Assembly (NCBI RefSeq): GCF_003841485.1
Contig: NZ_REFY01000001.1
Span: 186,001 to 250,000 of the forward strand
Reading direction: 5' to 3'
From: Natrarchaeobius halalkaliphilus
Lineage (GTDB): Archaea > Halobacteriota > Halobacteria > Halobacteriales > Natrialbaceae
Length of the DNA stretch: 64,000 bases
The notes beneath the pieces were generated by a model, which was not told where the DNA came from, made no database searches, and saw only the letters and a program-made list of their open reading frames with translations. Position numbers and translations under genes: made by a program. Below, in pieces: positions 1 through 64,000 of this stretch. The stretch's first letter is position 1. Every line of letters begins with the position of its first letter.

Positions 1-168
1 TTCCTGTTCCGTAATTATGCCTTTGAAACTGATGACCCCTCGGCATACACCCTGATCCAGACTTTCGAAGACGAGTTTGGCTATGAGGTCTCTGGATCGC
101 AGTTTACCACTCTGTATCAAACCGGCGATACGAGTATCAACGCGGACTCATTCGAACGATATGACTGA
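1..168 (+). CDS. C-terminal end of an unrecognised protein (partial)
   Basis: Frame 1 is open from the first base to a TGA at 166-168 and gives about 55 residues rich in aromatic and acidic amino acids, ending DSFERYD. The gene starts outside the window. Its stop overlaps the ATG at 161 of the next gene by eight bases (ATGACTGA), which points to translational coupling and a shared operon. I recognise no family in this tail, so its role can only be guessed from its neighbour. Confidence 0.6.
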   Translation, partial: FLFRNYAFETDDPSAYTLIQTFEDEFGYEVSGSQFTTLYQTGDTSINADSFERYD

Positions 169-2140
169 CGAAAAACTTGACCTGTCGGGAACCAACCCGC
201 ACCGATCGGCAGCACCGGTTCGGCAATTGGATGCGACCGATTTAGACATCGCGACGCCTGCTACGCAGTCAGATGAGGAAACTGATATCTGGCGTGAGCT
301 TCGCGACGCAATCGACGCTATCTCCACAGACGGTGTCCGAGCCGTAGTAGCAACCGATGACGCAACAATCACGACCTCGATAGACATTCAGGAAGGATCA
401 TCCCGACCGGTACATGCCATCGAACTTGGTGTCTGGAAGGCGTATTCGGAAACCAGTTCTCCGATAACTCACGTACTAGTTCAGGCGGATGATGATTACA
501 CGCCCTGTGGTCGGTGCGTGCAGACGGTACTCGACTACTCGAACGACGCTCTCGTTCGTGTCATGGATCCCTCAGGAGAGACATACGATGAGCTCTCTCT
601 TGATCAGGGATCGCTATTGAGTGTGGGCAGAGGACCAAACGAGGACGGCGACCACCAAGACACCGATAATGATGGTGCTTCCGGAGAAGAAGAATCAGAC
701 TCGATGCCAATACCCGAGACACCACCGTTTATCGACATCGAGGTAAGTGACGACGTGGGGATAGAGTACGTCAGGCTGAACGCACCGGTGTATCACCTCA
801 AATACGAAACCTACGACCAGACATTCTGCGGGACGGACTTAACCCACCGTGAAACGGTCAGTAGCACCGAGGCACCGACTCTTTTGGATCCATGTCTGCG
901 CTGCCATGGTGAAACAAGCCAGCAGACAGTTGAAGAACAGCGCACCGAACTCCGGGCCCAACTCGCCGAGCAACTCAACCCCGTCCGTGCAACCGAGGAA
1001 GATGCAGCGTCATTCGATGATGATGAGCTGGCTGCGATTCTAAAGCACTTGCCCGTTGAGGTGCCAACGGGAGGGGACGATGCGGTTGCACTTCGGAGTC
1101 GACTCTCTCAGGCCATTGTAGATGTCCATGACGATCAGGAGAATCCCTCCACGTTTTCTCGAGAAGAGATGCAGGCTCTTCTAGCTGCTCTTGATGGCGA
1201 GGGTACTATCTCCGATGACCCACATCTACTTGTGCACACCTCCGACGGGCGTGTCGCCCGAGTTGCCCTGTCGCATCTGAGTCTACAACGTCGTGCGGGT
1301 AAAGGAGAGTTGGCGCTCTCACTGTCAGACAGTGAGGTACCTACCGCTACACTTGCTATGAGTCCTCGTGATCAACTATACGTATTCACTAACCTTGGAC
1401 AAGTGCATCAGGCCGATGCATACCAGGTCCCTTCGGTCAGTCGCGGTGGCGAACCATCACCGCTTTCGGAGATCCTCGACCTCAATGAAGACGAGACATT
1501 GCAGGCTGCCTTCACGTGTCGTAATCTCAACTCTCACGATTACGTAATCCTCGGAAGCAGAGACGGATACATTAAGCGTACGAAGACGGCGGACTTCAAA
1601 AACATCCATCGTGGCGGGATTCGAGCAGCTGAGCTAGAGGGGGATGACGTACTGAGAGAAGCCTGCTTGATGAATGACGGCCGGGACCTACTGATGACCA
1701 CACAGTACGGGCGGGCTATTAGATTCGATGGAGGCGACGTTCGGCCGATGGGCCGCGAGGCGCGTGGTGTCAAAGGAATTGAATTAGACGATGGTGATGA
1801 AGTAGTAACAGTCAATGTTGTTAATACCCAGGCCAAGCCTGAAGTTCTCACAGTCACGGAGGAAGGATACGGGAAGCGAACATCTATCACTGACTACCGA
1901 AAGCAAAGCCGAAACGGTCGAGGGCTGCTTGACATTTCAACAGATGATCGAAACGGTCCCGTTGTGGCTGTTGAGATGACTGCCTCTGATGATGAGTTCG
2001 TCACGATGAGTGAGGCAGGCCGTACGATTCATGCTACCGTCGATGACATTTCTGTCCTAGGGCGTAACACGATGGGGGTTGAAATTATGCGGCTGAATTC
2101 GGATGACCAGTTATCAAATCTATCTGTCTTCAATAACTGA
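161..2140 (+). CDS. Cytidine-deaminase-like domain fused to a GyrA C-terminal pinwheel
   Basis: A 659-residue protein. ATG 161 is preferred over an earlier in-frame start because it overlaps the upstream stop. Residues about 45-150 follow the order of a cytidine deaminase: strand, strand, helix with H85-A-I-E88, strand, then P115-C116-G-R-C119 and a helix. The usual signature is (C/H)AE, so the glutamate sits one residue late and activity is doubtful. C223 and the C245-x2-C248 pair may form a zinc site. Residues about 345-655 match the repeated blades of the DNA gyrase A C-terminal domain. They include a GyrA-box-like QRRAGKG at 376-382, the motif by which GyrA wraps DNA. There is no gyrase breakage-reunion domain and no catalytic tyrosine region, so this is not a gyrase. 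It probably binds or bends DNA; its cellular role is unknown. The family calls are by eye. Confidence 0.75.
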   Translation: MTDEKLDLSGTNPHRSAAPVRQLDATDLDIATPATQSDEETDIWRELRDAIDAISTDGVRAVVATDDATITTSIDIQEGSSRPVHAIELGVWKAYSETSSPITHVLVQADDDYTPCGRCVQTVLDYSNDALVRVMDPSGETYDELSLDQGSLLSVGRGPNEDGDHQDTDNDGASGEEESDSMPIPETPPFIDIEVSDDVGIEYVRLNAPVYHLKYETYDQTFCGTDLTHRETVSSTEAPTLLDPCLRCHGETSQQTVEEQRTELRAQLAEQLNPVRATEEDAASFDDDELAAILKHLPVEVPTGGDDAVALRSRLSQAIVDVHDDQENPSTFSREEMQALLAALDGEGTISDDPHLLVHTSDGRVARVALSHLSLQRRAGKGELALSLSDSEVPTATLAMSPRDQLYVFTNLGQVHQADAYQVPSVSRGGEPSPLSEILDLNEDETLQAAFTCRNLNSHDYVILGSRDGYIKRTKTADFKNIHRGGIRAAELEGDDVLREACLMNDGRDLLMTTQYGRAIRFDGGDVRPMGREARGVKGIELDDGDEVVTVNVVNTQAKPEVLTVTEEGYGKRTSITDYRKQSRNGRGLLDISTDDRNGPVVAVEMTASDDEFVTMSEAGRTIHATVDDISVLGRNTMGVEIMRLNSDDQLSNLSVFNN

Positions 2141-2256
2141 TAGTTGCCATCTAAACAGCGGCCGTGTATATTGCTACAGATGAGTCGAGGTTCGAGAAAG
2201 GGTAGCCGGTCTGATCTAAACACACTCTAAATGTGGAGTTTTTGCCTAAATTCCAG

Positions 2257-2650
2257 GCAGGGACCTAATAGAATTCATGGTGTGATACTGTCTCGAGTTA
2301 GGAAATTATGACCGATGGCCGCCGGACGTCCACCAATTGATCCTACGATGGAATCGAGAATCGCTCGGAGATTCTTTCGATTTCCTCTCTCTACTGGGCG
2401 GGTCCGACGCAGAAGATGAAGGGCGTCTACTGAAAGGATTATTAATTGGAGTCTCACCAACACGAACACGGAGGAGCAAAGCGCCGTCAAACATCACCTT
2501 AATTTCATGGTGTGAATCGGTCTGATCGAGGGGAGGGTCGACCGTTTTAAAATCACACGGGTCGGCAAATACTATCTGAGGGATCATGAGCCGCTAGTCC
2601 TCTATAACTGCCTCCGTACCCGAGTCAAAGGCTTTGTCTACAGTATTGAA
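2257..2650 (+). pseudogene. Decayed copy of the 5' end of the large McrB-like gene
   Basis: The stretch, with a former ATG at 2308, aligns base for base with about 27490-27885, which is the leader and first ~115 codons of the large McrB-like gene. The copy is broken. A TGA replaces CGA at the eleventh codon, one base is lost near 2370, and further changes follow. Shared blocks include CTGTCTCGAGTTAGGAAA just before both ATGs. The homology stops at about 2640-2650. The copy lies in the same orientation as the intact gene, 25.2 kb upstream of it, so the two form a long imperfect direct repeat around most of the island. Confidence 0.85.
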
Positions 2651-2704
2651 ATTTCTTCGCGAATATTGTTGCTGTCTTTGTTCAAAGGCAAGTGTTCTGT
2701 AGAT

Positions 2705-2950
2705 CTACATAGCGTTAGAGGTCGACGTATGACCAGGATACCACCAAACCATTCCTCGAGCACCAACTTTCTTGCTGTCAAGTACTCCTTCTCGCTCGAG
2801 TTTCTCCAACCGATCTCGAACACCTCGATGCGTGATATCAAAATTCGAAGCCACTTCTGACGTAGTCAGAACGGGATCAGAACTCGAACGAAAGACGTCG
2901 AGGATATCGTCATCAGTGACTGTAGGTTTCCGACCAGGGCCATCGCTCAT
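2705..2950 (-). CDS. Small winged-helix transcriptional regulator
   Basis: An 81-residue protein beginning MSDGPGRKPTVTDDDIL. It has a helix-turn-helix (TTSEVASNFDITHRGVRDRLEKLEREG) and a short wing ending in WWYPGHT. This compact layout is common in haloarchaea, often near mobile elements. It probably binds DNA as a local repressor or activator. It is transcribed away from the DUF7344-type gene at 3136, and the inverted repeat at 3011-3034 in the shared upstream region is a candidate operator. Its target is not known. Confidence 0.7.
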   Translation of the reverse strand: MSDGPGRKPTVTDDDILDVFRSSSDPVLTTSEVASNFDITHRGVRDRLEKLEREGVLDSKKVGARGMVWWYPGHTSTSNAM

Positions 2951-3010
2951 TATGAAAATCCCTGGTTAGATCGTAGTTAGCCATTTATTCTCTTGAGAGA
3001 ACTAACTATC

Positions 3011-3034
3011 ATTAGTTCTTTCAAAAGAACTAAT
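3011..3034. promoter_or_regulatory. Perfect inverted repeat between divergent regulator genes
   Basis: ATTAGTTCTTT and AAAGAACTAAT are separated by two bases. A third half-site-like AGAACTAA lies just upstream at about 2998-3005. The symmetry and the position between two divergent DNA-binding-protein genes suggest an operator. It could also form a hairpin. Confidence 0.5.
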
Positions 3035-3135
3035 TTGGTGAATGGGTTTGCAAACGTCCATGCGAGAGACCACTTGGAGAATCCCCTTCGGAGCACAGCC
3101 GACCCGCTCTCCCAGGTCCAATCAACGAATTCATT

Positions 3136-3507
3136 ATGGGACGTAACAACTGCGGTGACGACTATCTCTCGAGGGTGTATCACTCTCTCAGAGCGCCACG
3201 ACGCCGTTATGTGATTGAGTTGGTTGCAGAGAGCGATAACGACCTCTCGGTTCGCACGCTCGCTCGAGAAATCGCTGCTCGAGAACAAGATGTCCCAATG
3301 GACTGTGCAACCGGTGAACCGTACCGCAATGTATACAACGCGCTCTCCCAGACGCATCTATCGACGCTTTCGGACACCGATGTTATCATCTATGACCCCG
3401 AGCGCCAGACCGTTGCTCCAGGCCCAAATCTCACAATAACTCTCCTCCTAAGCAATCTTAATCAAGCTGCGTTTCAGACGCTTTGGAACCCCGAGGAGGG
3501 GAGGTGA
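3136..3507 (+). CDS. DUF7344-type helix-turn-helix protein
   Basis: A 123-residue protein with the haloarchaeal DUF7344 pattern. YHSLRAPRRRYVIELV is followed by a basic helix region, then by NVYNALSQTHLSTLSDTDVIIYD, which matches the family's VY..L.QTHLP.L...GVI.YD. These are small winged-helix proteins, probably regulatory. Two more members lie in this window (42574 and 58941). It is divergent from the regulator at 2950. Confidence 0.7.
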   Translation: MGRNNCGDDYLSRVYHSLRAPRRRYVIELVAESDNDLSVRTLAREIAAREQDVPMDCATGEPYRNVYNALSQTHLSTLSDTDVIIYDPERQTVAPGPNLTITLLLSNLNQAAFQTLWNPEEGR

Positions 3508-3652
3508 TCAATCTAAAGTGGCTCCGTAAAATCCTCTCTGGGGCTGTGAGCTCCTTGGAACGGCATACATAGATTTGCCTGAGAAGCAGGGTATTAGATA
3601 ATATATTTTGGGTGGAGAAAGAGATATATGGGCTAGCCCCGTTGATGGAAGT

Positions 3653-4171
3653 ATGACAGACAACACACGTCGCGAGGGCCCACCCCCATTCGATAGACCA
3701 TTCGAGGGTGAGGACACGAAGCAGCGCGTATACGGGACGGTGTTACACGCTCGAGAGCCGATGACGGCCGCTGAGATTGCCGAGCAAGCAGACTGTTCGG
3801 CGGAGTCGGCACGGACCCATTTGTCGTTCTACGCTGACCTCGGTATCGTTATTCGGCATGAAGGGCGACCAGTCAGGTACGAGCGCAACGATGACTACTT
3901 CGAGTGGCGTCGAGTGAACGAGTTAGCGCGGGAGAATACCGTCGACGAGTTGCAGGCCCGTGTCTCAGCGCTGACCGATCGAATTGAGGAGTATCGCGAC
4001 GAATACGACGTCGATTCACCCGCCGAGGTCGACGTCCTCGAGTTCGACGCGGCGCGGATCGACGATGTGTATGTCGAACTCGGTGATTGGGCCACCGCTA
4101 TTGAGGAGCGCCGTCATCACGAACGTGCCCGGAGAAAGGCCGCCAGTTCAACGACTCCGTCCCACAGCTGA
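3653..4171 (+). CDS. DUF7342-type HTH protein, probable antitoxin-like partner
   Basis: A 172-residue protein from ATG 3653 (MTDNTRREGPPPFDRPF). An earlier in-frame start at 3608 adds 15 residues that do not look like the family. The N-terminal half is a winged helix (MTAAEIAEQADCSAESARTHL). The C-terminal half is a charged helix ending in LGDWATAIEERRHHERARRK. In haloarchaea this family is usually followed by a small DUF6516/TumE-like gene, as here, one base after the stop. The pair may be a toxin-antitoxin module with this gene as antitoxin/regulator; that role is inferred. Confidence 0.7.
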   Translation: MTDNTRREGPPPFDRPFEGEDTKQRVYGTVLHAREPMTAAEIAEQADCSAESARTHLSFYADLGIVIRHEGRPVRYERNDDYFEWRRVNELARENTVDELQARVSALTDRIEEYRDEYDVDSPAEVDVLEFDAARIDDVYVELGDWATAIEERRHHERARRKAASSTTPSHS

Positions 4172-4172
4172 C

Positions 4173-4604
4173 ATGGTACCAGTGAATGACGGTCGGAGCC
4201 CTGCGCCAATCGACCGATCGGTGTTAGAGCGACTTCGATCCCAATTTCTCGGCAGCCGTATGTTTCAATCGGCAGAAATCGTTACAGCTGGAAAGCTACA
4301 CCTTCGTGTCGATCTGTCCGACGAGTACTACCCGAACGAGGTATCCGCTCGTCTCGAGATCCGCTGGTACCGCAACGACGAATTTAACGTTCACTATCAG
4401 GAGGAACGACAAGATAGTGCGTGGAAGTGTCGATGGGATCGGCATCCAAACGTACACAACTCGAGAGATCACTTCCATCTGCCGCCGACTTCGAGTCGCA
4501 GTGACGCACAAAACGAGCAGTGGCCAGTTGACCATCGCGACGTGAGCCGTCTCGTCCTCAACCGCATCGAGGAGCGAATCGAAGTTTTGTGGGAGCAACA
4601 ATAG
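4173..4604 (+). CDS. TumE-like (DUF6516) small protein, possible toxin
   Basis: A 143-residue protein starting at ATG 4173, one base after the previous stop. The core RLEIRWYRNDEFNVHYQEE, then WKCRWDRHPNVHNSRDHFH and a C-terminal helix VSRLVLNRIEERIEVLW, resembles the TumE/DUF6516 family, in which a strand-rich core carries RWD...H..HFH. TumE proteins act as toxins in bacteria. Here the tight coupling to an HTH gene supports a toxin-antitoxin reading, but the biochemical target is unknown. Confidence 0.55.
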   Translation: MVPVNDGRSPAPIDRSVLERLRSQFLGSRMFQSAEIVTAGKLHLRVDLSDEYYPNEVSARLEIRWYRNDEFNVHYQEERQDSAWKCRWDRHPNVHNSRDHFHLPPTSSRSDAQNEQWPVDHRDVSRLVLNRIEERIEVLWEQQ

Positions 4605-5147
4605 AAAGGGAGTCGAACGCTGTTGAAATCCCTCTTTGGCGTCGCCAACGAATGCACCGTCGCGCGTCTGCTGATGCTCAGCACTTCCGACATCTGGTTG
4701 CGGGAACACCCGCTGGAGGGTCTGTTGAAACCCTTAGTCGGTGATAGGTTTTAGGAGTTGTGCTGAATACATAGCGCATAGTCAGCATGACAAACTCCGT
4801 AGAAATCATGTTCTCTTCCAACCGTCGCGGTGACGTGTTAATCAATGTCTCTCTCTCTATCTATTCCTCGCCTCACCACGTACTGGTGGTGACTATGTTG
4901 AGCAACACCGCGGCAGTTCCGACCGCGACCGTGACGAGCGAAACCGACTGTTCCGCCCACTGGTTCGTTGGCACGCTCACTCGGGTCAAGGTCAACCAAC
5001 TGGGCCAATCGGAACGACCGCGTGTTCGAGATCACCGTGACGAATGAGGTTGCTGAGTTGTGAGCCGGTCAAATTGAGCCGTATAGGGTTGGATGCTTAT
5101 ATGCTATCATAAATATTTTATATTTGAGATGTATTCGTCAATTCATC
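4605..5147. other. Intergenic stretch with IS-like and coding debris
   Basis: No intact gene is seen. At 4725-4760 there is a block around TGAAACCCTTAGTCGGTGATAGG, weakly echoed at about 19196-19220 (TGAAACCTTAGTCGCTAAA). At 4760-4777 lies a copy of the island's recurring end-like motif (reverse complement GCGCTATGTATTCAGCAC). Between 4787 and 5047 are short frames that read as decayed coding sequence but match nothing I know. The last 100 bases are AT-rich and probably hold the mcrB promoter. Confidence 0.4.
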
Positions 5148-7466
5148 ATGAGTTCCTCTGAACAACGAACTAAGCTAACTCTCTTCTCAAGCACTTCCAC
5201 CGGGAAGTTGAAAAAGACGACACAAGTATTGCACTGTATTCGAGAGTATGGTCCTGACCTTTCTGAGGTGAAAGAGAGATATCAAAGAGAGTCTGGCACT
5301 AACACGAAATTAGCAGGCACTTGGATTGAGCAGTTGCAGGAGTTGGGTGTCGTCAGTACTGACTACAGTGTAGAAAGGATTCGGCTCACCGACCAGGGCG
5401 TAGATATTTTAGAATGGAGGAATAGCCCTTCGAAGGAACCGGTCCCCCTGTCAATGGTAAGGGCATTCGCAGAAACGTACGTTGGTTTCTATGATACGAT
5501 TGCACTTTTATCTGTAATCCCCGCAAGGGTAAGTCAGGTCAAGGAACTATTGAATACTCTGTATGACCTAAACTTAGAATCAAATACTCAGGCAAAGCAA
5601 CGTGTAGGCTGGCTCTTGTCGATGGACCTAGCAAAAAGGAACTCTGGTCATGAATATTCACTAACAGAACGTGGCCACGATGTGTATGAGGATTTTCAAA
5701 CAGAAATTGGACCCCCAGAGGCTTCTTCATTACTAGTTCCAGGTGAGGCGGGACAAAGTAGCACCACTGGTGAGGTTGTTGATTCCGGCCCCACTACTAA
5801 TGCAGATCCTAAGTCAGGAACTAGAAATTCGACTCCCGATGAGACCATCGACCTCCCCTTTCTCGAGGACAGACCACGCAAGGTAGTTTCAATTCACGTA
5901 GCTAAGTCTGATGGAACAGATGAGCGTTACGAACGGACCGTCGGAACGGATGTCACAATTGATGCGGCAGAGCCGCTTCCTCACAAAGAATATCAGAATA
6001 AAGCTGTACGGTATTGGAGTTGCGACCCAAAGCGAGAAGAACAGGTCGGAGACCTCGGGAGGGGGGACGTCGTACTGTTCCACCACCATGATGAGGGGTA
6101 TTTGTCCAGCGCCACAGTGCTCGACACCTTCCGAGGCAAAATGCAGGATACTGAGCATGAGCTCCATGTTCTATTTGAAGAAGTGTGCGAAGCTGCTGTT
6201 GAACGGGATGACCTATTCGAGGTTTATGGGTGGAGGTCACACCCAACTTCCCACTGGGCACGCATAGACCAGAAGGATAACGCTGCAATCTTAGATCAGT
6301 ACGAATCGATAGACGAATTCATCAGTGACACGAAAGGAACTGTTCAATTCAATTACTGGTCTTATCAGAATTGGTCGATCAAGCAAGACTTTGCGCGGCA
6401 GCTCAGTCGTCAGCTTCAGCGGAAAGGTCAGGTGATTCTATATGGCCCTCCCGGGACTGGGAAAACGTTCGTCGGTGAGGCATTCGCAAAGTGGTGGACC
6501 GGGAAGCAGACAGAAACGAACCCAACGACATATCAAACGGAGTCTGTCACCTTCCATCCTGCATTCTCCTATGAGGACTTCATCGAGGGGTACTCAGTCA
6601 TCGGTGGTGACAATGAAGAACCAACCAACGGGACAGATGAGGCACGTAGCGATACCTCCGTCAAGTCACCGTACGGTCTGAAACGTGGGGTATTCAAGCA
6701 GTTTTGCCGCACAGCTTCTCGAGCGCTGGATGCCACGCCAGACGGCCGGCTCCCACCCCGGTATGTCTTGGTGATCGACGAGTTGAACCGCGGAAACGTC
6801 CCTCAAATATTCGGCGAGATCATCACTCTTCTCGAGAAGGATAAGCGGGGAAGCAACCGCCAACTCTCACAGTCCGGTCAAGAGTTTGAGGTCCCAGAGA
6901 ATGTCTATATCATTGCAACGATGAACACCGCTGACCAGTCCATCTCGAAGCTTGACGCTGCATTGCGACGTCGGTTTGCAGCGATGTCCCTCGCCCCTGA
7001 GTACGATACGCTGTACGACTCCATAGAAGAGTTTCCGGATAACAAGCAGGATGCAGCGGAACTCGTCGGTTCATCACGGAACGATGCTGAAGCAATGATT
7101 GCTGCATCAGTGTTAGCACTCGAAATCATCAACAAGAAGATCACCGCTGTGCGAGGTCTGGGGAAGGGAAAACGAATCGGGCACGCCTATCTCCACCCAG
7201 ATGTCTGGATGACATCAAACGGAGACACCTCGACAGACACCGAATTAGCCGATGTATGGCGCTATGATATCCTGCCACTACTCGAGGAGTATTTCTTCGA
7301 TGACCTTGAGCAGTTGGAGCAGCGGGTGTTCGAAGGTGACGCAGAGTTCGTCAAGGAGGGGACGAACGATGTGCTCAAACTCACTCCAAGTGATCTTAAG
7401 GAGAATCTCCGTATGTTCGTGATGGACAATCAACACGAGATCGATATCGAGTTCGAAACTGAATGA
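5148..7466 (+). CDS. mcrB: McrB-type AAA+ GTPase of a type IV restriction system (system 1)
   Basis: A 772-residue protein from ATG 5148 (MSSSEQRTKL). It should assemble as a hexameric NTP-driven motor that recognises modified DNA and drives the McrC nuclease. Two winged-helix-like repeats occupy about residues 15-190. A linker follows, then a beta-rich PUA/EVE-like segment (about 250-400) that probably reads the modified base. The motor has Walker A GPPGTGKT (about 433-440), Walker B LVIDELNRGN (about 541), and MNTAD (about 590), which fits the McrB MNxxD GTP signature. An ALRRRF arginine-finger region follows. It overlaps mcrC by four bases (ATGA). The modification recognised cannot be read from the sequence. 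Confidence 0.88.
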   Translation: MSSSEQRTKLTLFSSTSTGKLKKTTQVLHCIREYGPDLSEVKERYQRESGTNTKLAGTWIEQLQELGVVSTDYSVERIRLTDQGVDILEWRNSPSKEPVPLSMVRAFAETYVGFYDTIALLSVIPARVSQVKELLNTLYDLNLESNTQAKQRVGWLLSMDLAKRNSGHEYSLTERGHDVYEDFQTEIGPPEASSLLVPGEAGQSSTTGEVVDSGPTTNADPKSGTRNSTPDETIDLPFLEDRPRKVVSIHVAKSDGTDERYERTVGTDVTIDAAEPLPHKEYQNKAVRYWSCDPKREEQVGDLGRGDVVLFHHHDEGYLSSATVLDTFRGKMQDTEHELHVLFEEVCEAAVERDDLFEVYGWRSHPTSHWARIDQKDNAAILDQYESIDEFISDTKGTVQFNYWSYQNWSIKQDFARQLSRQLQRKGQVILYGPPGTGKTFVGEAFAKWWTGKQTETNPTTYQTESVTFHPAFSYEDFIEGYSVIGGDNEEPTNGTDEARSDTSVKSPYGLKRGVFKQFCRTASRALDATPDGRLPPRYVLVIDELNRGNVPQIFGEIITLLEKDKRGSNRQLSQSGQEFEVPENVYIIATMNTADQSISKLDAALRRRFAAMSLAPEYDTLYDSIEEFPDNKQDAAELVGSSRNDAEAMIAASVLALEIINKKITAVRGLGKGKRIGHAYLHPDVWMTSNGDTSTDTELADVWRYDILPLLEEYFFDDLEQLEQRVFEGDAEFVKEGTNDVLKLTPSDLKENLRMFVMDNQHEIDIEFETE

Positions 7467-8749
7467 GTTCGAACCCAGATGAGGGCGAGGATGTAATCAC
7501 ACTCGAAGAGCGGAGCGAGACAGATCTGTCTGATTGCGGACTCAAAGATGATGATTTTCACTTCTTAGAGGAACTGGAGCACATCTCAAGCGCATCAATT
7601 ACTAAGCAAAAAGTTGAGATCGGCCCCTACATCGGGCACATCGGCCTTCCGAGCGGAGCGTTTCTCGAAGTGCTCCCGAAAAGCTCGCTTGACGGATTCA
7701 AACCTCTCTATTTCCTTGCGAAGGCTGGTCGAATAAGTGAGGAACTCGTCACCGGCTCGCAGGAAATTGGCTTCTCCGTCGGAGAGTCATTCATTGAGGT
7801 CGTTGGAGAGGTCTATGCAGAAGAGGTTAATCGGCTTCTCCAAGCTGGTATTCACAAGCAGTATGTTCCACGCCAGGCAGCAACAAATCACGTGAAGGGA
7901 AGGCTACGTGTTGCTGAGCAACTTTCCAAGCAAGAGCCGTATGCGACATCGTTCGAGAGCCAATTCAATGATCTCACGGCAGATATTCCACTGAACCAAC
8001 TCATTCTATTTGCGGCCGTTGAGGTGGCACGAAAGATTTCTGATAAGAGGGTTGAACGGCGACTGCAGCGTCAAATCTCGGACCTCCAACGAGTGGTGTC
8101 ACTGCCTCGTACCGCTCCTCATCCCAGTCAAATCACGCTGACCAGGGAAACACAGATGTATAAGCCGATTGTGAAATTCGCTGAGCAGATACTCAACGAG
8201 ACGTATATCGACACATTTGGCCAACGGGCTCGCCTCCTACAGTCAGTCTTGATCAACACTGAGACACTGTTCGAAGAGGTCGTTTATTCATTCGTAGCAG
8301 ATCTCATTCGCGGATCTAGATACATCATCCAGGGAGACGGCGATCCAGAATCATCAGTCAAGCGTGACATCGGACATTTATTGCGAGATAAGTTCGGCAA
8401 TGGCCTACAGGGAATGCAGCCAGACGTGTTCCTTCGGAGCCGAGGAAATCCCGTGTGGGTTGCTGATGCAAAATGGAGAGAGGATAGCTCGCCAAAACGG
8501 AATAATCTCTATCAGGTGACAAGCTATCAGCGGAAAGTGGGTGGGCCCGCAATCATGTTCTATCCAGAGCAGGGGGGACAAATCGAGACCGTGTACGAAC
8601 TCTCGGATGATGAGTACGACGACAGCTCGATTACCGAATTGCGTGTCGTAGAAGTCCCGCTTGGTGGGGAGAGCTATGAGGAGTTCGAGACGAAGGCGCA
8701 AAACAAGATTCGGACAGCCATGCAAGCCCAACTACCAGGACTAGCATAG
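7463..8749 (+). CDS. mcrC: McrC-type nuclease subunit (system 1)
   Basis: A 428-residue partner of the upstream McrB, joined by an ATGA overlap. The N-terminal part has the McrC pattern IGPYIGHIGLPSGAFLEVLPK. The middle has the family's NHVKGRLRVAEQL and the NDLTADIPLNQLILFA helix. The C-terminal nuclease is of the PD-(D/E)XK kind: the Asp of MQPDVFL near residue 319, then VADAKW near 333, in which the usual ExK acid is Asp, and a following Q-rich helix. McrC binds the McrB ring and cuts DNA. The length is normal and the frame intact, so the pair is probably functional. Confidence 0.87.
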   Translation: MSSNPDEGEDVITLEERSETDLSDCGLKDDDFHFLEELEHISSASITKQKVEIGPYIGHIGLPSGAFLEVLPKSSLDGFKPLYFLAKAGRISEELVTGSQEIGFSVGESFIEVVGEVYAEEVNRLLQAGIHKQYVPRQAATNHVKGRLRVAEQLSKQEPYATSFESQFNDLTADIPLNQLILFAAVEVARKISDKRVERRLQRQISDLQRVVSLPRTAPHPSQITLTRETQMYKPIVKFAEQILNETYIDTFGQRARLLQSVLINTETLFEEVVYSFVADLIRGSRYIIQGDGDPESSVKRDIGHLLRDKFGNGLQGMQPDVFLRSRGNPVWVADAKWREDSSPKRNNLYQVTSYQRKVGGPAIMFYPEQGGQIETVYELSDDEYDDSSITELRVVEVPLGGESYEEFETKAQNKIRTAMQAQLPGLA

Positions 8750-9449
8750 TTGCTGCTACTCCACACTTTATTCACTGAGTGGAGTCTCAACCGCAATGTA
8801 GGCCTACTATCGCGCTGCTTCGTCGGAAGGAGACATCGATCGTGGTCTTTGATGCCAATGTTTTCAACAGGGCCTGTCGGGGAACCACCGAACGCAGAGG
8901 CATCTTTCGGGGCGATGCCAATATCGGCGAGGGGCCGCTCAATGAGGAGGCTCACGCGCTCGATGTCCTCTGTCCGGACCGTGTCGTCGAGGCGCTGGCC
9001 GATGCTTCGACCAACCGTTCGCGCGCGACTTGCTTCTGTGATCGAGAGAGGCGGACCGTCGTCCCCGGCCCGCTTCCCGAGTAAGCGGCCCCGGACCCCA
9101 TAAACGCGATCGACCACCTCTTTGTTCACTCAGCAACTGATGCTAACGTACAATGCTGAGTGCCTGTAGATAGATCCTCTATATTCAGCACCCGCGTTCT
9201 ATCAGCCATTGAGATTTTTAACAGATCCGGGAGAGAGAAAGAATATCGACAACACCGCTTTAGTACGTTTTCTATCGAGTAACTCGACAGAATTGATTTG
9301 AAAGTCTTTGAGTAAGTGATGTTTCCTTTACCTATCCATGTTATCTACATTACTGGCGTCCGTAACCACAATTGGCGATTGATCAAGTGATTTCTCGTTG
9401 GCACTCACCTGTATGGTTTGTAACCAAATCAGCAGGCGAGGGGGTCAAC
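8750..9449. other. Gene-poor stretch with GC-rich coding debris
   Basis: From about 8810 to 9129 the sequence is markedly more GC-rich than its flanks. The minus strand is open there (about 9129 to 8770), reading VSLLIERPLADIGIAPKD and similar protein-like text, but it runs antisense into mcrC and has no start context. I take it as a fragment of a former gene of unknown family. Positions 9176-9191 (CCTCTATATTCAGCAC) match the end-like motif seen elsewhere in the island. The remainder (9200-9449) is AT-rich and should hold the promoter of the Cas4-like gene. Confidence 0.35.
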
Positions 9450-10565
9450 ATGGGAGAAATAGATAAGGAGACGACTAGAGCCGGGTCGTCTGACCCCAAT
9501 CTGGTCGATAAAATCTCTGGAAAGGAGTTTCAAGACTGGTATCAGGAGCGGGAATTCCGAAAAAACATCGAAAACGGAAAGCCGTATTTCAACGGGCCAC
9601 CGTCGGTTCCGTCACCCCGAAAACATAGTCCAAGCCAGATACTGCAATGCCACCGAAAAATCGCATACCGTCAACACAATGCGCCGGCAGAAAAACCAAA
9701 TCCAACAGGGATCTTTTGGTTTGGGTCACGGTTCGAGGAAGATCTCGTGGTGAAATTTCTCAAAGAGACTGTTGTCAACGACCAGGAGTACGTCACGAAC
9801 TCGCTGTGGGTTGATTTTACTGCCCAGACGGATATCGGCGACATTCAGATCAAAGGAGAAACGGATCCAGTAATCGTGGATACAGATGGAGAACCGTTGC
9901 TCCTCACGGAAATTAAGACCAAGCAATCGGTAGAAAACGTCCGGTCGCCCAACAAGCACCATCGGGCTCAAGCGCATGCGTACATGAAAGGATTGTCCGA
10001 GAAATACGATCGGACAGTATCGGAGGCCGTCATCCTGTACGGAAGTCGAAAAACGTTCAACGCTAAAGCGTTCCACATCGAATTCGATCCCTGGTTTTGG
10101 CGCAACACAGTTCTAAAGTGGGTGGAGACACACACGACGTACCGTCTCAACGAAGATCTGCCACCAGCAGCCCCGGAGTACAGTTGGGAATGTAGCTCTT
10201 GCTCTTATAGAGAGCGATGCGGACGAGGTAGTGCAAGTTACGAGGACGTAGATGCTACCGGATTGCTACCTCTCCATGAGTACCCTAAAGAGGTAGTGAG
10301 AGAGTATTTAGAGGGCCACGAGGATGCAAAGGTCACACCAACCCTTTCAGAACGGTATCCAGAATTGGCGGACAAATTTGGGGTACACGATTGGCGATGT
10401 GAGCGTTGCGATAGAACCTATCCACACAATTCACCTGACTGGACTGGAAACGTATCGGAACCGCCTCTCTGCCCATCTTGCTGCGATGACGGTGTACCAG
10501 CCACATTGAGGGCAGATTCCATACCTCCCCAAAAAACAGGAGGTGATCGTTGTGTCTCGAGGTAG
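9450..10565 (+). CDS. Cas4-like PD-(D/E)XK exonuclease with Fe-S cluster
   Basis: A 371-residue protein from ATG 9450; the upstream in-frame extension starts with a weak TTG. A first Cys (ILQCHRK, about residue 66) and three C-terminal Cys (WECSSCSYRERCG, about 246-257) give the four-Cys Fe-S arrangement of Cas4/AddB nucleases. The nuclease core is GETDPVI (about 137), LLTEIKT (about 151) and HRAQAHAY (about 170). An extra C-terminal CERC...CPSCC segment looks like a zinc ribbon. No other cas gene or CRISPR is present. The gene heads a run of four genes ending in a tyrosine recombinase, so a role in element replication or end processing fits better than CRISPR adaptation. Confidence 0.78.
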   Translation: MGEIDKETTRAGSSDPNLVDKISGKEFQDWYQEREFRKNIENGKPYFNGPPSVPSPRKHSPSQILQCHRKIAYRQHNAPAEKPNPTGIFWFGSRFEEDLVVKFLKETVVNDQEYVTNSLWVDFTAQTDIGDIQIKGETDPVIVDTDGEPLLLTEIKTKQSVENVRSPNKHHRAQAHAYMKGLSEKYDRTVSEAVILYGSRKTFNAKAFHIEFDPWFWRNTVLKWVETHTTYRLNEDLPPAAPEYSWECSSCSYRERCGRGSASYEDVDATGLLPLHEYPKEVVREYLEGHEDAKVTPTLSERYPELADKFGVHDWRCERCDRTYPHNSPDWTGNVSEPPLCPSCCDDGVPATLRADSIPPQKTGGDRCVSR

Positions 10566-11118
10566 CTGGCTGCACCTTGACGATCTCCGGGAGAGTTGGC
10601 TGTTCCTCATCATTGGCGAGGCCGAGAAACCTGACCACCACCAGGATTCGCAGAGTTCTATCGCGGAGATAGAGTACTGGGAACTCGGTGTTGGGAATCC
10701 GGAGACGTTGGTTGAAACGACCGCGTCGAGTCTATCAGGTGAGCACGTCCATTCCCAGACCGAGTTGCTCTCCAAATTACTCAACGAGTTGCGTACATAC
10801 CGCTACCAAGGCACAGTGCTCATCACCCCCGACCGATCCACGATACAACGTCTTCGAGCGGCTCTAGTATCAGGTGACGTTGAGACGCCGTCGCTTCGAG
10901 GGTTTGCCCACATCGACATCGAGTCCCAGTTACAGTCTCAGTTCGGGCAAGCACTTGGTGACTACGGGCTTGCTGAGGAGGAATGGCGGCGTCCACGTGT
11001 GACAGATGACGATCAACAGCGGGTCGTGAACACAGGGACAGTAGAACGCATCTGGGAGGTGTGGACGCAAGTGTATCGGTTGGTTCCCGGGAATTCGCTC
11101 GAGGGGGTGGCGCTATGA
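10552..11118 (+). CDS. Unrecognised protein downstream of the Cas4-like gene
   Basis: A 188-residue protein. I choose the GTG at 10552, in the sequence GTGTCTCGAGG, because a near-perfect Shine-Dalgarno (GGAGGTGATC, 10539-10548) lies just before it, inside the end of the upstream gene. A GTG at 10543 is in frame but falls inside that site. The protein contains LLSKLLNELRTYRYQGTVLITPDRSTIQRL and an acidic C-terminus. I do not recognise the family. The overlap with the Cas4-like gene and the position before the regulator and recombinase suggest one functional module. Confidence 0.65.
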   Translation: MSRGSWLHLDDLRESWLFLIIGEAEKPDHHQDSQSSIAEIEYWELGVGNPETLVETTASSLSGEHVHSQTELLSKLLNELRTYRYQGTVLITPDRSTIQRLRAALVSGDVETPSLRGFAHIDIESQLQSQFGQALGDYGLAEEEWRRPRVTDDDQQRVVNTGTVERIWEVWTQVYRLVPGNSLEGVAL

Positions 11119-11179
11119 ACACAGCCAGCAGATGGTTCACCAGTACTGCTATTCAGAGAATAAACGGTGGTGAGTGACC

Positions 11180-11713
11180 ATGACTGAAAGGAATCCGACG
11201 TTCGTGCGTCGGAAGTTCACGATCACAAAGGTACTTGACCAGATGTTACAGGAGATGGCCACACGGCACTACCAAGGGAACGTGAGTTTGTGCCTGCGTG
11301 CAGCTATTGAAAGTCACCGTGAGAACTTGGAAGGAGAGGGAGAGTTCGCCGCACACCAGATCAAACGGCAGTTAGACGGGCTAGAACAGCGGGTTCAGAA
11401 AATTCAAATGAATGTCGACGAGTTGCCTATCGAGACGGCTAAGAACGAGAAGAAGGGGATAGCACAGTCAGTCCAGTGGGGGATCAAGATGGCGGACGGG
11501 ATGCCAGCTATCGTTGAAGTACTGGACAATGCTTCGTCACCGTTGCGACTGGAGGATCTTCTCGAGCAAACTGAGTTGTCTCCACCACGGCTTCAGGCGG
11601 ATCTTTCGCAACTGGTCGACCACGGGCTTGTGGTCGAGACAACGGACGAGCAACAGAGATTCGGGCTCGCTGGTTGGGTCAATTCGCCAGGAGATGGAGA
11701 GACGGGACAATGA
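11180..11713 (+). CDS. Ribbon-helix-helix plus winged-helix regulator (module 1)
   Basis: A 177-residue protein from ATG 11180. The N-terminus (VRRKFTITKVLDQMLQEMATRHYQGN) looks like a ribbon-helix-helix DNA-binding strand and helices. A coiled stretch follows, then a winged helix at about 110-170 (LRLEDLLEQTELSPPRLQADLSQLVDHGLV). Its stop overlaps the recombinase start by ATGA. The same layout recurs at 13265, also directly upstream of a recombinase, so this looks like a dedicated recombination-directionality or expression regulator. That role is inferred. Confidence 0.65.
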   Translation: MTERNPTFVRRKFTITKVLDQMLQEMATRHYQGNVSLCLRAAIESHRENLEGEGEFAAHQIKRQLDGLEQRVQKIQMNVDELPIETAKNEKKGIAQSVQWGIKMADGMPAIVEVLDNASSPLRLEDLLEQTELSPPRLQADLSQLVDHGLVVETTDEQQRFGLAGWVNSPGDGETGQ

Positions 11714-12720
11714 ACCAGCCTAGCATGACTGATAGCTTTCGAGTACCGGATGACTACGCAAGAGAGTATTTAGCGCACGCAGCGGATCTGAAGCTATCTA
11801 CGAGTTCCACAGACACGTACGAGTCTCATCTTCGTGGCTATGTTGTGTTTCTCCACGACGGTGAGATATCAGTCCTTGATGCAGCGTTTACGGATGTAAT
11901 TGAGTTCGTTGAGGAATGTGTCCGGCGTGGAAATCGTCAGTCAACGATTGAAGGCAAAGTCGCGACGATTAGTGAACTGTACAAGTATATTCGGCTTCGA
12001 ACAGAGGTTGGCGATGAGCTTTCGTTGGAGCCACTGCGGTTGGACGACATTGATGTGAGTCGATATCGGACACCAGAACCAATTGAGCGGGAAGCCTTGT
12101 CGCGAGAGGAATTACGGCGATTGTTCGACGCGTTCGATTCCTACCGAAATCGACTCATGGCGGTGGTTGCAGTCGAGACAGGTCTTCGAAACTCGGATTT
12201 GCGGGAGCTTCGGATCGCGGATTTAGATTTCGATAATCTGGAGATTCATGTACTGAATCCCAAGGGGTCAGATCCGTATGATGTCCCGATGAGTGAGGAG
12301 TTGTCGTATGAGTTAGATTTTTGGCTTCGCCATCATCGGGCTGGCTACGCGAGCGCAGACAAGAGCCCGTACGTGTTTCCGAGCCAATGTGGCCTGAAGC
12401 TCGAAACGAATGGCAGCCTGAATCAGATTATTCGCGATGCAGCGGATAGGGCAGGGTTGCAAGAGGTAATCGGAGAATCACGGATTTCGAAAAAGCAGGG
12501 CACGGCAACGGAACCTGAGGACGAGACACGCCAGTGGCATCGTGTGACGCCGCATACGCTTCGCCACTCGTTCATTACGCTTCTCGCTGACGCGGGTGTG
12601 GACCTTTCGTATCGGCAGCTGGTTGCGAATCACGCAAGTGCAGAAACTACCCGTGGATACACCCATACCGCTGATGATAGATTTGGAGAAATTAGGGAAA
12701 TATTCGTTTCGCCTAGGTAA
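11710..12720 (+). CDS. Tyrosine recombinase (module 1)
   Basis: A 336-residue phage-type integrase. The catalytic set is complete: R160 (ETGLRNSDL), K185 (NPKGSDPYDVPM), H282 and R285 (TPHTLRHSF), H308 (VANHAS) and Y317 (TTRGYTH). An N-terminal SAM-like core-binding domain spans about 15-110. ATG 11710 overlaps the upstream stop by four bases. The enzyme should catalyse site-specific integration, excision or inversion through a 3'-phosphotyrosine link. It is the last gene of the run that begins with the Cas4-like nuclease. Confidence 0.85.
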   Translation: MNQPSMTDSFRVPDDYAREYLAHAADLKLSTSSTDTYESHLRGYVVFLHDGEISVLDAAFTDVIEFVEECVRRGNRQSTIEGKVATISELYKYIRLRTEVGDELSLEPLRLDDIDVSRYRTPEPIEREALSREELRRLFDAFDSYRNRLMAVVAVETGLRNSDLRELRIADLDFDNLEIHVLNPKGSDPYDVPMSEELSYELDFWLRHHRAGYASADKSPYVFPSQCGLKLETNGSLNQIIRDAADRAGLQEVIGESRISKKQGTATEPEDETRQWHRVTPHTLRHSFITLLADAGVDLSYRQLVANHASAETTRGYTHTADDRFGEIREIFVSPR

Positions 12721-12985
12721 AATCTGGTAATGTCTCCATTCATTGTAGATATTTCGGCAGATTGGGTTAGATTTCTAAATCTGTACTTTTGTGAAATGAA
12801 GTTAGGGATTTCAATCATCTATTTTCAAGCTCCTAACTAGATACTACATCCACATTACCTGCACAATTTTCTTACTTGCCATTGGAATACCACATTCATT
12901 GGGATAACTTCTCATATACGAAACTTACAAATTAAAATACAGCGCATATCCACTACAATTAAGTTCTTGGAGGTGGTATTACCGG
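12721..12985. other. AT-rich intergenic stretch
   Basis: About 265 bases with no open frame of note. It separates recombinase module 1 from the TnpB-like debris and module 2. I see no strong inverted repeat in it. Confidence 0.4.
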
Positions 12986-13126
12986 ATGTCTCACAGCGGA
13001 AACGCTGGACAGACCCACTCCGACGAGGCTTCCCCTTTTCCAACAGCCACAGGTTTGGTCTGTTTGTTGGGGAAGCCCCGGGGCGTTACAGCGCCCCAAG
13101 AACGGAGTTTCACCCATGAATGGTAA
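12986..13126 (+). pseudogene. Possible C-terminal remnant of a TnpB (IS200/IS605) gene
   Basis: The plus-strand frame from ATG 12986 reads a 46-residue tail ending RSFTHEW followed by TAA. Its style (HSDEASPFP, GKPRGVTAPQE, FTHEW) recalls the variable C-terminal tails of haloarchaeal TnpB proteins, which overlap the element's right end. No RuvC nuclease portion is present, so at most the 3' end survives. The call is from memory of the family and is not secure. Confidence 0.4.
12994..13097 (+). ncRNA. Structured RNA-like block (possible omega-RNA/right-end remnant)
   Basis: Three hairpins lie in a row. The first is CAGCG-GAAA-CGCTG at 12994-13007, a perfect stem with a GNRA tetraloop when read on the plus strand. 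The second pairs GGCTTCCCC (13027-13035) with GGGGAAGCC (13069-13077), with inner pairing of CAACA and TGTTG. The third is GGGGCG-TTACAG-CGCCCC at 13080-13097. Stems this dense are uncommon in this AT-rich tract. They match what is known of TnpB 3' ends, where the guide RNA overlaps the gene end. Expression is unproven. Confidence 0.45.
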
Positions 13127-13264
13127 AAACTCCAATCTAACGATCCAAGGGAAGAGCCAAAAAGATGTTGTGCGACGATCAACAGTTAATATTAATTCAG
13201 ATCCTGATGTCTCCTCGTTTGCGTTAGCCTGTCTCTGCTTAATCGTCTCTGCGGGGGGATTTCT

Positions 13265-13852
13265 ATGACTGAGGATGAGACAAGTTGTTTCGAGATTCAT
13301 CTAGATCCCGATAAAGCCAGTGAATCGGTGAAGCCAAACAGCACGATTACTCGTAGGCAAAAACAGTTACTCAACCAGATGGCCGACTCACGGTTCGCAA
13401 GCCGTAGCGAAGCACTTCGGGCGGCTATCGAAGGACTGCGAGAGCGTCTTGAAGGGGATGGAACCCGAGCGATTGATGAACTCAGACTTGATGTACAATC
13501 TTTGGAATCTTCTGTAGAAGAATTAGGAGAGGAGATTGAAACAATCCATTCTGCGTTAATCTCTCCGCAGATCAATTCGGAAATTACACAGGTTTCCGGA
13601 AATAAAGCAACTCTTGGCTCTCGGGATTCGAGACAATCCAATTGTAATAGAGTAGCTGATACTGTGCATAAATCGATGATAGAAGTCGCAGAACCAACGC
13701 TTGAGACTCTTGTGGACCATAGTGAGTTGTCGACAAGACAAGTCCACAGAGGACTTATGGAACTTGAAAAGAGGGAGCTAATCGTGTTTTCGGAGACAGA
13801 TACAGGCATTGAGTATCGACTTGCCTCTTTCGAGGGAAACTCATGGGACTGA
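13265..13852 (+). CDS. Ribbon-helix-helix plus winged-helix regulator (module 2)
   Basis: A 195-residue paralogue in layout of the protein at 11180. A ribbon-helix-helix-like N-terminus (STITRRQKQLLNQMADSRFASRSEALRAAIEGLRERLEGDG) leads into a coiled coil (about 80-115), then a winged helix (PTLETLVDHSELSTRQVHRGLMELEKREL). It overlaps the following recombinase by ten bases. Sequence identity to the module 1 protein looks low, so the two modules probably arrived separately or diverged long ago. It may control that recombinase. Confidence 0.65.
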   Translation: MTEDETSCFEIHLDPDKASESVKPNSTITRRQKQLLNQMADSRFASRSEALRAAIEGLRERLEGDGTRAIDELRLDVQSLESSVEELGEEIETIHSALISPQINSEITQVSGNKATLGSRDSRQSNCNRVADTVHKSMIEVAEPTLETLVDHSELSTRQVHRGLMELEKRELIVFSETDTGIEYRLASFEGNSWD

Positions 13853-14925
13853 GCGCTGGATCTCATGAGGGGCAGTCGGTGCAATGCCCGGTTTATGAGC
13901 AAGCGCGGCAAAACCCGGAGTGGCAAGACTTGCTTTCAGGCCCAGTTTGTACAGAACCAAAATGCGGTCATCTAATAAATCGGGTCGTGAATAAAGCTGG
14001 CTATTGGTCTGATTCTACTATCCGTAAGTATTGCTACGCCGGTTCTCACTATATCATTTATCTGCACGATCAGGGAAAGACCACTTGTGACGCGGAATAC
14101 GAGGATGTGGAGAGGTTTTTCGCTAAGCTATCAAAAAGGAAACTTCGCAAAAACACATATATGAATTATCGCACAGCGATAAACCATATTTATACATCAA
14201 TCGCATTGAGCCCAGATCATCATTCGTATCTCTCTGCACAGAAAATTAACGAATGGCTTAATTTGGAAGAATTGCCAACTAGGAAGCAATTAGAGCGAGA
14301 ATCGTTATCCGAGGAGGAAGTAGAGAAATTATTCGAGGAACTGACTTGCTTTCGTGACCGATTAATGGCTCAGTCAGCTATTGAATGGGGTGGTCGGAAT
14401 GAAAGCCTTCGAGCACTGAAAACCAGTGACGTGAACTTGGGGACTCAAATAGTTCGTTTGAAGAATACAAAATCTGGTGGGACATACCCAGTTCCGATAT
14501 CTGATAAACTGACGATGTTGCTACGACATTGGATAAATGTTGAACGCAAAGCGTACCTAGTATCTAGCGAAAACGATTATTTGTTCCCGAGTCGCAGGGG
14601 CGGCTCTCTTTCGGGAACCTCATTCTCAGAAATGGTTCGAGAAGCTGCCGAAGAAGCAGGAATTCAGAAAGTCATTGGTACGATCAAACACACTGAGCGT
14701 CAAAAGGAGGCGTTTGGGAAAGAGAAGAGAAACTTTTATCGAGTGACTCCTCACGCTTTACGGCATACGTTCAACGAATTACTACGAGCTCGCGGAATTC
14801 CTCGAGAAGTTCGAAGTGACGCGCTTGATCATTCGAGTACTGATGTGACCAAAGAGTTCTATGAGCATTCTACTGAGAATTATCACAGCCAAATAAGAAG
14901 GCACTTTTCAGACATGTCCTTTTAG
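13843..14925 (+). CDS. Tyrosine recombinase (module 2)
   Basis: A 360-residue integrase with a complete active site: R185 (WGGRNESL), K210 (KNTKSGG), H304 and R307 (TPHALRHTF), H330 (LDHSS) and Y340 (KEFYEH). The N-terminal 50 residues hold three Cys (CPVYEQ, CTEPKCG), an unusual extension that might bind metal. AT-rich codon use marks it as foreign. It is coupled to the regulator upstream and followed by IS debris. Confidence 0.82.
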   Translation: MGLSAGSHEGQSVQCPVYEQARQNPEWQDLLSGPVCTEPKCGHLINRVVNKAGYWSDSTIRKYCYAGSHYIIYLHDQGKTTCDAEYEDVERFFAKLSKRKLRKNTYMNYRTAINHIYTSIALSPDHHSYLSAQKINEWLNLEELPTRKQLERESLSEEEVEKLFEELTCFRDRLMAQSAIEWGGRNESLRALKTSDVNLGTQIVRLKNTKSGGTYPVPISDKLTMLLRHWINVERKAYLVSSENDYLFPSRRGGSLSGTSFSEMVREAAEEAGIQKVIGTIKHTERQKEAFGKEKRNFYRVTPHALRHTFNELLRARGIPREVRSDALDHSSTDVTKEFYEHSTENYHSQIRRHFSDMSF

Positions 14926-15099
14926 CCGTCACTATATGGATGAGAGTCTGAGGAATGAGTAGGAGGTAGCGAGAAGTGCTCATACAACTCGTCAACCCGT
15001 TCAGAGAGACCTCAAACGTGAATTGCGATGAGTTTGGGGAACGAGCGCAACCCAACCCAGTTAGGGTGTTCAGGGTGCATCTCGATCCAATGGAATTGT
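14926..15099. other. Short intergenic stretch
   Basis: Nothing recognisable. It links the recombinase to the decayed transposase. Confidence 0.3.
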
Positions 15100-15523
15100 C
15101 GGTTTGGAAGTCGACTTACTCGTCGAATTACTCGGTATTGATCTCTCACAGCGTAATTTGGAGCTATACGTGAACGCTTAAAGGAGCTAGAGAGACCCGC
15201 CGACGTCCACGAGAACGTGTCCCCGCGACGGCGTTCCTGCATCGACTCACCACGAAATATAATCTTGGCGAAGCAGAGTTTCTCGTCGATAGTGGCGGCT
15301 ATCTGACTTCCTTCCTCGCCACAACTTGAGTGGTCAGCTCAAATATAATGAGCGAAACCACGTCGAAAAGGTTTCAGATTGTCTCAATGGAGATCTTTTA
15401 TTCCGTCTGGCGGTGTGGACAGTCCAGCCAGCGCTCGGTGCGCTCAGACGGTTTAGACGCCACTACAACACGATTGACAGAATCAAGCGCTCAATAGTCG
15501 GATACCAGTCGGGAAGCTACTAA
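15100..15523 (+). pseudogene. Decayed IS transposase (IS6/IS240-like DDE type)
   Basis: The pieces read in more than one frame as a transposase. VDLLVELLGIDLSQRNLELYV comes first, then FLVDSGGYLTSF, then ERNHVEK and a tail RRFRRHYN. These match the spacing of D...(R)N..EK...H.YN in DDE transposases of the IS6 type. An internal TGA near 15328 and at least two frameshifts kill it. No terminal inverted repeats are obvious, so it is an old fragment. Confidence 0.6.
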
Positions 15524-15653
15524 ACTATACAATCTCTTTTAATTGTATTTGATAATCGTCTCTACCATTTTGAGTTTGATTGTAGACAATTCGATTCTCA
15601 ATGGTCACTGAATACCCATTACAGTTCTATTAAAACAATTTCTTGGAGCTGAG

Positions 15654-15707
15654 GTGGTCACTGAGTGACCACTCACCAGAGAACTCTCTGAAATGGCATA
15701 ATTTCAG
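15654..15707. promoter_or_regulatory. Palindrome and second inverted repeat upstream of a recombinase pair
   Basis: Positions 15654-15672 form a perfect 19-base palindrome (GTGGTCACT-G-AGTGACCAC). Its half TGGTCACTGA also occurs as a direct repeat at 15602. A second inverted repeat, CTGAAAT (15688-15694) with ATTTCAG (15701-15707), follows. Both lie 45-100 bases before the start at 15750, where an operator or recombinase arm-binding site would be expected. Confidence 0.5.
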
Positions 15708-15749
15708 TAGGAGATTCTCTCCCAGTCGAATAATTGCAGGGGTGGTACT

Positions 15750-16655
15750 ATGACCTGCTTTGAGCAGGTCGAGGAAACTAGTGGCTTTGAGTCTCTCGAC
15801 AGTGCGGTTGAATCCTACCTGAGTGAATTATCAAGTAGTGTACCAGACTCTACTTTTTGGTCACATCAAACTGTAATCACTAAACTCAGAGAGTGGATTT
15901 CAGAACCCAGTTCCTCTGAAGCCTGGTTGGAAAGTCACCAATTATGCCAATTTGTTGAAGACCTAGCAGAGAACACTGCTCAGGATATTACTACCATCTG
16001 TGGACATATAAACACATTAATAAATTTTCAATCATTCATCCACCAAGAAGATCCTATTATTCTCAAAGCAAGATTGCTCTTGGAGGTTGAGTCATCTAGC
16101 ATACTAGTGTATGGCGAGATCGGTAAACACATTCTCGGCATCTCTACTGAGGTTAATTTCCAAAACCTATCCGATCGCCTTTCGCCGTTGGTCACCTACT
16201 TCCGTGAACGCCAGTTTGGTACTCGAGGCCACGCATATGTAGAACTCATACTTGATACATGTAGTCGACCAGGATGTGTGCGAAATCTCGAGCTTGAGGA
16301 CTTCAATTCGGATAACGATACAGTCACAATCTCGATTCCAGAAACGCATCTCGTAAGCAGTGCCGGGCTCGTCACACAGAGAGTTGCAAATATTTCTCCA
16401 GAGACTTCTGAAGCCCTTGAAGAGTTCATAACCTATGGACGGAAAGAGCCAACAGCAGCCACTAATAGACCACTATTGACAACATCTCATGGAAGGGCGA
16501 GTGAATCGACACTTCGACGGGAAGTCAAACAAGCCAGTGGGAACGCAGACGAATATCCTCATGTATCGACTCCTCTTCCACACGATCAAGTTAGCTGCGT
16601 AGTGCCCAGTGAAATCTGGCAGTACTCAATTTTACAGCATCTGGAGGGACAATGA
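15750..16655 (+). CDS. Catalytically degenerate tyrosine-recombinase-like protein
   Basis: A 301-residue protein with the general build of an integrase: an N-terminal helical core-binding part, then LILDTCSRPGCVRNLELEDFN, which mimics the TGLR..E...L segment. The HxxR box and nucleophilic tyrosine region are absent; the C-terminus (PHDQVSCVVPSEIWQYSILQHLEG) does not restore them. It overlaps the active recombinase downstream by ATGA. A non-catalytic partner or accessory subunit is plausible; a decaying paralogue is the alternative. Confidence 0.6.
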   Translation: MTCFEQVEETSGFESLDSAVESYLSELSSSVPDSTFWSHQTVITKLREWISEPSSSEAWLESHQLCQFVEDLAENTAQDITTICGHINTLINFQSFIHQEDPIILKARLLLEVESSSILVYGEIGKHILGISTEVNFQNLSDRLSPLVTYFRERQFGTRGHAYVELILDTCSRPGCVRNLELEDFNSDNDTVTISIPETHLVSSAGLVTQRVANISPETSEALEEFITYGRKEPTAATNRPLLTTSHGRASESTLRREVKQASGNADEYPHVSTPLPHDQVSCVVPSEIWQYSILQHLEGQ

Positions 16656-17782
16656 ACGAGAATATTGTCCGTCTGTTATCGGAGATCGATGATCCAGAGA
16701 CTATCGAGAAAGTGCTGGAACAAACGGATGTAAGCAGTATGTCCCACGAGAAAACCAATCGCAATGGATTTGCTCGAGCTACCCTCTCTGATCTCTACAA
16801 GCGATTTCTCTCGCGCAGGCAGAATCGGAGCCCGTCAACGCGGGCCCAATACAAGCGAACGATTCCTCAATTCGTTGAATTCGCAGAAGACAACGACATT
16901 ACGAACCCAGTAGAAATTTCTTCACCGTTGGTTGATGCGTACGTCGACTACTTACAGTCGGAATATGACTCCGACGCAACGATCCTTACGTATACGAAGA
17001 ACGCACGCACATGGCTTCGGTGGCTCAGCCAACGGGAACTATGCGACGAATCAATTTACAGGATCCTCGATAAGGAGGAACTCGGTCTGACTCCAAGAGC
17101 TCGTGACGAGGCGATTCCGGAATCTGAAGCCACAGGTCTCCTTCAACGACTCCGGCGACGTCGACGAGGTTCTGGTATGCATGCTCTCACAGAGGTTCTC
17201 TGGAACGGTGGACCACGTATTGGTGGCGTTCACTCTCTTGATGTCCCCGATTTTGATCCCGAGAAGAAAGAACTCCGCTTCCGTCATAGACCGGAAACAG
17301 GGACGAGGCTAAAGAATGGTAACAAAAACTCGAACACAGCTGGTGATGGTGAGCGAAACATCGTGATAAAAGACGAGGTCATAAGCGCAATTCAATTGTA
17401 TATCGAGACAGAACGGCCAGACGTTACTGACGAGTACGGCCGAGAGCCGTTATTTGCGACAGAATACGGACGGGCTTCTCGGTCGACACTTCGTCGATGG
17501 GTGTACGAAGCTACGAGCTGTCGCTGGAATCCAAAAGATGCGGATGAGTGCTCGTGTGATGGTAGCTGTAATCCTGATTCAAGCGTATGCCCGGAGTCAT
17601 ATTACCCACATGCGATCCGTCGAGGATCGATTGTCAGCCATCTCAGCGGTGGCCTCAGGAGAGAACGAGCAAGCGAGCGATTTGATGTCTCTGTGAAGGT
17701 GATCAAGAAGCACTACGACCCTCGTACAGAACAAGACCGTCTCAACGATCGACGCGAAGCAGTCAAGCAGTCGTGGAATTGA
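16652..17782 (+). CDS. Tyrosine recombinase paired with the degenerate paralogue
   Basis: A 376-residue integrase. Active-site residues are R189 (WNGGPRIGGV), K221 (RLKNGNK), H320 and R323 (YYPHAIRRGS) and Y355 (VIKKHYDPR). The second His position is not obvious. Between them sits a Cys-rich insert (C290...CSCDGSC...C313) likely to bind zinc. The same class is found at 26034, which shares SPHPVRRGS, HYDQR and the Cys insert. It is co-transcribed with the gene at 15750. Confidence 0.8.
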   Translation: MNENIVRLLSEIDDPETIEKVLEQTDVSSMSHEKTNRNGFARATLSDLYKRFLSRRQNRSPSTRAQYKRTIPQFVEFAEDNDITNPVEISSPLVDAYVDYLQSEYDSDATILTYTKNARTWLRWLSQRELCDESIYRILDKEELGLTPRARDEAIPESEATGLLQRLRRRRRGSGMHALTEVLWNGGPRIGGVHSLDVPDFDPEKKELRFRHRPETGTRLKNGNKNSNTAGDGERNIVIKDEVISAIQLYIETERPDVTDEYGREPLFATEYGRASRSTLRRWVYEATSCRWNPKDADECSCDGSCNPDSSVCPESYYPHAIRRGSIVSHLSGGLRRERASERFDVSVKVIKKHYDPRTEQDRLNDRREAVKQSWN

Positions 17783-17915
17783 GCTACGAGACTATTAGCT
17801 TAAAATGGCTCTGTCGAGGTCCATTTTTCATATGATACTCTCGTGAAACTGCTGCTCATTACATGTACGAATTGACTGAGGATTCCTACCAGATATGGAT
17901 AGTGTTCGTAACTTC

Positions 17916-17933
17916 GTGCAAGATACAGAGCAC
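17916..17933. repeat. Recurring end-like motif, copy
   Basis: GTGCAAGATACAGAGCAC; the reverse complement is GTGCTCTGTATCTTGCAC. It resembles the motif copies at 4760, 9176, 19074, 22679, 22734 and 24677. It is probably a remnant IS or MITE terminus. The surrounding 17783-18069 holds no gene. Confidence 0.4.
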
Positions 17934-18069
17934 AAATGAACTACTGATTCTGTTGGATCAACGAAAGTAGTGACTGCTCAATGTAGGGTGCCCTGGGTCC
18001 GGGTACATAGAACTTTTTTCATCGAAATCCAGTTATCCCGTTCCAAAACCTACATCGCCAGATAATTAT

Positions 18070-18930
18070 TCAGTTCTCTCTTTCAATTCGAAGGAACTGA
18101 CGCTTAATATCGTCGAATAACACATACTCGGACTGATCAGCAAGTACATCACGGAGCTTGAGATCAATCCGATCCTCGAAATCAACCTTGAAGCTCGAAC
18201 CATCGCCGCCATCAGGCTGTGGGTGAGAAATTGCCTGCCATAACTCGTATTCGTTCCCATTAACCTGAACCATCTCACCATCTTCGAACTCAATTTCAAC
18301 CGTTCCCTCTTCTTCCTCACCTGGTAACCGATCCTCTAACGTGTCACCCGTCGGGTCTCCGGATCTATCCAGAATTGGCAACTCCAGCTGCTCATGGATG
18401 CTGTAGAGGCCCTCCGAGAGCTTCATCCAATCCTGTGACTTGGGATCCTTCACAAAGACGTGATGACGGTAAGGACCGAACCGGTGAGTGAACGTCCCGT
18501 CTACGGATTTGATAGCGCCATCGGTGATCTGTGAGATTTCAAAGAGCTGAATACCACACTCTTTTGCGATCCGCTTCGCACCAGATCTGTATCCGCTTCG
18601 AGATACGTAAATACCTTTGTCTGCGTCGGAGTGTTCCAGATAAAAGGCGAAGCTCGCCAAATGATCTTTCTCCATCGGGCTATTTCGACCCTTACATTCC
18701 ACGATGGCCGTGATCTCGTCTTCGCCGTCGCCTAACTGGAGATACACGTCCATCTGCTTGTAACCGAAGTCACACTCAAGATTGTGGTGGTGTCTCACCG
18801 TGTGGACATCCGAGATTTGTTGAAGTTTACTCTCAAGAATTGTTGCCGTAACTTCTTCGTACACATCTGAACGAAGACGCTCGGCGTTTCGTACGTGTTC
18901 GAAGAGACGCTCTACACCATCCTCGTTCAT
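18070..18930 (-). CDS. Mrr-like PD-(D/E)XK restriction endonuclease
   Basis: A 286-residue protein starting at ATG 18930 (MNEDGVERLF); a start 54 bases upstream is possible but its residues look non-native. The nuclease core is CDFGYKQMDVYLQL..., then TAIVECKGRNSP, giving the D...ECK catalytic pattern, then a helix and GIYVSRSGYRSGAKRIAKECGIQLFEI, typical of Mrr_cat domains. The C-terminal ~120 residues are acidic and unrecognised. It stands alone between recombinases and AbiE, with no methylase. It probably cuts modified or foreign DNA. Confidence 0.68.
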   Translation of the reverse strand: MNEDGVERLFEHVRNAERLRSDVYEEVTATILESKLQQISDVHTVRHHHNLECDFGYKQMDVYLQLGDGEDEITAIVECKGRNSPMEKDHLASFAFYLEHSDADKGIYVSRSGYRSGAKRIAKECGIQLFEISQITDGAIKSVDGTFTHRFGPYRHHVFVKDPKSQDWMKLSEGLYSIHEQLELPILDRSGDPTGDTLEDRLPGEEEEGTVEIEFEDGEMVQVNGNEYELWQAISHPQPDGGDGSSFKVDFEDRIDLKLRDVLADQSEYVLFDDIKRQFLRIEREN

Positions 18931-19402
18931 TACTCCACGGTATGAGAGCCGCCACCTTAACACATCGTGGCGAGCCGAGTACACTCTAAAAATGAGATTC
19001 CTCTCACAGACCCACGTAGCAGAAAACCGACGAACTGAATCCGTGAATCAAAATGGCCTCCGTGCTGAACTCAGGCTCTGTATTTAGCACATCGTTTTTG
19101 GAAGTCAACAGGGAGGCAAGAACTTGCCCTGGTCACGTTTATACTGATCGCAGAGGACTCCAAATATACTTCCTCATAGATATTTGATAGAGCTACTGAA
19201 ACCTTAGTCGCTAAAAGAGGTACAGTGTATGAGGCGGATTCTGCGGCAAAGTCCTCCAGTGGGCTATACTAAATAGAACTTTTCTAACTATTTTTAGAGT
19301 TTATGTTCTTGTAGCGACTTTGGAGCCGATTTTAACGATAAGGATACACAACAAATACCTTTATCTCTGGGTAGATTTAGACTCTATGTATACTGAGCGG
19401 CT
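18931..19402. other. Intergenic stretch with end-like inverted motif
   Basis: There is no gene here. GTGCTGAA (19062-19069) and TTTAGCAC (19083-19090) face each other around GGCTCTGTATTTAGCAC (19074-19090), one of the recurring end-like motifs. At 19196-19220 TGAAACCTTAGTCGCTAAA echoes 4729-4750. The final 100 bases are AT-rich and carry the promoter of abiEi. Confidence 0.4.
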
Positions 19403-20236
19403 ATGAGCCCAACAAATGAGCCAGAGATTCAAAGGAAGAGTCTATCGACGCGCGAATCCCGAACTCTCTCGCGACTTGCAAGCGAAGGACGGCAGATCAT
19501 CACTATCGATGATATCGAGGATACACTGGACATTCCTCGAAAATCAGCGAAGGACATGGCGTACTCTCTCAAAGAGAAAGGCTGGTTGGAGCGTCTCACC
19601 CCCGGAAAGTACATGATCCTGCCGCTCTCTGCTGGAGAGAAGGCAGTATATACAGAACACGAGTTCGTCATTGCCTCAGCACTCGTGGATCCGATGTACG
19701 TCGGCTACTGGAGTGCGATGAATCATCACGGTCTGACGGAACAACTATCGCGGACAGTGTACCTTGTGACGACAGAACGAGTGCAACCACGCGAGATCCA
19801 TGGTGTTGAGTATCGGCCGGTGTCGGTTACTGAGCAGAAATTCTTCGGCTATCAACCGTCAGCGGTCGGATCGACGCAGGTAAACATCGCCAGCATCGAA
19901 AAGACGCTCGTCGACTGCGCCGACCATCCCGAGTTCTGTGGTGGAATCGGCGAACTCGTCAAAGCGATGCAAAGAGCGACGGAAAAGCGTTGTTCGTGGG
20001 AAACCGTCGTCGAATATCTTCGCCAAGTTGGGAATGGTGCTGCAACGAAACGCATCGTCTACCTCGCTGACCAACTCGATATCGATCTCCCGGAGTACCG
20101 GGATCTCGTCGAGAATTTTACGACTGGATATCCACTTCTCGATCCAACTCGAGAAGCGACGGGTACCCGAGACAGCAAGTACCAGCTGCGGCTGAATGTA
20201 GAACCTGAAGCGTTCCTTCCAGACGACTTTGCATGA
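19403..20236 (+). CDS. abiEi: AbiEi-type antitoxin
   Basis: A 277-residue antitoxin of the AbiE (type IV toxin-antitoxin) kind. An N-terminal winged helix (ITIDDIEDTLDIPRKSAKDMAYSLKEKGWLERLTPGKYMILP) is followed by the AbiEi core, including YVGYWSAMNHHGLTEQLSRTVYLVTTER and IASIEKTLVDCADHPEFCGG. AbiEi normally represses its own operon and counteracts the toxin without binding it. ATG 20233 of the toxin overlaps its stop by four bases. The frame is intact. Confidence 0.88.
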   Translation: MSPTNEPEIQRKSLSTRESRTLSRLASEGRQIITIDDIEDTLDIPRKSAKDMAYSLKEKGWLERLTPGKYMILPLSAGEKAVYTEHEFVIASALVDPMYVGYWSAMNHHGLTEQLSRTVYLVTTERVQPREIHGVEYRPVSVTEQKFFGYQPSAVGSTQVNIASIEKTLVDCADHPEFCGGIGELVKAMQRATEKRCSWETVVEYLRQVGNGAATKRIVYLADQLDIDLPEYRDLVENFTTGYPLLDPTREATGTRDSKYQLRLNVEPEAFLPDDFA

Positions 20237-21024
20237 TCACTGACACACGACTGAGGCAGTTAGCCAGAGAACTAGACGTTCGCCTGGGTTACGCGGAGAA
20301 GAATTACGTCAACTCGTGGATCCTGTGGGCGATCTATACCAGTTCGTATGGCGATAATTTGCTGTTCAAGGGCGGCACCGCTCTTAGCAAGCTCTACTTC
20401 CCAGAGACGTGGCGATATTCAGAAGATCTCGATCTCGGTGTCGAAGGGGGCTATCGGGGTAGCGAGGAGGAACTGGAGATGGCGTTAGACGACGCAGCAA
20501 GGCGATCCGGGATCGACTTCGAGGTTACCCAACATCGCGAGTTGCGGAATGAGGGTTATCCGACCCATTACGTCGACATCGACATCCAGTATAACGCCGT
20601 TCTTGGTCACAGGAATACGACGAGCTTGGACGTCATGATTGACGAGTTCGTAGCGTTCGATTCCGTGGAGCACACGCACCAGTATGAGGACACGCCTGAA
20701 TTCATATTGACTGCGTACAGCCTCGAGGAGATTTTTGCAGAGAAACTGCGAGCGCTCTACCAGCGGTCACAAGCGCGTGACTACTACGACCTCTATCGGA
20801 TGATTACAGAAGCCGACGTTGATGACTCTGTTATCGTGCCAGCCTTCACGAGGAAGTGTGAACACGACGGCTTGGAAATCAACCTCGAGGACGGACTTCC
20901 GAGCGAGAAGCGTGCTGAGATTCGTGATGGCTGGCAGAATACGCTCCCTGATCTCGTTGCCAATCTCCCCGAGTTCGATTCTGTCTATGAAATACTCGAG
21001 GACTATATTGAATCACTGGCGTAA
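20233..21024 (+). CDS. abiEii: AbiEii-type nucleotidyltransferase toxin
   Basis: A 263-residue toxin, coupled to abiEi. It has LLFKGGTALSKLYF (G47-G48-T49) and RYSEDLDLGV (S63-E64-D65-L66-D67), the GG[S/T]...[S/T]xDxD pattern of the DUF1814 nucleotidyltransferases. A C-terminal helical part includes EEIFAEKLRALYQRSQARDYYDLY, also diagnostic. Members transfer nucleotides to tRNA or other acceptors and arrest growth on phage infection. All key residues are present. Confidence 0.9.
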   Translation: MITDTRLRQLARELDVRLGYAEKNYVNSWILWAIYTSSYGDNLLFKGGTALSKLYFPETWRYSEDLDLGVEGGYRGSEEELEMALDDAARRSGIDFEVTQHRELRNEGYPTHYVDIDIQYNAVLGHRNTTSLDVMIDEFVAFDSVEHTHQYEDTPEFILTAYSLEEIFAEKLRALYQRSQARDYYDLYRMITEADVDDSVIVPAFTRKCEHDGLEINLEDGLPSEKRAEIRDGWQNTLPDLVANLPEFDSVYEILEDYIESLA

Positions 21025-21142
21025 CTCTGCTATATTGAATCCGTCTGCTCGAGTGCGTTGATTGGCTCGCCAGTGAGATAAATTCGACCAGGGTAAAAGC
21101 CGCGTTTCGTGGAGGTCTGGGACTGGAACAACACGCTCGTGC

Positions 21143-21625
21143 TTACAGATCGTCACTCGTTTTTCCCTGGTTGTCCTCGAGGTCCATGATTAGGCGCTCG
21201 GCCTCTGCGTCGACGGTTGTCGAGTCTCGGGTTTCAGCAGTAGCCGGTTCGTCGTCTGGATTGATGCTCGGTAGTTCCTCTTCCCATCCTTCTTTGGCGT
21301 AGGCGTCGTCGTCCGGTGTAGAATCGAAGAGTCTAACGGCTGCGTCGAGCGATTCAAGTCGCTGCCGTAATACGTCTGCGCGATCGGGTTCGACGTAGTA
21401 TACCCCGCTCGATCGACTGATAAGGTCCTTTTTAAAAAGACGCGCCATCGTTTTCGACGCGCTTGACTTGCTGATGTTGGTGTGGTCTGCGACCTCGAGA
21501 GGAGTGAATCCGTACTTCTGGTTGGCGACGAGGAAGCGAAGCGCTTCGTATTCGTTCGTATCAGGTTTGATTGGGAAGGGTTCGTCGTTCGTGAGTTCGT
21601 CAACGGGGATAGGCATTCTTGTCAC
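21143..21625 (-). CDS. MarR-like winged-helix regulator, orphan of a possible toxin-antitoxin pair
   Basis: A 160-residue protein. A winged helix at about 25-70 (NEYEALRFLVANQKYGFTPLEVADHTNISKSSASKTMARLFKKDLI) is followed by a highly acidic, low-complexity C-terminus. In haloarchaea such proteins often precede a small toxin-like gene. Here the expected downstream space (21025-21142) holds none, so it appears orphaned. The function is presumed DNA binding. Confidence 0.65.
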   Translation of the reverse strand: MTRMPIPVDELTNDEPFPIKPDTNEYEALRFLVANQKYGFTPLEVADHTNISKSSASKTMARLFKKDLISRSSGVYYVEPDRADVLRQRLESLDAAVRLFDSTPDDDAYAKEGWEEELPSINPDDEPATAETRDSTTVDAEAERLIMDLEDNQGKTSDDL

Positions 21626-21736
21626 TGCTTGTCACCGACTGCCATTGAGATTTTCGCCCGTGATCTTGACTGGATATTAGGGATTTCACCGACATATTCT
21701 CCGGAAAACCGACCTAACGCACAAGAACCTCTGCCA

Positions 21737-21966
21737 TTAAGGTTCGTTGCTGCTTGATTCGCGAGTCTTCTCGGGACCAGGTTGAACGAAGCTATTCATA
21801 AATTCCTGATCAGCGTCCGTGAATGCGCCGAGTGGGGCCTCAATGTCCTCTGTCCGTCTCTTCCGAGAGCAATATTCCAGTTCGAATTTCGTGTAAGGAC
21901 CCATCAGATAGGTGTAAAAACCGGATAGGACGGCTCAGTAAGCCGATCAAGAAGAACATCGCGCAT
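21737..21966 (-). pseudogene. Truncated, frameshifted DUF7509-like remnant
   Basis: Reading down from ATG 21966 gives MRDVLLDRLTEPSYPVF. After a one-base shift the text continues as TYLMGPYTKFELEY, then a shortened tail ending at TAA 21737-21739. The order matches the start of a haloarchaeal family I remember as DUF7509 (LMGPY near residue 20). The length of 230 bases is not a multiple of three, consistent with one frameshift, and most of the protein is missing. The rest of 21626-22093 contains nothing else I can name. Confidence 0.5.
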
Positions 21967-22129
21967 CGGCATAGCATCTTAATCGCGCATAGAAGTCACT
22001 ACTGATGAGATGGTTGATAATCTACCTGTTCGCTCTACACCCGATTTCCACCGCTCACAGCCTGAATCATAGAAGGTAACAGTCTGTACTTTCTTGATGA
22101 GCGAGCCCGTACCGGCTCATATGACAAGT

Positions 22130-22533
22130 AAACAGACGGGGGACGACGCGGACAACAATGCGGACGCGCAGCCGGTTTCTGACGTCACAGCCGAGTTATT
22201 TGAGGAGGTGACCCACATGAACTCGGCGACTACACCGACCGATTCAAGGCTGTGGCCCATCCACTCCGGTTCACCATCCTCTACCGATTACGTGATGTCG
22301 ATGGGATGAATGCGAAAGAGCTCTCTGCGCTTACCGGTCGGAGTGGGAACGCCCTCCACACGCATCTTAACACGCTCGTGGACGCCAACCTTGTGACGAA
22401 TTGGAAGCAAACCAATCCCAACAAGCATCAACCCTACTCCTATTATGCGATCAGCGGCCAGGGGGCACAACTCATCGACCTCGCAGTTGAGTCACTCAGG
22501 CACGAACAGGATGTCCTTGAGACTTATCAGTAA
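22130..22533 (+). pseudogene. ArsR-like HTH gene with an N-terminal frameshift
   Basis: The first part (from ATG 22130, MTSKQTGDDADNNADAQ) runs in one frame to about 22220. The second part reads DYTDRFKAVAHPLRFTILYRL and a good winged helix (MNAKELSALTGRSGNALHTHLNTLVDANLV) in another frame to TAA 22533. The text on each side of ATGAACTCGG joins sensibly if one base is removed or two are added. The HTH part could still be made from an internal start (GTG 22249 or ATG 22306). It may also be a sequencing error. Confidence 0.55.
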
Positions 22534-22678
22534 TAGTAGCTGAAAATACACCAATTCTATTTAACTCGGTAGTAGGACCACCCCCGATATCGGTACATAA
22601 GGATGCTTATTGACGACTCCCACCCTCTGATATTATGAGACCAGTCTGTGGAGTGACAGTACTAATAGGGACTGATAC

Positions 22679-22752
22679 GCGCTTTGTATCTTGCAAAGGT
22701 GTAACGAACTATTGATTTTCTGTCGGTAGGTGCGTGCGAGATACAGAGAGTG
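22679..22752. repeat. Small element-like block with facing end motifs
   Basis: GCGCTTTGTATCTTGCAA (22679-22696) faces GTGCGAGATACAGAG (22734-22748). The inverted match is about 12 of 14 bases, around 38 bases of spacer. Both copies belong to the recurring end-like motif of this island. It directly abuts the MITE-like element at 22753. Confidence 0.4.
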
Positions 22753-22893
22753 GGCCTTGTTTAGACGCAGCAGGAATCGGCTCTAACGCTTCGTTCTCAA
22801 CGTGTGAATCTGTACCGTGAGGTGCTCTCTACTGCGTTCTGCTCAGCCGAAATGACTCCTGGACCGCCCATTCGGGAGCGTCTAAACAAAGCC
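22753..22893. mobile_element. MITE-like element with 16-bp terminal inverted repeats
   Basis: GGCCTTGTTTAGACGC at 22753-22768 and GCGTCTAAACAAAGCC at 22878-22893 match as inverted repeats at 15 of 16 positions and bound 141 bases with no gene. GTG flanks both outer edges, a possible 3-bp target duplication. Ends beginning GGC(T/C)TTGTT are typical of IS5-related elements, so this may be a non-autonomous derivative. No parent copy is present in the window. Confidence 0.6.
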
Positions 22894-22913
22894 GTGGAAT
22901 TGTATATAGGATG

Positions 22914-23771
22914 TTACTGCATCGGATCATCAAACAAGTCTGATTGTATCACCTCTACATCGATTTTAGAGTTGTCAACAATATCACCCACTACATCTGG
23001 GAAATAGCTATCAGCAGTTGGCGAAATGTATACTGATTCGACCAATTCATTGACATCAATAGATATTTCGAGGCCTGGATCATATGGCCATTCTACTCCA
23101 TCACTTGTGATTGTAGGAGCCCCCTCAGTAGCGGATTGTAAATAATTAGATATAACAACCCTATATTCCTTTTCGTAGTCAAAGCTATTTCTCTTGTGGT
23201 AAACCGGTGCAGAAATACCACGGGGCATAGTTTCCTCATAATCAGTATATTCTACTTTGCCAAACCGAAACGAGATATAATCAGTTCCTCGCCGTTTATC
23301 AGTGATAGCGGCTCGAAGGTTACTTGCCCTAGTCTTAATTGCAACTCCCTTATTACCTTCAACGAATTTTTCCCATAAAGCTACTGACTGATGTGGGCTA
23401 TTCGTCCAACAGTTGACATATGAAGACAGGTTTCCTGCTTTTGCTTTTTTGAGGGCCTCTTCCTCGGAAAGGTCAAACCAATCAACATGCATTTCAGCAA
23501 TTTTCTTAGCCGTCTTCTCTGAATAGACACCCTCATACGGATCATCGAAATTTGTGACATGGTTGAACCACAGGTACTCATCCTCTAATATTGTATATAG
23601 TTTCGAGAGGTCCATATACTTCCATAATGTATCGTCATCATCTTCATTAATATCATTAGGACACCAATTTTCGCGTTCTGGCTTTTCTAAGTCGAAATCC
23701 CCAATATTATCGTGTCGTTCAGGTTGGAAAATATGATCGTGGTCCTCAATACGATCTGTATGTTCCTCCAT
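22914..23771 (-). CDS. DUF2971 family protein
   Basis: A 285-residue protein with the DUF2971 pattern: YMDLSKLYTILEDEYLWFNHVTNFDDPYEG, then CWTNSPHQSVALWEKFVEGNKGVAIK and EYRVVISNYL. The family is widespread in prokaryotic accessory regions and its activity is not established. The gene is clearly AT-rich compared with its neighbours and with the chromosome, a sign of recent transfer. It stands alone, directly beside the MITE-like element, which ends 20 bases beyond its stop. Confidence 0.78.
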   Translation of the reverse strand: MEEHTDRIEDHDHIFQPERHDNIGDFDLEKPERENWCPNDINEDDDDTLWKYMDLSKLYTILEDEYLWFNHVTNFDDPYEGVYSEKTAKKIAEMHVDWFDLSEEEALKKAKAGNLSSYVNCWTNSPHQSVALWEKFVEGNKGVAIKTRASNLRAAITDKRRGTDYISFRFGKVEYTDYEETMPRGISAPVYHKRNSFDYEKEYRVVISNYLQSATEGAPTITSDGVEWPYDPGLEISIDVNELVESVYISPTADSYFPDVVGDIVDNSKIDVEVIQSDLFDDPMQ

Positions 23772-24028
23772 ATTGGTTATTCTGAGCTACATGATGTTAG
23801 CTTAAGGGATATAATCTTACAAGACTCAGTTACTATAACTCAAAAAACAGGAATATGGTTTCTAATCGATACATGTGAGTATAACCATAGTGCAGAGAGT
23901 GTATTCAGCAGATTGAGATCATTTGTTCCGGATGATTCGACCTGAATCACCTGCTCGTTAAATATGCTTCCTGACCTCAAACTTGGATAGTACACAACAT
24001 CTATTTACTGACAGTATAATTGTATGAT

Positions 24029-24640
24029 ATGGATCTCTACAACAAAGACATTGACCCATTTGGCCATAGGCCAATTACCTCGGTAACGGCGAGAGACGTG
24101 CTCTCAAACCCACGATGGGCATATTTGTTATTTGAGCTTGGCGTCATCAATAACCAGGATTCCTCCCAAACAGCCGATGGGCTGGCAGACCAGTTGGAAT
24201 TAGCCCCCGAAACAGTTTCTGAAGATTTAGATGCGCTGGCGGACCGAGACGCTGTTAGTGTAACATCCGAATCACCTCCACGCTATCGATCAAAGGGGAG
24301 TCATTTTTACGCAGAAAACTGGGTAGAACTCCCCGACCGTGAGCGTGTTGAGTATATTCCGAAGGTTATGTTTGGTGCTATCGGATACGGATATATCGAT
24401 CCAACGGTACAGCAGGTGATTGACGAGTATGGGTATGGGAAGTTTCATGCAGCCGCCAGCATCTATGAAGCCGCTATCCTCGATGGAGAGTTAGATTATT
24501 CATTTGGAGAAATGTTCCCAAGTATACCCCACCGTGATTTAGCTCCGATCAAGCGGGCGTATAAATACGCATATGGCCGCCTTTCCGTGGACCCACTCTG
24601 GGGGAAGACGTACGATATCGAGTGTACGACTGAAGAGTAA
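24029..24640 (+). CDS. Unrecognised protein with N-terminal helix-turn-helix
   Basis: A 203-residue protein from ATG 24029 (MDLYNKDIDPFGHRP); an ATG nine bases upstream is also in frame. Residues about 20-85 form a winged helix (SSQTADGLADQLELAPETVSEDLDALADRDAVSV). The remainder is a helical domain of unknown type (VMFGAIGYGYIDPTVQQVIDEYGYGKFHAAASIYEAAIL). It may be a regulator with a ligand or partner domain. It is not linked to another gene. Confidence 0.55.
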   Translation: MDLYNKDIDPFGHRPITSVTARDVLSNPRWAYLLFELGVINNQDSSQTADGLADQLELAPETVSEDLDALADRDAVSVTSESPPRYRSKGSHFYAENWVELPDRERVEYIPKVMFGAIGYGYIDPTVQQVIDEYGYGKFHAAASIYEAAILDGELDYSFGEMFPSIPHRDLAPIKRAYKYAYGRLSVDPLWGKTYDIECTTEE

Positions 24641-24676
24641 CCGAACTCTCGCTATCAGAACCGTAGTGACCGATTC

Positions 24677-24694
24677 GCGCTCTGTATTTAGCAC
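24677..24694. repeat. Recurring end-like motif, copy
   Basis: GCGCTCTGTATTTAGCAC, nearly the same as the copy at 19074 and close to the reverse complement of 4760. It lies in the 246-base gap before the HEPN-like gene. Confidence 0.4.
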
Positions 24695-24886
24695 GACTCG
24701 TCGAACACCATCTGTAACTGGAAAGAGTCACAGCGGTAGATACGTACCTGTAGTGTGCAGTGGTTTCGCGGGGTTTAGTATTTAAAGAAAAGGATTTCAA
24801 CAGAGCGGGAGGGTTCTATGCTACGGTCCTCCAGATAGCAATAATGAGCAGAAATATTACCAATTGGTTTTCTAAAGGAATAGTAT

Positions 24887-25525
24887 ATGGCTACCCCAGA
24901 GCCTCAGACACTCCAAGACATCTACAACCGGGCAGAATACTTCCTCGGGCAAGCAAAAGAAACCGAAACCGACGACGAAGTTCGGTGGAACCTGAGCGCC
25001 TTCCTTACGGCAGTCTACTCCTTAGAGGGCGTGCTTCGAGACGAATTCAATATCAAGAATTGGATCTCCAAGCAGAAGAACTTAGATCTATATGAATATA
25101 TCCGTGAAAACCGAACTGTGACAGATCACGTTGGAGCCCCAGCTACATATCCGACGGCTCGTCCTGCTCTTACAACTCGGTATGGTTCTGGTGATGGTCG
25201 CGGTTTCATCTTTGAAGCACCGAACACACCGGGCGATAGGAACATCCATACCAGTCAAATCGAATTAGAGAAGCCGCCTCGAGGAGCTCTTTCCGGAGAG
25301 TCCATTTCACCGGAAGATAGAGAAAAGCGACACAAAGATCAGACCAGTTCTAATGACCACACCATAGAGTCTGCATTGGTTTTCCATGACTTGCCTAATC
25401 AACCGGTTCCAGAGCAGTATAACGGAGTTCCTGCAATAGAGGTTTGCTGTGACTACCTTAGCCTGCTACAGGACTACCTGAACGATTGGAGAGAAATATC
25501 AACGACCAAAAATAGTGAGGTTTAA
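24887..25525 (+). CDS. HEPN-like protein
   Basis: A 212-residue protein. The first ~90 residues are helical (QTLQDIYNRAEYFLGQAKETETDDEVRWNLSAFLTAVYSLEGVL...) and carry R76-TVTD-H81, which fits the R-x4-6-H motif of HEPN ribonucleases. The middle is polar and low in structure. The C-terminus ends in a helix (IEVCCDYLSLLQDYLNDW). HEPN proteins are common RNases in defence and toxin systems. There is no nucleotidyltransferase partner beside it. The call rests on layout and one motif. Confidence 0.5.
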   Translation: MATPEPQTLQDIYNRAEYFLGQAKETETDDEVRWNLSAFLTAVYSLEGVLRDEFNIKNWISKQKNLDLYEYIRENRTVTDHVGAPATYPTARPALTTRYGSGDGRGFIFEAPNTPGDRNIHTSQIELEKPPRGALSGESISPEDREKRHKDQTSSNDHTIESALVFHDLPNQPVPEQYNGVPAIEVCCDYLSLLQDYLNDWREISTTKNSEV

Positions 25526-26033
25526 AAACTGATCGCAGGGAAACCTCAAACAGGTTATTTGGTAACTCTATCACTGGGCCAATCAGAAATCATAGTGCTA
25601 ATTGGTCCAGTGCTTTTTGAATGGATTCTCTGGGACCTGTTCGATGACACCCCCTTCCCCATGTGCTGGGAAGTAAGAATCCCCATGGGTAGTCTCACTT
25701 CCCACCTTAGGACGATAACAACGATTGCATCCCTATCTGAAGAGATCATATAACGTTTACATGGCTACTGTATAGCGGTCTCTAGTAAGATTAACAACCA
25801 GTTCTGGACACTATGTCCGAACTCAACTGCTAATTACTCACTTCACACCAACCATGACAAGCGTTCTATGACTTCCACTTACTAATAGCAAAATAGGTTA
25901 CCGGTAGTTGTTCACATCTTCGACATTATACATCTGGAGGGGTATGTAAACGAGGTATTCGGTTCGTTTCTGTATCTTCTCGATCGAACGGTTACTGTTT
26001 GAATCTACGATACACTACGTCATCTTGTAGGCA
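25526..26033. other. Intergenic stretch with several hairpins
   Basis: There is no convincing gene. CACTGGGCCAAT (25572-25583) pairs with ATTGGTCCAGTG (25601-25612) at 11 of 12 positions. TGGGAAGT (25667-25674) pairs with ACTTCCCA (25697-25704) around a CCCATGGG palindrome (25682-25689). Such spacing could mean a small RNA or a degenerate element. The remaining 300 bases show nothing. Confidence 0.4.
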
Positions 26034-27047
26034 CTATCCATCTGGAAGGTACTGTCGGCGTTGTTCGAGTTTTTCTCGAGCAGACCGTTGATCATAATGT
26101 CGCTCCAGTACATCCATGCCAACGTCCATCCGATCACTTACTATGCGTTCAGGGGTATCTGATTGAAGATGATGCGTGATGGATCCCCGACGAACGGGAT
26201 GCGGGCTCAGTGCTGACGGACACTTGTGAGCATACTCCGTCGGACGCGCTTCGCACTCGTCGATATCGCGGTTGTGTGGGCACTTGTTCTCGTATACACA
26301 CGGGCGCGTATACTGGTATGCGATTGTTCGTCCCCGATTACGGCTGAGCCGACTGCGCTTCGTCGCAAATAGCGGAGTTCGATCATGGTCATCGACTACC
26401 CCTGGATGGTTGACCTCGAGCCAGTCGTCCAGTACCAGACAGACACGATCATTCAACGCAACCAGTCGCTCACTTTTCGAGCCGTTCTTGAGAGAGGTTC
26501 CCTCGTCTGGTCTGTGTACTAGAGCCAGGTATTGATCATCGGATCTGTAGTCCTCGACATCGATTCCGGTTGCAGCACCGATTCGAAGCCCAGTGTGCCA
26601 GAGTACTTCGAGCAGCGCGTGCTCGAGTCTTGCATAGCGATATCGCTCGAGATAGTCCAGGACCTTCTGAGCGCGATCTCTGCTGAGTAACTCGTCGCGT
26701 GCGTCGTCAGCTGTGGTCGTCGGCAGGATAATTTTCTCATCGAGTCCTGCTTGCACTGCATCGATACTCACACAGAACCGGAGGAAGACACGTAAGGTCG
26801 CCAGTTGTCCTTTCATGGATGCAGTGGCGAGTTCGTCTTCGTTCCGTCGCTTGACTCGGAATCTGTGGATATCGCGTGCGGAGAACTCGTTCAGGTTGTC
26901 AATCTCCTCGTTTTCACACCACTGTACGAACTGCTTGAGCCGGTAGTCATGTGATTGCAGGGTTGCATCGGCGAGTTCCTGTTGCCGTTCATCGAGGTAC
27001 ATCTGCTTGGCCGTCTCCGGGCCAAGCGGTTCGAGTTCGGTTGTCAT
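26034..27047 (-). CDS. Tyrosine recombinase, zinc-insert class
   Basis: A 337-residue integrase reading leftward. Active-site residues are R155 (WHTGLRIGA), K187 (SLKNGSK), the HxxR of SPHPVRRGS (about 282) and the Tyr of LERHYDQR (about 317). A Cys/His insert (CVYENKCPHNRD...CEARP...HKC) matches that of the recombinase at 16652. The core-binding domain spans about 10-105. It may serve the element that carries the second McrBC system, whose gene begins 495 bases upstream in the opposite direction. Confidence 0.82.
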   Translation of the reverse strand: MTTELEPLGPETAKQMYLDERQQELADATLQSHDYRLKQFVQWCENEEIDNLNEFSARDIHRFRVKRRNEDELATASMKGQLATLRVFLRFCVSIDAVQAGLDEKIILPTTTADDARDELLSRDRAQKVLDYLERYRYARLEHALLEVLWHTGLRIGAATGIDVEDYRSDDQYLALVHRPDEGTSLKNGSKSERLVALNDRVCLVLDDWLEVNHPGVVDDHDRTPLFATKRSRLSRNRGRTIAYQYTRPCVYENKCPHNRDIDECEARPTEYAHKCPSALSPHPVRRGSITHHLQSDTPERIVSDRMDVGMDVLERHYDQRSAREKLEQRRQYLPDG

Positions 27048-27542
27048 GTCGTCTCACTCACGAAGGCAGAAGACAGCAATCTCTGAACAAGCGTGTTAGC
27101 GCTTGTCTGCTCGCCTAACAGCTAGCTGATGGCCCCGAAGATTCTGGATAATCCCCGTCAGGGCCCATCCGAATTCTGGATGAGTGAGATCCAAGGGAAG
27201 ACGTCGGGATATATTTAAACGGCGCGTCGTTCGCCGTTTAGAGTCAGTTCAGATTGTGAACGGGGGTCAACGTTGTCAGGTGGTCGCTAAGAGCCAAAGC
27301 ACAGTCTTGGTGTATAGTTGTTTCGTGCAATCTTGGTAAGTCGAGAGCCAAGTTCGAAACCTGACTTAATAGTCATTTGTTCTCATCCAAGCAGTGACCC
27401 CGTAGATCGGTGAAGATGCGCCGAAACTCGAGAGCGGGCAGTTTATGCGATCTAAGCGTACCTACGATGTCAGAGCTTGGCCAATTGGCGGGCAGAGTCT
27501 TGACAGGATTTATGATGTAATGCTGTCTCGAGTTAGGAAACT
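27048..27542. other. Divergent upstream region with inverted repeat
   Basis: The space lies between the leftward recombinase and the rightward McrB-like gene. TAAACGGCG (27216-27224) and CGCCGTTTA (27232-27240) form a perfect nine-base stem with a seven-base loop, a candidate operator or terminator. From about 27490 on, the sequence is the better-kept copy of the repeat at 2257. ATTCTGGAT is repeated near 27139 and 27173. Confidence 0.45.
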
Positions 27543-30500
27543 ATGACCAACGGCCGCCGGATGTCCACCGATCGATTCTACGGTGGGATCGAGAATCGCT
27601 TGGAGATCCTTTTCGATTTCCTCTCTCTGCTGAACAAGCCCGACGCAGAAGATGGAGGGGTATCTAGTGAAAGGATCGTCAATTGGATTCTCACCAACAC
27701 GAATGCAGAAGAGCAAAGTGCCGTCGAACGCCACCTGAGTTTCATCGAGTCAATCGGTCTAATCGAGAGCGAGGGCGGTCGTTACAAACTCACTCGAATT
27801 GGTAAATGCTATTTGAGGGATCGAGATTCACTAGTTTTATACAACTTCCTACGTACCGGAGTCAAAGGATTTGATACGATCGTCCGCACGTTAGCGATTG
27901 AACCGCGAACCGACGACGAGTTGATGGAGCTGCTGGTCTCCGAGTTCGAGGAGTGCAACATGGGAACATCCGCGGTGGCGAAGCGCCATCGAGAATGGTT
28001 GCAGGCGATCGGATACGTCGAACGGATCGATGATCGAAACCGCCTTACCGATTCGGGGGAAGCAGTAGCGGACCAACTTCGAGGCGTGTCTTCTCTTACC
28101 CTCGAACCCGGCTCGATCTACGAGCGGACAGAGTTACACTCGAGGTACGGGGGGAGCAGACAGAGCGGAATAGCGCCGTCGCGCGACGAACCGGTCGTCT
28201 TCCTTTTCACGGGTGGGTCCGGGGAGGAATACGGCTACCGAGATAAAATTCGGTCTGACGGGACGGCGATCTACACCGGTGAGGGCCAGGTCGGCGACAT
28301 GGAAATGAAACGCGGGAACCGGGTGATACGAGATCACGTCGAGGAGAGGAGAGAGCTCCACCTATTCTCGATGGAGGACGCTGGGGTGCGATACATCGGC
28401 CAGTACCTGTATGTGGGACACTTCTTCGAGGAACTGCCCGATGCAAACGGAGACCCAAGAGAGGCGATTCGGTTCGACCTCTCGCCAGTCGGGGAAGTAG
28501 CCACTCCCGATTCATTCGAGAACGCTCGTAACGAAGACGTGAAAACGCTGGAAGCGGATCCTGATCGAATAGACGATCCCATCGTCTACCAGGTCCCTGT
28601 GAAGACCGGCGACGGCCCGATCCGAAACAATTTCGACCGAACGATCATCGAAGGCGTCGACCGAGACCGGATCGAGGCAGTCTACGACCCGCCGGGTGAC
28701 CACAAAACGCTCCGCATCTGGGGGAATCAGGCAAACGAACCAGCAGAGGAAGGTGACTACCTGCTGTTCGCCGATCGCGACGGACGACATGACGGCGAGT
28801 ACACGAACCTAGCCCGCGTCGCTCATGCGACAGTCCTGGACGATGAGACGGCCACTGCGTTCACGGACGCCGTGAGCTGGGGCGAGGTCACCGACAGGAT
28901 CTTCCCCCACGTCATGTTCCTCGAGCCGGTATACGAGGCTGACTGCGACCGCGCATCCGTCTGGGACACGCTCGGTTACAGCGGATGGCCGAACGACACC
29001 TACAGCGCCATCAACTTCGACCGCCGCGATGGGAACTTTTCTGAGGAGTACGACTCGGTCCAAGCGTTTGTCGAGGAGATCCAGGGACGACAACGGTATC
29101 CAGAACCATCCATACCAGTGTACGACTCGCTCTCGGCGGCCTGTGACGACGTTCGAACGAAACGATCGCGAGACGACAACCGTCTGACCGCCCGCATCGG
29201 CGAGGCGGTCATCGAGGACTGGTCTCGAGCGCTCGAAGGATTCCGGCCGTCCGACGAAGTATCACCGGCGAGAGCAGCGACGTTCGACCAGGTTCGGATG
29301 GTCTACGAGTTCATGGAAGCCGATCTTGAGACCGCGGCCACCGATCTCGGCACAGGGACGCTCCACCCCTTCACGGACGCCCAGACGCTGTTCCTCGCCG
29401 TGGTGCGCAACGCACAGGATGATCTTGGCGTCCCTGGTGGACCGCTCAACCAACCCAGATTGAACAGCATCTTCCACGACAGCTACACCATCGATGAACC
29501 GGACGAGCCAGAACCCCCGACGGAAACCAGTCATCCCGTCGTCGATCACCTCCGAAACGGACAGCCAACCGTCTACAAGTTCACCGCCCCGCCGGAGTAC
29601 TGGCTGTCGTCAGTAGAGTATGGCTCGGTCTCGTTCGAGGATCGACACCGTGATCGGTGGAAGGAGATCGAAGAAGGGGACGTTGCCTTACTCCACTCCC
29701 GTGCAGAACCGTCGATCGACGAGTTCGAAGAACAACGCGCCGGGCTGATCGGTGTCGTTATCCTTGGAACGAAGTTCGAAAAAGCCGATCCTTGGTGGTT
29801 AGACGAACACGAGGCCGACAGGGAGTTTTCGATGATCGCCAGCTTCGACCGGCTGTTTCTCACCAGCGAGATCGACGACATCGACACCAGCCTCGGTATC
29901 GATGAAAAGGACCGGTCGACGATTAACCGTGAACTCAGTGCGCTCGCTGCAAACTGCCTGCCGATCGAGAGAGCCAACGCGATCTGCTCGGACATCGCTG
30001 AGGCCGCGTTCCCCGCGCAGGGGATGTTCGCACGATTCCGCACTGACGACGACGGGGTCGATTACGACCGACCGCGAGCCCTGATCGAGGCGATGGCCAA
30101 CGATCTCTCCGAAGTCGCTACCGTGAACCTCCACAAACCCTTCGAGGGGACCCTCACCGAGCACAAAGACGAGATTCTCGGGGGACTTCACTTCCCTGGA
30201 AATCAGGGCCACGAAATCCTCGAGACCATCGAAACGGCCCTCAACGCGGGCAAACACGTCTTGCTGACGGGACCGCCGGGGACCGGCAAGACCGAAATTG
30301 CCGAACGGGTCTGCGAGTACCTCGCTGATCGACACCCCTACCTCTTCTCAAATTCCGAAATGACCACGGCCACTGCCGACTGGTCGACGTTCGACACTGT
30401 GGGCGGCTACATGCCGACCGAATCCGACGAGACCGACGGTGACCTCTCGTTCACGCCGGGGATCGTGCTCAACCGGCTCAAAAACAACCGAACGGGCGTC

Positions 30501-31184
30501 CAATCGAACGAACTCACCATCATCGACGAACTCAACCGCGCGGATATCGACAAGGCGTTCGGCCAGCTGTTCACGTTGCTCTCGGGGCAGTCGGTCCAAT
30601 TGCCGTACACCGTCGAGGGCGAAGAGGTCGAGCTGACTACCTATGAAGACGTCGACGGATCCGCGGAGCCACACCAGTACGTCGTCTCCAACTCGTGGCG
30701 CATCTTCGCCACGATGAACGCCTACGACAAGACCTCGCTCTACGAGATGAGCTACGCGTTCATGCGCCGGTTCGCGTTCGTTCGCGTGCCGGCGCCGGAG
30801 TTCCCTGAGGGCGATTCACAAGAGGAGACGCTCGAAGTCGAACGGACCGTGAAAGACTACGCCGACGAATGGGGACTCTCCCCCGATCGGAATGAGCGGA
30901 TGGCAATCGGCAACGTCTGGCGAAAAGCCAATCACGCCGTCGACGAGCGCGCCATCGGGCCGGCGATCATTGAGGACGTCCTTCGGTACGTTACCCACCA
31001 CGAAGACGAGATAGATCGTCCGCTCACAAAGGCCGTTATCAGTTACATCCTACCGCAGTTGGAAGGCGTCCCGAGGCGGGATACGATCGTTCGAAAGATC
31101 GCCGACGTCGACGAAATCGAGCGAGACTGCCTCGAACGAGCCGCCCAGGAGATGCTCCAGATTCAGCTCAGCCAGAATGAATAG
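27543..31184 (+). CDS. Large McrB-like AAA+ protein with SRA-like and EVE-like domains (system 2)
   Basis: A 1213-residue protein. Two winged-helix-like segments (about 1-175) come first. Next is a segment with GIAPSRDEPVVFLFTG, YTGEGQVGDM and GNRVIRDH (about 200-310), which resembles the SRA-like domain of ScoMcrA. Two beta-rich EVE-like regions follow (about 345-510 and 670-790). The AAA+ motor has Walker A GPPGTGKT (about 909-916), Walker B TIIDELNRAD (about 990) and MNAYD (about 1055), the McrB MNxxD signature. The several reader domains suggest recognition of modified DNA. It overlaps the McrC-like gene by eight bases. The domain names come from remembered motifs. Confidence 0.82.
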   Translation: MTNGRRMSTDRFYGGIENRLEILFDFLSLLNKPDAEDGGVSSERIVNWILTNTNAEEQSAVERHLSFIESIGLIESEGGRYKLTRIGKCYLRDRDSLVLYNFLRTGVKGFDTIVRTLAIEPRTDDELMELLVSEFEECNMGTSAVAKRHREWLQAIGYVERIDDRNRLTDSGEAVADQLRGVSSLTLEPGSIYERTELHSRYGGSRQSGIAPSRDEPVVFLFTGGSGEEYGYRDKIRSDGTAIYTGEGQVGDMEMKRGNRVIRDHVEERRELHLFSMEDAGVRYIGQYLYVGHFFEELPDANGDPREAIRFDLSPVGEVATPDSFENARNEDVKTLEADPDRIDDPIVYQVPVKTGDGPIRNNFDRTIIEGVDRDRIEAVYDPPGDHKTLRIWGNQANEPAEEGDYLLFADRDGRHDGEYTNLARVAHATVLDDETATAFTDAVSWGEVTDRIFPHVMFLEPVYEADCDRASVWDTLGYSGWPNDTYSAINFDRRDGNFSEEYDSVQAFVEEIQGRQRYPEPSIPVYDSLSAACDDVRTKRSRDDNRLTARIGEAVIEDWSRALEGFRPSDEVSPARAATFDQVRMVYEFMEADLETAATDLGTGTLHPFTDAQTLFLAVVRNAQDDLGVPGGPLNQPRLNSIFHDSYTIDEPDEPEPPTETSHPVVDHLRNGQPTVYKFTAPPEYWLSSVEYGSVSFEDRHRDRWKEIEEGDVALLHSRAEPSIDEFEEQRAGLIGVVILGTKFEKADPWWLDEHEADREFSMIASFDRLFLTSEIDDIDTSLGIDEKDRSTINRELSALAANCLPIERANAICSDIAEAAFPAQGMFARFRTDDDGVDYDRPRALIEAMANDLSEVATVNLHKPFEGTLTEHKDEILGGLHFPGNQGHEILETIETALNAGKHVLLTGPPGTGKTEIAERVCEYLADRHPYLFSNSEMTTATADWSTFDTVGGYMPTESDETDGDLSFTPGIVLNRLKNNRTGVQSNELTIIDELNRADIDKAFGQLFTLLSGQSVQLPYTVEGEEVELTTYEDVDGSAEPHQYVVSNSWRIFATMNAYDKTSLYEMSYAFMRRFAFVRVPAPEFPEGDSQEETLEVERTVKDYADEWGLSPDRNERMAIGNVWRKANHAVDERAIGPAIIEDVLRYVTHHEDEIDRPLTKAVISYILPQLEGVPRRDTIVRKIADVDEIERDCLERAAQEMLQIQLSQNE

Positions 31185-32580
31185 AGACGAACTCCTCGCA
31201 GAACTCACTGAGGACATCCTGACCTACGCGATGCACGGGTCGTTCCCTCAAGGCGAGGTCGCCAAATCGATCAAGCCGAAGACCCTCGACGAGCGCTTCG
31301 AAGAGTACGAACTCCTGCTTGATCTCCACTTTGTACTCCAGCAAGAGGTCGTCGACTTCGTCGAGGCGCTTCCGGAACGCCTCCGGAGCATCCGCACGGA
31401 AACCAGAAACGTCTCGCGGACCCGGCGCGGCACCGTCGACGGCCGGATCAACTGGGGAGCCACCGTCAAGCAGCGCTACTCGGAGCACCCGCGGGACCGA
31501 TCCATCTTCGTCTGCGACAACCGATCGGAGAACTACGACATACCGGAGAACCTCGTCCTCAAGAAGCTCGTCTCGGTGATCCACCGGACCACTCGCGAGG
31601 CGGAGGAGTACCTGCGACAGGACTACGACTGGGTGACCGACACGTGGAAGGAAAACGGCGAGTTGATCGACGATCTCCAGCGCGTCGTCGAGCGGAACGT
31701 CCATATTCGGCGGATCCGCAAGCCGGACGCCTACGAGCCGACCGAGCGAATGCTGACCACAGCGGCCAACTCGCGACACGAGATCTACCAGGACGCCGCG
31801 AAACTCCTCCGGACACGTCGACGCCTTTTCCGCGGTGAATCGGACGCGATCCGGCGACTCCTCGACGAGACAGCCATCGCCCCGGACGATACGGAGACGC
31901 TTTTCGAACTCTTCGTCCTCTTTCGCTTCGTCGCGACGCTCGAGGATCTCCGGAAGACCCGACCAAACTTCCAGACCATCCGCTCCGGTCGGCAGGAAGT
32001 CGCCCGCTTCGAGGGGGAAACGGAGCTCGTCCTGTATCACGACACCGCCGGCGGCGACCAGGGTCTCAATTTCGTCGCTGTTCCGGACGAGGACAAAGAC
32101 GAAAAAGCCCTCTCTCGCACGGAACAAGTGCAACTTGTCGCCCAGGAGGTCGCGGAGAACTACTTCGGGAAGAAGTACCGGAACACCACTGGCCGCCCCG
32201 ACGTGATCGTCCTCGAGATCATCGCCGGGGACGATGACCGCGAGTACCTCATCACCGAGGTCAAAAACAGCACTCGCGAGAAGACGATCCGGCAGGGAAT
32301 CAAAGAGACGCTCGAGTACATCGCTTTCCTGCGCGTCAACGAAGAATTCGTCTTCGGATCTAGGGAGGACGCCGACGTCAGGGATGTTGATGTGGCTGAC
32401 ATCGATGAAAGCTACTTCGGCGACGGTTGGAACGGCATGCTGGTCGTCCAGGACCTGGATCGCGAGACATCGTCGCTCGACGAGCAAGGGGACAACGAGA
32501 TTGTCATCTTGCAGGCTTCGGAGTTGCGAGACAACTTGGAGCCGGTGCTCCTGCAGGCGGTCGATGGACTCAACGAGTGA
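31177..32580 (+). CDS. McrC-like nuclease partner (system 2)
   Basis: A 467-residue protein that starts inside the end of the McrB-like gene. A long helical N-terminus includes NYDIPENLVLKKLVSVIHR, seen in DUF2357/McrC-type partners. The C-terminal nuclease is of the PD-(D/E)XK kind: the Asp of GRPDVIVLEI (about 348), then LITEVKNST (about 367) with the ExK pair. It should be the cutting subunit. Its GC content is closer to the chromosome than that of system 1. Its stop lies only seven bases from the end of the convergent HEPN gene. Confidence 0.78.
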   Translation: MNRDELLAELTEDILTYAMHGSFPQGEVAKSIKPKTLDERFEEYELLLDLHFVLQQEVVDFVEALPERLRSIRTETRNVSRTRRGTVDGRINWGATVKQRYSEHPRDRSIFVCDNRSENYDIPENLVLKKLVSVIHRTTREAEEYLRQDYDWVTDTWKENGELIDDLQRVVERNVHIRRIRKPDAYEPTERMLTTAANSRHEIYQDAAKLLRTRRRLFRGESDAIRRLLDETAIAPDDTETLFELFVLFRFVATLEDLRKTRPNFQTIRSGRQEVARFEGETELVLYHDTAGGDQGLNFVAVPDEDKDEKALSRTEQVQLVAQEVAENYFGKKYRNTTGRPDVIVLEIIAGDDDREYLITEVKNSTREKTIRQGIKETLEYIAFLRVNEEFVFGSREDADVRDVDVADIDESYFGDGWNGMLVVQDLDRETSSLDEQGDNEIVILQASELRDNLEPVLLQAVDGLNE

Positions 32581-32587
32581 CGGCCCA

Positions 32588-32953
32588 TCAGGTAATGAAA
32601 TCGTGGAGCGCGGTCTCCTCGAGCCGGTCGGCCACGTCCCGCGAGAAGAGGCCGGCCCTGACCCCCAGGTCGTACACCTCCGTGTGGCGCTGACCGGCGA
32701 CGTCGTAGCCCTTCTCCTCGACGTAGAACTGAATCGAGCGTTCGATCGCGACGAACGAACTCTCGATGATGACCGTGAAGTGGCCGTTCCGATCGAGGAG
32801 GAAACCGGCGGCGTGAAGGAGGCGACACGCCTTCCGCAACTGGAGGACGGCCGGATCGGAGACGTGCTCGAGTCCGACCTCCGGATTCTCGGGTTTTCGC
32901 TGAAACGCGTCCTCCGCGTCCGCGAGCGCCGCCTCGAGTTCCTTCGAGGTCAT
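32588..32953 (-). CDS. HEPN-domain protein, probably C-terminally truncated
   Basis: A 121-residue partner of the nucleotidyltransferase upstream; the start overlaps that gene's stop by ATGA. The helices (AVLQLRKACRLLHAAGFLLDR, SSFVAIERSIQFYVEEKGYD, RHTEVYDLGVRAGLF) match haloarchaeal MNT-associated HEPN proteins. Those usually run about 30 residues further and carry an R...Y/H RNase motif there. Here the protein stops at ADRLEETALHDFIT, just where that part should begin and right beside the end of the McrC-like gene. The truncation may mark a recombination joint. It is probably inactive as an RNase. Confidence 0.65.
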   Translation of the reverse strand: MTSKELEAALADAEDAFQRKPENPEVGLEHVSDPAVLQLRKACRLLHAAGFLLDRNGHFTVIIESSFVAIERSIQFYVEEKGYDVAGQRHTEVYDLGVRAGLFSRDVADRLEETALHDFIT

Positions 32954-33606
32954 TCGCCCACCTCGAAGACGTCTCGCTTCACCCGCCGGAACGTCTCGCT
33001 CTCGACAAGGGGAATCCCCTCCTGCAAGATCGGCCGCAAATCTTCGCCGCGCTTGCGGGCGCTCTCGGGCGACTCGACGAAGACCTCGAACTCGTATCGA
33101 TCGCCGTCAATCGGTTCGTCCTCCAAGTCTCGAACGACGTCCGAGACGGTTCGTCGCGCCGAAACCGGATCCTCGTCCTCGTCGACGAGGACGAAGACGT
33201 CGACGTCGCTCGCGCGGTCCGCCTCGCCGCGCGCCACGCTGCCGAAGCAGAGGATTCCAGCGATCGAGGGCACTTCGTCGTCGACTCGTTCGACGAATCG
33301 TCCGAGCGGCTCACGAAACTCCGCCTGAGGGATTTCGAGAAGCGGGTCGTCGGAGTCGAGAAGCCGGCGTTCGTCGATCCGGTAGAGGGTCCGATTCCCG
33401 ACGTCGCGCCTGACGATGAGTCCCATCGCCTCAAGGAGCGCGAGGGCCTTCGAGACGCTGGGACCGCCGTAGCCGGTCAGTTGCTGGAGATCTCGGTTCG
33501 AGAACTCCTCGGTCGGGTTGCGAGCGAGTATCTCGAGGGCTTCGTCCATCGCCGCGTACCGAAAGACCTGCTCGTCCGGGAGCGGGAGTCGTACTTCGAC
33601 GGCCAT
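32950..33606 (-). CDS. Winged-helix plus minimal nucleotidyltransferase (MNT) antitoxin
   Basis: A 218-residue protein. An N-terminal winged helix (residues 20-80, FSNRDLQQLTGYGGPSVSKALALLEAMGL) is fused to an MNT domain with G122-S-VARG and SDVDVFV (D134, D136). In MNT/HEPN systems this enzyme neutralises the HEPN toxin by nucleotidylating it. The motifs are intact although the HEPN partner looks cut short. The fused HTH suggests self-regulation. Confidence 0.82.
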   Translation of the reverse strand: MAVEVRLPLPDEQVFRYAAMDEALEILARNPTEEFSNRDLQQLTGYGGPSVSKALALLEAMGLIVRRDVGNRTLYRIDERRLLDSDDPLLEIPQAEFREPLGRFVERVDDEVPSIAGILCFGSVARGEADRASDVDVFVLVDEDEDPVSARRTVSDVVRDLEDEPIDGDRYEFEVFVESPESARKRGEDLRPILQEGIPLVESETFRRVKRDVFEVGE

Positions 33607-33747
33607 ACGTTACATCTCTTGTAACGCGTTATACTGTATATGTCTGCCGATCGACTGAAGGATTTCAATCCGCCTCGGCGCGAACTTCCAAACGGCCAAG
33701 CGATTCCGTTCGGTTACGACAAAGACGCCGACGTTCGAGACAGGTAG

Positions 33748-33968
33748 GTGAGTGCCGAGCTCAACGTCCTGAAAGGACTCGGTCACCTGGACATGGTGGA
33801 CGTGTTTTCGATACGTACACGAGTGCGGGGGAATTAAAGGATACGAGCTGGAAATCGAAACGGTTCGACCACGTCTTCACTTCGTCGTCGCTCCGTCCGA
33901 TCCGGTGCTATTGCGAGTCGGTCGATTGTAGCGACCACGCGCCGATCATCGCCGAACTCGAGGTCTGA
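33748..33968 (+). pseudogene. Decayed end of an endonuclease/exonuclease/phosphatase (EEP) family gene
   Basis: Read across frameshifts, the pieces are AELNVLKGLGHLDMVDVF, YVHECGG, then RFDHVFTSSSL and SDHAPIIAELEV with a TGA at 33966-33968. The RFDHVF...SDHAPI order is the C-terminal signature of EEP phosphoesterases. A TAA at 33834-33836 and frame changes show it is dead. It lies between the island edge and the core. Confidence 0.65.
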
Positions 33969-34306
33969 GGTCGATCGACGCGTCGGTCCAGAATCGGTTT
34001 ACTCGCTCCCGCTTGAGACGGGATGCGAATGGGAATCGGTTCGCGTTCCCTGTGCCGAGATCGTGGTCGTTAGATGTTGCCCAGATACGTCCTGCACTGC
34101 CGTGACGCTCACCAACAGTGGGGAATTGCCATCAGCCGCCATCCGTGAAATCGAATCCTGGCCGAACCGTATTCGGCTGATAGTCGGGGAACGAATCACT
34201 CGAAACGCCCCTTTTTTGTTTCGGGGTGTTTGAATCGGAGCCGAACCATACCAGTCGGCATGAGTTCACGTTTTGGGAACCACCGATCGGTACGTCACCG
34301 TCCCGA
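33969..34306. other. Intergenic stretch
   Basis: About 340 bases after the EEP remnant. Short frames exist but none reads like a protein family. I see nothing else in it. Confidence 0.4.
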
Positions 34307-35254
34307 CTAGATGTCCGTGCTCGCTTTCAATTCGGCGCGGTCGACCTCGAGCAGGCCGTAGAGATACCCGAATCCGACCGCGGCGGTGAAGACGAAGATT
34401 GCGATGAGCTGTTTCGCTTTCGGGACCGACGGCCGTCGGAACAGCTCCGAGAGTCGGTCGGGGACGAACTGTACCATGAGCTGTTTTAGGTAGTCGTTCT
34501 TGTCCCCCGACGCCTCGGGCAACAGGACGTCCATGATCCGTTTCGAGTAACCCTGCCAGAACGACCGAAAGACGAGCCATCGGAACTCACCGCGGTAGTC
34601 GAACAGTTTGTGGTTGACGACCGCGTCGGTGTTGTAAATCACGCCCTTTCCGTACCGGTTTGCCATCCGGATACAGACCGGCGCTTCGTGGGCCTGAACG
34701 TGGCGATCACCTTTCCGGCCCGTGTTCTCGTCGTAGCCGCCGACGTTCAAGAAGACGTTCCGTCGAAACGAAATGTTCGATCCGTACGTGTTGCGAAGCT
34801 CCTCCATGTGCTCGCCCATGCCGCGTTCGTCACAGCCGACGAGCCAGTAGAACTCCGCGGGGAAGAAGTCGGGCTTTTCGGTGATCCAGTCGGGTTTCGC
34901 GTGGCCGCCGACTGCGATCGCGTCGGTTTCGTCGTAGACGCGAGCCAGTTCCTCGATCCAGTCGGCCTCCGCAACGGCGTCGTCGTCGATGAACGCCACG
35001 ACCTCGCCGGTCGCGATCTCCGCTCCGCGGGTCCGACTGTAGGAGATTCCCTGGTTATCGTCGTTACAGTGGAGAACGACGCCCGCGCTGTCCCCGTAGT
35101 CCGCCCGAACGCGATCGAAGACGTCGTCGTTGCCGTCGACGACGACGACGACCTCGAGCGGATCGTACGTCTGTGCGAGAACGCTGTCGACACAGTCGGA
35201 GAAGACGTCGTAGCGGTCCATCGCGTACGTACAGATGACGACGGAGACCTTCAT
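34307..35254 (-). CDS. aglG: Family 2 glycosyltransferase, AglG-like
   Basis: A 315-residue enzyme. The GT-A fold begins MKVSVVICTYAMDRYDVF, with VVVDG near 38 and the metal-binding AFIDDDAVAEADW (about 88-100). A C-terminal membrane segment lies at about 280-303 (KAKQLIAIFVFTAAVGFGYLYGLL). The length and single C-terminal anchor match AglG, which adds a glucuronic acid to the dolichol-phosphate-linked N-glycan of the S-layer on the cytoplasmic face. No other agl genes are adjacent, so the exact sugar is uncertain. Confidence 0.75.
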   Translation of the reverse strand: MKVSVVICTYAMDRYDVFSDCVDSVLAQTYDPLEVVVVVDGNDDVFDRVRADYGDSAGVVLHCNDDNQGISYSRTRGAEIATGEVVAFIDDDAVAEADWIEELARVYDETDAIAVGGHAKPDWITEKPDFFPAEFYWLVGCDERGMGEHMEELRNTYGSNISFRRNVFLNVGGYDENTGRKGDRHVQAHEAPVCIRMANRYGKGVIYNTDAVVNHKLFDYRGEFRWLVFRSFWQGYSKRIMDVLLPEASGDKNDYLKQLMVQFVPDRLSELFRRPSVPKAKQLIAIFVFTAAVGFGYLYGLLEVDRAELKASTDI

Positions 35255-35327
35255 CGTCCGCTCGATTACCGTGGCCGGCGAATAAGGTTTTCTGTCGGCG
35301 GGGCGGAGCCCGCGTTCGAAACTGGCC

Positions 35328-36710
35328 TCACCGTCCGGGCTCCCAGTTTCGGACGGCGACCGTCTCGCCGGCGGGGATGCCTTCGCGGCCTTCGTCGACG
35401 ACCACCCAGCCGTCAGCGAGCGCGACGCTCGAGAGGATGCCGGAGCCGCTCGCTCGGGTCGGCACTGCCGTGACCGCCGGTTCGTCGTCGGTCTCGGTCG
35501 CTCCTCGTTTGTCGTCCGGCTCTCGTGCTCCTCGCTCGTCGTTTCTCTCCTGCAGTTGCACCCGCGCGAACGTACGGCTACCCGGCTCGCTCGGAATCTT
35601 CCGCTCGAGTGTCGCTCGCGTGGTCGGGTGTGGCTTCGGTGTCGTCCCCTCGAGCCAGGCGAGCGCCGGTCGGAGGAACTGGACGGCGTTAACGATGCAG
35701 GCGACGGGATAGCCCGGCAGCGCGAGGACCGGCGTCTCCTCGACGAGACCGAGACAGATCGGGTGGCCGGGTTTGAGGCCGACGCCGTGGACGAGCACCT
35801 CGCCGAGCTCGTCGATCACCTCCGGGAGGAGGTCACGTTTGCCGACCGACGAGCCGCCGGTCGTGACGACGACGTCGGTGGTCAGGTCGCGCTGGATCGC
35901 GACCCGTAGGGAGTCGGGATCGTCCGTCACGACGTCGCGGCAAGTGACTCGAGCGCCCCAGCGTTCGGCCAGTCTGGAGACGGTGAGTCCGTTGGTTTCG
36001 ATCACTTCGCCGGGTTCGGGATCGTTCGTGACGAGTTCCTCGCCCGTCGGGACGACGCCGACCGTCGGTTGGGCCGCGACCGAGACGCTGGCGTAGCCCG
36101 TCGAGCGCAGGAGACCGAGATCCGAGGGGCGGAGCCGGTGGCCCTCGTCGTAGAGGTGCTGGTCCTCCTCGACGTCCTCTCCGATCGGCGCGACGTTTTC
36201 ACCCTCCGCGACCGCGTCGTCCACCTCGAGTTCGCCGGCCGAGGGCAGTTCGGTCACTCGTTCGATTTTCACCACGGCGTCGGCTCCGTCGGGCAGCGCG
36301 CTTCCGGTGTGAACCCGTGCGGCGGTTCCGGGATCGACGCTGGCGTCGCCGCCGATTCCCTCGGTGATCCGGAGTACTTCGGGGGACCGCTCGCTTGCGC
36401 CGAACGTATCCGACGCCTGAACGGCGTAGCCGTCCATCGCGGCGCGCCGGTAGTGGGGAACGTTCCGGGCCGACGCCACGGGCGAAGCGAGCACGCGTCC
36501 GTCGGCTCGCTCGAGATCTATGCGTTCGGTTCCCGTCAGTGGCGACCCCGCGCGATCGTCTTCGACGTCGCCGTCCCCGCCCCCGCCCGCGAGGATCGCC
36601 TCCCGAAGGGTCCGTCGCGCCTCGTCGACCGATGTCCGGACTTTGAATCCGGACTCGGTGCGTTCGCTGTCGGCTCCTTTCATACCCTGACTCGAGTCGT
36701 CCGAGGCCAA
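35328..36710 (-). CDS. moeA: Molybdopterin molybdenumtransferase MoeA
   Basis: A 460-residue protein that inserts molybdate into adenylated molybdopterin. The N-terminal parts hold VPHYRRAAMDGYAV and HTGSALPDGADAVVKIE. The MoCF-binding domain has VGVVPTGEEL, VVTTGGSSVGKRDLL and VHGVGLKPGHPICLG, then LALPGYPVA. Domain IV follows, interrupted by an acidic stretch (about 395-425) rich in E, R and D. The start could instead be the Met at residue 10. The adjacent glycosyltransferase gene runs in the same direction but is not functionally related. Confidence 0.92.
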   Translation of the reverse strand: MASDDSSQGMKGADSERTESGFKVRTSVDEARRTLREAILAGGGGDGDVEDDRAGSPLTGTERIDLERADGRVLASPVASARNVPHYRRAAMDGYAVQASDTFGASERSPEVLRITEGIGGDASVDPGTAARVHTGSALPDGADAVVKIERVTELPSAGELEVDDAVAEGENVAPIGEDVEEDQHLYDEGHRLRPSDLGLLRSTGYASVSVAAQPTVGVVPTGEELVTNDPEPGEVIETNGLTVSRLAERWGARVTCRDVVTDDPDSLRVAIQRDLTTDVVVTTGGSSVGKRDLLPEVIDELGEVLVHGVGLKPGHPICLGLVEETPVLALPGYPVACIVNAVQFLRPALAWLEGTTPKPHPTTRATLERKIPSEPGSRTFARVQLQERNDERGAREPDDKRGATETDDEPAVTAVPTRASGSGILSSVALADGWVVVDEGREGIPAGETVAVRNWEPGR

Positions 36711-36799
36711 AAGCGTAGGGGAGTCGTCGATCGGTCAGAACCCGTGACGTTCTCACCGGGCGGTGACGTGGATCCCCGCGGGTCAGCCTCCTCCTCTGG

Positions 36800-37897
36800 T
36801 TATCGGGTGAGCGGTTGGTTGTAACTTCGTTCGCGCTCCATCACGACCGTCCACGTCCGCTCGCACTCGCAGGAGACTTGCTCGAAGACCGAAGGGTCCT
36901 GTCGGAGGCCGAAGTCTTTGATCGCCTTCTGGACGAGGTCGTCGCACTCCCCACAGTTGTGCGGGCCGCGGTCTGAGCCGTGACCGACCGGATCCGAGAC
37001 GACGATCGCGTCGACGTCGGCGGTCTCGCGGAGGACGTGTGCGACCGACCAGAGCCACGGCGGTCGGTAGCCGTCGTTGAAATAGAGGTCGTCGACCATG
37101 GTGTATCGCTGGACGTTGCAGGGGTTCATCGAGACGGTGTGACAGCCCTCGACGGCGCTACAGCGTTCGACCGACGAGACCATGTCCTCGACCGCTTCGG
37201 ATTCGGTGAGAAACGGCGGTTTCATCAGGAGATAGGCCTTGATCCCGGCGGCTGCGGACTCTCGTTCGTCATCCGCGGCGACCGCCTCGGCACAGGCGTC
37301 CTCGAAGTCTGTAAAGTCGAAGTATTTGTTCACGCAGTCGTGACGAACGCGATCGCTGGCCGTCTCGAGGCCGATCGCCACGTCGGTATCGAGACCGTGA
37401 CGGGTGAACTCGGAGAGCTTCTCGCGGTCGACGAAGTCCGGGAGCGATTCGACGACCATCCGCTCGCGATCGGAAAAGGCGTCCGCGATCGCTCGACGGG
37501 TTCGTCCGCTCACCTCGCGCTCGTCGAGGAAGGAGCCGGAGGTGTAGATCTTGATGAGTTCCGCCGGCTCCGTCGCGTTTTCGGCTTCGTGCTCGAGGCA
37601 AACGTCGATCTGGTCCAGCAACGCCTCGTGGCTGACGGAGCCGCCGTCGACGCTTTCTGCGACGTACCCGCACATCGTACAGCCGCCGGCGCGCGCCCAG
37701 CGACAGCCGCCGGTGTTCAAAATTATCGTGAGGCTGGTTTTGACGCCGTTCGGCGTGTTGTCCTCGTCGAGCCAGACACGGGTCGGCTCGTGAGGGTCAT
37801 AGCTCGCCTCTTTCCGGGACCGAATCTCCCGCATCACCTGATTGTGGGCGTCCATGCCCTTGCCCTGCTCGTAGACGCCGGGCGTGGGTTTACTCAT
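36800..37897 (-). CDS. Archaeosine biosynthesis radical SAM protein RaSEA
   Basis: A 365-residue radical SAM enzyme. The N-terminal region has NTGGCRWARAGGCTMCGYVAES, where the three Cys of the 4Fe-4S cluster follow a longer spacing than CX3CX2C. IKIYTSGSFLDEREV and the MNPCNVQRYTMVDDLYFNDGYRPPWLWSV segment are also family hallmarks. C-terminal Cys (CGECDDL, CECER) may bind a second metal. RaSEA works with ArcS to convert the lysine adduct on preQ0-tRNA into archaeosine at position 15 of tRNA. ArcS is not in the window. Confidence 0.88.
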   Translation of the reverse strand: MSKPTPGVYEQGKGMDAHNQVMREIRSRKEASYDPHEPTRVWLDEDNTPNGVKTSLTIILNTGGCRWARAGGCTMCGYVAESVDGGSVSHEALLDQIDVCLEHEAENATEPAELIKIYTSGSFLDEREVSGRTRRAIADAFSDRERMVVESLPDFVDREKLSEFTRHGLDTDVAIGLETASDRVRHDCVNKYFDFTDFEDACAEAVAADDERESAAAGIKAYLLMKPPFLTESEAVEDMVSSVERCSAVEGCHTVSMNPCNVQRYTMVDDLYFNDGYRPPWLWSVAHVLRETADVDAIVVSDPVGHGSDRGPHNCGECDDLVQKAIKDFGLRQDPSVFEQVSCECERTWTVVMERERSYNQPLTR

Positions 37898-38327
37898 CGT
37901 GTAGGGAAAGCGTGCGAGCGCCTAAAGCGCCTTCGTTGAGACTCCATCCCCGTTACAGACGCTTCGCTGAGTTCATTCCGCGTACAGACGCTCGAGCCAC
38001 GCTTGCAGAGACACGGTCCCGTTTGCAGAGATTCGAGTACCGCTCGCAGATGCTCGCGCTCCGGGCGTGTCGTCGCCGGTTGTCGGGGACTCGTCGTCAT
38101 CCCTTGCCCACCCCAGTATTCGATAATTGTCGATAGTAACCATCGTCCCCTGTTAGTGGTCCGGTGAAACAACGACTGCGTCTCAGCACCAACGTAACGG
38201 TTTGTAACGAAAAATACCCCATGGACGTACATTCTTCACGAAAGATCCTTGGTAATGTATAGCAAAGGCTTTAGGGTCGGTAGAGCAAATTTCCGGTACG
38301 GTTGGCCCACTGGCCACTGATTTACCT
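37898..38327. other. Divergent promoter region
   Basis: About 430 bases between two divergent core genes. ACAGACGCT occurs twice near 37970 and 37982, and GCAGAGA twice near 38005 and 38033. Nothing coding is apparent. Confidence 0.4.
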
Positions 38328-40229
38328 ATGAGCGACGACGAACTCATCTGGCGAATCGCAGGCGGTTCCGGAGACGGGATCGACTCGACGAGCCAGAATT
38401 TCGCAAAAGCGCTGATGCGCTCGGGGCTCAACGTATTTACACACCGCCACTATCCGTCCCGGATTCGCGGCGGCCACACCTACGTCGAGATCCGAGCCGC
38501 TGAAAACGAAGTACAGTCACGCGGAGACGGCTACAATTTCCTGTTGGCCCTTGGCGACTCTTTCGCCCGGAACCCACAGGAAGAAGCCTACTACGGCAAC
38601 GAAGAGATCAAGCCACTCTCGGAGAACCTGGACGAGCTCCGAGACGGCGGAATCATCGTCTACGACGAGGGACTCGTCGACGAGGACGAAGTCGCTGACC
38701 TCGATCTGGAAAAGCGCGCCGAAGAGAACGATTGGCACGTCTTCCCGGTGGATCTCCGCGGCCTCGCGAAAGAACACGGCCGCGAAGTCATGCGAAACAC
38801 CGCTGGCGTCGGCGTCACCGCCGCGTTGCTCGATATGGATCTCGAGCACATCGAGGATCTGATGGCAGACGCGATGGGTGGCGACGTCCTCGAGGCGAAC
38901 CTCGATATCCTCCACGAGGCCTACGAGACGACGAGCGAAGAGTACGACTTCGAACACGACCTCCGCGCACCCGTCGGTGACCACGACACAGAGCAGGCGC
39001 TGTTGTCGGGTTCGAACGCGATCGCCTACGGCGCGATCGACGCCGGCTGTCGGTTCATCGCCGGCTATCCGATGACGCCGTGGACGGATGTCTTTACGAT
39101 CCTGAGTCAGAACTTCCCCGATATGGGCGGGGTCTCAGAGCAGGTCGAAGACGAGATCGCCGCCGCGGCGCTCGCGGTCGGTGCGAGCCACGCCGGTGTC
39201 AAAGCCATGTCCGGGTCCTCAGGCGGCGGATTCGCGCTGATGAGCGAACCGCTCGGACTCGCAGAGATGACCGAGACGCCGCTCGTTCTCGTCGAATCAA
39301 TGCGTGCCGGTCCCTCGACCGGAATGCCGACCAAGCCCGAGCAGGCCGATCTCGAGTTCGTCCTCTATACGAGTCAGGGGGACTCCCAGCGCGTCGTCTT
39401 CGCGCCCGGAAACATCGAAGAAGCCTACGAACAGACGCGTCTGGCGTTCGAAATCGCCTGGGACTACCAGATCCCCGCGATCATCATCTACGACCAGAAG
39501 CTCTCGGGCGAAAACGCCAACGTCGACGTCGAGTTCTTCGACCGCGAGCCGAAACCGGATCTCGGTGCGACGCTGACCGAAGAAGAACTCAAAGAGGCCG
39601 CACACGACAACTCCGGAAAGTTCCAGCGCTTCCAACACGAGGGCGAAAACGGCGTCAGTCCGCGCTCGCTCCCCGGCCAGAAGGGGGGACGGTTCCTCGC
39701 GACCGGGAACGAACACAGCCCGGTCGGTCACATCGAGGAGGATCCGGACAACCGCGTCAATCAGATGGATCGGCGCCTCGAGAAACTCGAGGCCATCCGC
39801 ACCGAACTCGACGACGAGTACGAGTCCACGCAGACGTACTTCGGTGACGACGACGCCGACTACGGCATCGTCACGTGGGGCTCGAGCCAGGGTGCCGTCG
39901 AGGAAGCAGTCGCTCGACTGAACGAGCAGGGCCACTCGGTCAAGGGACTCAGCGTCTCCGACATGTTGCCGTTCCCGAAGACGGAAGTCACCGAGTTCTT
40001 AGAGAGCGTCGACGAGGCGATGGTCGTCGAGATGAACGCGACCGCCCAGTTCCGCGGCCACATCCAGCGCGAACTCGGTCGCTTCGGTGAGAAGCTGACG
40101 AGCCTGCTCAAGTACAACGGCAATCCGTTCGAACCCGCCGAAGTCGTCGAAGGCTACGAGGTCAACATCGCCGACGAAGAGCGCGAACCGACCGCACAGG
40201 TTCGAATCGAACCAGCAGCAGGTGACTAA
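38328..40229 (+). CDS. korA: 2-oxoacid:ferredoxin oxidoreductase, fused gamma-alpha subunit
   Basis: A 633-residue subunit of the CoA-dependent oxidative decarboxylase that reduces ferredoxin and takes the place of the pyruvate or 2-oxoglutarate dehydrogenase complex in haloarchaea. Residues 1-190 are the gamma domain (GGSGDGIDSTSQNFAKALMRSG, HRHYPSRIRGGHTYVEIR). The alpha domain follows, with GYPMTPWTDVF and AGPSTGMPTKPEQADLEF, and a C-terminal transketolase-C-like part. It is coupled to the beta subunit two bases downstream. Whether it prefers pyruvate or 2-oxoglutarate cannot be decided from the sequence. Confidence 0.88.
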   Translation: MSDDELIWRIAGGSGDGIDSTSQNFAKALMRSGLNVFTHRHYPSRIRGGHTYVEIRAAENEVQSRGDGYNFLLALGDSFARNPQEEAYYGNEEIKPLSENLDELRDGGIIVYDEGLVDEDEVADLDLEKRAEENDWHVFPVDLRGLAKEHGREVMRNTAGVGVTAALLDMDLEHIEDLMADAMGGDVLEANLDILHEAYETTSEEYDFEHDLRAPVGDHDTEQALLSGSNAIAYGAIDAGCRFIAGYPMTPWTDVFTILSQNFPDMGGVSEQVEDEIAAAALAVGASHAGVKAMSGSSGGGFALMSEPLGLAEMTETPLVLVESMRAGPSTGMPTKPEQADLEFVLYTSQGDSQRVVFAPGNIEEAYEQTRLAFEIAWDYQIPAIIIYDQKLSGENANVDVEFFDREPKPDLGATLTEEELKEAAHDNSGKFQRFQHEGENGVSPRSLPGQKGGRFLATGNEHSPVGHIEEDPDNRVNQMDRRLEKLEAIRTELDDEYESTQTYFGDDDADYGIVTWGSSQGAVEEAVARLNEQGHSVKGLSVSDMLPFPKTEVTEFLESVDEAMVVEMNATAQFRGHIQRELGRFGEKLTSLLKYNGNPFEPAEVVEGYEVNIADEEREPTAQVRIEPAAGD

Positions 40230-40231
40230 CA

Positions 40232-41167
40232 ATGAGTGCATTCAATGCGATCGGTGACGAGCGAGAGATCGACCGGGACGAGTTCACCCCCGGTGTCGAA
40301 CCGCAGCCGACCTGGTGTCCGGGCTGTGGCGACTTCGGCGTCCTGAAGGCGCTGAAGCAGGCACTCCCGGAAGCCGGCAAGACGCCCGAGGAAGTGCTGA
40401 CCGTCACCGGGATCGGCTGTTCCGGCAAGCTGAACAGCTATCTCGACACGTACGGCTTCCATACGATTCACGGCCGTTCGCTGCCCGTGGCTCGAGCCGC
40501 CAAACTCGCGAACCCCGAACTCGAGGTTATCGCCGCCGGCGGTGACGGCGACGGCTACGGTATCGGTGGAAACCACTGGATCCACACGGCTCGTGAGAAC
40601 CACGACATGACCTACATCGTGTTCAACAACGAGATCTTCGGGTTGACGAAGGGCCAGACCTCTCCGACCAGCCCGAAGGGGCACAAGTCGAAGACCCAGC
40701 CGTCGGGCAGCGCCAAGACGCCGCTTCGACCGCTGTCGATGTCGCTCAACGCCGGTGCGAGCTACGTCGCACGCACCGCCGCGGTCAACCCGAACCAGGC
40801 CAAAGAGATCATCAAGGAGGCCATCGAGCACGACGGCTTCGCCCACATCGACTTCCTGACGCAGTGTCCGACCTGGAACAAGGACGCACGCCAGTACGTC
40901 CCCTACGTCGACGTCCAGGAGTCCGACGACTACGACTTCGACGTCCACGATCGGAAGGAAGGCGCCGAGATGATGCGCGAGACGGAGGACGTCCTCAACG
41001 AGGGAACCGTCCTGACGGGTCGGTACTTCGTCGACGACGACCGACCGTCTTACCAACAGGAGAAGAAAGCGGTCGGTGAGATGCCAGAAGAACCGCTTGC
41101 CGAACGCTACTTCGACGACGACGCCGAGTGGGAACGGAGCTACGACCTCCTCGAGCGCCACACCTAA
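40232..41167 (+). CDS. korB: 2-oxoacid:ferredoxin oxidoreductase, beta subunit
   Basis: A 311-residue partner of the preceding subunit. The thiamine-diphosphate site is visible as AAGGDGDGYGIGGNHWIH and then IVFNNEIFGLTKGQTSPTSPKG. N-terminal CPGCGDFGVL and GIGCSGKL are typical for the beta subunit. CPTW near residue 210 may help bind the Fe-S cluster. The start at ATG 40232 is two bases after the alpha stop. The pair forms a cytoplasmic heterotetramer. Confidence 0.9.
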   Translation: MSAFNAIGDEREIDRDEFTPGVEPQPTWCPGCGDFGVLKALKQALPEAGKTPEEVLTVTGIGCSGKLNSYLDTYGFHTIHGRSLPVARAAKLANPELEVIAAGGDGDGYGIGGNHWIHTARENHDMTYIVFNNEIFGLTKGQTSPTSPKGHKSKTQPSGSAKTPLRPLSMSLNAGASYVARTAAVNPNQAKEIIKEAIEHDGFAHIDFLTQCPTWNKDARQYVPYVDVQESDDYDFDVHDRKEGAEMMRETEDVLNEGTVLTGRYFVDDDRPSYQQEKKAVGEMPEEPLAERYFDDDAEWERSYDLLERHT

Positions 41168-41302
41168 TCGCGTCGAGTTTGAGCGATATTTTCTCAAGCC
41201 GTCCAGCCGTGCCGTCCACGACTCACGCGAATCCGTGTCGACGCTCGGACACCATTCGGCGGCTCGCTACGCTTAACACGGTTCCGTGAGAAAGACGAAC
41301 GA

Positions 41303-42475
41303 ATGCTCGAGGGAGTCAACGTTGCACTCGGAGTGACGGGGTCGATCGCCGCCGTCAAGACCGTCGAACTGGCCCACGAGTTGCGACGGCGGGGTGCCGA
41401 CGTTCGGGGCGTGATGACCGACAGCGCACGGGGGATCGTCCACCCCTGGGCGATCGAGTTCGCCACCGACGACGACGTCGTCACCGAGATCACGGGGAGC
41501 GTCGAACACGTCGACCTGTGTGGATACGACGGGTGGGCCGACGTCTTCCTCGTCGCACCGGCGACGGCGAACACGGTCGGCAAGATCGCCGGAGCCGTCG
41601 ACGACACGCCGGTCACGACGTGTGCGACGACGGCCCTGGGTGCCGACACCCCCGTCGTGATCGCGCCAGCAATGCACGAACCGATGTACGATCATCCCGG
41701 CGTCCTCGAGGCGATCGATACCGTCTCCTCGTGGGGCGTCGAGTTCGTCGATCCGCGAATCGAGGAGGGGAAAGCCAAGATCGCGCGCGAAGAAGCGATC
41801 GTCTGCGACGTCGCACGGGCGGCGAGCGACCGGCCGCTCGAGGGTAACCACGTCGTGGTGACGAGCGGGGCGACGAGCGAGTCGATCGATCCCGTTCGCG
41901 TCCTCACGAACCGTTCCTCGGGGAGGATGGGACGAGCGGTCGCGCGAGCCTGTTACGTTCGCGGAGCCGACGTTACGCTCGTCCACGACGGTGACGAGGT
42001 CCCGTACGCGAACGTTCGCGCAGTCGAGAGCGCCGCCGAGATGCTCGCGGCGACGCGAGACGCCTGTGCAGACGCCGACGCGCTCGTCTCCGCGGCTGCG
42101 ATCGGGGATTACACCGTCGAGGCGAGCGCGGAGAAGATCAGATCGGGCCAGGACCTGACACTCGAACTCGAGCCGACGCCCAAGCTCATCGACGAGATCC
42201 GCGACGAGCGTCCGGCGGTTCCCATCGTCGGTTTCAAAGCCGAGACATCGGGGGACGAGCGTTCGATGCTCGAGCGGGCGAGGGAGACGCTCGAGCGGGC
42301 CGATCTCGCGTTCGTCGTCGCCAACGACGCGAGCGTGATGGGCTCCGATCGAACGCGCACACTCCTGGTTCACGAGAACGACGCCGCCCGCTACGAAGGA
42401 ACGAAAGCCGGGTTAGGCGACGAGATTGCGGATTCGATCGCGGCTATCCTGACCGACGACATGCCGAGAAACTAA
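41303..42475 (+). CDS. coaBC: Bifunctional phosphopantothenoylcysteine decarboxylase/phosphopantothenate-cysteine ligase
   Basis: A 390-residue enzyme of coenzyme A synthesis. The N-terminal FMN-dependent decarboxylase (CoaC) has GVTGSIAAVKTVEL, LVAPATANTVGKIA and VIAPAMHEPMYDHP. The C-terminal ligase (CoaB) has VVVTSGATSESIDPVRVLTNRSSGRMG, GDYTV and KLIDEIRDERP. Together they add cysteine to 4'-phosphopantothenate and decarboxylate the product. Archaeal ligases use CTP or GTP. Length and motifs are normal. Confidence 0.93.
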   Translation: MLEGVNVALGVTGSIAAVKTVELAHELRRRGADVRGVMTDSARGIVHPWAIEFATDDDVVTEITGSVEHVDLCGYDGWADVFLVAPATANTVGKIAGAVDDTPVTTCATTALGADTPVVIAPAMHEPMYDHPGVLEAIDTVSSWGVEFVDPRIEEGKAKIAREEAIVCDVARAASDRPLEGNHVVVTSGATSESIDPVRVLTNRSSGRMGRAVARACYVRGADVTLVHDGDEVPYANVRAVESAAEMLAATRDACADADALVSAAAIGDYTVEASAEKIRSGQDLTLELEPTPKLIDEIRDERPAVPIVGFKAETSGDERSMLERARETLERADLAFVVANDASVMGSDRTRTLLVHENDAARYEGTKAGLGDEIADSIAAILTDDMPRN

Positions 42476-42573
42476 CGGGTCAGGAGAATTATATAGGTGG
42501 CGTTCTTGCCAGGAAATAATGGGTGTACGTCCGGCGACGAAACCGAACGATATCGAGAAGCGGGAGGTGATCC

Positions 42574-43281
42574 GTGGTGGCACAGCGACACCGCGCTGAG
42601 GAGGTCGCGACCGACGACAGTTCCGGTGGGATCGGCGGCCTCGAGGCGACGAGCGATGACGGTGACGTCTGCGCCGACGATGGTACAAACGCGGACGTGT
42701 CGACCGATTCCGAAGGCGGGGACGGTGCGACGGATCCACTTCCCAAAGGGGAGATCTTCGAGGTTCTGCGGAATCAACGACGACGGTACGTCCTTCACTA
42801 TCTCAAACAGGACGATCGACCCGTCGAACTCGGTGACCTCGCACAGCAGGTCGCCGCCTGGGAGTACGAGACGACGCTCGAGGACGTGACGCCCGAACAG
42901 CGAAAACGGGTCTATACCACGCTTCAACAGACTCATCTCCCCAGGATGGACGAGGCAGGCATCCTCACGTTCGATTCGGACGACGGCGTTATCGCGGGAA
43001 CCGATCGTACGCGAGACATCAGCGTCTATCTCGAGATCGTTCCGAGCCACGAGTTCGCTTGGCGAGAGCTGTATCTCTCGCTCGGTGCGATCAGTTGTGC
43101 ACTGGTCGCCGCTCTCTGGCTCGAGATCTATCCGTTGACGCTGCTTTCTGCGCTGACCTGGACGGGGATCGTTGCCGTGACGATAACCGCGACCGCGGTG
43201 GCACACATCTATCACGAACGCCACATGCGGCTGGGACACGGCGAACAGCCACCTGAGCTGAGCTTTCGGACCGACGACTGA
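42574..43281 (+). CDS. DUF7344-type HTH protein with two membrane segments
   Basis: A 235-residue protein starting at GTG 42574. An acidic low-complexity N-terminus (about 1-55) leads into a DUF7344 winged helix: FEVLRNQRRRYVLHYLKQ, ELGDLAQQVAAWEYE, RVYTTLQQTHLPRMDEAGILTFD. Two hydrophobic helices (about 160-178 and 183-205) follow. It is a candidate membrane-anchored DNA-binding regulator; its target is unknown. It lies just after coaBC but is probably transcribed separately. Confidence 0.78.
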   Translation: MVAQRHRAEEVATDDSSGGIGGLEATSDDGDVCADDGTNADVSTDSEGGDGATDPLPKGEIFEVLRNQRRRYVLHYLKQDDRPVELGDLAQQVAAWEYETTLEDVTPEQRKRVYTTLQQTHLPRMDEAGILTFDSDDGVIAGTDRTRDISVYLEIVPSHEFAWRELYLSLGAISCALVAALWLEIYPLTLLSALTWTGIVAVTITATAVAHIYHERHMRLGHGEQPPELSFRTDD

Positions 43282-43332
43282 TTCGACCGGGCGGATCGTC
43301 AGCTTTTACTCGGATAGCGCCCGACCCACGAC

Positions 43333-43902
43333 ATGGATCAGCTACAGCGTTCGCTTCTCGAGGCACCGATCGTCGAGAAAAACGGCTACCACTACTTCGT
43401 CCATCCGATCAGCGACGGCGTCCCGAAGCTCGACCCGGGACTCCTCCGGGAGATCGTTATTCGAATCATTCGGAAGGCAAAACTCGACGACGTCGACCGG
43501 ATCGTGACGCCCGCAGCGATGGGTATTCACATCTCGACTGCGGTCTCGTTGATGACAGATATTCCGCTAACGGTGATCCGCAAGCGACAGTACGGTCTCG
43601 AGGGAGAGGTCGCGATCTCCCAGGAGACCGGCTACTCGGAGAACGAAATGTACATCAACGACGTCTACGAGGGTGAACGCGTGCTCGTACTCGACGACGT
43701 TCTCTCGACCGGCGGCACGCTTGCGTCCGTTCTCGAGGCGCTCGATGCGATCGGGGCGGAAGTCGTGGATACGATCGCGGTAATCAAGAAGGTCGGCGGC
43801 GAGAACAAGGTCGACGACGCGGGATACGACGTGAAGACGCTGGTCAACGTCGACGTCGTCGACGGCGAGGTCGTGATCGTGGACGAAAACGGAGATTCCT
43901 GA
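43333..43902 (+). CDS. hpt: Hypoxanthine/guanine phosphoribosyltransferase
   Basis: A 189-residue purine salvage enzyme that joins the base to [17 protein letters not shown] (about 118-130) is the PRPP loop. The N-terminal [16 protein letters not shown] is characteristic of the archaeal Hpt/Apt-like family. The C-terminal [17 protein letters not shown] completes the fold. Guanine and hypoxanthine are expected substrates, but adenine use has also been reported in relatives. Confidence 0.85.
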
Positions 43903-43962
43903 GTCGGACCGCCGTCCCTCAGTGCACAATACCTATATCGGGTCCGTCGGAAGGACTGTGGT

Positions 43963-45615
43963 ATGGGCGAGCGAGAGGGAACTGCCGGCGCTTCCGGGCG
44001 ACGATCGGTTCTTCGTGCGATCGCATCGACGGGAGCGCTCGGGGTTGCAGGCTGTCTCAGCGTCGACGGGACGGACCCCGTTGAGATAGGCTCGGACGCC
44101 GAACGGCTAATCTACGACGGGTTTGAAGAAGAAGGCGTCGAGCCTCCCGTGGAGACGACTATTTACGCGAACGCTGAGAACGACGAGCGGTCGCGCTGGG
44201 CACAACTGGTTCAACACGAACTGAACGAGACGGAACTGTTCGAGATCGATTTCCAGCAACTCGAGTGGACGAGTTACGAACAGCTGTGTCTCAACATGGC
44301 CGACAACGAGGAGAACTGTCTCATCACGATGGATATCAGCGGCGGCTGGGATCCCCACTCCTACGTCAACTTCCTCTTTCACTCCCAGCATCAGGCACCG
44401 GACGGGTTCAACTTCAACCACTTCGCGGACGACCGGGTGGACGAACTGATCGACGACGGTCGAACCGAGAGCGACCAGACGCGTCGAATCGAGCTCTATC
44501 AGGATCTCCAGGAGCGACTCGTCCAGCAGTTGCCGATCTCGGTGATCAGGTTCGGTGAGGAGGTGACGGTGTACAGAACCGAGTCCGTCGAGCGCTGGCG
44601 ACAGTACCCGCTTCCGGGAAGCGAGTACGAAGCGGTCTACGCACCGTACGCGGGCGAGTACCTCGAGCTCTCGAAAGAAGACGGCAGTACAGAGCTCGTC
44701 GGCGACGCCGTCGCCACCGTGTCGAACTCCGACCCGACTCGAATGCTCGATACGACGTCGAACATGGCGACGACCCTCATCTACGAGGGGTTACTCACCG
44801 CCGATTTCGACGGACGACCGCGACCTCAGCTTGCGGCCGACTGGGAGCAACTCGACGCGACGACCTACCGGTTCGATTTGCGAGAGGGAGTCACGTTTCA
44901 CAACGGCGAACGCTTCGTCGCCGATCACGTCCGCGCGTCGTTCGAGCGATACGAGGGGACGCCACGGGCCAACGACGTCTACGACTGGTACGACGGCGTG
45001 GACGTTATCAGTGACACCGAACTCGAGATCCATCTCGTCGGGGAGTACGGTCCGTTCGAATCCGGCGTCGGCGTCCCGATCGTTCCGCTCGCCGCGTCCG
45101 AGGACGGCGACCTCGATCTCTCGGTCGAACCCGTCGGTACCGGTCCCTATCAGTTCGACGAGTACGCAGACGGCGAATTCTGGCGGATCGAACGGTACGA
45201 CGGCCACTGGTTCGACGGCGACGAGAACGTTCCCGCGACCCCGCCGGTCGAAACCGTCACGATGCGGATCATCACCGAGGCGGCGTCGAGACAAGCCGCC
45301 CTCGAGGCCGGCGAGATCGACGTCGCGACCGGTCTGCCGGCGACCAGCGTTACCGGCCTCGACGCGGCCGAGGAGTACGGCGTCGAGCGATCAGTCGCCG
45401 GCGCGATCGACTTCCTGGTGTACCCGCTCTACCTCGAGCCGTTCGGAAACCCCTCGGTTCGTCGCGGAATCGACCGACTGCTCCCGAGAGAACGGATTCT
45501 CGAGGAGGTGTATGCGGACAGCGGGACCGTCGGATACACGCCGGTTCCCTCGCTGCTTTCGGAGTACACCACTCCCGAGTTCGAAGCGTACATCGTCGAC
45601 GAGTATCTCGAGTAA
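43963..45615 (+). CDS. Peptide/nickel-type ABC substrate-binding lipoprotein with permuted halves
   Basis: A 550-residue SBP_bac_5 protein. R13-R14 and the lipobox cysteine (ALGVAGC, C31) indicate Tat export and lipid anchoring. The order is unusual. Residues about 45-225 look like the C-terminal half of a normal family member: EEEGVEPPVETTIYANAENDERSRW, WTSYEQL, GGWDPHSYVNFLFHS, DDRVDELIDDGR, RRIELYQDLQERLVQQLPI. Residues about 236-550 look like the N-terminal half: DPTRMLDTTSNMATTLIYEGLLT, LAADWEQLDATTYRFDLREGVTFHNGERFVADHV, SVRRGIDRLLPRERILEEVYA. The split lies where the halves normally join, so this appears to be a circular permutation. It heads the importer operon. Confidence 0.82.
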   Translation: MGEREGTAGASGRRSVLRAIASTGALGVAGCLSVDGTDPVEIGSDAERLIYDGFEEEGVEPPVETTIYANAENDERSRWAQLVQHELNETELFEIDFQQLEWTSYEQLCLNMADNEENCLITMDISGGWDPHSYVNFLFHSQHQAPDGFNFNHFADDRVDELIDDGRTESDQTRRIELYQDLQERLVQQLPISVIRFGEEVTVYRTESVERWRQYPLPGSEYEAVYAPYAGEYLELSKEDGSTELVGDAVATVSNSDPTRMLDTTSNMATTLIYEGLLTADFDGRPRPQLAADWEQLDATTYRFDLREGVTFHNGERFVADHVRASFERYEGTPRANDVYDWYDGVDVISDTELEIHLVGEYGPFESGVGVPIVPLAASEDGDLDLSVEPVGTGPYQFDEYADGEFWRIERYDGHWFDGDENVPATPPVETVTMRIITEAASRQAALEAGEIDVATGLPATSVTGLDAAEEYGVERSVAGAIDFLVYPLYLEPFGNPSVRRGIDRLLPRERILEEVYADSGTVGYTPVPSLLSEYTTPEFEAYIVDEYLE

Positions 45616-45642
45616 GCCACGAACGGTATGTGAATCGACACC

Positions 45643-46596
45643 ATGTCGATCGGAAGATACGCACTCAGGCGGACGCTGATTTCGATCCCGGTACTGCTGG
45701 GTGCAACCGCGATCACCTTTTCGTTCGTCCACATCGCACCGGGGGATCCGGTCGACGTTCTCGTCGGCTTCGACGCCGTCGACGACGCCACCAGGGACGC
45801 CCTCAGAGCGGAGTTCGGCCTCGACCGACCGCTCTGGCAGCAGTACCTGCTCTGGCTCGCTGACGTGCTGGTCCTCGAGTTCGGTGAGTCGCCAATCACC
45901 GGCCGCGAGGTCGGTGCGACGATCGGTGACCGTCTTCCGGCGACGCTCCTGCTCGGACTCTCGGCCTGGGTTCTGTCGCTTTCGATCGGGATTCCTGCGG
46001 GGATCTTCGCGGCCACGAACCAGGGCGAAATCGAGGACGAGGTCGGCCGAATCGCCGCGCTCGCCGGCATCGCGACGCCGAACTTCTGGCTGGGTCTCGT
46101 CCTCCTGTTCGTCTTCGGCGTCCAACTGGGCTGGTTCCGGGTCACGCCGCCCGACGCGTCGTTACTGAGCCTCGAGATGCTGTGGTTCATGGTGCTCCCG
46201 GCGATCACGCTCGGGACGGCCGCTGCTGCGCTGGTGATGCGGTTGATGCGCGCGTCGATGCGTCAGGAGCTTCGCAAGGAGTACGTCATGGCCGCACGCG
46301 CGAGGGGGCTCTCCGAGCGGACGGTGGTTCTGAAACACGCGCTTCGAAACTCGTTGACAGCCGTCGTAACCGTCGCCGGCCTCCAGATCGCGTTTCTCGT
46401 CGACGGCGCGATCGTCGTCGAGCAGGTGTTCTCCTGGCCCGGAATGGGCCTCCTTCTGGTCGAATCGGTCGGCAGGCGGGACCTTCCGGTCGTCCAGGCC
46501 ATCGTGTTGCTCATCGCCGTCTCGGTGGTCGTCGCCAACCTGCTCGTCGACATCGCCTACGCCGTTCTCGATCCCCGAATCCGATACGACCGATGA
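45643..46596 (+). CDS. ABC importer permease, DppB-like
   Basis: A 317-residue inner-membrane permease. The N-terminus MSIGRYALRRTLISIPVLLGATAITFSFVHIAPGDPVDVL is typical for DppB/OppB. The EAA-type loop EYVMAARARGLSERTVVLKHALRNSL (about 205-230) contacts the ATPase. About six membrane helices are predicted by eye. The end overlaps the next permease by ATGA. Confidence 0.9.
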   Translation: MSIGRYALRRTLISIPVLLGATAITFSFVHIAPGDPVDVLVGFDAVDDATRDALRAEFGLDRPLWQQYLLWLADVLVLEFGESPITGREVGATIGDRLPATLLLGLSAWVLSLSIGIPAGIFAATNQGEIEDEVGRIAALAGIATPNFWLGLVLLFVFGVQLGWFRVTPPDASLLSLEMLWFMVLPAITLGTAAAALVMRLMRASMRQELRKEYVMAARARGLSERTVVLKHALRNSLTAVVTVAGLQIAFLVDGAIVVEQVFSWPGMGLLLVESVGRRDLPVVQAIVLLIAVSVVVANLLVDIAYAVLDPRIRYDR

Positions 46597-47711
46597 CACG
46601 ACCAGAACCCACGCGACGCGGCCGAATACGAATCGAGGGCTTCGATGAGCGCCGCACATCCGATCAGCTCGAGACGGACGAGCGAACCGCGACCGGTTCC
46701 TCCGACTCGGTCGAGCGGCTCCGTTCCGCTGGCTGGAACTCGACGGAGACCGACCGGAACCCACGCGTCGATTCGGCACGGAGTCGGTTACTGAATTTTC
46801 GTCGCGGACGGCGACTCGAGGACGTCTGGCGTCGGTTTCGCTCGAGCCGGACGGCGCTCCTGGGATTCGTGATCGTCGCGGGGTTGTCGCTGGTGACGAT
46901 CTTCGCTCGGCCGATCGAACTCTCCGCCGTCGGCTACACGCTTACCGTCCAGCCGTTCTCGCTCGCCCCCTACGATCCGAGCGCCCAGTACGTCGGCCCG
47001 TCGAACGCGGGACCGTCGCTTGCCCACCCCTTCGGCACCGACTGGGCGGGCCGTGACGTGCTCTCGCGCGTTCTCGCCGGCGGCCGATTCAGCCTCAGCA
47101 TCGGCGCGCTCGCCGTTGCCCTGGCGCTGTGCGTCGGCGTTCCCCTCGGCGCGATCGCGGGCTACTTCGGCGGCTGGGTCGACGAGACGATCATGCGGCT
47201 GGTCGATACGCTGTATGCGTTTCCGTTTCTCGTGCTCGCGATCGCGGTCGTCGCGATCTTCGGTCAGGGCTACTGGAACGTCGTCGCAGCACTCGCCGTC
47301 ACCGGCTGGCTCTCTTACGCCCGCCTGCTGCGAGGCGAGGTCCTCTCGATCGTCGATCGCGAGTACGTCGACGCCTCGAAAGCCCTCGGCACGCCCCACC
47401 GAACGATTCTCGTCCGACACGTGATCCCGAACGCGATCGCGCCCGTGATCGTCCAGGCGACGCTGAACGTCGGGACGGTCGTCCTCGCGGCGGCGGCGCT
47501 GGGTTTTCTCGGACTCGGGCTCGAGGCCGGCACCGCCGAGTGGGGGACGATGCTCGCGGGCGGCCGGTCGTCGCTCCTTCAGGGCCACTGGCACATCACC
47601 GTCTTCCCCGGGCTCGCGATCTTCCTGTTCGTTCTCGGAACCAACCTCGTCGGTGACGGACTCTCCGACGCGCTCGATCCACAAAGCGAGTTCGAACGGA
47701 GGATTCGCTGA
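46593..47711 (+). CDS. ABC importer permease, DppC-like
   Basis: A 372-residue permease from ATG 46593. The open frame extends further upstream, but the overlap with the previous stop favours this start. A polar N-terminal stretch (~75 residues) is longer than usual. DppC hallmarks follow: HPFGTDWAGRDVLSRVLAGGRFSLSIG and EYVDASKALGTPHRTILVRHVIPNAIAPVIVQ, the coupling loop. It should pair with the DppB-like permease. Confidence 0.9.
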   Translation: MTRPEPTRRGRIRIEGFDERRTSDQLETDERTATGSSDSVERLRSAGWNSTETDRNPRVDSARSRLLNFRRGRRLEDVWRRFRSSRTALLGFVIVAGLSLVTIFARPIELSAVGYTLTVQPFSLAPYDPSAQYVGPSNAGPSLAHPFGTDWAGRDVLSRVLAGGRFSLSIGALAVALALCVGVPLGAIAGYFGGWVDETIMRLVDTLYAFPFLVLAIAVVAIFGQGYWNVVAALAVTGWLSYARLLRGEVLSIVDREYVDASKALGTPHRTILVRHVIPNAIAPVIVQATLNVGTVVLAAAALGFLGLGLEAGTAEWGTMLAGGRSSLLQGHWHITVFPGLAIFLFVLGTNLVGDGLSDALDPQSEFERRIR

Positions 47712-48796
47712 TGGCGCTGCTCGAGGTCGAGAATCTCACGGTCCAGTTCTACACCGACGACGGCGTCGTTCGAGCCGTCGACGGACTCAGCTACGAGATC
47801 GAACGCGGCGAGACGTTCGGCCTCGTCGGGGAAAGCGGTGCGGGAAAAAGCGTCGCTTCACGTGCCCTGCTCCGGCTGATCGATTCGCCGGGAGAGATCG
47901 TCGACGGAACGATCCGAGTTGGCGGTCGAGACCTCCTCGAACACTCGGACGAGGAACTCCGGGCGCGTCGTGGGAACGACGTCGCGATGGTGTTTCAGGA
48001 CCCGAACGCGACGCTCAACCCGGTCTATACCATCGGTGAGCAGATCACCGAGACGATCCGCGCCCACGGCGTTGCGACCGGTTCGGATGCGCGAACGCGG
48101 GCGCTCTCGCTGCTCGATCGCGTCGGGATCCCCGACCCGGCCGGCCGGTACAGCGCCTATCCACACGAGCTTTCCGGCGGCCTGGCACAGCGGGCCGTGA
48201 TCGCGATGGCGCTGTCGTGCGACCCCGACCTGTTGATTCTCGACGAACCGACTACCGGCCTCGACGTCACGATTCAGGCCCAGATACTGGCGTTGCTCGA
48301 CGAGCTTACCGAGACGTTCGGAACGGCGGTTCAACTCGTCACGCACGACCTCGGGGTCGTCGCGGAGTGCTGCGACGAGGTCCTGGTGTTGTACGCCGGC
48401 CAGGCGGTCGAACGGGCCTCCGTCGAGGAGCTGTTCTACGACCCGGCACACCCGTACACGGCCGGGCTGATGGCGTCGATCCCACGCATCGGGCAGGAAG
48501 TCGACCGCCTCTCGACCGTCCCCGGCGCGATGGCCGACCCCGTCCATCCGCCGACCGGCTGTCGCTTTCACCCGCGTTGTCCCTACGCCGAACCGATCTG
48601 TGAGACGCGCGGGACGGAGCTCGTCGGCACCGAAACGGGCGATCCGGTGTCGAGAACTCCCGAGAACGAACACGTCGCCGCCTGTCACGAATACACCGGC
48701 GAACTGGACGGTGGCCTCGAGTACGAGGTTCGGATCGACGACGGTCGACGGAACGAATCCGCCGGAGCCGAAAACGTAGAGTCGAAGGAGCCATGA
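47711..48796 (+). CDS. ABC importer ATPase, DppD-like
   Basis: A 361-residue ATPase with Walker A GESGAGKS (about 43-50), signature LSGGLAQR, Walker B LLILDEPT and a C-terminal Oligo_HPY region GCRFHPRCPYAEPIC. It powers import together with the DppF-like subunit. The start overlaps the permease stop by one base, and its end overlaps the next ATPase by four. Confidence 0.9.
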   Translation: MALLEVENLTVQFYTDDGVVRAVDGLSYEIERGETFGLVGESGAGKSVASRALLRLIDSPGEIVDGTIRVGGRDLLEHSDEELRARRGNDVAMVFQDPNATLNPVYTIGEQITETIRAHGVATGSDARTRALSLLDRVGIPDPAGRYSAYPHELSGGLAQRAVIAMALSCDPDLLILDEPTTGLDVTIQAQILALLDELTETFGTAVQLVTHDLGVVAECCDEVLVLYAGQAVERASVEELFYDPAHPYTAGLMASIPRIGQEVDRLSTVPGAMADPVHPPTGCRFHPRCPYAEPICETRGTELVGTETGDPVSRTPENEHVAACHEYTGELDGGLEYEVRIDDGRRNESAGAENVESKEP

Positions 48797-50169
48797 GCGA
48801 ACGCGACGACGCCCTGATCCGCGCTGAAGGGGTCGAAAAGCGGTATTCGACAGCGTCCGGCTTCCTCGAGCGACTGTTCCGCACCGGCGAGACGGTCCCC
48901 GCCGTCGACGGCGTCGATCTCGCGGTACGGTCCGGCGAGACGCTCGGGGTGGTCGGAGAGAGCGGCTGCGGAAAGACCACCCTCGGACAGGTGCTCGTGG
49001 GTCTCGTCGAACCGACCGCCGGAACGGTGACGTACCGCGATATCGACGTCACGGCACCCTCGAGGGTCGAGCGACGGACGCTTCGACAGGACGTCCAGTA
49101 CGTCTTTCAGAACCCGACCGCGAGCCTCGATCCTCGCCTCCCCGTCGACGACCTCGTCCGCGAACCGCTGGCGGTCCACGACGTCGTTCCCGGCCGTCGG
49201 CGGGGCGATCGAGTGGGCGAACTCCTCGAGATCGTCGGACTGGATCGGAGCCACGCCGGTCGATATCCGGATGAGCTCTCCGGCGGCCAGCGCCAGCGGG
49301 TCGCGATCGCCCGCGCGCTCGCCGTCGAGCCCGAACTTCTCGTCCTCGACGAACCCGTCTCGGCGCTCGACGCCGCAGAGCAGGCGAGGGTGCTCAACCT
49401 CCTGGCCGATCTTCAGGCCGCGTTCGAACTCTCGTATCTGTTCATCAGCCACGACCTCGCGGTCGTCGAACACGTTTCCGATCGGATCGCCGTGATGTAC
49501 CTCGGACGGATCGTCGAACGGGGACCGACCGGGACGCTCTTCGACGGCGACGTCCACCCCTACACCGAGGCGCTGTTGTCTGCGATTCCCGAACCCGATC
49601 CGCGCTGGCAGGGCGAGCGGATTATCCTCGAGGGCGACGTTCCCTCGCCGACCGACCCGCCGTCGGGCTGTCGGTTCCACACCCGCTGTCCGAAAGTGAT
49701 TCCGCCCACCGCACTCGACCTCGAACCCGAGACGTTTCGTGGAGTGATGCGTCTTCGGTCCCGCCTCGAACGCATCGAGGACGCCGATGACTTCCGCGAG
49801 TCCGTTCACACCAGTTCGACCGACGCCGGGGAGAAGGCGATCAGTACAGCGATCCGTGAGAGAGACGCCATTCCCTCGACGCTTCGGGACTCGAGCGCCG
49901 AGGAGGCGCTCTCGGCGGCGCTCGAGTCGATCGCAGCCGGTGACCTCGAGGCGGCCCGCGGCCGTCTCGCATCGACGTTCGAAACGCCCTGCGAAAGCGA
50001 GGAGCCGGCGTTGCGCCCGAGTACCGGTTCGACGTCGAGAGGCGTCCCGGATCGGAACGATTGCCGTCGCGACGAAACTGGAGAGACGCATCTGGTCGCC
50101 TGCCACCGGTTCGACGACGAATTCGACGATCGATCCGGAAAACGTCCGAATTCGGAGGCCTCGAAATGA
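48793..50169 (+). CDS. ABC importer ATPase, DppF-like, with C-terminal insert
   Basis: A 458-residue ATPase with Walker A GESGCGKT, signature LSGGQRQR and Walker B LLVLDEPVS. The Oligo_HPY end is split. GCRFHTRCPKVIPP (about 295) is separated by about 125 polar residues, from EDADDF to RRDETGET, from the closing THLVACHRF near 440. Normal members have about 20 there. The insert has no clear fold. It overlaps the following small gene by ATGA. Confidence 0.88.
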   Translation: MSERDDALIRAEGVEKRYSTASGFLERLFRTGETVPAVDGVDLAVRSGETLGVVGESGCGKTTLGQVLVGLVEPTAGTVTYRDIDVTAPSRVERRTLRQDVQYVFQNPTASLDPRLPVDDLVREPLAVHDVVPGRRRGDRVGELLEIVGLDRSHAGRYPDELSGGQRQRVAIARALAVEPELLVLDEPVSALDAAEQARVLNLLADLQAAFELSYLFISHDLAVVEHVSDRIAVMYLGRIVERGPTGTLFDGDVHPYTEALLSAIPEPDPRWQGERIILEGDVPSPTDPPSGCRFHTRCPKVIPPTALDLEPETFRGVMRLRSRLERIEDADDFRESVHTSSTDAGEKAISTAIRERDAIPSTLRDSSAEEALSAALESIAAGDLEAARGRLASTFETPCESEEPALRPSTGSTSRGVPDRNDCRRDETGETHLVACHRFDDEFDDRSGKRPNSEASK

Positions 50170-50702
50170 CCCGCCCCGGTGACGGCGAACGGGCGCACAG
50201 AGGGAACGGCAGCGACTCGTTTACGCCCGCGACGAGCGAGGACGAGAACGCTCGGCGTTCGATCGACTGGGACGCGTTCAGCCACGCGTTCGTTCCGATG
50301 GGGCTCCGCTCGCGAGCGATCGCAGTCGACGTTTCGACCGACAGGGACGTCTACGACGCCGGCGAACCGGTCCGGATCACGGTCGAGTTTCGTAACCGGC
50401 TCCCGTTTCCGATCCGTCTCCGGACGGACTCGCCCAACCGCTGGACCTGGGCCGTCGACGACGTGACCGCCGCCTCGACCGTCCCTCGAACCGTTCCCGA
50501 CCGTCCATCGGCGTTTTCGTTCGCTCGAGGGGAACGCAAGCGTTTCCACCGGACCTGGTCACAGCGGATCCGAGTCGACGAACGCGAGTGGGTCCCCGTC
50601 GAGTCGGGAACCCACGCGCTCTCGGCTCGCGTCAATCGCGATGACGCCGTCGATCGAGGACTGATCGACCGAACGACGATCGAAATCGAGGACGGTCGGT
50701 GA
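50166..50702 (+). CDS. BsuPI-like beta-sandwich protein at the end of the ABC operon
   Basis: A 178-residue protein from ATG 50166. After a polar N-terminus, VSTDRDVYDAGEPVRITVEFRNRLPFPIRLRTDSPNRWTWAVDDV is the strand pattern of intracellular proteinase-inhibitor (BsuPI)-like domains. There is no signal peptide, so it is probably cytoplasmic. Co-transcription with the peptide transporter suggests a linked but unknown role. Confidence 0.68.
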   Translation: MTRPGDGERAHRGNGSDSFTPATSEDENARRSIDWDAFSHAFVPMGLRSRAIAVDVSTDRDVYDAGEPVRITVEFRNRLPFPIRLRTDSPNRWTWAVDDVTAASTVPRTVPDRPSAFSFARGERKRFHRTWSQRIRVDEREWVPVESGTHALSARVNRDDAVDRGLIDRTTIEIEDGR

Positions 50703-50749
50703 CCGGCCTGAGCACTCGAGACCGAAACAGAGCGCGGAACGGTCCCGTG

Positions 50750-51028
50750 CTATTGCTCCTCGAGCGCGGCGGCGATCGCCTCGAGTTCGGCTTTCCGGAA
50801 CGGGCGGTCGGCCTGGGTCGGATCGACGTCCTCGAGGGCGCCGATCGTCCGGAGCACGCCGGCTCGCATCTCTGATTTCGGTGGAAACGGATTCGTCTCG
50901 ATATCGTATCCCACGGCGTCACAGAGCGCACCGAGTGCCTCTTTGGTGAAGGCGGTCGACTCGATCCGCTCGTATCTCCCCAGCGCCTCTCGGATCTCGT
51001 TTCGGAGATCGTCGACAGTTGGTGACAT
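50750..51028 (-). CDS. Small conserved haloarchaeal protein of unknown function
   Basis: A 92-residue protein beginning MSPTVDDLRNEIREALGRYERIESTAFTKEALGALCDAVGYDIE. It is mostly helical and acidic. I do not recognise an enzyme. The longer frame from 51142 must be rejected because it translates the tRNA-end copy. It is convergent with the ABC operon. Confidence 0.6.
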   Translation of the reverse strand: MSPTVDDLRNEIREALGRYERIESTAFTKEALGALCDAVGYDIETNPFPPKSEMRAGVLRTIGALEDVDPTQADRPFRKAELEAIAAALEEQ

Positions 51029-51102
51029 ACGGTACTCGACGGAACGACTCGAGGTGTAGATTTCGGTCGTCGTCCAAACGACACCGCCGCTCGCGGTGTT
51101 GC

Positions 51103-51135
51103 TCGCGGTAAAAGTAGCGGGAGGTAGATTTGAAC
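51103..51135. repeat. 33-bp direct repeat, copy 1 (tRNA-Met 3' end scar)
   Basis: Identical to 51186-51218 over all 33 bases. The copy holds the last 21 bases of the initiator tRNA gene plus 12 bases downstream of it, but no tRNA body. This is the pattern left when an element integrates at, or leaves, a tRNA 3' end. Confidence 0.8.
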
Positions 51136-51185
51136 CACGCAAAGACGTGCTCGCTGGCGCTGTGCGCGTCTTTTCTCGTTCAAAT

Positions 51186-51218
51186 TCGCGGTAAAAGTAG
51201 CGGGAGGTAGATTTGAAC
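51186..51218. repeat. 33-bp direct repeat, copy 2 (within tRNA-Met)
   Basis: Partner of the copy at 51103. It covers the acceptor and T-arm 3' part of the intact tRNA gene and 12 flanking bases. The two copies start 83 bases apart. Confidence 0.8.
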
Positions 51219-51272
51219 TACCGATCTGCGGGTTATGAGCCCGCCGGAATCTCCTGGCTATCCCATCCCGCT
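51198..51272 (-). tRNA. Initiator tRNA-Met (CAU)
   Basis: Reading the minus strand, AGCGGGA (5' acceptor) pairs with TCCCGCT, followed by discriminator A. The D-arm contains GATAGCCAGG. The anticodon stem has three G-C pairs around loop CTCATAA (anticodon CAU), the hallmark of initiator tRNAs. The T-arm carries GTTCAAAT. The A1-U72 end pair also fits the archaeal initiator. There is no intron; haloarchaeal elongator tRNA-Met usually has one. CCA is not encoded. Confidence 0.92.
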
Positions 51273-51337
51273 GTCTCATCGTAACCGAGTACGGTAGTTA
51301 AGGGTTGTGTTTCGGGGACGGTGTGGGGTTTTCCCCC

Positions 51338-51784
51338 TCACTCACGGTGTACCTTCCACGTGAGGAGACTCTCGAACGTGTAGTTGACGACGAACCCGAC
51401 CGCGAGGCCGACGACGTTGGCGGCCAGATACCAGACTCCGAACCCGTACACCAGCGCCGTCAACACGGAAAGCGTCACCAGAAACCCGGCGAACCGAACG
51501 CCGTTCGATCGGAGAAACCGTCGACCGACGGCTCGAGGGCCCGTCGAGCCGAATCCCGAGAACGTCCATCGCTCGTTGATGACGAAGATGACCACGATCG
51601 AAAGCTCCCAGGAGATCGCCTTCGCGATGACTGGTCCGAGGCCGGCCAGTTCGACCAGCACCGCGAGTGCGACGATGTCGACCGTTGCCCCCGCCAGACC
51701 CACCCCCGCAAACTGCGTAAACCGGCCTGGCGACAGCAACGCACGAGTGCGCATCTGTACGGCCTCGAGAACGGACTCGGTCAT
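51338..51784 (-). CDS. GtrA-family membrane protein
   Basis: A 148-residue protein from ATG 51784 (MTESVLEAVQ). It has four hydrophobic helices and GtrA motifs: RFTQFAGVGLAGATVDIVAL, then IVVIFVINERWTFSGFG and VVGLAVGFVVNYTFESLLTWKV. GtrA proteins are thought to help move polyprenol-linked sugars across the membrane for polysaccharide or glycan modification. It is divergent from the gene at 51912. Confidence 0.82.
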   Translation of the reverse strand: MTESVLEAVQMRTRALLSPGRFTQFAGVGLAGATVDIVALAVLVELAGLGPVIAKAISWELSIVVIFVINERWTFSGFGSTGPRAVGRRFLRSNGVRFAGFLVTLSVLTALVYGFGVWYLAANVVGLAVGFVVNYTFESLLTWKVHRE

Positions 51785-51911
51785 CGATCCGTTCGGGGAG
51801 AGCGCTCCCCGGTGTAAAAGGATGAGGAATGCAGCGGAAACCGCTGATTCACACCGGAGATCGGCCGGATCGATACGCTCTAGACGGCGAGCGATTAGTG
51901 GCAAGACATTT

Positions 51912-52766
51912 ATGCAACTCCGTCAAGTATTCTATATGGTTGTTATCAGGTCCCTCAAACGAACGCCCGGCCTCCTCCGCTCGGAGCCGATTATCTTCGT
52001 CCCCATTCTGGTAATCGGGCTCCTCCAGGCCCCACAGTTGTTCGCACAGTCGCTCGATCCCGTCGTATCGACGGTCGTCTCGCTCGTCATGACCGGTCTG
52101 TTCGTGTTCGTCATGCCGTTTTTCTTCGGCGGCCTCATCGGAATGGTCAACGATGTCGCGACGAGCGGCCGCACCTCTCTCGGACGGTTCATAGGGCACG
52201 GAAAGACGTTTTACCTCTCGATACTGGGTGCGTATCTGATCGTGTTCGCCCTCACGATGACCCTCGGATTCGCCCTCGGAATCGGCGTCGTCGTCGGAGT
52301 GATCGGCCTCTTCGCATCGGGCGGCAGCGCGCTGGCGATCGCGGTCGTCGTGCTCCTCTTGCTCGTCTTCCTCGTCATCTACCTCGCGATAATCGCCGTC
52401 TTCCAGTTCTACGGCCACGCGGTCGTCCTCGACGGCGCTCGAGCGGTCGACAGTCTCAAACGGAGTTTCGACGTCGTCAGGACCAACCTCCGACAGGTCG
52501 TCGGCTACTACCTCGTCTTGATCGTCGGTGGAGTCGTCATCGGAGGGATATACGGCGCGATGATGTTGCTGTTGTTCCCGCCGGCGACGCCGGGCGAACC
52601 CGCGCCGATGCCCGATCTCGGTCCCGCGCTCGTCGGCGTCGGTGGATCGGCGCTCCTGACGACCCTCTTCGGTGCCGTCTTCCTGGTGTACTCGGTGGTC
52701 TTCTACCGCGCGATCACCGGACTCGACGAACCGACGACGGAGTCGTCCGAACCCAGCGCGCTCTAG
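51912..52766 (+). CDS. DUF7847-like multi-pass membrane protein
   Basis: A 284-residue protein from ATG 51912; a Met eight codons later is also possible. About six hydrophobic helices are evident, with a glycine- and valine-rich core ([41 protein letters not shown]). [31 protein letters not shown] recalls haloarchaeal DUF7847/YesL-like proteins. The function is unknown. Confidence 0.65.
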
Positions 52767-52836
52767 GACAACGCCTCGCTTCGATCCGATCGTCGAAATC
52801 GCAAGACGATTAGGCGTCGATCACCATTCGGGAGAC

Positions 52837-54531
52837 ATGAGCGATCCGCGGGTCGTGACGACGCTCGAGTCCTTTCGAGCGGCTGCTCGGAGGGATTCCG
52901 CGGGGGCGGAGATGAGCGGGCCGTCCGCGACTCGCAGCGTTCGCGTTCCGGTCGAAGTACGGGTCACCGTCGAGGACCCGTTCGTCGCGTACAGGCGAGT
53001 ACGCGACGACCGAACCGACGGTGCCTACCTCGAGACGACCGGCGGCCAGCCCGGTTGGGGCTACTTCGGCGTCGATCCGATCGACCGACTCACGGTCGGT
53101 TCCGACGCGGTCACGGCTGTGCGGTCCGGCGACGGATCACCGACGCTCGCCGCACTCGAGGGGATGCTCGAGCGCGACCGACTCGTCCGCGGCGACTGCG
53201 ACGTTCCCTACCCCTGCGGAGCGATCGGCTGGCTCTCCTACGACGTCGCCCGCGAACTCGAGGAGCTCCCGGATTCGGCCGTCGACGATCGAAGCCTGCC
53301 CCGGCTCGAGGTCGCCGTCTACGACCGGCTCGCGGCGTGGACGGAGCCGGTCGACGAGGAGGCGACGCTCCGCGTGACGGCCTGCCCCCGCGTCGAAGTG
53401 GCTGACCTCCCACGGGGCGAATCCAGGGACGACACTCTCGAGACGCAGAGCGAACCCGCCGAACACGACGGCCCCGATATCGCCGTCGATCTCGAGAACG
53501 CGTACGACCGCGGCCGCGAGCGCGCTCTCGAACTCGCACGGCGGGCGCTCGAGGGCGATCCCGACACCGCCGACCCACCGATTTCGACGCCGGCTGCGAC
53601 GTTCGAAAGCGACTGCGGTCGCGAGGCGTTCGCCGGCCGGGTGCGACGGGTCAAAGAGTACGTCAGGGACGGCGACACCTTCCAGACGAACGTCTCCCAG
53701 CGTCTGGCCGCCCCCGCCGCGGTCCATCCGGTCGCCGCCTACGACGCCCTGCGACGGGTCAATCCAGCACCGTACTCGTGTCTGCTCGAATTCCGCGCGC
53801 TCGATCTGGTGAGTGCGAGCCCGGAGCTGTTGCTCGAACGGGACGGGCGGTTCGTCCGAACCGAACCGATCGCCGGAACCAGACCGCGCGGCGAGACGCC
53901 GGTCGAGGACGAGGCGCTCGAGGAGGACCTCGTCGGTGACGAAAAAGAACGCGCCGAACACGCGATGCTGGTCGACCTGGAGCGAAACGACCTCGGCAAG
54001 GTCTGTGCGTTCGGCTCGGTCGACGTCGAGGAGTACCGCCGTATCGACCGCTACGCCGAAGTGATGCACCTCGTCTCGAACGTGACCGGACGACTGGGCT
54101 CGACGGCGTCGCTCGCGGATGCGATCGCGGCGGTCTTTCCCGGCGGGACGATCACGGGCGCGCCAAAGCCCCGAACCATGGAGATCATCGACGAACTCGA
54201 GGCGACCAGACGCGGCCCCTACACCGGAAGCGCCGGGATCTTCGGCTTCGACGGACGTGCGACGCTGAACATCGTCATCCGAACGCTCGTGCGCCACGAC
54301 GACGAGTACCACCTCCGCGTGGGTGCGGGAATCGTCCACGACTCCGATCCGAACCGAGAGTACGACGAAACGCTCGATAAGGCGCGAGCGCTGCTCACCG
54401 CGGTCGACGACGCACTCGGTGACCGGGCGGGACTCGGTCTCGAGACGGACGATGAGCGATCGACGTCGGACGACTCCGACTCGAGGGTGCCTGATACCGG
54501 AGGTGAATCAGACGACAATGACAAGCACTGA
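52837..54531 (+). CDS. pabB: Aminodeoxychorismate/anthranilate synthase component I
   Basis: A 564-residue chorismate-binding enzyme from ATG 52837. C-terminal chorismate domain motifs are [72 protein letters not shown] and [12 protein letters not shown]. With the amidotransferase downstream it converts chorismate to aminodeoxychorismate. The presence of a class IV aminotransferase/lyase gene third in the operon favours PabB over TrpE. It overlaps pabA by 14 bases. Confidence 0.85.
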
Positions 54532-55222
54532 GGCCAGAATCCTCGTCGTCGACAACTACGACTCGTTCGCGTACAACCTCGTCCAGTACGTCGGTGAGGT
54601 AGCGGACGAGGTAGTCGTCCGGCGAAACGATCGGATCGATCTCGAGGACGTCCACGACCTCGATCCGACCGGAATCGTCGTCTCTCCGGGTCCGGGAACG
54701 CCACAGGAGGCGGGAATCTCGATCCCGCTGTTCACCACGAGTCGGTATCCGATTCTCGGCGTCTGTCTCGGCCACCAGGCGCTGTGTGCCGCAAACGGCG
54801 CGCCGATCGTCCACGCCTCTGAGATCGTCCACGGCAAGCCCTCGACGGTCTCTCACGACGGCGACGGAATCTTTTCGGGACTGCCGGAGACGGTTCAGGT
54901 CGGGCGCTATCACTCGCTGGCCGTCGGTCGGCGGGATCTCCCCGACGCGCTCGAGGAAACCGCTCGGACGACCGACGACCGCGGCGTGTTGATGGCGGTC
55001 CGCCACCGCGATCGACCCCACATCGGTGTCCAGTTTCACCCCGAAAGCATCTTGACGCGTCGCCAGGACGAAACGCGCGAGGGGGAGTCCGCCGGCGAGC
55101 GCGGGCAGGGCATCTCGCTCGAGGTCGGCAAACGGATGATCGCGAACTTCTGTCGGTTCGCCGCCGCGGTGACCGACGAAGCGCGATCGACCGAGGAAAC
55201 GTCCGACGAGGGACGATCGTGA
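54518..55222 (+). CDS. pabA: Glutamine amidotransferase component II (PabA/TrpG)
   Basis: A 234-residue class I amidotransferase from ATG 54518, within the end of pabB. The oxyanion and nucleophile motifs are [12 protein letters not shown] and GVCLGHQAL (Cys nucleophile). The catalytic His-Glu are in GVQFHPESI. It releases ammonia from glutamine for PabB. Its stop overlaps the next start by four bases. Confidence 0.9.
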
Positions 55223-56112
55223 CCGACGAACTCCGCTATCACGTCGACGGCGAACTCGTTCCCGCATCCGAGGCAGCCGTCAGCGTCGACGACCGCGGCT
55301 TTCGCTACGGCGACGCCGCCTTCGAAACGCTCCGAGCCTACGGCGACACGGTGTTCGCCTGGGACGCCCACGTCGAGCGCCTCGAGGAGACCTGCGCGGC
55401 GCTCTCGCTCGACCACGGCCTCTCGAGTGCGGATCTTCGAGGACGAATCGACGAGACGCTTTCGGGGAACGGCCTCTCGGACGCTTACGTCCGGCTGTCG
55501 ATCACGCGCGGCGTCCAGCCCGGAAAGCTAACCCCCCATCCGGACGTGGGTCCGACGGTCGTGGTTTACATCAAAGCGCTTCCTCGGGGCGGTCTCGAGG
55601 GAGATCCGGTCTGGGACGGACCCGCAGCCGTCCGGACGGTCGAAACTCGACGGCTGCCGGACGAGGCGATCCCGGCGAGCGCCAAGACGCACAACTACCT
55701 CAACGGAATTCTCGCCCGCGCCGAACTCGCCGGTTCCACGGGGTCGGTCGACGCGCCGGACGAAGCGCTCATGCTCGATCTCGACGACAGCGTGGCCGAG
55801 GGCGCGACGAGTAACCTGTTTTTCGTCCGAGACGGGACGCTCCACACCCCCTCGACCGACGGACCGGTTCTTCCGGGGATCACCCGCGACATCGTTCTCG
55901 AGTTGGCTCGAGAGTGCGATCTTCCGCTCGAAGAGGGTCGATACGGGATCGACGACGTTCGCGAGGCCGACGAAGCCTTCCTGACCAACCGAACGTGGGA
56001 GCTGCGTCCGGTCGGAACCGTGGACGGCGTCGAGATCGGCGGCGGTCCCGTCACCGCTCGTCTCTCGAGGCTGTACGACGAGCGCGTCGAATCGGCCTGT
56101 TATCGCACCTGA
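55219..56112 (+). CDS. pabC: Class IV aminotransferase, probable aminodeoxychorismate lyase
   Basis: A 297-residue PLP enzyme from GTG 55219. DDRGFRYGDAAFETLRAYGD and ETRRLPDEAIPASAKTHNYLNGILARAEL contain the fold-type IV signature; the PLP lysine is K in SAKTHNYLN. EGATSNLFFVRDGTLHTPS follows. In this operon it most likely releases pyruvate from aminodeoxychorismate to give p-aminobenzoate. A branched-chain aminotransferase role is the alternative. The operon order is pabB-pabA-pabC. Confidence 0.82.
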   Translation: MTDELRYHVDGELVPASEAAVSVDDRGFRYGDAAFETLRAYGDTVFAWDAHVERLEETCAALSLDHGLSSADLRGRIDETLSGNGLSDAYVRLSITRGVQPGKLTPHPDVGPTVVVYIKALPRGGLEGDPVWDGPAAVRTVETRRLPDEAIPASAKTHNYLNGILARAELAGSTGSVDAPDEALMLDLDDSVAEGATSNLFFVRDGTLHTPSTDGPVLPGITRDIVLELARECDLPLEEGRYGIDDVREADEAFLTNRTWELRPVGTVDGVEIGGGPVTARLSRLYDERVESACYRT

Positions 56113-56163
56113 CCGGGTTCCGGCTTCAGTAGCTTCAAGCGTCGGCGTAGACGAGGGTTTTGT

Positions 56164-57546
56164 GTGCTATTTCGAGGGCGGAAACGGCTCGTGAGCGTCT
56201 GGCGGCGCGTATTCGACCTCTCCTGGCCGGTGATGGTCGAACAGTTCCTCCGGACGCTCATGCGGACGACGGACGTGGCCGTGACCGGACTGTTCTCTCC
56301 CGCCGCGATCACCGCCGTCGGGCTTGCCGATCTCTACGCTCGGCTGCCGCTTCGAATCGGACTCGGCCTCGGTAGCGGCGTCATCGCGCTCTCGAGTCAG
56401 GACACCGGAAGCGGAGAGAGCGGGAACCGGGACGAAGCGATCTCGCAGGCGGTGATACTCGGGGCACTGGCTGGAGTTCCGTTCGCCGTGTTCGGGGTGC
56501 TGTTCGGTCAGTGGGCGATCAGCATTCTCGGTGCCGAGTCCGAGGTCGTTCGCATGGGTGGGATCTATCTGGCGATCATCTTCGTGACCAGTCCCGCACG
56601 TCACGTCGCAATCGTGGCCTCGCGGTCGATTCAGGGTGCGGGTGATACGCGGACGCCGATGTACGTCAACGTCGTCTCGAACGGACTCAACATCGTCGGT
56701 ACCGTCGTCCTCGGTCTGGGGCTCGGACCGGTCCCGCAACTACAGATCGTCGGCGTCGGGATCGCGACGGCGGTTGCCAACGTCCTCTCCGCTCTCGCGC
56801 TCGTCTTCGCGCTCTGGACGTCGTGGGCGCCCGCCGGCTTCGCCCGGCCGCGCCAGTGGACCATCACGAAACAGCTACTCCAGATCAGCGCGCCGCGGAT
56901 TCTCGAGGGGATGTCGACGTTCGTCATGGAGTTCCCGTTCAACGCGATCTTGCTCGTCTTCGGCACGGAGGTCAACGCAGCCTACCAGATCGGCCGCCGC
57001 GTCTATCAACAGATCACCGCTCCGCTGTCGCGCGGTTATCGAACGGGAACCAGCATCGTCGTCGGTCAGAACCTGGGCGACGGGAACGTCGACGGCGCCC
57101 GATACGACGGCTGGGCTGCGGCGCTGCTGGGGCTCGTGACGGTCGGCTCGCTGGGCGGGCTCCTCTTTCTCGGAGCCGAGCCGCTCGTCGCGTTCTTCAC
57201 GGACGATCCAGAGACGCGACGCGTTGCAGCCGAATTCGCTCGAGCCTACGCGGTCGCAGCGCCGTTTACCGTGCTGTACGCCGTCCTCTCCGGCGCACTC
57301 ACGAGCGGGAGCGACACCCGGACGCCGTTCGTCGGGCGGGTCTCGGGCATGTTCTTCGGCATGCTCGGCGTTTCTTACGCGTTCGGGATCGTCCTCGGCT
57401 ACGGCATACCGGCGCTGTATGCGTCGATCGTCGTCTACTACGTCTGGGCCACGGCGTACGTCGCCCGTGGCTTCTATCGCGGCGGCTGGATCGAACGGAC
57501 ACAGACCATGATGGCGGAGCGGGGAAGTTCACCCGGCAAAGATTGA
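56164..57546 (+). CDS. MATE-family efflux transporter
   Basis: A 460-residue protein starting at GTG 56164. Twelve hydrophobic segments are visible. The family text includes LSWPVMVEQFLRTLMRTTDVAVTGLF, PLRIGLGLGSGVIALSSQDTG, VASRSIQGAGDTRTPMYVNVVSNGLNIVG and GRRVYQQITAPLSRGYRTGTSIVVGQNLG. MATE exporters use Na+ or H+ gradients to expel cationic compounds. The substrate is unknown. It is probably separate from pabC. Confidence 0.88.
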   Translation: MLFRGRKRLVSVWRRVFDLSWPVMVEQFLRTLMRTTDVAVTGLFSPAAITAVGLADLYARLPLRIGLGLGSGVIALSSQDTGSGESGNRDEAISQAVILGALAGVPFAVFGVLFGQWAISILGAESEVVRMGGIYLAIIFVTSPARHVAIVASRSIQGAGDTRTPMYVNVVSNGLNIVGTVVLGLGLGPVPQLQIVGVGIATAVANVLSALALVFALWTSWAPAGFARPRQWTITKQLLQISAPRILEGMSTFVMEFPFNAILLVFGTEVNAAYQIGRRVYQQITAPLSRGYRTGTSIVVGQNLGDGNVDGARYDGWAAALLGLVTVGSLGGLLFLGAEPLVAFFTDDPETRRVAAEFARAYAVAAPFTVLYAVLSGALTSGSDTRTPFVGRVSGMFFGMLGVSYAFGIVLGYGIPALYASIVVYYVWATAYVARGFYRGGWIERTQTMMAERGSSPGKD

Positions 57547-57623
57547 CGGCCCCGACGCTCAGACAACGATCGACGGTCCCGACGTTCGAGCAACGGTCGA
57601 CGGCCCCGTCGTCCGAAGAACAG
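57544..57623. repeat. Three 26-27-base tandem repeats after the MATE gene
   Basis: Units of the type TCGACGGTCCCGACGTTCGA start at 57544, 57570 and 57597. The length is nine codons, and in one frame they read as three similar nonapeptides. They sit in the short gap between converging genes. Confidence 0.6.
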
Positions 57624-57688
57624 CGGATGGTGCCACGCGTTCGCTTCCGAACCGCGCTTCCGTCGGGCGATCGGGTGTCCATCGGCGA

Positions 57689-58840
57689 TCAGTGGCACCC
57701 ACCGTCCGCCTCGGAACCGGGAACGGTTCGGTCCGGATCGTCCGAGTCACGTGGCGTCTCGAGAAGCTCTCGGTCCGTCCCCGCGAACTCGAGGATGAAC
57801 TCCGAGCCAAAGGCGGTTGCGGGCGTCTGGAATCCGGGCGGAACGCGATCGGCTGACTCCTCCCCATCCGACCGACCAGCCAGCAGCCGCTCGGCCGCGC
57901 CGACGGCAGTGTGGGCGGTCAGCGCGTAAACGTTCGGCGTCCGGAGTCTCGCTCGCACGCGTCGGCTCGGTTCGTCCCGTTCGCGTATTTCGCCCCAGAT
58001 CGTCATCGTGCCCTCGGCCAGTTCACGATCACCGGGACCGTCGAGGATCGCCTCGAGCAACCACGACAGCGAGCGTTCGACCGGTCGGATCTCGAGTAAT
58101 CCGGCGAGAGAATCGGCCGTTGCCATCGCTCGTGCCATCCACGGCGGCATCGCGGCGTACACCTCGACCGATTCGACGCCGGCGCTCCGTGGCGCAGTCA
58201 CGACGTCGCCAAGCGGGATCGTCACGGCGTGTTCGGGGCCGTCCCCGAAGTCGATCCGTCTGGATCGAAACGCCGCCGGAACGTTGACGAGACGACCGTT
58301 CCGACGAACGACGCCGCCGTCACCGGCGAGCCCGGCCAGCGTGCGAGCGGTCCCGCTCGAGGGCGTCCCCCTCCCTTTGATTCCGAGGGTGAGTTTGTCG
58401 CCCGACGGGAGCCGTTCGGAAAGATATCGGGCGAGACAGTCGGTCGGAACGACGTCGAATCCGACGCCCGGGAGCAGCGTTACGCCGGCGTCTCGGGCCG
58501 ACTCGTCGCGCTGTCGGAGCCGCTCGAACACCGGAAACTCGCCGGTGATATCGAGGTAGTCCGTTCCCGTCTCTATACAGGCATCGACCAGCGTATCGGC
58601 CGTCTCGACGAACGGACCCGCACAGTTCAAGAGGACGTCGAACTCCCGGACGTGAGCCGCGACGTCGTCCGTCTCGAGGTCGAACACTCGTCCGTCGACG
58701 CCGAGAGCGGCCGCTTGCGTGGAGAGGCGCTCGCCGTCGCGGCCGGCGACGGTCAGTGAGTTCACTCCCCGCGAGACGGCTTCGTTCGCGATCAACCGGC
58801 CGGTGTAGCCGTAGGTGCCGTAGACGAGAAGTGACGGCAT
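57689..58840 (-). CDS. Saccharopine-dehydrogenase-like oxidoreductase
   Basis: A 383-residue protein. The N-terminal Rossmann region is LLVYGTYGYTGRLIANEAV, and FDVLLNCAGPFVETADTLVDACIETGTDYLDITGE is typical of the Sacchrp_dh_NADP family. Members include trans-acting enoyl reductases and uncharacterised enzymes. The C-terminal domain is not diagnostic. The substrate is unknown; it may act in lipid or amino-acid metabolism. It is convergent with the MATE gene. Confidence 0.82.
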   Translation of the reverse strand: MPSLLVYGTYGYTGRLIANEAVSRGVNSLTVAGRDGERLSTQAAALGVDGRVFDLETDDVAAHVREFDVLLNCAGPFVETADTLVDACIETGTDYLDITGEFPVFERLRQRDESARDAGVTLLPGVGFDVVPTDCLARYLSERLPSGDKLTLGIKGRGTPSSGTARTLAGLAGDGGVVRRNGRLVNVPAAFRSRRIDFGDGPEHAVTIPLGDVVTAPRSAGVESVEVYAAMPPWMARAMATADSLAGLLEIRPVERSLSWLLEAILDGPGDRELAEGTMTIWGEIRERDEPSRRVRARLRTPNVYALTAHTAVGAAERLLAGRSDGEESADRVPPGFQTPATAFGSEFILEFAGTDRELLETPRDSDDPDRTVPGSEADGGCH

Positions 58841-58940
58841 ACCTGGCGTTGATCGCTCGAGGTGTTAAAGCTCCGTCAGACGGTCGTCCGATCCTCCCCG
58901 TCCGTTCGGATCGACTCGCCCACGGCGACGTCGATCGATG

Positions 58941-59303
58941 CTAGCGAACGACGACCGGCGTAACCAGATCCCGTTCCTGGTCGTACTCGAGTAATCCCGC
59001 GTCGATCAGCCGAGGCATGTGATCGTGATAGAGCGAAATGTAGACGTTCGCGACGTGCTCCGGCGACAGCTCCGCGACGCTGGTACCGGTCTCACGGACG
59101 GCGACCTCCTCGGCTGCGTCGGGGAGCGTGAGCGCTTCGCCATAGGTTCGCATCACCTGAAGAAACAGCCGGCGACGCTCGTTCGCGAGTAACTCGAGCG
59201 ACGCGTCGACGGCGTCGGCCCTCGTTTCGCGGCCGTCGAGCCACTCGAGTACTGCACGAACGAACTCGACGCGATCGGACTCGGGGTGGGGCGAGGCAGT
59301 CAT
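58941..59303 (-). CDS. DUF7344-type helix-turn-helix protein
   Basis: A 120-residue protein with the DUF7344 pattern. LELLANERRRLFLQVMRTYGEALTLPDAAEEVAVRE is the HTH, followed by HVANVYISLYHDHMPRLIDAGLLEYDQERD. It is a likely small regulator, similar in size to the one at 3136. It has no operon partner. Confidence 0.78.
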   Translation of the reverse strand: MTASPHPESDRVEFVRAVLEWLDGRETRADAVDASLELLANERRRLFLQVMRTYGEALTLPDAAEEVAVRETGTSVAELSPEHVANVYISLYHDHMPRLIDAGLLEYDQERDLVTPVVVR

Positions 59304-59485
59304 TCGTATCTCGGAGCTCCCTCGAGCGCTCTGGGACTGATGGTCGGAGACTGGGACGAGAATCGCTGGCCGTCACGAGCCGCTGTGACGCTTACCTGTC
59401 GATCGAGGGAGACTCTACCGGTTCCTCTCCCCGACGATAAATATTAGTATCGAATATCCTCGACGGATGTCCGAAATGTTGACCG

Positions 59486-59776
59486 TCAGTCGATCGCGAA
59501 CGTCGGCTCCGCGATCGACTCGCTCTTACAGGAGGGGCATCTCGAGGGACGGTTCAACAGGTCGTCGAAATCGTCGAATCCACAGTCACGACAGGTCGGG
59601 GGTGCGACGAGGAACCGGTCGTCGCCGGCGTCGATCGACCGGGCGACGTGGTGGACGTGGTCGATCACCGCGCCCGACGTCAACTCGAAGTCAGCCGCGA
59701 GTTCGCTCGGCGTTGCCGGCTCCGATCGTAACGCATCAGCGAGTCGCTGACGGGTCGTTTCGTCTGCCTCTCGCAT
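59486..59776 (-). CDS. HTH plus zinc-ribbon transcriptional regulator
   Basis: A 96-residue protein. The first 60 residues form a helix-turn-helix (EPATPSELAADFELTSGAVIDHVHHVARSI). The last 35 hold TCRDCGFDDFDDLLNRPSRCPSCKSE, two CxxC pairs forming a zinc ribbon. This matches archaeal COG3357-type regulators. The target is unknown. Confidence 0.8.
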   Translation of the reverse strand: MREADETTRQRLADALRSEPATPSELAADFELTSGAVIDHVHHVARSIDAGDDRFLVAPPTCRDCGFDDFDDLLNRPSRCPSCKSESIAEPTFAID

Positions 59777-59951
59777 ACCGAAACTGAGTGCTTGGTCGTC
59801 TTATACTGTTGGACGAAACTGACAGTAGTGATAGTGGTACCGGATACTACCGGTACAGGGCCTGAAACCCCGTCAGACGGGGATTCGGGCACATAAATGA
59901 GCGGTGAATGAAAGGGGAAGTAACTTACCTCGTGGCGGCGAACGGGGGTGC

Positions 59952-60923
59952 ATGAAGGCAGTCGTCCTCGCAGGCGGATACGCGACTCGGATGTGGCCGA
60001 TCACGAAACATCGTCCGAAGATGTTCCTTCCGATCGGTGAGTCGACGGTCATCGATCGTATCTTTGCAGAACTCGAGGCGGATACGCGAGTCGATTCGGT
60101 CTACGTCAGTACGAACGAACGCTTTGCCCCGGACTTCGAGGCGCACCTGGCCGAAAGCGAGTTCGAAAAACCTCAGCTCTCGGTCGAGGAGACGACCGAA
60201 GAAGACGACAAATTCGGCGTCGTCGGCGCGCTCGCGCAGTTGATCGATCGGGAGGACGTCGACGACGACCTGCTGGTGATCGCGGGCGACAACCTGATCA
60301 GTTTCGACGTCTCCGACTTTCTCGATTACTTCGAACGTCAGGGTACACCGACGCTCGCCGCCTACGACGTCGGCTCCCGCGAGAAGGCCAAATCCTACGG
60401 GCTCGTCGAACTCGAGGACGATCGTGTCGTCGACTTTCAGGAGAAGCCGGCCGATCCAAAGAGTACGCTCGTCTCGATCGCCTGTTATGCGTTCCCACGC
60501 GATTCGGTCTCCCTGCTCTCGACGTATCTCGAGGAGGGGAACAACCCGGACGAGCCCGGCTGGTTCGTCCAGTGGCTCCAGAACCGCGAGCCGACGTACG
60601 CCTACACCTTCGAGGATGCGTGGTTCGATATCGGAACCCCAGAGAGCTATCTCGACGCCGTCTCCTGGCATCTCGATGGTGACTCGCTCGTCGCGGAGTC
60701 GGCCACCCTCGAGAACGCGACGATCGGTGAGAACGTCCACGTCATGAACGACGTTCGCCTCGAAGAGACGAACCTCGATCACGCCGTCATTTTTTCGGAT
60801 GCGACGGTCCAAAACGGCGATATCAGGCGCTCGATCATCGACGAGGGAACTCACCTCGAGGACCTGGATCTCGCCGGTGCTCTCATCGGCGCACACACGA
60901 CCATTACGAACGGACCGCCGTGA
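59952..60923 (+). CDS. Sugar-phosphate nucleotidyltransferase
   Basis: A 323-residue enzyme from ATG 59952; the frame extends 16 codons upstream without a good start. MKAVVLAGGYATRMWPITKHRPKMFLPIG is the NTP-binding G-G-x-x-T-R-x-x-P...K signature. Next come VIAGDNLIS and DVGSREKAKSYGLVELEDDRVVDFQEKP, then a left-handed helix region (ESATLENATIGENVHV). It makes an NDP-sugar from a sugar-1-phosphate, most likely for the cell-surface glycans. Glucose-1-phosphate is a guess. Confidence 0.82.
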   Translation: MKAVVLAGGYATRMWPITKHRPKMFLPIGESTVIDRIFAELEADTRVDSVYVSTNERFAPDFEAHLAESEFEKPQLSVEETTEEDDKFGVVGALAQLIDREDVDDDLLVIAGDNLISFDVSDFLDYFERQGTPTLAAYDVGSREKAKSYGLVELEDDRVVDFQEKPADPKSTLVSIACYAFPRDSVSLLSTYLEEGNNPDEPGWFVQWLQNREPTYAYTFEDAWFDIGTPESYLDAVSWHLDGDSLVAESATLENATIGENVHVMNDVRLEETNLDHAVIFSDATVQNGDIRRSIIDEGTHLEDLDLAGALIGAHTTITNGPP

Positions 60924-61120
60924 CGAGCTGATCGCTACGACGGACGGACCGCCGTGGCGAACGACTGCCGGAACCGTCTCGAGGTCACGTTCCGAGCCGT
61001 CCAGTAGAACGGTTTCGTCAGCAACCCCTTCGAATTCTCTGTTCGATCCGTCACCGATTGGAACAAACCGTCTCGACGGCCGAGTAAACATTTAATCGGG
61101 CCGAGCCCTAAGCACCGACT

Positions 61121-61774
61121 ATGCTCGATGTCCTCTTCGGGAACATGCCGCTGGTGCTTCTGTCGGCGGGACTCATCCTGATGGCGCTCGAGGCGCTCTC
61201 GCCCGGTGCACACCTCATCGTCATCGGCGTTGCACTGGTCGGCGCGGGACTGGTCGGCGTCCTCTTTCCGACTGCCGCCAGTCCGTTCATCCTCGCGGCG
61301 CTTACGCTGTTCATCGGACTGATCGCGACGTACGTCTACCGCGAGTTCGACTTCTACGGCGGTAAAGGAACCCCACAGACCAGCGATTCCGGCTCGCTCG
61401 CGGGATCGACGGGATACGTCACCGAGCCGATTACGACTCGAGAGGGAGAGGTTAAACTCGACGAGGGCGGGTTCGCGCCGTTCTACAGCGCACGGACGAC
61501 GAGCGGCTCGATCGAGGAGGGCGAAGAGATCATCGTCCTCGACCCCGGCGGCGGAAACGTCCTCACCGTCGAAGCGCTCAGTTCGATCGCCGACGACGAG
61601 ATCGATCGTGCGCTCGCGGAAGAGACTCCGGCCGACGGTGACTCGGCATCCGAACCGTCGTCTGACGTCCACGAAGACTCCGAACTCCCCTCGAGCAGGG
61701 ACGAATCGACCGTCACCGACAACGATACCGACGAGTCCACAGCCACCGAGCGAGAAACGGAGAAGTCGAGCTAG
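61121..61774 (+). CDS. NfeD-family membrane protein
   Basis: A 217-residue protein. Three or four hydrophobic helices lie within residues 5-80, then a cytoplasmic OB-fold-like NfeD domain (SLAGSTGYVTEPITTREGEVKLDEGGFAPFYSA) and an acidic tail. NfeD proteins partner with stomatins, and a stomatin gene follows 62 bases later. The pair probably organises membrane domains. Confidence 0.83.
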   Translation: MLDVLFGNMPLVLLSAGLILMALEALSPGAHLIVIGVALVGAGLVGVLFPTAASPFILAALTLFIGLIATYVYREFDFYGGKGTPQTSDSGSLAGSTGYVTEPITTREGEVKLDEGGFAPFYSARTTSGSIEEGEEIIVLDPGGGNVLTVEALSSIADDEIDRALAEETPADGDSASEPSSDVHEDSELPSSRDESTVTDNDTDESTATERETEKSS

Positions 61775-61836
61775 TACCTCGCACATGTCTCTGAAACAAG
61801 GGAACGTTTTTCCCGTCACCACAACAAGGACGAGCT

Positions 61837-63015
61837 ATGGTCCTAGAACTGCTGCCCATGCAAACGACGGGCGGTGCACTGTTGTTCATCGGTGCACTCG
61901 TCCTCGTCGTCGTCATCGCTGCGCTACTCAGCGCGATCGAAATCGTAGACGCTTACGAAAAGCGCGCACTGACGGTCTTCGGTGAGTACCGGAAGCTCCT
62001 CGAGCCCGGTATCAACTTCGTTCCGCCGTTCGTCTCGAACACCTATCGCTTCGACATGCGAACCCAGACGTTGGACGTTCCCCGTCAGGAAGCGATCACG
62101 CGGGACAACTCCCCGGTCACGGCCGATGCCGTCGTCTACATCAAAGTGATGGACGCAAAGAAGGCGTTTCTCGAGGTCGACGACTACAAGAAGGCGACCT
62201 CGAACCTCGCTCAGACCACCCTCCGTGCCGTCCTGGGCGACATGGAACTCGACGACACGCTGAACAAGCGCCAGGAGATCAACGCGAAGATCCGACACGA
62301 ACTCGACGAACCCACCGACGAGTGGGGAATTCGCGTCGAGAGCGTCGAAGTGCGCGAGGTCAACCCATCCAAGGACGTCCAGCGCGCGATGGAACAACAG
62401 ACCTCCGCCGAGCGGAAACGCCGCGCGATGATCCTCGAGGCACAGGGAGAACGCCGTAGCGCCGTCGAGAAGGCGGAGGGTGACAAACAGAGTGAGATCA
62501 TCCGCGCACAGGGTGAAAAACAGAGCCAGATTCTCGAGGCACAGGGTGACTCCATTTCGACCGTCCTGCGCGCTCGCTCGGCCGAATCGATGGGCGAACG
62601 CGCGGTCATCGACAAGGGGATGGACGCGCTGACCGAGATCGGCCAGAGCGAGTCGACGACGTTCGTACTCCCACAGGAGCTGTCCTCGATGATCGGCCGC
62701 TACGGTAAGCACCTCTCGGGAAGCGACGTCAAAGACGGCGACGACAAACTCGACAGTCTGGACTTCAACGAGGAGACTCGCGAACTGATCGGACTCGACG
62801 ACATTTCCGAGATCATCGGTGAGATCGATCAGGAAGCGGATATGGACGTCGAAGCGATGGAACAGGAAGCCCAGGCGATCAAAGAGGGGAAAGATCCGTC
62901 GACGATCTCTGATCCCGAAGACGTTATCGAGGAGATGGATCAGGACTTCCAGGAACAGACCGACGGCGGTATCGACGACCGCGGTGACGCCGAGGACACG
63001 ACGACGAACAACTGA
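61837..63015 (+). CDS. SPFH/Band 7 stomatin-like protein
   Basis: A 392-residue protein. One N-terminal membrane helix (about 12-34) leads into a Band 7 domain: YEKRALTVFGEYRKLLEPGINFVPPFVSNTYRFDMRTQTLDVPRQEAITRDNSPVTADAVVYIKV, ending at VESVEVREVNP. A long coiled coil rich in QGEKQSQ repeats (about 190-265) and an acidic C-terminus follow. These proteins form oligomeric scaffolds at the membrane, often with NfeD and a protease. Confidence 0.9.
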   Translation: MVLELLPMQTTGGALLFIGALVLVVVIAALLSAIEIVDAYEKRALTVFGEYRKLLEPGINFVPPFVSNTYRFDMRTQTLDVPRQEAITRDNSPVTADAVVYIKVMDAKKAFLEVDDYKKATSNLAQTTLRAVLGDMELDDTLNKRQEINAKIRHELDEPTDEWGIRVESVEVREVNPSKDVQRAMEQQTSAERKRRAMILEAQGERRSAVEKAEGDKQSEIIRAQGEKQSQILEAQGDSISTVLRARSAESMGERAVIDKGMDALTEIGQSESTTFVLPQELSSMIGRYGKHLSGSDVKDGDDKLDSLDFNEETRELIGLDDISEIIGEIDQEADMDVEAMEQEAQAIKEGKDPSTISDPEDVIEEMDQDFQEQTDGGIDDRGDAEDTTTNN

Positions 63016-63125
63016 CGCGGCGTCTCCCCGGTTCCGGCGTTCAATTATTGAGACAGTCCAGTTGCAATGAAGGAGGCAGAGCGAAACCTGTTTTACCGGT
63101 CGGCTCGTCTTGCCAGTAGGTAGTT

Positions 63126-63743
63126 ATGACATCGCCGGACGGGGTCGACGACGACAAACGAGCGACCCTGCGTCGATTCGCTGCGGTCGGGGCTGCGGCT
63201 CCAATCGCGGGTTTCTCCGAATCGGCATCCGCGGAAACGGGCGAAAGCGACGCCCGAGACGCGATCGCCGGCTATCTCTCGACCACACCTGGCGCGCACT
63301 TTTCGAAGATCCGTGACGACCTCCAGCTCGGAACCGGTGAAACCCAGCATCACCTTCGACGACTCGAGGAGCTCGACGCCATCGAACACTACAGCGACGG
63401 AGATTACAAACGGTTCGTCCCGACCGGTCGGTTCGACGAGTTCGAACGGCAGGCACTCGGCTATCTGCGACGCGATACGCCGCGTGGAATGCTGGTGACG
63501 CTGCTGTCGAATCCGGATGCGACGGCAGGGGACCTCGCCGGGGCCCTCGACGTCTCGGCTCCGACCGTCAGTAAGTACGCAAGCGAACTCGAGGACGCCG
63601 GCTTGCTCTCTCGGGAGGACGGATACGCGGTCGAACAGCCCGAAACCGTCCTGTTACTCGTTGTCCGCCACGCCGATTCCTTCGGCGATCGCGCGGTCGA
63701 ACTCGCCCAGAACGCGGACGAGTTTCTCGAGTACGACGGCTGA
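63126..63743 (+). CDS. Two-domain winged-helix transcriptional regulator
   Basis: A 205-residue protein. Two winged helices are present, at about 45-100 (GAHFSKIRDDLQLGTGETQHHLRRLEELDAI) and 120-175 (ATAGDLAGALDVSAPTVSKYASELEDAGLL). The N-terminus has a mildly hydrophobic stretch (FAAVGAAAPIAGFSESASA) that might be a vestigial signal. It resembles haloarchaeal ArsR-type paired-HTH regulators. It is convergent with and directly abuts the next gene. Confidence 0.72.
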   Translation: MTSPDGVDDDKRATLRRFAAVGAAAPIAGFSESASAETGESDARDAIAGYLSTTPGAHFSKIRDDLQLGTGETQHHLRRLEELDAIEHYSDGDYKRFVPTGRFDEFERQALGYLRRDTPRGMLVTLLSNPDATAGDLAGALDVSAPTVSKYASELEDAGLLSREDGYAVEQPETVLLLVVRHADSFGDRAVELAQNADEFLEYDG

Positions 63744-64000
63744 TCAGTCGGAGCCGTCTTCGACGACCTCACGGAACGCATCGAGGATGACCCGTTTCGT
63801 CACGGCACCGCGGGAGGTCCAGTGAGTCGCGTAGTCGAGCATGTCGTCGTAGATATCGGGTTTGCAGCCCGCCGCCTTCGGATGGCCGCCGCCGTTTACC
63901 CTGTCGGCAACCTCGTGACAGCGGTCGAATTCGTCGGTCCCGCGGATCGAGGCCGATCCCGCGGGTTTGACGACGACCGACGCGTCAGCTCCGTTCTCGC
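63744..64000 (-). CDS. C-terminal end of a DHH-family phosphoesterase (partial)
   Basis: The minus-strand frame ending at TGA 63744-63746 reads VVVKPAGSASIRGT, then CHEVADRVNGGGHPKAAGCKP. The GGGHPKAAG motif is the DHHA1 substrate-binding signature of DHH phosphoesterases such as RecJ-like or NrnA-like enzymes. The N-terminal catalytic part lies beyond the window. Confidence 0.82.
   Translation of the reverse strand, partial: ENGADASVVVKPAGSASIRGTDEFDRCHEVADRVNGGGHPKAAGCKPDIYDDMLDYATHWTSRGAVTKRVILDAFREVVEDGSD

Follow-up and report, generated by a model that had tools for sequence, protein, structure and literature searches.

The fusion gene and its parts

The window analysed here, a 64,000-nucleotide stretch of the genome of Natrarchaeobius halalkaliphilus, opens with the end of a gene that we call X and with a gene for a 659-residue protein, in which a deaminase-fold domain (residues 40-152), a Cys/His stretch with helices (203-345) and a gyrase-type pinwheel (346-657) follow one another. 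Its features, in window coordinates, are as follows.

161-2140, plus strand: whole gene for the 659-aa fusion of pseudo-cytidine-deaminase, zinc site, helical region and GyrA C-terminal domain (CTD); intact open reading frame with full-length homologues in two other haloarchaeal genomes, L035 and L036 (=L067)
1-168, plus strand: 3' end of gene X (202 aa; whole gene G000:C1:185560-186168), overlapping the fusion gene by 8 bases
278-616, plus strand: pseudo-cytidine-deaminase domain, residues 40-152 (profile/hhalign alignment, domain model, fold match)
413-424, plus strand: H85-A86-I87-E88, with the zinc His retained and I87 at the catalytic-Glu position of cytidine deaminases (CDAs)
503-517, plus strand: P115-C116-G-R-C119, with the two Cys of the zinc site, unchanged in 15/15 relatives
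767-916, plus strand: putative second zinc site (H212, C223, C245, C248), residues 203-252, seen in alignments and common to deaminase-less pinwheel proteins
923-1195, plus strand: helical linker region, residues 255-345 (alignment; low-confidence helices in the model)
1196-2131, plus strand: six-bladed GyrA C-terminal beta-pinwheel, residues 346-657 (Pfam, NCBIfam and PDB matches, alignment)
1286-1306, plus strand: GyrA-box QRRAGKG, residues 376-382, of which Q376, R378, G380, K381 and G382 are invariant in five free-standing pinwheels

The reading frame, its start and the motifs H85-A-I-E88 and P115-C-G-R-C119 are as a first-pass annotation of the sequence had described them. We take the ATG at 161 as the start because the same 8-base overlap with X (ATGACTGA/ATGAGTGA/ATGAATGA) is conserved at all six junctions that were checked; a TTG at 77 is an unlikely start, since the ATG at 161 lies within this conserved overlap, where X has its stop. 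Residues 203-252 found no relative in Pfam or the PDB, and we infer that this Cys/His stretch binds zinc. The full-length AlphaFold2 model has low confidence outside the deaminase domain and is usable for topology only.

Operon setting

The fusion gene is the last in an operon that lies mostly upstream of the window and reads PbeA-PbeB-PbeC-PbeD-DNA methyltransferase-X-fusion gene. The helicase PbeA and the ATPase PbeC match their PADLOC profiles with E-values of 1.5e-223 and 2.1e-229, and PbeC carries the CxC-type hook sequence KCICGE. The putative PbeB (72 aa) and PbeD (149 aa) were assigned by size, order and homology: both genes are conserved and correctly placed, and the PbeD-sized one gave a weak match to dnd_assoc_4, below the cut-off, and no PADLOC match for PbeD. 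The methyltransferase matches N6_N4_Mtase (E 5e-32), its motif IV (TSPPYW) preceding motif I (FDPFSGSGTT). To go by its TSPPY motif, the product may be N4-methylcytosine.

In the order of PbeA, PbeC and the genes of PbeB and PbeD size, the locus agrees with the published PbeABCD or CxC-ATPase-DndE systems, for which methyltransferase-linked forms have been described (PMC6459918; PMC10853773). The experimentally described PbeABCD antiviral system relies on phosphorothioation, whereas the present locus lacks DndC. No DndC was found in the host genome or in 14 of the 15 genomes with family members; because DndC is absent, the self-mark is likely to be methylation rather than phosphorothioation. 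Loss of DndC as a mark that sets pseudo-deaminase genomes apart from other Pbe genomes was rejected, as both groups mostly lack it. PbeABCD has also been read as a CxC-ATPase-DndE system that in some cases carries methyltransferases and a gene named 'MTaX1' (PMC10853773). X, which has no relative in Pfam, NCBIfam or the PDB, is possibly this MTaX1; its family is the neighbour of a DNA methyltransferase in restriction-like clusters of no fewer than three kinds (Pbe, McrBC-like and GHKL-ATPase).

A cytidine deaminase fold without its catalytic glutamate

Taken as a single sequence, the deaminase domain is marginal (Pfam E 0.017, below the cut-off; NCBIfam cyt_deam E 4.8e-4). A family profile of nine relatives, by comparison, matched the Bacillus CDA 1ux1 in the PDB with an E-value of 3.5e-14; in most of the haloarchaeal genomes searched it also matches what appear to be housekeeping CDAs. 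Comparison with 63 haloarchaeal CDAs by hhalign gave 99.4%, with about 110 columns aligned. The AlphaFold2 model of the domain (pLDDT 86.6, pTM 0.83) has an alpha/beta deaminase fold, whose best PDB match is mouse CDA (TM 0.77) and whose top matches are CDAs, and it places H85 and C116 directly before helices 2 and 3, where the CDA zinc ligands stand. The profile search and the structure prediction therefore recover the deaminase fold that had been proposed for residues 40-160, and on profile and model the almost certainly CATALYTICALLY dead deaminase domain is real by both fold and descent. With the tetrameric cytidine deaminases (TIGR01354; 1ux1, 2fr5) it shares the fold, the three zinc ligands and the aligned columns; it differs from them in having Ile for the catalytic Glu, in scoring under the curated cut-offs and in not keeping the ribose-binding N-x-E stretch (D75 and a gap in P0001 in the hhalign alignment).

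The loss of the catalytic residue is shared by every relative compared. Among 15 relatives, which amount to about eight clearly distinct sequences since six L039-type copies are near-identical, H85, C116 and C119 are invariant and the catalytic-Glu position is always Ile, Leu or Val, while E88, which the first-pass annotation had singled out along with the zinc ligands, is Glu in 14 and Arg in L163. The annotation had suspected a dead site from the spacing of HAIE. The suspicion of a dead site holds, but its cause is a substitution: an insertion or altered spacing was rejected, as the alignment with CDAs is ungapped there, and I87 stands opposite the catalytic Glu in the PDB CDA alignment, which is independent of the haloarchaeal panel. 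That panel was chosen by a pattern including HAE, so that HAE in 63/63 is true by construction; a second Glu follows (HAEE) in 62 of its 63 members, and E88 is therefore this inherited second Glu.

These observations bear directly on whether the domain could be an active DNA or nucleotide deaminase, one that introduces mutations into viral DNA or depletes nucleotides and in which E88 stands in for the lost Glu. The retained CDA fold and zinc ligands and the Glu one residue on in 14/15 relatives would speak for such an enzyme; against it, E88 is the second Glu of an ordinary HAEE and is replaced by Arg in L163, and the catalytic position is without exception hydrophobic. A CDA that lacks its catalytic Glu has its activity destroyed, and the loss of this residue makes an active deaminase very unlikely. 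The DNA-targeted deaminase of the first-pass annotation is thus not upheld, and the pseudo-deaminase is, to judge from the alignments, almost certainly catalytically dead.

A gyrase pinwheel apart from gyrase

The C-terminal half is recognized from the single sequence as GyrA_C (PF03989, E 1.4e-56, six blade matches) and is matched by the GyrA-CTD structure 1zi0 (E 2.4e-44), which confirms the earlier assignment of a pinwheel with a GyrA-box to residues 340-659. The fusion protein thus possesses the GyrA-box-bearing C-terminal pinwheel of DNA gyrase subunit A. No match was obtained for the N-terminal breakage-rejoining domain of GyrA; the NCBIfam GyrA model scores far below its cut-off, and its alignment begins only at model position 476. 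Gyrase had been described as absent, which is true of the window but not of the genome, where GyrA is encoded at C2:375525-376463. The pinwheel shares with gyrase GyrA-CTDs the six blades, the GyrA-box and the blade arginines, at about 40% identity to the host's own GyrA-CTD. Unlike that of gyrase, it is preceded by a deaminase fold and a Cys/His site in a protein lacking the breakage-rejoining domain, and it belongs to a branch of its own: in an unrooted tree, with some long end branches, one branch separates the free-standing pinwheels from all host GyrAs (support 100/97).

The arginines that matter for DNA binding have been established for the Salmonella CTD (PMC7210945). Mapped by hand through the PDB alignment, R612, R716, R766 and R817 correspond to R428, R532, R584 and R635 and are all present; R667 corresponds to H483, at a position that is also variable in haloarchaeal GyrAs. 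Since the GyrA-box and the DNA-contact arginines are retained, DNA wrapping by the pinwheel is plausible, and it is the better-supported half when set against the DNA-topology sensor that the first-pass annotation had offered. A GyrA-CTD apart from gyrase has a parallel in Gac of Borrelia burgdorferi, which acts as a DNA-binding protein; Gac, however, arises from an internal start inside gyrA and is neither fused nor part of a defence operon (PMC10127594).

All 116 haloarchaeal genomes sampled have a GyrA pinwheel, and a second GyrA_C occurs in only three of them, each time linked to Pbe. Two further free-standing pinwheels were found beyond this sample (G219 and G299), and all five adjoin pbeA/pbeC. 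An alignment shows that 57 GyrA-conserved columns are kept in every one of the free-standing pinwheels.

Distribution and modularity

The fused deaminase-pinwheel protein was found in three of the haloarchaeal genomes searched. Such rarity could be taken as a sign that the fusion of a cda-like gene with a piece of gyrA arose by chance, or is decaying, and has no function. The three copies, however, are only about 37-39% identical, yet all have open frames and the same domain order, and the free-standing pinwheels have kept their GyrA-conserved columns. A functionless fusion is therefore extremely improbable; the deaminase/pinwheel protein is real, neither chance nor artefact.

The same set of genes is present in about a dozen haloarchaeal loci. 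X lies upstream of the pseudo-deaminase in 15/15 loci examined, and a methyltransferase is found in or beside the same run in all 15 (in a divergent operon in L163, downstream in L035 and L036). The defence setting and the coupling to the upstream gene had both been anticipated, and are borne out by this constant order and by the PbeABCD-methyltransferase operon. In the loci examined the pseudo-deaminase always has X before it but not always a pinwheel, to which it is fused in the three genomes only; an extra GyrA_C is missing from eleven pseudo-deaminase genomes. Deaminase-less pinwheel proteins with the Cys/His stretch, in turn, adjoin pbeA/pbeC in L037 and in L038 (=L128, the Halorhabdus tiamatea plasmid pHTIA). 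Among genomes with a close PbeC, 10 of 20 have X and the pseudo-deaminase; among the remaining ten loci, a large SPPY methyltransferase-like ORF lies close to several, and DndC is present in one genome. In L063 and L064 the set of methyltransferase, X and pseudo-deaminase has a GHKL-like ATPase gene (weak match) in place of Pbe, and in L065, L066 and L163 X stands with a methyltransferase and McrBC-like genes, without the pseudo-deaminase. The pinwheel and the pseudo-deaminase are each dispensable to Pbe loci, and the loci look like a PbeABCD core combined with modification modules that can replace one another, X and the pseudo-deaminase being part of one such module.

Neither the fused nor the deaminase-only proteins had a match when viral contigs were scanned and phages searched. 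Of two scans of genome contigs, one was empty and the other returned only the Natronomonas aquatica copy.

This distribution could also mean that the protein is an accessory of the methyltransferase, forming with X its specificity or targeting subunit, with a pinwheel that adds DNA affinity only and no role in restriction. In the Pbe-less loci L063 and L064, too, the pseudo-deaminase follows X and a methyltransferase, and the 8-base gene overlaps suggest co-translation. On the other hand, the deaminase-less pinwheels adjoin pbeA/pbeC, and the stretch examined there contains neither X nor a matching methyltransferase, which ties the pinwheel half to Pbe; in L163 the pbe operon includes the pseudo-deaminase, and the methyltransferase belongs to the divergent one. 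We regard a purely methyltransferase-linked role as rather unlikely.

In another reading the protein is a sensor or regulator that would activate the Pbe complex, either when its pseudo-deaminase has bound a free nucleoside or nucleotide or when its pinwheel responds to DNA supercoiling. Nucleotide-sensing defence systems exist, the zinc ligands are invariant, as expected for a retained ligand pocket, and the pinwheel is intact. But the N-x-E stretch with which CDAs bind ribose has gone, and the stand-alone pseudo-deaminase works without a pinwheel in most genomes, so that we consider a sensor unlikely.

A proposed role in PbeABCD-type defence

From the anatomy of the protein and its linkage we infer, with about as much confidence as doubt, that it is a non-catalytic adaptor which wraps or handles DNA for a methylation-marked PbeABCD-type antiviral system. 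The fusion and the linkage speak for joint action of the two halves in a single assembly. The methyltransferase would mark self DNA; the zinc-stabilised pseudo-deaminase may dock without chemistry, its partner being X, the methyltransferase or both, or else the target base; and the pinwheel would wrap the DNA that is scanned by the PbeC/PbeD complex. On unmodified viral DNA, such wrapping could help to retain the complex and stall replication. A clamp or wrap fits the report that PbeABCD halts viral replication without cutting DNA (PMC6459918), a view that is disputed, as the HKD nuclease of PbeA has been argued to cut (PMC10853773).

A bolder version of the adaptor would make the pseudo-deaminase a base reader. 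Having lost catalysis and its hold on free nucleosides, it would use its zinc pocket to check a flipped cytosine, at the exocyclic amine, for the mark of the linked methyltransferase, with the pinwheel wrapping unmarked DNA and stalling viral replication without cutting. We offer this as a distinctly speculative proposal; if true, neither the reading of methylation by a deaminase fold nor the use of a gyrase wrapping wheel as an immune effector would have a precedent.

Text searches of PMC6459918 and PMC10853773 found no mention of a deaminase or gyrase domain. The domain pairing is new, and the protein appears to be a hitherto undescribed accessory in a defence system of known kind. Because it is conserved and linked to Pbe, the GyrA wrapping domain offers a concrete physical handle, wrapping or clamping, on how PbeABCD may stop viruses with no visible cutting of DNA. 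Likewise, the pseudo-CDA family that keeps the zinc ligands, has lost catalysis and accompanies a methyltransferase and X is an apparently undescribed component of methylation-based defence forms.

Mobility and neighbouring genes

The X and pseudo-deaminase genes of L039-L043 and L164 are near-identical across six genomes from four families. ParA and TRAM-domain genes lie near these copies, and an integrase gene in L129; together with the near-identity across four families, such neighbours point to a recent spread by way of plasmid-like elements. Close to the intact gene, L039 (10983-11324, with CGAY for CxxC) and L164 (8627-8808) each have another pseudo-deaminase-like copy that has decayed. 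On the pHTIA plasmid (L128, 16693-19586), the pbeA-like gene lies beside an IS66 transposase and seems to have been truncated or disrupted.

About 3 kb downstream of the fusion gene, window positions 5148-8749 hold a tandem of a McrB-like AAA_5 gene and a McrBC-family gene (PF10117), likely a second restriction system. McrB- or McrBC-like genes also adjoin Pbe or X loci in L128, L065, L066 and L163. Further on, four successive ORFs that by eye resemble tyrosine recombinases (11674-12720, 13843-14925, 15750-16655 and 16652-17782) form a row, at 11674-17782, that suggests a mobile island. An ORF at 19403-20236 resembles, again by eye, an AbiEi-type antitoxin.
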